A stretch of 10,478 nt of DNA from Candidatus Aminicenantota bacterium (GTDB taxonomy: Bacteria > Acidobacteriota > Aminicenantia > UBA2199). Positions 1-10,478 of the stretch are shown here, in pieces (the stretch's first letter is position 1; each line of letters opens with the position of its first letter). The notes beneath the pieces are model-generated. The model worked only from the letters and a program-made list of their open reading frames with translations. It made no database searches and was not told where the DNA came from. Location of the stretch: assembly GCA_030620255.1 (NCBI GenBank), contig JAUXFB010000019.1, positions 1 to 10,478 on the forward strand. The letters are read 5' to 3'. A program made the position numbers and the translations under genes.

Positions 1-30
1 TAAAAAAATAAAGATAATTACTTTTTTCAT
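1..30 (-). CDS. 5' end of a minus-strand gene, possibly secreted or membrane protein (partial)
   Basis: Read on the minus strand, an ATG at 30-28 opens a frame giving MKKVIIFIFL before the window ends. Two lysines followed by a run of hydrophobic residues is what the start of a signal peptide or first membrane helix looks like. A GGGAG Shine-Dalgarno sequence (38-42 on the plus strand) lies 7 nt upstream of the ATG, and a sigma70-like promoter candidate lies further upstream. Only ten codons are visible, so no function can be given. It lies downstream of, and on the same strand as, the membrane/spermidine-synthase fusion gene. Confidence 0.4.
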   Translation of the reverse strand, partial: MKKVIIFIFL

Positions 31-72
31 CTTTAATCTCCCACACATAATAAAATTTTTTTGATTAACTAA

Positions 73-101
73 ATTATTGGTTAAATATAATAATATGTCA
101 A
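73..101 (-). promoter_or_regulatory. Candidate sigma70-like promoter for the left-edge gene
   Basis: On the minus strand there is a perfect TTGACA (96-101), a 17-bp spacer and AATAAT (73-78, five of six matches to TATAAT). This would start transcription near position 66, giving a leader of about 36 nt before the ATG at 30. The region is very AT-rich, which makes -10 matches cheap; the exact -35 box and ideal spacing are the main support. Confidence 0.35.
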
Positions 102-165
102 TAGCTCAAACAAAAAAAATAAAAATTTTGTTGATATTTTTAAAGTTAGAAAAAATTATTTGATC

Positions 166-2754
166 CTAATTAAGTCGGGCTTTTCTTAGAAAGGGTTTCT
201 GATATGAAGAGCCGAAATATTCAACAGGTTCCAGGTCTTCAGGATTATTAACAGGAATTTTATCAAAAGTTTTAAAAGCTTTTAAACGTTTACCTTCACG
301 GAAAAGCATTTGCCCATGCAGGTTAAAATATGTAGCAAATTCATATTTATTAATAGTATCAATAATCTGTTTTCTTTTTTCAGGTGCTTTATTAAGGTTA
401 ATTAGATACTTTTTCACAGAAGTTCTGTATTTTAATAAACAGGAGTAGTTCAATAAAGCAGTTCTATGTTTATTTAGCATCCTTCCAGACATATATTCAA
501 CTGACATGCTATCATCAGTATGAACAGGAACATCACCTACAAATTCTCCAACTTTTTCATTAGCAAAGAAAAAGAAATCTAATATCTTATAAGGATTTTC
601 ACAATTGATCTCTTTTAGATCTTTAGCTACTTCAGGAATCTTCAGTTTTGAACAAATAGCTGAAAAATCTATCATTGGACCATCCAATTTCCCGATTACA
701 ATAACATAATCATTGAATGTGCTGTTTATAAACCATATTGAAGTATTAGGAAATACTTTATAAAAACTTTTCAAAATCATCTTAAAATTCTCAGGAGTAA
801 TACTATAAAATGGCAGCCATTGAGAAACCAAACCTCCAGGTTTTAACCTTGTTTTTAATAATTTATAATATTCATATGTATATAAACTACCATTACCACT
901 AAACCTTGGATGAACTGAATCTGAAAGTATAATATCATACTTTTCTTTACTAACAAGAACTTTATTCCTTCCATCTGTAAATTCAACTTTAATACGCGGA
1001 TCTTTCAATACTTCATGATTAACACATTTAAAATATTTAGATGCCTTTTCTATCACTTTACGGCTTATTTCTGCAATTACTATTTTCTCTACAGGATACC
1101 TGGATACTGCCCATGCTGTTCCACCACTGCCAAATCCTATATGAAGCACCTTTTTCGTGTTATTATTAAGCAGAAGAGGTAAATGTCCTTGCATCTTCTG
1201 TATATAAAAAAGTTCTACTGAAGTACCAGCAACATTAACTCCATTCATGCTCAATTGTTTCCATGTACCACGAACATCTGATCTCTGCTCCACACTTATT
1301 GTAGCATAAACATCTTCATCATAATCAAGAAGCTTAATCTTTGATTTATCTTCACCCTTAAACACTCCAGCATAAAGAATTACCTGGTCTTTGGATGTAA
1401 AACCAAAATATCCCAAATAGAAAAAAACAATCACACTAAAACTTACTATTAATTTCTTTATTATTCCATTTTTTGTCCTTGCAAAAAGATATATACCAAT
1501 TAAAAGATTTACGGATCCTGTTAACAATAGACTGATTTGAGCTCCTAAAAAAGGCAGGAACACAAAACCAGCTAAAAAAGCCCCGAATATACAACCAACA
1601 GTATTGAATGCATAAAGCTGACCTGTTTCTTTTCCAACTTTGTCTTTATTTTTAATAAAGAGTCTTGCTGCTAAAGGGAAGCTTGCTCCAAAAAGAATGG
1701 TTGGAAGTATTAAAATTTGAAACGTTGTAAAAATAACTGCCACAGTATGTGAGAAATAACCGTGCAATCCAATGAATTCTCCTACTTTTGCAAGCATATC
1801 AGGCATTTGTGCAAACTGATTTATCAATAGTATAAGATCAAAAGCAATCAAAAATTGTATGATTGCAAACACAAGAATGGGATTTTTTATTCTTTCAACA
1901 TAATAACTCATGAAACCTGCACCAATAGAAATACCTAAGAGATATACACCCAACATTACACTAAAAGCATATACACTACTGCCAATATGTAAAACAAGTA
2001 TACGATTCCAAATTACTTCATAACTCAATGATGCGAATCCCAAAACAAAATATACCCAGATCACCCAGTTTCTTTCAATCTGTTTAAAACCTATTTTAAA
2101 CAATCCATATTTGCTAAAACCAGCTTTTTCACCTTTTGTTATTATAAAACTGATTAACAAAATAATTAAATTTATAATAGACCCTATAAATATAGTAGTT
2201 TTCAGTCCAAATACAGGAATTAAGAAAAAACCTGCAATAAAAGTTCCAACAACTGCTCCAAAAGTATTTATAGTATAAAGAGAGCCAATTTTAGAGCCTG
2301 CCTTATCTATATTCTTAGTAAAACACTTTGCAAGAAGCGGTAATGTTCCACCCATGCATATAGTTGGAGGTAGAAGAATTATAAATCCAATTAAAAATTT
2401 GAACATGCCAAGGATCAGGTCATTACCTCCTGTTATTGAATTGATAGGAGTATAAATGATATGAAGTTTACTGAAAATCAATGGAGTTAATACTGCATAA
2501 ACACCAATAATTCCTTCAATAATACCGTAAAGCCTTAAACTAGATTTTGTTTTGTCAGCAATTCGACCAAATAACCAGCTTCCAATTGCAAGACCTGCCA
2601 TAAATGCAGTAAGAAGTGTGCTTGATGCCCATACTGTATTACCAAACACCAAAACAAGCATCTTTAACCATACTACCTGAAAGATAAGTGATACAAATCC
2701 AGAAAAGAAAAAAAGTAATAATGCAACTGGTTTTTGTAATTTATTTTCTATCAT
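166..2754 (-). CDS. Fused membrane protein / spermidine-synthase-like domain protein
   Basis: An 862-residue protein with two parts. Residues about 10-450 are strongly hydrophobic with many predicted membrane helices and form two similar halves (about 17-205 and 237-425): for example MGGTLPLLAK and FGASFPLAAR, and SLYTINTFGAVVG and QLYAFNTVGCIFG, occupy matching places. Residues about 470-690 resemble the spermidine synthase (SpeE) Rossmann fold: a glycine-rich loop HIGFGSGGTA (538-547), an acidic AE pair (561-562), TDGR (593-596) and SDS with D612 at the usual catalytic-Asp strand. The architecture matches the known family of fused MFS/spermidine synthases, whose substrates are mostly unknown; polyamine synthesis is not proven here. 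The C-terminal ~170 residues are soluble and unassigned. The ATG start has only a weak ribosome site. It follows the upstream glycosyltransferase gene by 26 bp, so the two are probably co-transcribed. No clear hairpin terminator follows. Confidence 0.85.
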   Translation of the reverse strand: MIENKLQKPVALLLFFFSGFVSLIFQVVWLKMLVLVFGNTVWASSTLLTAFMAGLAIGSWLFGRIADKTKSSLRLYGIIEGIIGVYAVLTPLIFSKLHIIYTPINSITGGNDLILGMFKFLIGFIILLPPTICMGGTLPLLAKCFTKNIDKAGSKIGSLYTINTFGAVVGTFIAGFFLIPVFGLKTTIFIGSIINLIILLISFIITKGEKAGFSKYGLFKIGFKQIERNWVIWVYFVLGFASLSYEVIWNRILVLHIGSSVYAFSVMLGVYLLGISIGAGFMSYYVERIKNPILVFAIIQFLIAFDLILLINQFAQMPDMLAKVGEFIGLHGYFSHTVAVIFTTFQILILPTILFGASFPLAARLFIKNKDKVGKETGQLYAFNTVGCIFGAFLAGFVFLPFLGAQISLLLTGSVNLLIGIYLFARTKNGIIKKLIVSFSVIVFFYLGYFGFTSKDQVILYAGVFKGEDKSKIKLLDYDEDVYATISVEQRSDVRGTWKQLSMNGVNVAGTSVELFYIQKMQGHLPLLLNNNTKKVLHIGFGSGGTAWAVSRYPVEKIVIAEISRKVIEKASKYFKCVNHEVLKDPRIKVEFTDGRNKVLVSKEKYDIILSDSVHPRFSGNGSLYTYEYYKLLKTRLKPGGLVSQWLPFYSITPENFKMILKSFYKVFPNTSIWFINSTFNDYVIVIGKLDGPMIDFSAICSKLKIPEVAKDLKEINCENPYKILDFFFFANEKVGEFVGDVPVHTDDSMSVEYMSGRMLNKHRTALLNYSCLLKYRTSVKKYLINLNKAPEKRKQIIDTINKYEFATYFNLHGQMLFREGKRLKAFKTFDKIPVNNPEDLEPVEYFGSSYQKPFLRKARLN

Positions 2755-2780
2755 TTTCTTATTTCAATATTTAAGATTGT

Positions 2781-4436
2781 TCAATGCTTTCTCTTGTAAT
2801 TTAAAGATGCAATTCTACAAATAACTCCATCTGGAAGTTGTGTTGAAAATTCTCTTATATTCAGGATAAGCTCTTTTACATCATTATCACTAATAGCATA
2901 AAATGAAACAGTATTAAAAGCACATATTACATTTTTTAAAATAGTCCATTCCCCAACCTTAACCCATTTGTGAGGAACGCCTCCAACAGGTTTTAATAGA
3001 TTGTCATAAATAATAGCAATCTTAGCATTATTATTGTATGCCCATTTTGTAATGTTTGCCTTAGTGTACTCTCCTCTAAGAATAAGATCGCCTATATCTT
3101 TATTACAAAGCCCGAGAATGTCCAGACATTTAATGTCAGTTAAAAAATTTATTGCTCCAATATCATTTACAATGATATGTTCTCCTTTATAATATTTGTC
3201 CAAAAACAAACCCATTTGATACTGTTGCGAATATACATTAAATGTGGCTTGAGGAACCTTGACACTCATTCGTATCCCCCTCTCAGCAAGAGGTAATATA
3301 CATATAAAAACAAGGAATATTAAAACTGATCTTTCAAAAAAGTTTCTCTTTTGTATAAAAATCTTCTCTCTTAATATGTAACCAAAAAAGTTAAATATCA
3401 CAAACAATCCAATTGCAACTAAATAAGAATCATACCTGACCTGTTCAGGACGATTCAAGAAAAAACCAGTACGTGCAAAAACCATATGTATAAAAGTTGT
3501 AATCAAAAAGATCACACACATTACAGGATAAAAAGAAAATAAACTTTTTTGCTTTTTTAATAAAAAGAGAAGCACACACAAAATAATAATAATAAGTAAA
3601 AGAATATGGATATTATAAATAATATGTCTAATGCCTACATAAAAGAACTTAAAAAAACCATCAAAACTTAAGATATCTTTCAAACGATTACCCTTTAACA
3701 AAACAGAATTGGGCAAAAAATACCATCCCTTTGACACTGATACTATTCCATAGATCACCACAGGTAAAACCCCTATTATTCCAAGAATAAATGATTTTAT
3801 AAACTCTCTTTTAAACAGTAATAATATACAAACAGCAAAAACAAGAAACATACCTTCAAAACGAACCATTGTAACCAAAGGAGCTAATAATAAGATAAAG
3901 ATATCATTTTTATTAATCTTGTGCTTTAAAGGTGCATGTTTTGTAATAGCTATTGATGCTATATAAATGAATACAAGATCTATTAATATTTGCAGAATAT
4001 GCTCAAGCCCTGAAAACACAAGAAGAGGAATAGGAGTAAAAATGATAAAACAAATCAATACAAATAACATCTGAAAAAAATTGAAATTAAATTTTTCAAA
4101 TAAATAATATAAAAATAATAATAGAACTGTGGAGAAGAAAAAATTTAAAACAAAAGGGGTTAATTCATTCACTCCAAAAATAGAATAAAAAAATGATAAA
4201 ACAGATGTCCATAATAAAGATGAAGATGAAGATGAGAACTTATGTTTTGTAGCTCCCCATACCCCGTGTTGAGAAAAATTTTTAGCCATTGTCATGTGAA
4301 TATAAGCATCATCATGCGAATAGACCAATTTCCCACCAGTTTTTAAAAAAGAAGAATTAAGAAATAGAGTTATTAATATCCACATGCTTAATATTGCTAC
4401 AATCAATACAACAAATTTTCCTTGATTTTTTTTCAA
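2781..4436 (-). CDS. Predicted GT-C type membrane glycosyltransferase
   Basis: A 551-residue polytopic membrane protein with an N-terminal helix (about 8-28), roughly eight to ten helices to about residue 388, and a soluble C-terminal domain (about 390-551). Features typical of lipid-phosphosugar-dependent GT-C enzymes are visible: an acidic HDDAYIH motif (41-47) in the first external loop, SGLE (142-145), VRFEG (191-195), LPNS followed by K (241-248), and NDIGAINF (424-431) in the C-terminal domain. Such enzymes move a sugar from a polyprenyl-phosphate donor on the outer face of the cytoplasmic membrane; donor and acceptor cannot be read here. Serines 68-73 form a six-serine run. The start is a TTG supported by a good Shine-Dalgarno sequence; the first internal ATG (residue 18) would cut into the first helix. 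It is the first gene of the minus-strand operon, divergent from wzm. Confidence 0.7.
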   Translation of the reverse strand: MKKNQGKFVVLIVAILSMWILITLFLNSSFLKTGGKLVYSHDDAYIHMTMAKNFSQHGVWGATKHKFSSSSSSLLWTSVLSFFYSIFGVNELTPFVLNFFFSTVLLLFLYYLFEKFNFNFFQMLFVLICFIIFTPIPLLVFSGLEHILQILIDLVFIYIASIAITKHAPLKHKINKNDIFILLLAPLVTMVRFEGMFLVFAVCILLLFKREFIKSFILGIIGVLPVVIYGIVSVSKGWYFLPNSVLLKGNRLKDILSFDGFFKFFYVGIRHIIYNIHILLLIIIILCVLLFLLKKQKSLFSFYPVMCVIFLITTFIHMVFARTGFFLNRPEQVRYDSYLVAIGLFVIFNFFGYILREKIFIQKRNFFERSVLIFLVFICILPLAERGIRMSVKVPQATFNVYSQQYQMGLFLDKYYKGEHIIVNDIGAINFLTDIKCLDILGLCNKDIGDLILRGEYTKANITKWAYNNNAKIAIIYDNLLKPVGGVPHKWVKVGEWTILKNVICAFNTVSFYAISDNDVKELILNIREFSTQLPDGVICRIASLNYKRKH

Positions 4437-4440
4437 ATCT

Positions 4441-4447
4441 TTTCCTT
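4441..4447 (-). promoter_or_regulatory. Ribosome binding site deciding a TTG start
   Basis: On the minus strand AAGGAAA (4447-4441) precedes the TTG at 4436-4434, with six bases between AGGA and the start. No ATG or GTG lies at this distance, so this site supports TTG as initiator of the membrane glycosyltransferase. Confidence 0.65.
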
Positions 4448-4456
4448 TTGAATCTT

Positions 4457-4484
4457 ATTATAAATGAAATCCTTATTTTTTCAA
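4457..4484 (-). promoter_or_regulatory. Sigma70-like promoter of the minus-strand operon
   Basis: On the minus strand, TTGAAA (4484-4479, five of six) is separated by 16 bp from a perfect TATAAT (4462-4457). Transcription would begin near 4450, just ahead of the Shine-Dalgarno sequence at 4447-4441, giving a leader of about 14 nt. This is the best-matching promoter I found in the divergent intergenic region. Confidence 0.55.
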
Positions 4485-4528
4485 TGCAAATCCAGTTCAA
4501 TTTTAAAGTTTTAAACTTTTTTACATTG

Positions 4529-4557
4529 TTTAAAATTATGCTTGTTTATGCTATATA
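4529..4557 (+). promoter_or_regulatory. Candidate extended -10 promoter of the wzm operon
   Basis: TTTAAA (4529-4534, four of six to TTGACA) lies 17 bp before TATATA (4552-4557), which is preceded by TGC to make an extended -10 (TGnTATATA). Transcription would start near 4564, leaving a leader of about 125 nt before wzm that includes the ops-like motif at 4607. Other AT-rich -10 matches exist nearby, for example TATATT at 4585-4590, so the exact site is uncertain. Confidence 0.35.
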
Positions 4558-4606
4558 TGTATATTGTTTGTTATTTTTATACTTTATATTGCTTTGCAAC
4601 TTTAAC

Positions 4607-4618
4607 GGCGGTAGCTTA
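4607..4618 (+). promoter_or_regulatory. ops-like element (RfaH/NusG-paralogue recruitment motif)
   Basis: GGCGGTAGCTTA sits in the untranslated leader 74 nt ahead of the wzm start codon. Its first nine bases equal the core of the E. coli ops element, which pauses RNA polymerase and recruits the antiterminator RfaH to long surface-polysaccharide operons. It is a conspicuous GC-rich island in otherwise AT-dominated intergenic DNA and lies in the correct orientation, in front of a polysaccharide export operon. The bases reported to form the small non-template hairpin in E. coli ops (C3, G8 and the loop G, T) are present. Whether this host has an RfaH-type protein cannot be seen here. Confidence 0.5.
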
Positions 4619-4688
4619 TTTAAAATTAGAGAAAATTATTAATTTATATGAAATTTTTGTTTAGATATAACAGAAATCATATATAATA

Positions 4689-5537
4689 ATGAACATGAGT
4701 AATATAAAAACTTACGAGCCTGATAATGTATTAAAACAAGGATACTTTTCTACATTTAAAAGAATATTTCAAGAAATAGCCCAAAATCGCTGGTTAACTG
4801 TTCAATTGTTCAAAAGAGATTTTTTCGCAATATATAAACAATCCTTTATAGGAATTTTATGGGCAATAATTATTCCATTTGTTAGTGTGGGAACATTTGT
4901 TATTTTAAACCGCTCAGGGGTTTTTAATATTGGCAGCATAAAGACTCCTTATGCGATTTATGCTATTTTTGGAATGGCAATATGGCAAATATTCTCAACA
5001 GGGCTTATTGCAAGCTCAAGCTCTCTTATAAAAGCAGGCTCAATGATTGTTAAAATAAATTTCTCAAAAAAATCTCTTGTTATTGCCTCTTTATGCCAAT
5101 CAATCTTATCTTTCCTAATCCAATTTATTGTATGTTTAATTCTGTTTTTCTATTATGGAATTTCACCCAAAATATATATTCTTCTATTACCAATTTTAAT
5201 AATCCCAATTTTTCTGTTGACTTTAGGGCTTGGTTTTGTTTTTTCAATTCTTAATGGAATTATGCGCGACATTGGAAATGCTCTCTCAATACTTATTACT
5301 TTCCTTATGTTCTTGACTCCTGTGCTTTATGCAAAACCCCAAACAGGCTTATTATCAAAGATTTCCTTTTACAGTCCATTATACTATCTTGTCGCATTTC
5401 CAAGAGATCTGATTTTAGCAGGAAATACGGATGAGCTAACAGGATATATAATTTCAAGTATTTTTGCATTTACTATCTTATTTATCTGTATTTTTGTTTT
5501 TCATCTGTCAGAAACCCGCATAGCAGAGAGAATTTGA
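4689..5537 (+). CDS. wzm: ABC-2 type polysaccharide export permease (Wzm-like)
   Basis: A 282-residue integral membrane subunit of a Wzm/Wzt-type exporter, which moves a lipid-linked O-antigen or similar glycan across the cytoplasmic membrane. The N-terminal cytoplasmic segment ends in FKRDFFAIYKQSFIGILWA (about 41-59), the amphipathic interface motif typical of this family, followed by about six membrane helices. RDIGNA and the helix ending FLTPVLY are family hallmarks. Length is close to the usual ~260-280 residues, so the protein looks complete. ATG at 4689 is taken as start; a second ATG at 4695 is equally near and neither has a clear Shine-Dalgarno sequence. Its partner ATPase, normally directly adjacent, is separated by an inserted repeat unit with a four-helix-bundle gene. 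The TGA stop (5535-5537) coincides with the first partial octamer of that repeat. Confidence 0.9.
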   Translation: MNMSNIKTYEPDNVLKQGYFSTFKRIFQEIAQNRWLTVQLFKRDFFAIYKQSFIGILWAIIIPFVSVGTFVILNRSGVFNIGSIKTPYAIYAIFGMAIWQIFSTGLIASSSSLIKAGSMIVKINFSKKSLVIASLCQSILSFLIQFIVCLILFFYYGISPKIYILLLPILIIPIFLLTLGLGFVFSILNGIMRDIGNALSILITFLMFLTPVLYAKPQTGLLSKISFYSPLYYLVAFPRDLILAGNTDELTGYIISSIFAFTILFICIFVFHLSETRIAERI

Positions 5538-5643
5538 ATGGGTGAAAGAGTAAATGGGTGGATGGGTGAATGAGTAAATGGGTGAATGGGTGAAAGAGTG
5601 GATGGGTGAAAGAGTGAATGGGTGGATGAGTGAAGGAGAGAAT
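5535..5643 (+). repeat. Tandem 8-bp repeat array (GGGTGAAT/GAGTGGAT family, 13 units)
   Basis: From 5540 to 5643 the sequence divides exactly into 13 octamers with no gaps: GGGTGAAA, GAGTAAAT, GGGTGGAT, GGGTGAAT, GAGTAAAT, GGGTGAAT, GGGTGAAA, GAGTGGAT, GGGTGAAA, GAGTGAAT, GGGTGGAT, GAGTGAAG and GAGAGAAT. The consensus is roughly GRGTRRAW. TGAAT at 5535-5539 is a further partial unit and contains the wzm stop codon. The last two units drift into GAAGGAGAG, the Shine-Dalgarno sequence of the next gene. Strand bias is extreme: there is no C between 5537 and 5643. Confidence 0.95.
5633..5638 (+). promoter_or_regulatory. Ribosome binding site made from the end of the octamer array
   Basis: AAGGAG lies 7 nt before the TTG at 5646 and is built from the junction of the last two repeat units (GAGTGAAG, GAGAGAAT). 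It supports TTG as the initiator of the four-helix-bundle gene, because no ATG or GTG is available between the array and the conserved DLDIWKRG motif. Confidence 0.7.
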
Positions 5644-5645
5644 AA

Positions 5646-6005
5646 TTGAAAACACATAAAGATTTAGATATATGGAAAAGGGGTATTGATTTAGTAATTG
5701 ATATTTACAAAATTACCGGAAAATTTCCCAAAGAAGAAATTTATGGATTAACTTCTCAAATGCGAAGATCAGCAATTTCTTATCCCAGTAATATTGCTGA
5801 AGGTGCAGCGAAAAATACTAAATCAGATTATATTCGATTCATCTATATTTCTTTAGGGTCTTTATCTGAATTAGAGACCCATGTTATAATATCAAAAAAT
5901 TTAGGATTTATCTCTGATGTTAATGATTTATTAAAGGAAATAGAAATATTACGTAAAATGACACTCAACTTTATAAAGCATTTAAAAAATAAAGTTAATG
6001 AGTAG
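5646..6005 (+). CDS. Four-helix-bundle protein, S23 / 23S rRNA intervening-sequence protein family
   Basis: A 119-residue protein with the full signature of the family first found encoded inside 23S rRNA intervening sequences: DLDIWKRG (6-13), FPKEEIYGLTSQMRRSAIS (27-45), NIAEGAAK (49-56), and SLGSLSELETH (69-79). Family members fold as four-helix bundles that assemble into pentamers and are related to the Avd accessory proteins of diversity-generating retroelements, where they bind nucleic acid; the job of stand-alone members is not known. No 23S rRNA, reverse transcriptase or variable repeat is present in this window. The start is TTG, with AAGGAG 7 nt upstream. The gene lies between wzm and wzt, 108 nt after the wzm stop and 21 nt before the wzt ATG, flanked by octamer arrays. 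It has no obvious link to glycan export and is probably a passenger. Confidence 0.88.
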   Translation: MKTHKDLDIWKRGIDLVIDIYKITGKFPKEEIYGLTSQMRRSAISYPSNIAEGAAKNTKSDYIRFIYISLGSLSELETHVIISKNLGFISDVNDLLKEIEILRKMTLNFIKHLKNKVNE

Positions 6006-6026
6006 AGAAGTAAAGGAAAGTACGAA

Positions 6027-7331
6027 ATGAGTAAAATAACCGATTCGAAATTACAACAAATAAATAATTTAGAAACCAACTCATCTACTCATCTACCCGC
6101 CAACCCATCTACCGACACAGTCATCAAAGTTGAGAATGTTTCAAAGAAATTCTGCAAATCTTTGAAAAGATCAATGATCTATGGAATGCAGGACATTTCG
6201 AGAAATATATTAGGTCTGAATTCAAAATCTGATAAACTTAAAAATAATGAATTCTGGGCTTTAAATGAAATATCTTTTGAATTAAAAAGAGGAGAAACAC
6301 TTGGAATAATCGGACCAAATGGCTCCGGGAAAACAACCCTTTTAAAATTACTCAATGGAATTTTCTGGCCTGACAAGGGTAAAATTACCATTAAGGGAAG
6401 AGTGGGTGCTTTAATAGAAGTAGGAGCTGGTTTTCATCCAATGTTAACTGGAAGAGAGAATATTTATGTAAATGCTGCAATTCTTGGAATGAGGAAAAAA
6501 GAGGTGGATAAAAAATTTGATGATATTATTGAGTTCGCAGATATTGGAGACTTCATTGATTCCCCTGTAAAAAAATATTCCTCAGGAATGTTCGTAAGGC
6601 TTGGTTTTGCAATTGCTGTTCACTGTGAACCTGATATTCTTTTAATTGATGAGATATTAGCTGTTGGAGATTTATCCTTTCAAGCCAGATGTAGAAAAAA
6701 GATCCAGGAGATGAGAGAAAAAGGTATTACAATTTTTTTAGTATCCCATAATATGCACACTATAAACCATCTATGCAATAAGGCAATGACTATAAATTGT
6801 GGAAAACAAATCTTCATTGGCGAAACAGAAAGGGCGATAGATATTTATAAAGAAATTCAAATACGAAAACAAAGTATTCATATACATTCGAACAAAAAAG
6901 AAATTGAAATAGCAGACTTCAAAATTCTAAATAAAAAAGGCGTTATTCAAAATGATTTTAAAACTGGAAATTATATAAAATTTAGAATCTATTATAAAGC
7001 TAATACTACAATCCAGAACCCAGTTTTCAATATTGCCATTTATTCAAGTAAAACAGAAATAATAACTGGAATTAGAACTGATGTAGACAATATAGAAACA
7101 GGTGCTTTTTCTGGAACGGGTTATGTTGATTTAATAATTAAAAATTTTAATCTTTTACCTGATGTTTATAGAATAAATGCAACAATCTTTCATTCATGCG
7201 GATTTGAATTTTATGATAGAATAGAACAAATAAACCATTTAAGGATAATTGGCGGGCAGAATGTACACGGTAACATGTTTTTACCACACACATGGTTTTT
7301 TAATTCTGGACATAACTCGCTTGAAATTTAA
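6027..7331 (+). CDS. wzt: ABC transporter ATPase with glycan-binding C-terminal domain (Wzt-like)
   Basis: A 434-residue ATPase that powers export of a lipid-linked polysaccharide through Wzm. Visible motifs are Walker A GPNGSGKT (96-103), the signature YSSGM (184-188), Walker B ILLIDE (204-209), VGD of the D-loop (213-215) and the H-loop histidine (H241). After about residue 285 comes a beta-rich domain like the Wzt C-terminal carbohydrate-binding module, which recognises the modified non-reducing end of the polymer in O9a-type systems. This suggests a capped glycan. The conserved domain begins at about V32 (VIKVENVSKKF); residues 1-31 are an unusual extension, of which about 18-31 are encoded by inverted octamer repeats. 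The start ATG (6027) has AAAGGA upstream, and no in-frame ATG, GTG or TTG lies between it and the conserved domain. The next gene follows after 12 bp. Confidence 0.92.
   Translation: MSKITDSKLQQINNLETNSSTHLPANPSTDTVIKVENVSKKFCKSLKRSMIYGMQDISRNILGLNSKSDKLKNNEFWALNEISFELKRGETLGIIGPNGSGKTTLLKLLNGIFWPDKGKITIKGRVGALIEVGAGFHPMLTGRENIYVNAAILGMRKKEVDKKFDDIIEFADIGDFIDSPVKKYSSGMFVRLGFAIAVHCEPDILLIDEILAVGDLSFQARCRKKIQEMREKGITIFLVSHNMHTINHLCNKAMTINCGKQIFIGETERAIDIYKEIQIRKQSIHIHSNKKEIEIADFKILNKKGVIQNDFKTGNYIKFRIYYKANTTIQNPVFNIAIYSSKTEIITGIRTDVDNIETGAFSGTGYVDLIIKNFNLLPDVYRINATIFHSCGFEFYDRIEQINHLRIIGGQNVHGNMFLPHTWFFNSGHNSLEI
6079..6118 (-). repeat. Inverted octamer repeats within the 5' coding region of wzt
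   Basis: On the plus strand the units read ACTCATCT, ACTCATCT, ACCCGCCA, ACCCATCT and a degenerate ACCGACAC. On the minus strand this is GGGT and GAGT alternating with AGAT, the same octamer family and the same 8-bp period as the array at 5535-5643, in opposite orientation and more diverged. The stretch encodes Wzt residues about 18-31, with a Ser/Thr/His/Pro-rich composition. Confidence 0.75.
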
Positions 7332-7343
7332 AAAGGAATAGCA

Positions 7344-8822
7344 ATGGTTAAATCAATCATTATGATTACCCTGGACTGTGCTCGACCTGATCACCTTGGT
7401 TGTTATGGATATCATGGGGTTGATACTCCAGGTATTAATAAAATAGCTAGAGAGGGATTAATTTTTCAACAGGCTATAGCTCAGGCCCCAAACACATGGG
7501 TTTCACATGCCAGTATTTTTACTGGATGCAATCCTTATAGACATGGAGTTAGATCTCCATACACCAGGCTCTCTTCAAAAGTAAAAACCATTGCTGAACT
7601 ATTAAAAGATTCTGGATTTTCAACAGCTGGTTTTCCCGCACATACACTCCTTGGCACAGCACTTGGATTTAATAGAGGATTTGACCTTTATGACTTAAAA
7701 AAAGAAGATTTTATGTTTACTTCAGATTCTAAAGGACATTATTTTTACCGATCCTGGAATGATATGTGGAAAAGGGCTCAGAAATGGCTTCTACAGCAAA
7801 ACAAGCCTAATTTTCTATGGCTTCATTATATGGGAATTCATGGAACTAAATCAGATGAACTAAATGTTCCAAAAGAGTTTTTAAAGAGATATTCTCCTTT
7901 AGGCCAGTATTACGATGCTAAAATTAGCTGGGCAGATAAAGAATGCATATCTTCAGTTTATTCATTTTTGAAAGATAAAAGCCTCTTAAATGATTCAATT
8001 ATTGTACTTTTTTCAGATCATGGCGAAATTATTGCCGGAGGTTCTAAAGAAAATAAACTCGGTTATGTTTATCACAATAAAGAATTAATTGATAATGTTA
8101 TGAAAATTTCTCTTATTATGAGATACGATAAATTTTTACCTCAAAATTACAGAGTGGAAAATCAAATACGCAGTATTGATATATTCCCAACAATATTAGA
8201 TTTGGTTAAAATCCCTATCCCAAAATATATAGATGGAAGAAGCTTACTCCCTGTTATAAAAAAAAAAGAGAGCATAGAGCACACCAAATTTGCCTATATG
8301 GAAAATATTCCTCTAAAATGGATTGGGATAAGAACATCCGATTGGAAACTTATATTAACTGATAATTTAAAGAGGAAATCATTTTTAACTCAAAATAACA
8401 AAAATAGTATAAACTTAGCTGCACAATCAGCCATAAATCATATAAAACAAAATAAAAATAAGCTAAATCAATTGATATATCCAATAATTAAATCGATTTA
8501 CTCAATAATAAAATTTTTTTATCATTTAATTAATATATCAAGATCAAGAAAACTTCCTGACAAAAAAGAAAAACATTTAAAAATTGATCCTATAAAAATT
8601 GAAAAAGGAATAATTGAAAATGCCAAAGTATTTGCTCTATACAATTTGAAAATCGATCCTGATGAAAAAAACGATGTATCTAAAACTAATCCTGAAATCG
8701 TTACTCATTTAAAAAATGAACTAACCAAAATGATAGAAGAGAATTTGATTAAACCTGAAAATTTAAATAAACATGAACAAGAAGAAGTTACTGAAAAACT
8801 GGAGGGCCTTGGATATTTATAA
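7344..8822 (+). CDS. Sulfatase / alkaline phosphatase superfamily enzyme lacking the formylglycine motif
   Basis: A 492-residue enzyme of the sulfatase fold. The N-terminus TLDCARPDHLGCYG (9-22) supplies the first metal ligand (D11), HGV follows at 67-69, SDHGE (224-228) supplies the D225/H226 metal ligands, and the end EGLGYL is typical of the family. The usual C/S-x-P-x-R activation motif is replaced by T51-W-V-S-H, so it cannot be a formylglycine-type sulfatase; Thr51 sits where the nucleophile should be, as in phospho-transferring members of the superfamily. An insertion of roughly 85 residues (about 342-428) rich in Lys, Asn and Ile separates DWKLILTD from ALYNLKIDPDEKND. It contains a hydrophobic stretch (about 377-398). 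No signal peptide is seen, so a cytoplasmic or membrane-facing role is likely. AAAGGA (7332-7337) precedes the ATG. In this operon it may add or remove a sulfate or phosphate group on the glycan (inference). Confidence 0.8.
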   Translation: MVKSIIMITLDCARPDHLGCYGYHGVDTPGINKIAREGLIFQQAIAQAPNTWVSHASIFTGCNPYRHGVRSPYTRLSSKVKTIAELLKDSGFSTAGFPAHTLLGTALGFNRGFDLYDLKKEDFMFTSDSKGHYFYRSWNDMWKRAQKWLLQQNKPNFLWLHYMGIHGTKSDELNVPKEFLKRYSPLGQYYDAKISWADKECISSVYSFLKDKSLLNDSIIVLFSDHGEIIAGGSKENKLGYVYHNKELIDNVMKISLIMRYDKFLPQNYRVENQIRSIDIFPTILDLVKIPIPKYIDGRSLLPVIKKKESIEHTKFAYMENIPLKWIGIRTSDWKLILTDNLKRKSFLTQNNKNSINLAAQSAINHIKQNKNKLNQLIYPIIKSIYSIIKFFYHLINISRSRKLPDKKEKHLKIDPIKIEKGIIENAKVFALYNLKIDPDEKNDVSKTNPEIVTHLKNELTKMIEENLIKPENLNKHEQEEVTEKLEGLGYL

Positions 8823-8881
8823 AATTATAGAACAAAAAAATATCTGAAATTTTCAATTAACATTTATTTGCTTACAAAACA

Positions 8882-10240
8882 ATGAACATATTATTCACAA
8901 CTTCAGCTGCACCTGAGAAAAGTCCTTTTTCTACAAGTGAAAAGAGACCCCCTTTGGGACTGGGCTCTCTTATATCTATTGTACGAAATATGGGGCACAA
9001 TGTATTTTTTATTGATAACTATTTGAAACCATCAAATTTTATTGAACAAGGATTTTTACAAAAAAATAATATTGATTTTATATGTATATATTTAAATACA
9101 ATATGTTATCAAGATTCATTAAAAATGTTTAAAGAAATTGAGGGACTGAGGAATAAAGGTTTCTGGAGAGGTAAAATAGTAGCGGGTGGTCCTCACACTT
9201 CAGTTGCATTAGAAACAATCCCAAAATTTGTTGACTTTGTTGTTCAAGGAGAGGGAGAAGCTGTAATTATTAATATATTGAATGGGAAATTCAAACAGAG
9301 AATTATAAAGAAAAATTTTGAAGATTTAGACTCTATACCATTTCAACCATGGGACATATTCTCTAAATTACCCTATGATTTTACCTGTCCATGGATGGAT
9401 ATTAAACCTGTATTTGTTATGAATACAAGTCGCGGATGTCCATTTGATTGTACATTTTGTTCTGTTGGTTCAATATGGGGGAAACAACATACTTATTTTA
9501 GCGCAAATAGAATAATTTCAGAAATCGAATATTTAGTAAAAAATTATGAAGCTAAAGGAATCTATTTTAGAGAGGACAACTTTACATTAAATTCGAAAAG
9601 AACTATTGAATTTTGTGAAAGATTGATAAAAAAAAATATTAAAATCTCATGGGCATGTGAAACACGAGTGGATAATTTATCTGAAGAGCTAATCAAATTA
9701 ATGAGTGAATCTGGCTGTAAAGCATTCTACTTTGGAGTTGAAAGTGGTAGTCAAAGAATACTTGATTTTCTAAATAAAAAAATTACAGTAGAACAGATTG
9801 AAAATGCTATCAACTGGAGTAAGAAATATAATATAAGAACATATTGTAGCCTCATCTCCGGTGTTCCTGGCGAAACATATAAAGACTATTTATTAACAAA
9901 AAGATTAATGCACAAACTAAAACCATATTCATGTTTTTTCAATATTTTTGTTGGAATACCTGATAGTAGTTTATATAAATATGTTATTAAAAATAATTTA
10001 TATGAACATATTGATGATAATGGTCTGGTTTATCTTTCAGGATTTGATGTTAAAACACGGTTTTTTTACAGAATGAACAGTAAAAGTTTTATTGATTTTG
10101 ATTTTAAAAAAAGAACTAGATATGACAGAATACTTTTATTCATATTGTTTTTCATAAAAATAAAATCTTTTATAAAAAAAGTATTAATCAAAATTTTACC
10201 TGACACTATAATAAAAAAAACAAAGAAAATCTATAATTAA
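8882..10240 (+). CDS. B12-binding-type radical SAM protein
   Basis: A 452-residue protein with an N-terminal cobalamin-binding-like Rossmann domain (about 1-135; PPLGLGSL at 23-30, AGGPHTS at 101-107, VQGEGE at 121-126) and a radical SAM domain (about 175-400). The iron-sulfur motif is CPFDCTFC (C186, C190, C193), followed by FREDNF (229-234), GVESGS (285-290) and SGVPGET (326-332). This is the layout of the large family containing B12-dependent methylases and BchE/HpnP-like enzymes; the classic DxHxxG cobalamin-ligating motif is not seen, which is common in this family. The C-terminal ~40 residues are hydrophobic and lysine-rich and may touch the membrane. The start ATG lacks a clear Shine-Dalgarno sequence. 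It lies 59 bp after the sulfatase-like gene, and that gap shows no convincing promoter or hairpin. A role in modifying the sugar or lipid carrier of the glycan is an inference from context. Confidence 0.87.
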   Translation: MNILFTTSAAPEKSPFSTSEKRPPLGLGSLISIVRNMGHNVFFIDNYLKPSNFIEQGFLQKNNIDFICIYLNTICYQDSLKMFKEIEGLRNKGFWRGKIVAGGPHTSVALETIPKFVDFVVQGEGEAVIINILNGKFKQRIIKKNFEDLDSIPFQPWDIFSKLPYDFTCPWMDIKPVFVMNTSRGCPFDCTFCSVGSIWGKQHTYFSANRIISEIEYLVKNYEAKGIYFREDNFTLNSKRTIEFCERLIKKNIKISWACETRVDNLSEELIKLMSESGCKAFYFGVESGSQRILDFLNKKITVEQIENAINWSKKYNIRTYCSLISGVPGETYKDYLLTKRLMHKLKPYSCFFNIFVGIPDSSLYKYVIKNNLYEHIDDNGLVYLSGFDVKTRFFYRMNSKSFIDFDFKKRTRYDRILLFILFFIKIKSFIKKVLIKILPDTIIKKTKKIYN

Positions 10241-10245
10241 AATAT

Positions 10246-10478
10246 ATGCAAACCCCAAATCCTAAAGTTACTGTTTTAATGCCAGTTTATAATTGCGAGA
10301 GTTTTCTCAAAGAAGCTATTAATAGTATTCTGGATCAAACTTTTACAGACTTCGAATTTATAATCATTAATGATGGTTCTACAGACACAACAAAAAATAT
10401 TATAAATTCCTATAATGATATAAGAATTAAAATCGTAAATAATAAGAAAAATATTGGACTTACAAAATCTTTAAATAA
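10246..10478 (+). CDS. Family 2 glycosyltransferase, N-terminal part (runs off the window)
   Basis: An open frame starting at ATG 10246 continues to the end of the window without a stop (77 complete codons). It encodes VTVLMPVYNCESFLKEAI near the start, then a segment ending IINDGSTD, the nucleotide-sugar-binding start of GT-A fold family 2 glycosyltransferases. The second aspartate cluster (DGSTD) is the first metal/UDP-binding site of the family; the catalytic region lies outside the window. It begins 5 bp after the radical SAM stop codon, so it belongs to the same operon and probably adds a sugar to the exported glycan on the cytoplasmic side. The sugar specificity cannot be predicted. Confidence 0.9.
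   Translation, partial: MQTPNPKVTVLMPVYNCESFLKEAINSILDQTFTDFEFIIINDGSTDTTKNIINSYNDIRIKIVNNKKNIGLTKSLN

Follow-up and report, generated by a model that had tools for sequence, protein, structure and literature searches.

Among described systems, the one closest to the DNA unit analyzed here is the intervening sequence (IVS) in the 23S rRNA of Coxiella burnetii. According to the passages of PMC4990558 that deal with it, the Coxiella IVS contains an S23 open reading frame in sense orientation, a 28-bp stem formed by its complementary ends and, upstream of the open reading frame, GACAGAT heptamers as short direct repeats, the number of which varies between strains. The same passages state that this IVS is excised by RNase III, that 23S IVSs are sporadically distributed and have been termed a selfish element, that no function is known for S23 proteins and that the Xanthomonas S23 protein is a homopentamer. 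Two stand-alone S23 proteins, XCC0516 (2GSC) and BT_0352 (2RLD), were solved as proteins of no assigned function; they belong to the family and have the fold of the S23 protein encoded in the window (the whole stretch of 10,478 nucleotides that was analyzed, from a Candidatus Aminicenantota bacterium). The S23 family PF05635 has also been likened to Avd, in the part of PMC10053308 that treats it. Avd (4DWL, 8UBE) of the diversity-generating retroelements has the four-helix fold in common with the window protein, but it partners a reverse transcriptase and template/variable repeats, whereas the window and its genome are without a reverse transcriptase match.

REP/RAYT units and MITEs are small, have inverted ends, lie between genes and are present many times per genome. 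The units described below, which we call S23 cassettes, are likewise small, inverted-ended, located between genes and numerous per genome; they differ in being devoid of a Y1 transposase, in having arrays of a degenerate short unit as ends and in enclosing an S23 gene under purifying selection.

We consider it probable that positions 5535 to about 6116 of the window are such an S23 cassette, an IVS-type mobile DNA unit outside rRNA, between the genes of an operon. A cassette of about 0.45–0.6 kb would be an S23/IVP gene with an array on its left and an inverted array on its right, and would follow the plan of the IVS but occupy the space from the stop codon of an operon gene to the start codon of the gene after it. 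Like the Coxiella IVS as portrayed in those passages, the window insert holds an S23-family open reading frame preceded by short direct repeats, the reading frames of the cassettes are in sense with the host transcript, and the cassettes are sporadic, with relatives that have empty sites. One difference is the location, helix 45 of the 23S rRNA for the IVS versus the space between the protein genes wzm and wzt for the window cassette. Inverted arrays that match each other and whose unit is particular to the cassette, co-evolving arms and repeated entry into the same operon junctions do not appear in the passages of PMC4990558 describing the Coxiella IVS. No account of array-flanked S23 genes outside rRNA emerged from searches of the open-licence PMC literature.

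The wzm-wzt junction of the window

The junction has the following features:

4689–5537, plus strand: upstream wzm-like ABC-2 permease gene (PF01061)
5535–5638, plus strand: left arm, 13 octamers of type TGAATGGG without gaps, starting with the wzm stop codon
5646–6005, plus strand: S23/IVP (four helix bundle) gene, 119 amino acids, TTG start, predicted pI 9.3
6027–7331, plus strand: downstream wzt-like ATPase gene (PF00005 and PF14524)
6079–6110, minus strand: right arm, four octamers of the left-arm family, inverted, then a partial unit to about 6116

The left arm opens with the stop codon TGA of wzm at position 5535, and its successive octamers read TGAATGGG, TGAAAGAG, TAAATGGG and so forth. 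The preliminary description had reported 13 gap-free octamers from this stop codon onward, with which both TRF (row scores 109–141) and a shuffle test agree: a 21-nt array pattern (up to 3 mismatches) has seven matches, all in 5560–5644, where 200 dinucleotide shuffles expect none. It had also placed an S23-family gene after the array, and the product of this gene indeed matches PF05635 (E 9e-35) and TIGR02436. The minus strand from 6110 to 6079 reads AGATGGGT TGGCGGGT AGATGAGT AGATGAGT, units of the octamer family, which is therefore inverted at the right arm, as had been claimed, with the refinement that this arm sits within the wzt open reading frame. There it is read as the N-terminus of Wzt; the ATG of wzt is now at 6027, and compared with Wzt of the relative G006 the window Wzt has about 26 extra N-terminal residues, including THLPANPST. 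The two transporter genes are adjacent in relatives, as stated earlier, the ATG of wzt being located 2, 4 and 4 nt downstream of the wzm orthologues in G006, G008 and G014, respectively. For the nearest relative, G001, the wzm match ends at the contig end and the junction is not readable.

The AlphaFold2 model of the window S23 protein has four helices (mean pLDDT 95.6) and superimposes on 2GSC with a TM score of 0.90 (sequence match E 1.3e-25) and on chain B of 2RLD with one of 0.80. The S23 cassette protein is mostly basic and under purifying selection, with an omega of 0.06–0.27 in 12 of 15 pairs where computable. PF05635 is the sole Pfam domain in the window cassette, which, in contrast to insertion sequences and transposons, has no transposase or recombinase gene, nor does it have the Y1 transposase domain that is the hallmark of REP/RAYT units.

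Inverted arrays around S23 genes

S23/IVP genes abound in some clades. Of 149 genomes from the phylum to which the window belongs, 75 have PF05635 matches, as do 52 of 60 in a genus related to Prevotella, with up to 20 in a single genome; a phage search at E 1e-5 gave no match. Inverted-armed S23 cassettes recur at gene junctions across many groups of bacteria, and the check proposed in the preliminary description, when run, revealed that arrays do flank other stand-alone S23 genes. The arms in the window are complementary and stem-forming in prediction, which they have in common with the ends of the IVS, and of 197 S23 copies with readable flanks, 106 have inverted flanks beyond the 99th percentile and 146 beyond the 95th when 909 pseudo-gene placements serve as reference (ordinary genes at the same two scores: 4/271 and 23/271), near-duplicates still being included in this test and 8 of 205 copies having been dropped for short flanks. 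Direct-orientation flanks exceed the 99th percentile in 40 of the 197 copies, some cassettes, for example those at loci L147 and L156, have direct right arrays, and inverted flanks are absent even at the 95th percentile in 51; all of this speaks against a mobile cassette. So do the four S23 copies of the window genome, which have inverted-flank scores of only 28, 28, 38 and 24 and two of which score higher in direct than in inverted orientation.

The density of TRF arrays is 2.75 per kb at up to 300 nt from S23 genes, 0.46 per kb beyond that distance at the same loci and 0.27 per kb in control stretches, which were picked by hand at spaced positions rather than at random. At 205 S23 genes, arrays lie on the left in 147, on the right in 146 and on both sides in 119 cases, and the terminal inverted repeats of the cassettes are present as arrays rather than as unique ends. 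When arms were paired with those of other cassettes, the own partner ranked first among relatives in 29 of 55 S23 copies, and the 99th percentile was exceeded by 18 of 76 named loci but by 0 of 273 pseudo-genes; these mismatched-pair controls are conservative because cassettes have unit families in common.

A fixed GRGTRRAW octamer, earlier taken as the signature, is not supported: the arrays are degenerate, and their unit, mostly 7 or 8 nt long, differs from cassette to cassette, the octamer family of the window reappearing with related S23 proteins. The left arm is G-rich in 116 and the opposite in 12 of the 129 copies that were preselected for inverted-flank scores of 26 or more and to which the polarity, period and unit counts apply. 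Within a cassette the left and right arms co-evolve, and the units follow the protein lineage. In non-orthologous pairs units track protein with a Mantel r of 0.19 (null sd 0.035, top of 500 permutations 0.107). Own arms match better than cross-cassette arms in 99% of 1860 pairs at 50–60% protein identity, in 93% of 224 pairs at 60–70% and in 84% of 19 pairs at 70–80%; at 80–90% the effect is weak (3 of 5 pairs), and above 90% concerted evolution is not visible, own and cross-cassette arms being equal (0 of 5 pairs). Stop codons in all three frames occur in 83 of the 137 left arms that are 24 nt or longer (shuffle mean 34), an excess that supports no claim because the shuffled control loses the periodicity.

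Position in operons and pairing of the arms

The left arm begins at a median of +1 nt relative to the upstream stop codon (97 of 133 within −30 to +15). From the orientation count onward, 13 of the 205 S23 copies were removed as near-duplicates, and from the 192 unique copies 18 without a called neighbour and 7 with a neighbour more than 600 nt away were excluded. Between co-directional genes, 121 S23 genes are in sense and 6 in antisense orientation; ordinary genes at the same loci are 73 to 12, and the sense bias alone is therefore weak proof of mobility. That this bias is only somewhat stronger than that of ordinary genes counts against the mobile-cassette reading. None of 221 loci had two or more of six 23S motifs, in a coarse test.

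The start of the left arms at the stop codon and the sense orientation of the S23 genes would also suit arms that act as RNA, pairing in the polycistronic mRNA so that the S23 gene is looped out and stop and start codon come close to each other, or being cleaved by RNase III like the stem of the Coxiella 23S IVS in the account cited above; such a cassette may be mobile as well. The arms of the window do pair in predicted RNA (−123.9 versus −110.6 kcal/mol, sd 6.4, z −2.1; 3 of 100 shuffles as good). Mismatches in the arms of 129 cassettes, however, are G.U in 213 and A.C in 226 cases (P 0.57), and since there is no excess of G.U, selection for RNA pairing is unsupported and the reading was lowered. 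Furthermore, a cut at the right arm of the window, which is inside the wzt open reading frame, would trim the coding region, and only 68 of 134 right arms end within 30 nt of the next start codon. We regard a function of the arms as RNA as unlikely.

Occupied and empty junctions

Junctions between wzm and wzt are occupied by S23 cassettes in four transporter lineages and empty at three loci (L169, L170 and L172); Wzm lineages that are 21–31% identical carry S23 proteins that are 42–70% identical. For sdhA-sdhB in one genus, 47 junctions could be counted among 51 genomes with SdhB, G207 and G230 (contig ends only), G217 (partial matches only) and G245 (L228; omitted because the match is partial and the S23 open reading frame was not found) being left out. 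Of these 47 readable junctions, 14 harbor a cassette, with five or six unit types, 29 have a gap of 25 nt or less and four contain other sequence. Sister hosts whose sdhB DNA is 92% identical carry different cassettes at this junction. Arrays are absent from the empty junctions of wzm-wzt, sdhA-sdhB and the plasmids described below, and with such empty sites in relatives, another point that was to be checked, and arrays flanking S23 genes elsewhere, the proposal that this is a small unit of mobile appearance, and not a gene for glycan export, gains support. The observation in the preliminary description is confirmed and its interpretation partly supported. Recurrence at one junction could also reflect homologous allele exchange or a permissive site, in view of the four sdhA-sdhB junctions with other contents.

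Purifying selection on the S23 gene, its sense orientation and the retention of one junction in four Cloacimonadota genomes (L124, L142, L144 and L153) would be expected of a host gene that is kept and passed on in the usual manner and has a role in its operon, such as that of a regulator, with the arrays as a by-product. We hold this to be very unlikely, since seven genomes of one genus have from 0 to 10 S23 matches each, the neighbour genes are unrelated to one another, some copies are fragments or have internal stops, sister hosts differ in their cassettes at one junction, and close relatives have the junction empty.

Still less credit can be given to a retro-mobile unit that depends on a reverse transcriptase acting in trans and in which the S23 protein takes the part of Avd. 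The link to retroelements made earlier stands with regard to the fold, the window model superimposing on bAvd 4DWL with a TM score of 0.78 (Foldseek probability 1.00, but E 0.51), in line with the likening of PF05635 to Avd. It does not extend to the enzyme: no reverse transcriptase is among the Pfam matches of the window genes, RVT_1 has no match in the 77%-complete window genome, and there is none in the S23-bearing drafts G000, G001, G018, G023 and G026 (4, 4, 8, 10 and 7 S23 matches), in which absence is not proof. RVT_1 was found in 12 of 41 relatives (draft genomes). Dependence on reverse transcriptase was rejected, as RVT_1 does not co-occur with S23 copies.

Hardly tenable is the idea that the S23 gene inserted into arrays that were already present or that derive from the target site, for although the first octamer of the window resembles by eye the wzm stop and wzt start of the empty relative G006, the arms are mostly inverted, not direct, empty junctions without an array largely refute it, and target-derived arrays were rejected because one site holds different units and units follow the protein across unrelated sites.

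If the S23 cassette is mobile DNA of the IVS type, as we favor, the arms would be the ends of the element at the DNA level, and the S23 protein, presumably a multimer like its solved relative, may bind or anneal its own cassette's folded arms and aid the spread or persistence of that cassette. Slippage and copying between the hairpin arms could keep the arrays matched while they drift. Cutting and joining of the DNA may be a function of the host, or may proceed by homologous recombination via the conserved flanking genes. The cassette would depend on host transcription, and the sense bias and flush fit would arise because only insertions between genes are tolerated.

All this looks like a widespread, little-described kind of mobile DNA. 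It is a tentative and rather doubtful further step to see in S23 cassettes a categorically new mobile element, in which a four-helix protein would recognize its own inverted heptamer or octamer arms and insert the cassette in sense at the stop/start junctions of operon genes without reverse transcriptase or known transposase, arms and protein co-diverging with one code per lineage and the 23S rRNA IVS being one special landing site. If a single kind of mobile cassette has S23 proteins as both its cargo and its agent, many of these proteins would share one explanation; the puzzle of the 23S IVS would then be joined to a general element, and the cassettes would provide a test bed for the joint evolution of inverted arrays and a route for DNA into operons at stop/start junctions.

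Named cyanobacterial plasmids, among them pC052_D of Nostoc sp. C052 with an S23 gene, have both occupied and empty alleles of S23 junctions, and with these pairs the question is directly testable. At two plasmid junctions no target-site duplication was obvious by eye, the flanks of the empty alleles being about 90–95% identical; this and the want of a cassette-borne recombinase count against mobility. Two of the plasmids have a cassette in common that is 99.4% identical in sequence, its flanks being 82.6% identical on the left and 94.5% on the right.

The cassette between wzm and wzt

The window is contig C250 of a 1.75-Mb draft genome (G000) that is 77% complete. In it, a gene of the S23/IVP family (PF05635) stands between the genes of an ABC-2 permease (wzm) and an ATPase (wzt), enclosed by two repeat arrays, from here on called arms, of a cassette-specific unit:

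up to 5537: wzm, whose stop codon opens the left arm
5535-5638: left arm, 13 gap-free octamers, the first codon being the wzm stop
5646-6005: S23/IVP gene (PF05635, E 9e-35; TIGR02436)
from 6027: wzt ORF, which contains the right arm
6079-6110: right arm, four octamers of the left-arm family, inverted, within the wzt ORF

The preliminary description took this block for an insertion and suggested looking for an empty junction in relatives, which was found: wzt begins 2, 4 and 4 nt after wzm in G006, G008 and G014, whose wzm orthologues are 67%, 56% and 55-59% (split match) identical to that of the window. On the minus strand the window also encodes (2781-4436) a 551-aa protein, hydrophobic by eye, with no Pfam match at E 0.001.

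G000 harbors three further PF05635 genes, by eye all with short degenerate repeats on both sides and each with a different unit: AGTGTCAGTG-type and clearly inverted at L001, AAGTTTAAG-type of mixed orientation at L003, and AGTAAAAAGG-type and weak at L004. In the alignment test the flanks on C223, in the window, on C140 and on C120 scored 28, 28, 38 and 24 in inverted and 18, 20, 46 and 28 in direct orientation; because of these scores G000 is not the home of the strongest examples.

S23 genes and their flanks

PF05635 matches occur in 22 of 41 relatives (above the family cut-off in 18); the seven members of genus g6 have 8, 0, 8, 2, 0, 10 and 1. Across the phylum, 75 of 149 genomes have a match, 71 of them above the cut-off. 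A wider contig scan confirmed at least 550 stretches, of which the best 80 were retained; hosts listed among these 80 include Bacteroidota, Nitrospirae, Cloacimonadota, Omnitrophota, Chloroflexota, Campylobacterales and ANME-1 archaea.

For 197 of the 205 copies collected, the upstream flank was scored against the reverse-complemented downstream flank, with percentiles of 909 pseudo-gene placements as thresholds. In inverted orientation, 106 copies scored above the 99th percentile and 146 above the 95th; in direct orientation, 40 and 56 did. The same inverted scores were exceeded by 4 and 23 of 271 control genes (60-400 aa, in 20 chosen stretches, 388 kb, from six cassette-bearing genomes), and no degenerate arrays were seen in the flanks of those four. 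The density of TRF arrays is 2.75 per kb up to 300 nt from an S23 gene and 0.46 per kb in the more distant parts of those loci, and the control stretches have 0.27 per kb; they lie to the left of 147, to the right of 146 and on both sides of 119 of the 205 copies.

The top inverted-flank score among the control genes, 48, belongs to L288:6648-7548, presumably akin to a REP-associated Y1 transposase. Array-like inverted flanks (score 33) without an S23 gene were seen at L283 (~16560-17270), enclosing what we take to be a microcompartment shell gene; similar genes, likewise presumed shell genes, precede S23 cassettes elsewhere. At L010 (G002:C46) arrays with GATGGGTA-, TCAGC-, AAAAAGT- and GGATTTGG-type units follow one another 5' of the S23 gene, as if cassettes had been nested or remains left behind.

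Among 129 copies chosen beforehand for inverted flanks, G outnumbers C on the left arm in 116 and is outnumbered in 12. The period could be tested in 116 arms of sufficient length; 7 was best for 48, 14 for 33 and 8 for 24 of them. Measured from the stop codon upstream, the left arm has its start at a median of +1 nt (-30 to +15 in 97 of 133), and the right arm ends at a median of 15 nt before the next start (within 30 nt in 68 of 134). Both neighbors are called for 167 cassettes. Between co-directional genes, 121 of these lie in sense and 6 in antisense; another 25 stand between convergent genes and 15 between divergent ones. Among 110 control genes, both neighbors share the strand of the gene in 73 cases, one does in 25 and neither in 12. 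At L122 the wzt-like ORF as called seemingly reads through the right array (PDPQSQIPSPD), as in the window; arms can thus turn into coding sequence.

Nature of the arms and of the protein

In non-orthologous pairs, cassettes with more similar proteins also have more similar arrays (Mantel r 0.19; null sd 0.035, maximum 0.107 in 500 permutations). The octamer family of the window recurs, with related proteins, in Cloacimonadota (L126), Nautiliaceae (L133), Nitrospirae (L135) and Omnitrophota (L160). A cassette's own arms outscored pairing with arms of a sister cassette in 99% of 1860 pairs at 50-60% protein identity, 93% of 224 at 60-70%, and 84% of 19 at 70-80%. At 80-90% this was so in 3 of 5 pairs, and above 90%, with cassettes that are almost the same, in none of 5. 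From the correlation and the own-arm advantage we infer that the array is a property of the cassette and drifts, both sides in step.

We rank the arms first as DNA-level ends and second as an RNA structure. The window arms pair in the predicted RNA (z -2.1), which is ordinary for inverted repeats, and selection for an RNA stem should leave G.U surviving over A.C mismatches; between the arms of 129 cassettes there was no such excess (213 vs 226, P 0.57). The reading as DNA-level ends is therefore placed ahead. A match to reverse transcriptase (RVT_1) was seen in 12 of the 41 relatives and in none of G000, G001, G018, G023 and G026, each with 4 to 10 S23 matches.

The AlphaFold2 model of the window S23 protein has four helices (mean pLDDT 95.6) and is closest to 2GSC (TM 0.90, E 1.8e-7), followed by 2RLD (chain B, TM 0.80, E 0.0065) and bAvd (4DWL, TM 0.78, E 0.51); the likeness of PF05635 to Avd is pointed out in an excerpt of PMC10053308. 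Residues invariant in 26 sequences include E31, Q38, R41, S45, N49, E52, S72 and E75, and the median pI is 8.9 (n=219). Omega could be computed for 12 of 15 pairs and was 0.06-0.27, dS being near saturation in some, which argues that the protein is kept functional.

The plan resembles that of the Coxiella 23S rRNA IVS, which according to PMC4990558 has inverted ends, GACAGAT heptamers variable between strains, an S23 ORF and excision by RNase III. The window cassette differs in location, between wzm and wzt, and so does not belong to the 23S IVS. Searches of the open-licence literature yielded no description of S23 units with array arms elsewhere than in rRNA, and there is an appreciable chance that the special case is the one in rRNA and the cassettes elsewhere are the general.

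Occupied and empty junctions

With SdhB of L167 as query, sdhB was found in 51 of 60 genomes of its genus and 47 sdhA-sdhB junctions were counted. Fourteen carry a cassette, and in 29 of the other 33 the gap is at most 25 nt; four hold other sequence (46, 46, 112 and 222 nt), the 222-nt gap of L208 (G226) encoding a different ORF of ~71 aa, not S23. By eye the units at this junction form five or six groups. Between L216 and L217 sdhB is 92% identical in DNA and the S23 protein 52%, between L223 and L224 92% and 49%, the units differing in both pairs; L194 and L224 have a common unit group despite 59% sdhB identity.

Nine of 221 cassettes lie downstream of a wzm-like gene, eight of them also upstream of a wzt-like gene. 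The Wzm proteins at cassettes form four lineages (21-31% identical), across which S23 is 42-70% identical; some of these loci have a right array in direct, not inverted, orientation. Further recurrent junctions are presumably rmlB-rmlA, fadB-fadA, etfA-acyl-CoA dehydrogenase and hisA-hisF. In Flavobacterium columnare an excerpted table of phage elements has guanylate kinase, a four helix bundle protein and nicotinate-nucleotide adenylyltransferase consecutively; the excerpt makes no mention of repeats there (PMC5524665).

The plasmid collection yielded 41 matching records, mostly cyanobacterial. On two plasmids of Calothrix brevissima NIES-22 an integrase stop codon is followed by an AGGGTGT array, S23, the inverted array and an ATG; at the same place the three cassette-less records examined (Tolypothrix PCC 7601, Aulosira laxa, Nostoc carneum) have the stop, 3 nt and the ATG. 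In Nostoc sp. C052 and N. edaphicum the TraM stop is followed by a GGGAACA array, S23 and a TGTTCCC array. Five more TraM junctions were examined: those of Nostoc sp. C057 p057_A and p057_K and of UHCC 0926 are empty, and two have S23-less inserts. C052 and N. edaphicum are 99.4% identical in the cassette, 82.6% in TraM and 94.5% in the next gene; C052 and the empty p057_A are 91.5% identical in TraM and 95.4% in the next gene. These identities fit a recent move of the cassette; a recombination tract reaching rightward may also explain them. The right arrays of C052 and N. edaphicum differ in copy number.

At the TraM junction of L326 (Nostoc sp. ATCC 53789 pNsp_c, ~1411-1672) both arms are present (left GGGAAC-type, right TTCCCTA-type) and no S23 gene is annotated in the stretch they enclose, which looks like an S23-less derivative. 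At that of L332 (Nostoc sp. C057 p057_H, ~1409-1750) inverted AATTCAAA / TTTGAATT arrays surround an S23-free stretch, and the short word GTCA is found at both ends, beside the empty-site sequence.
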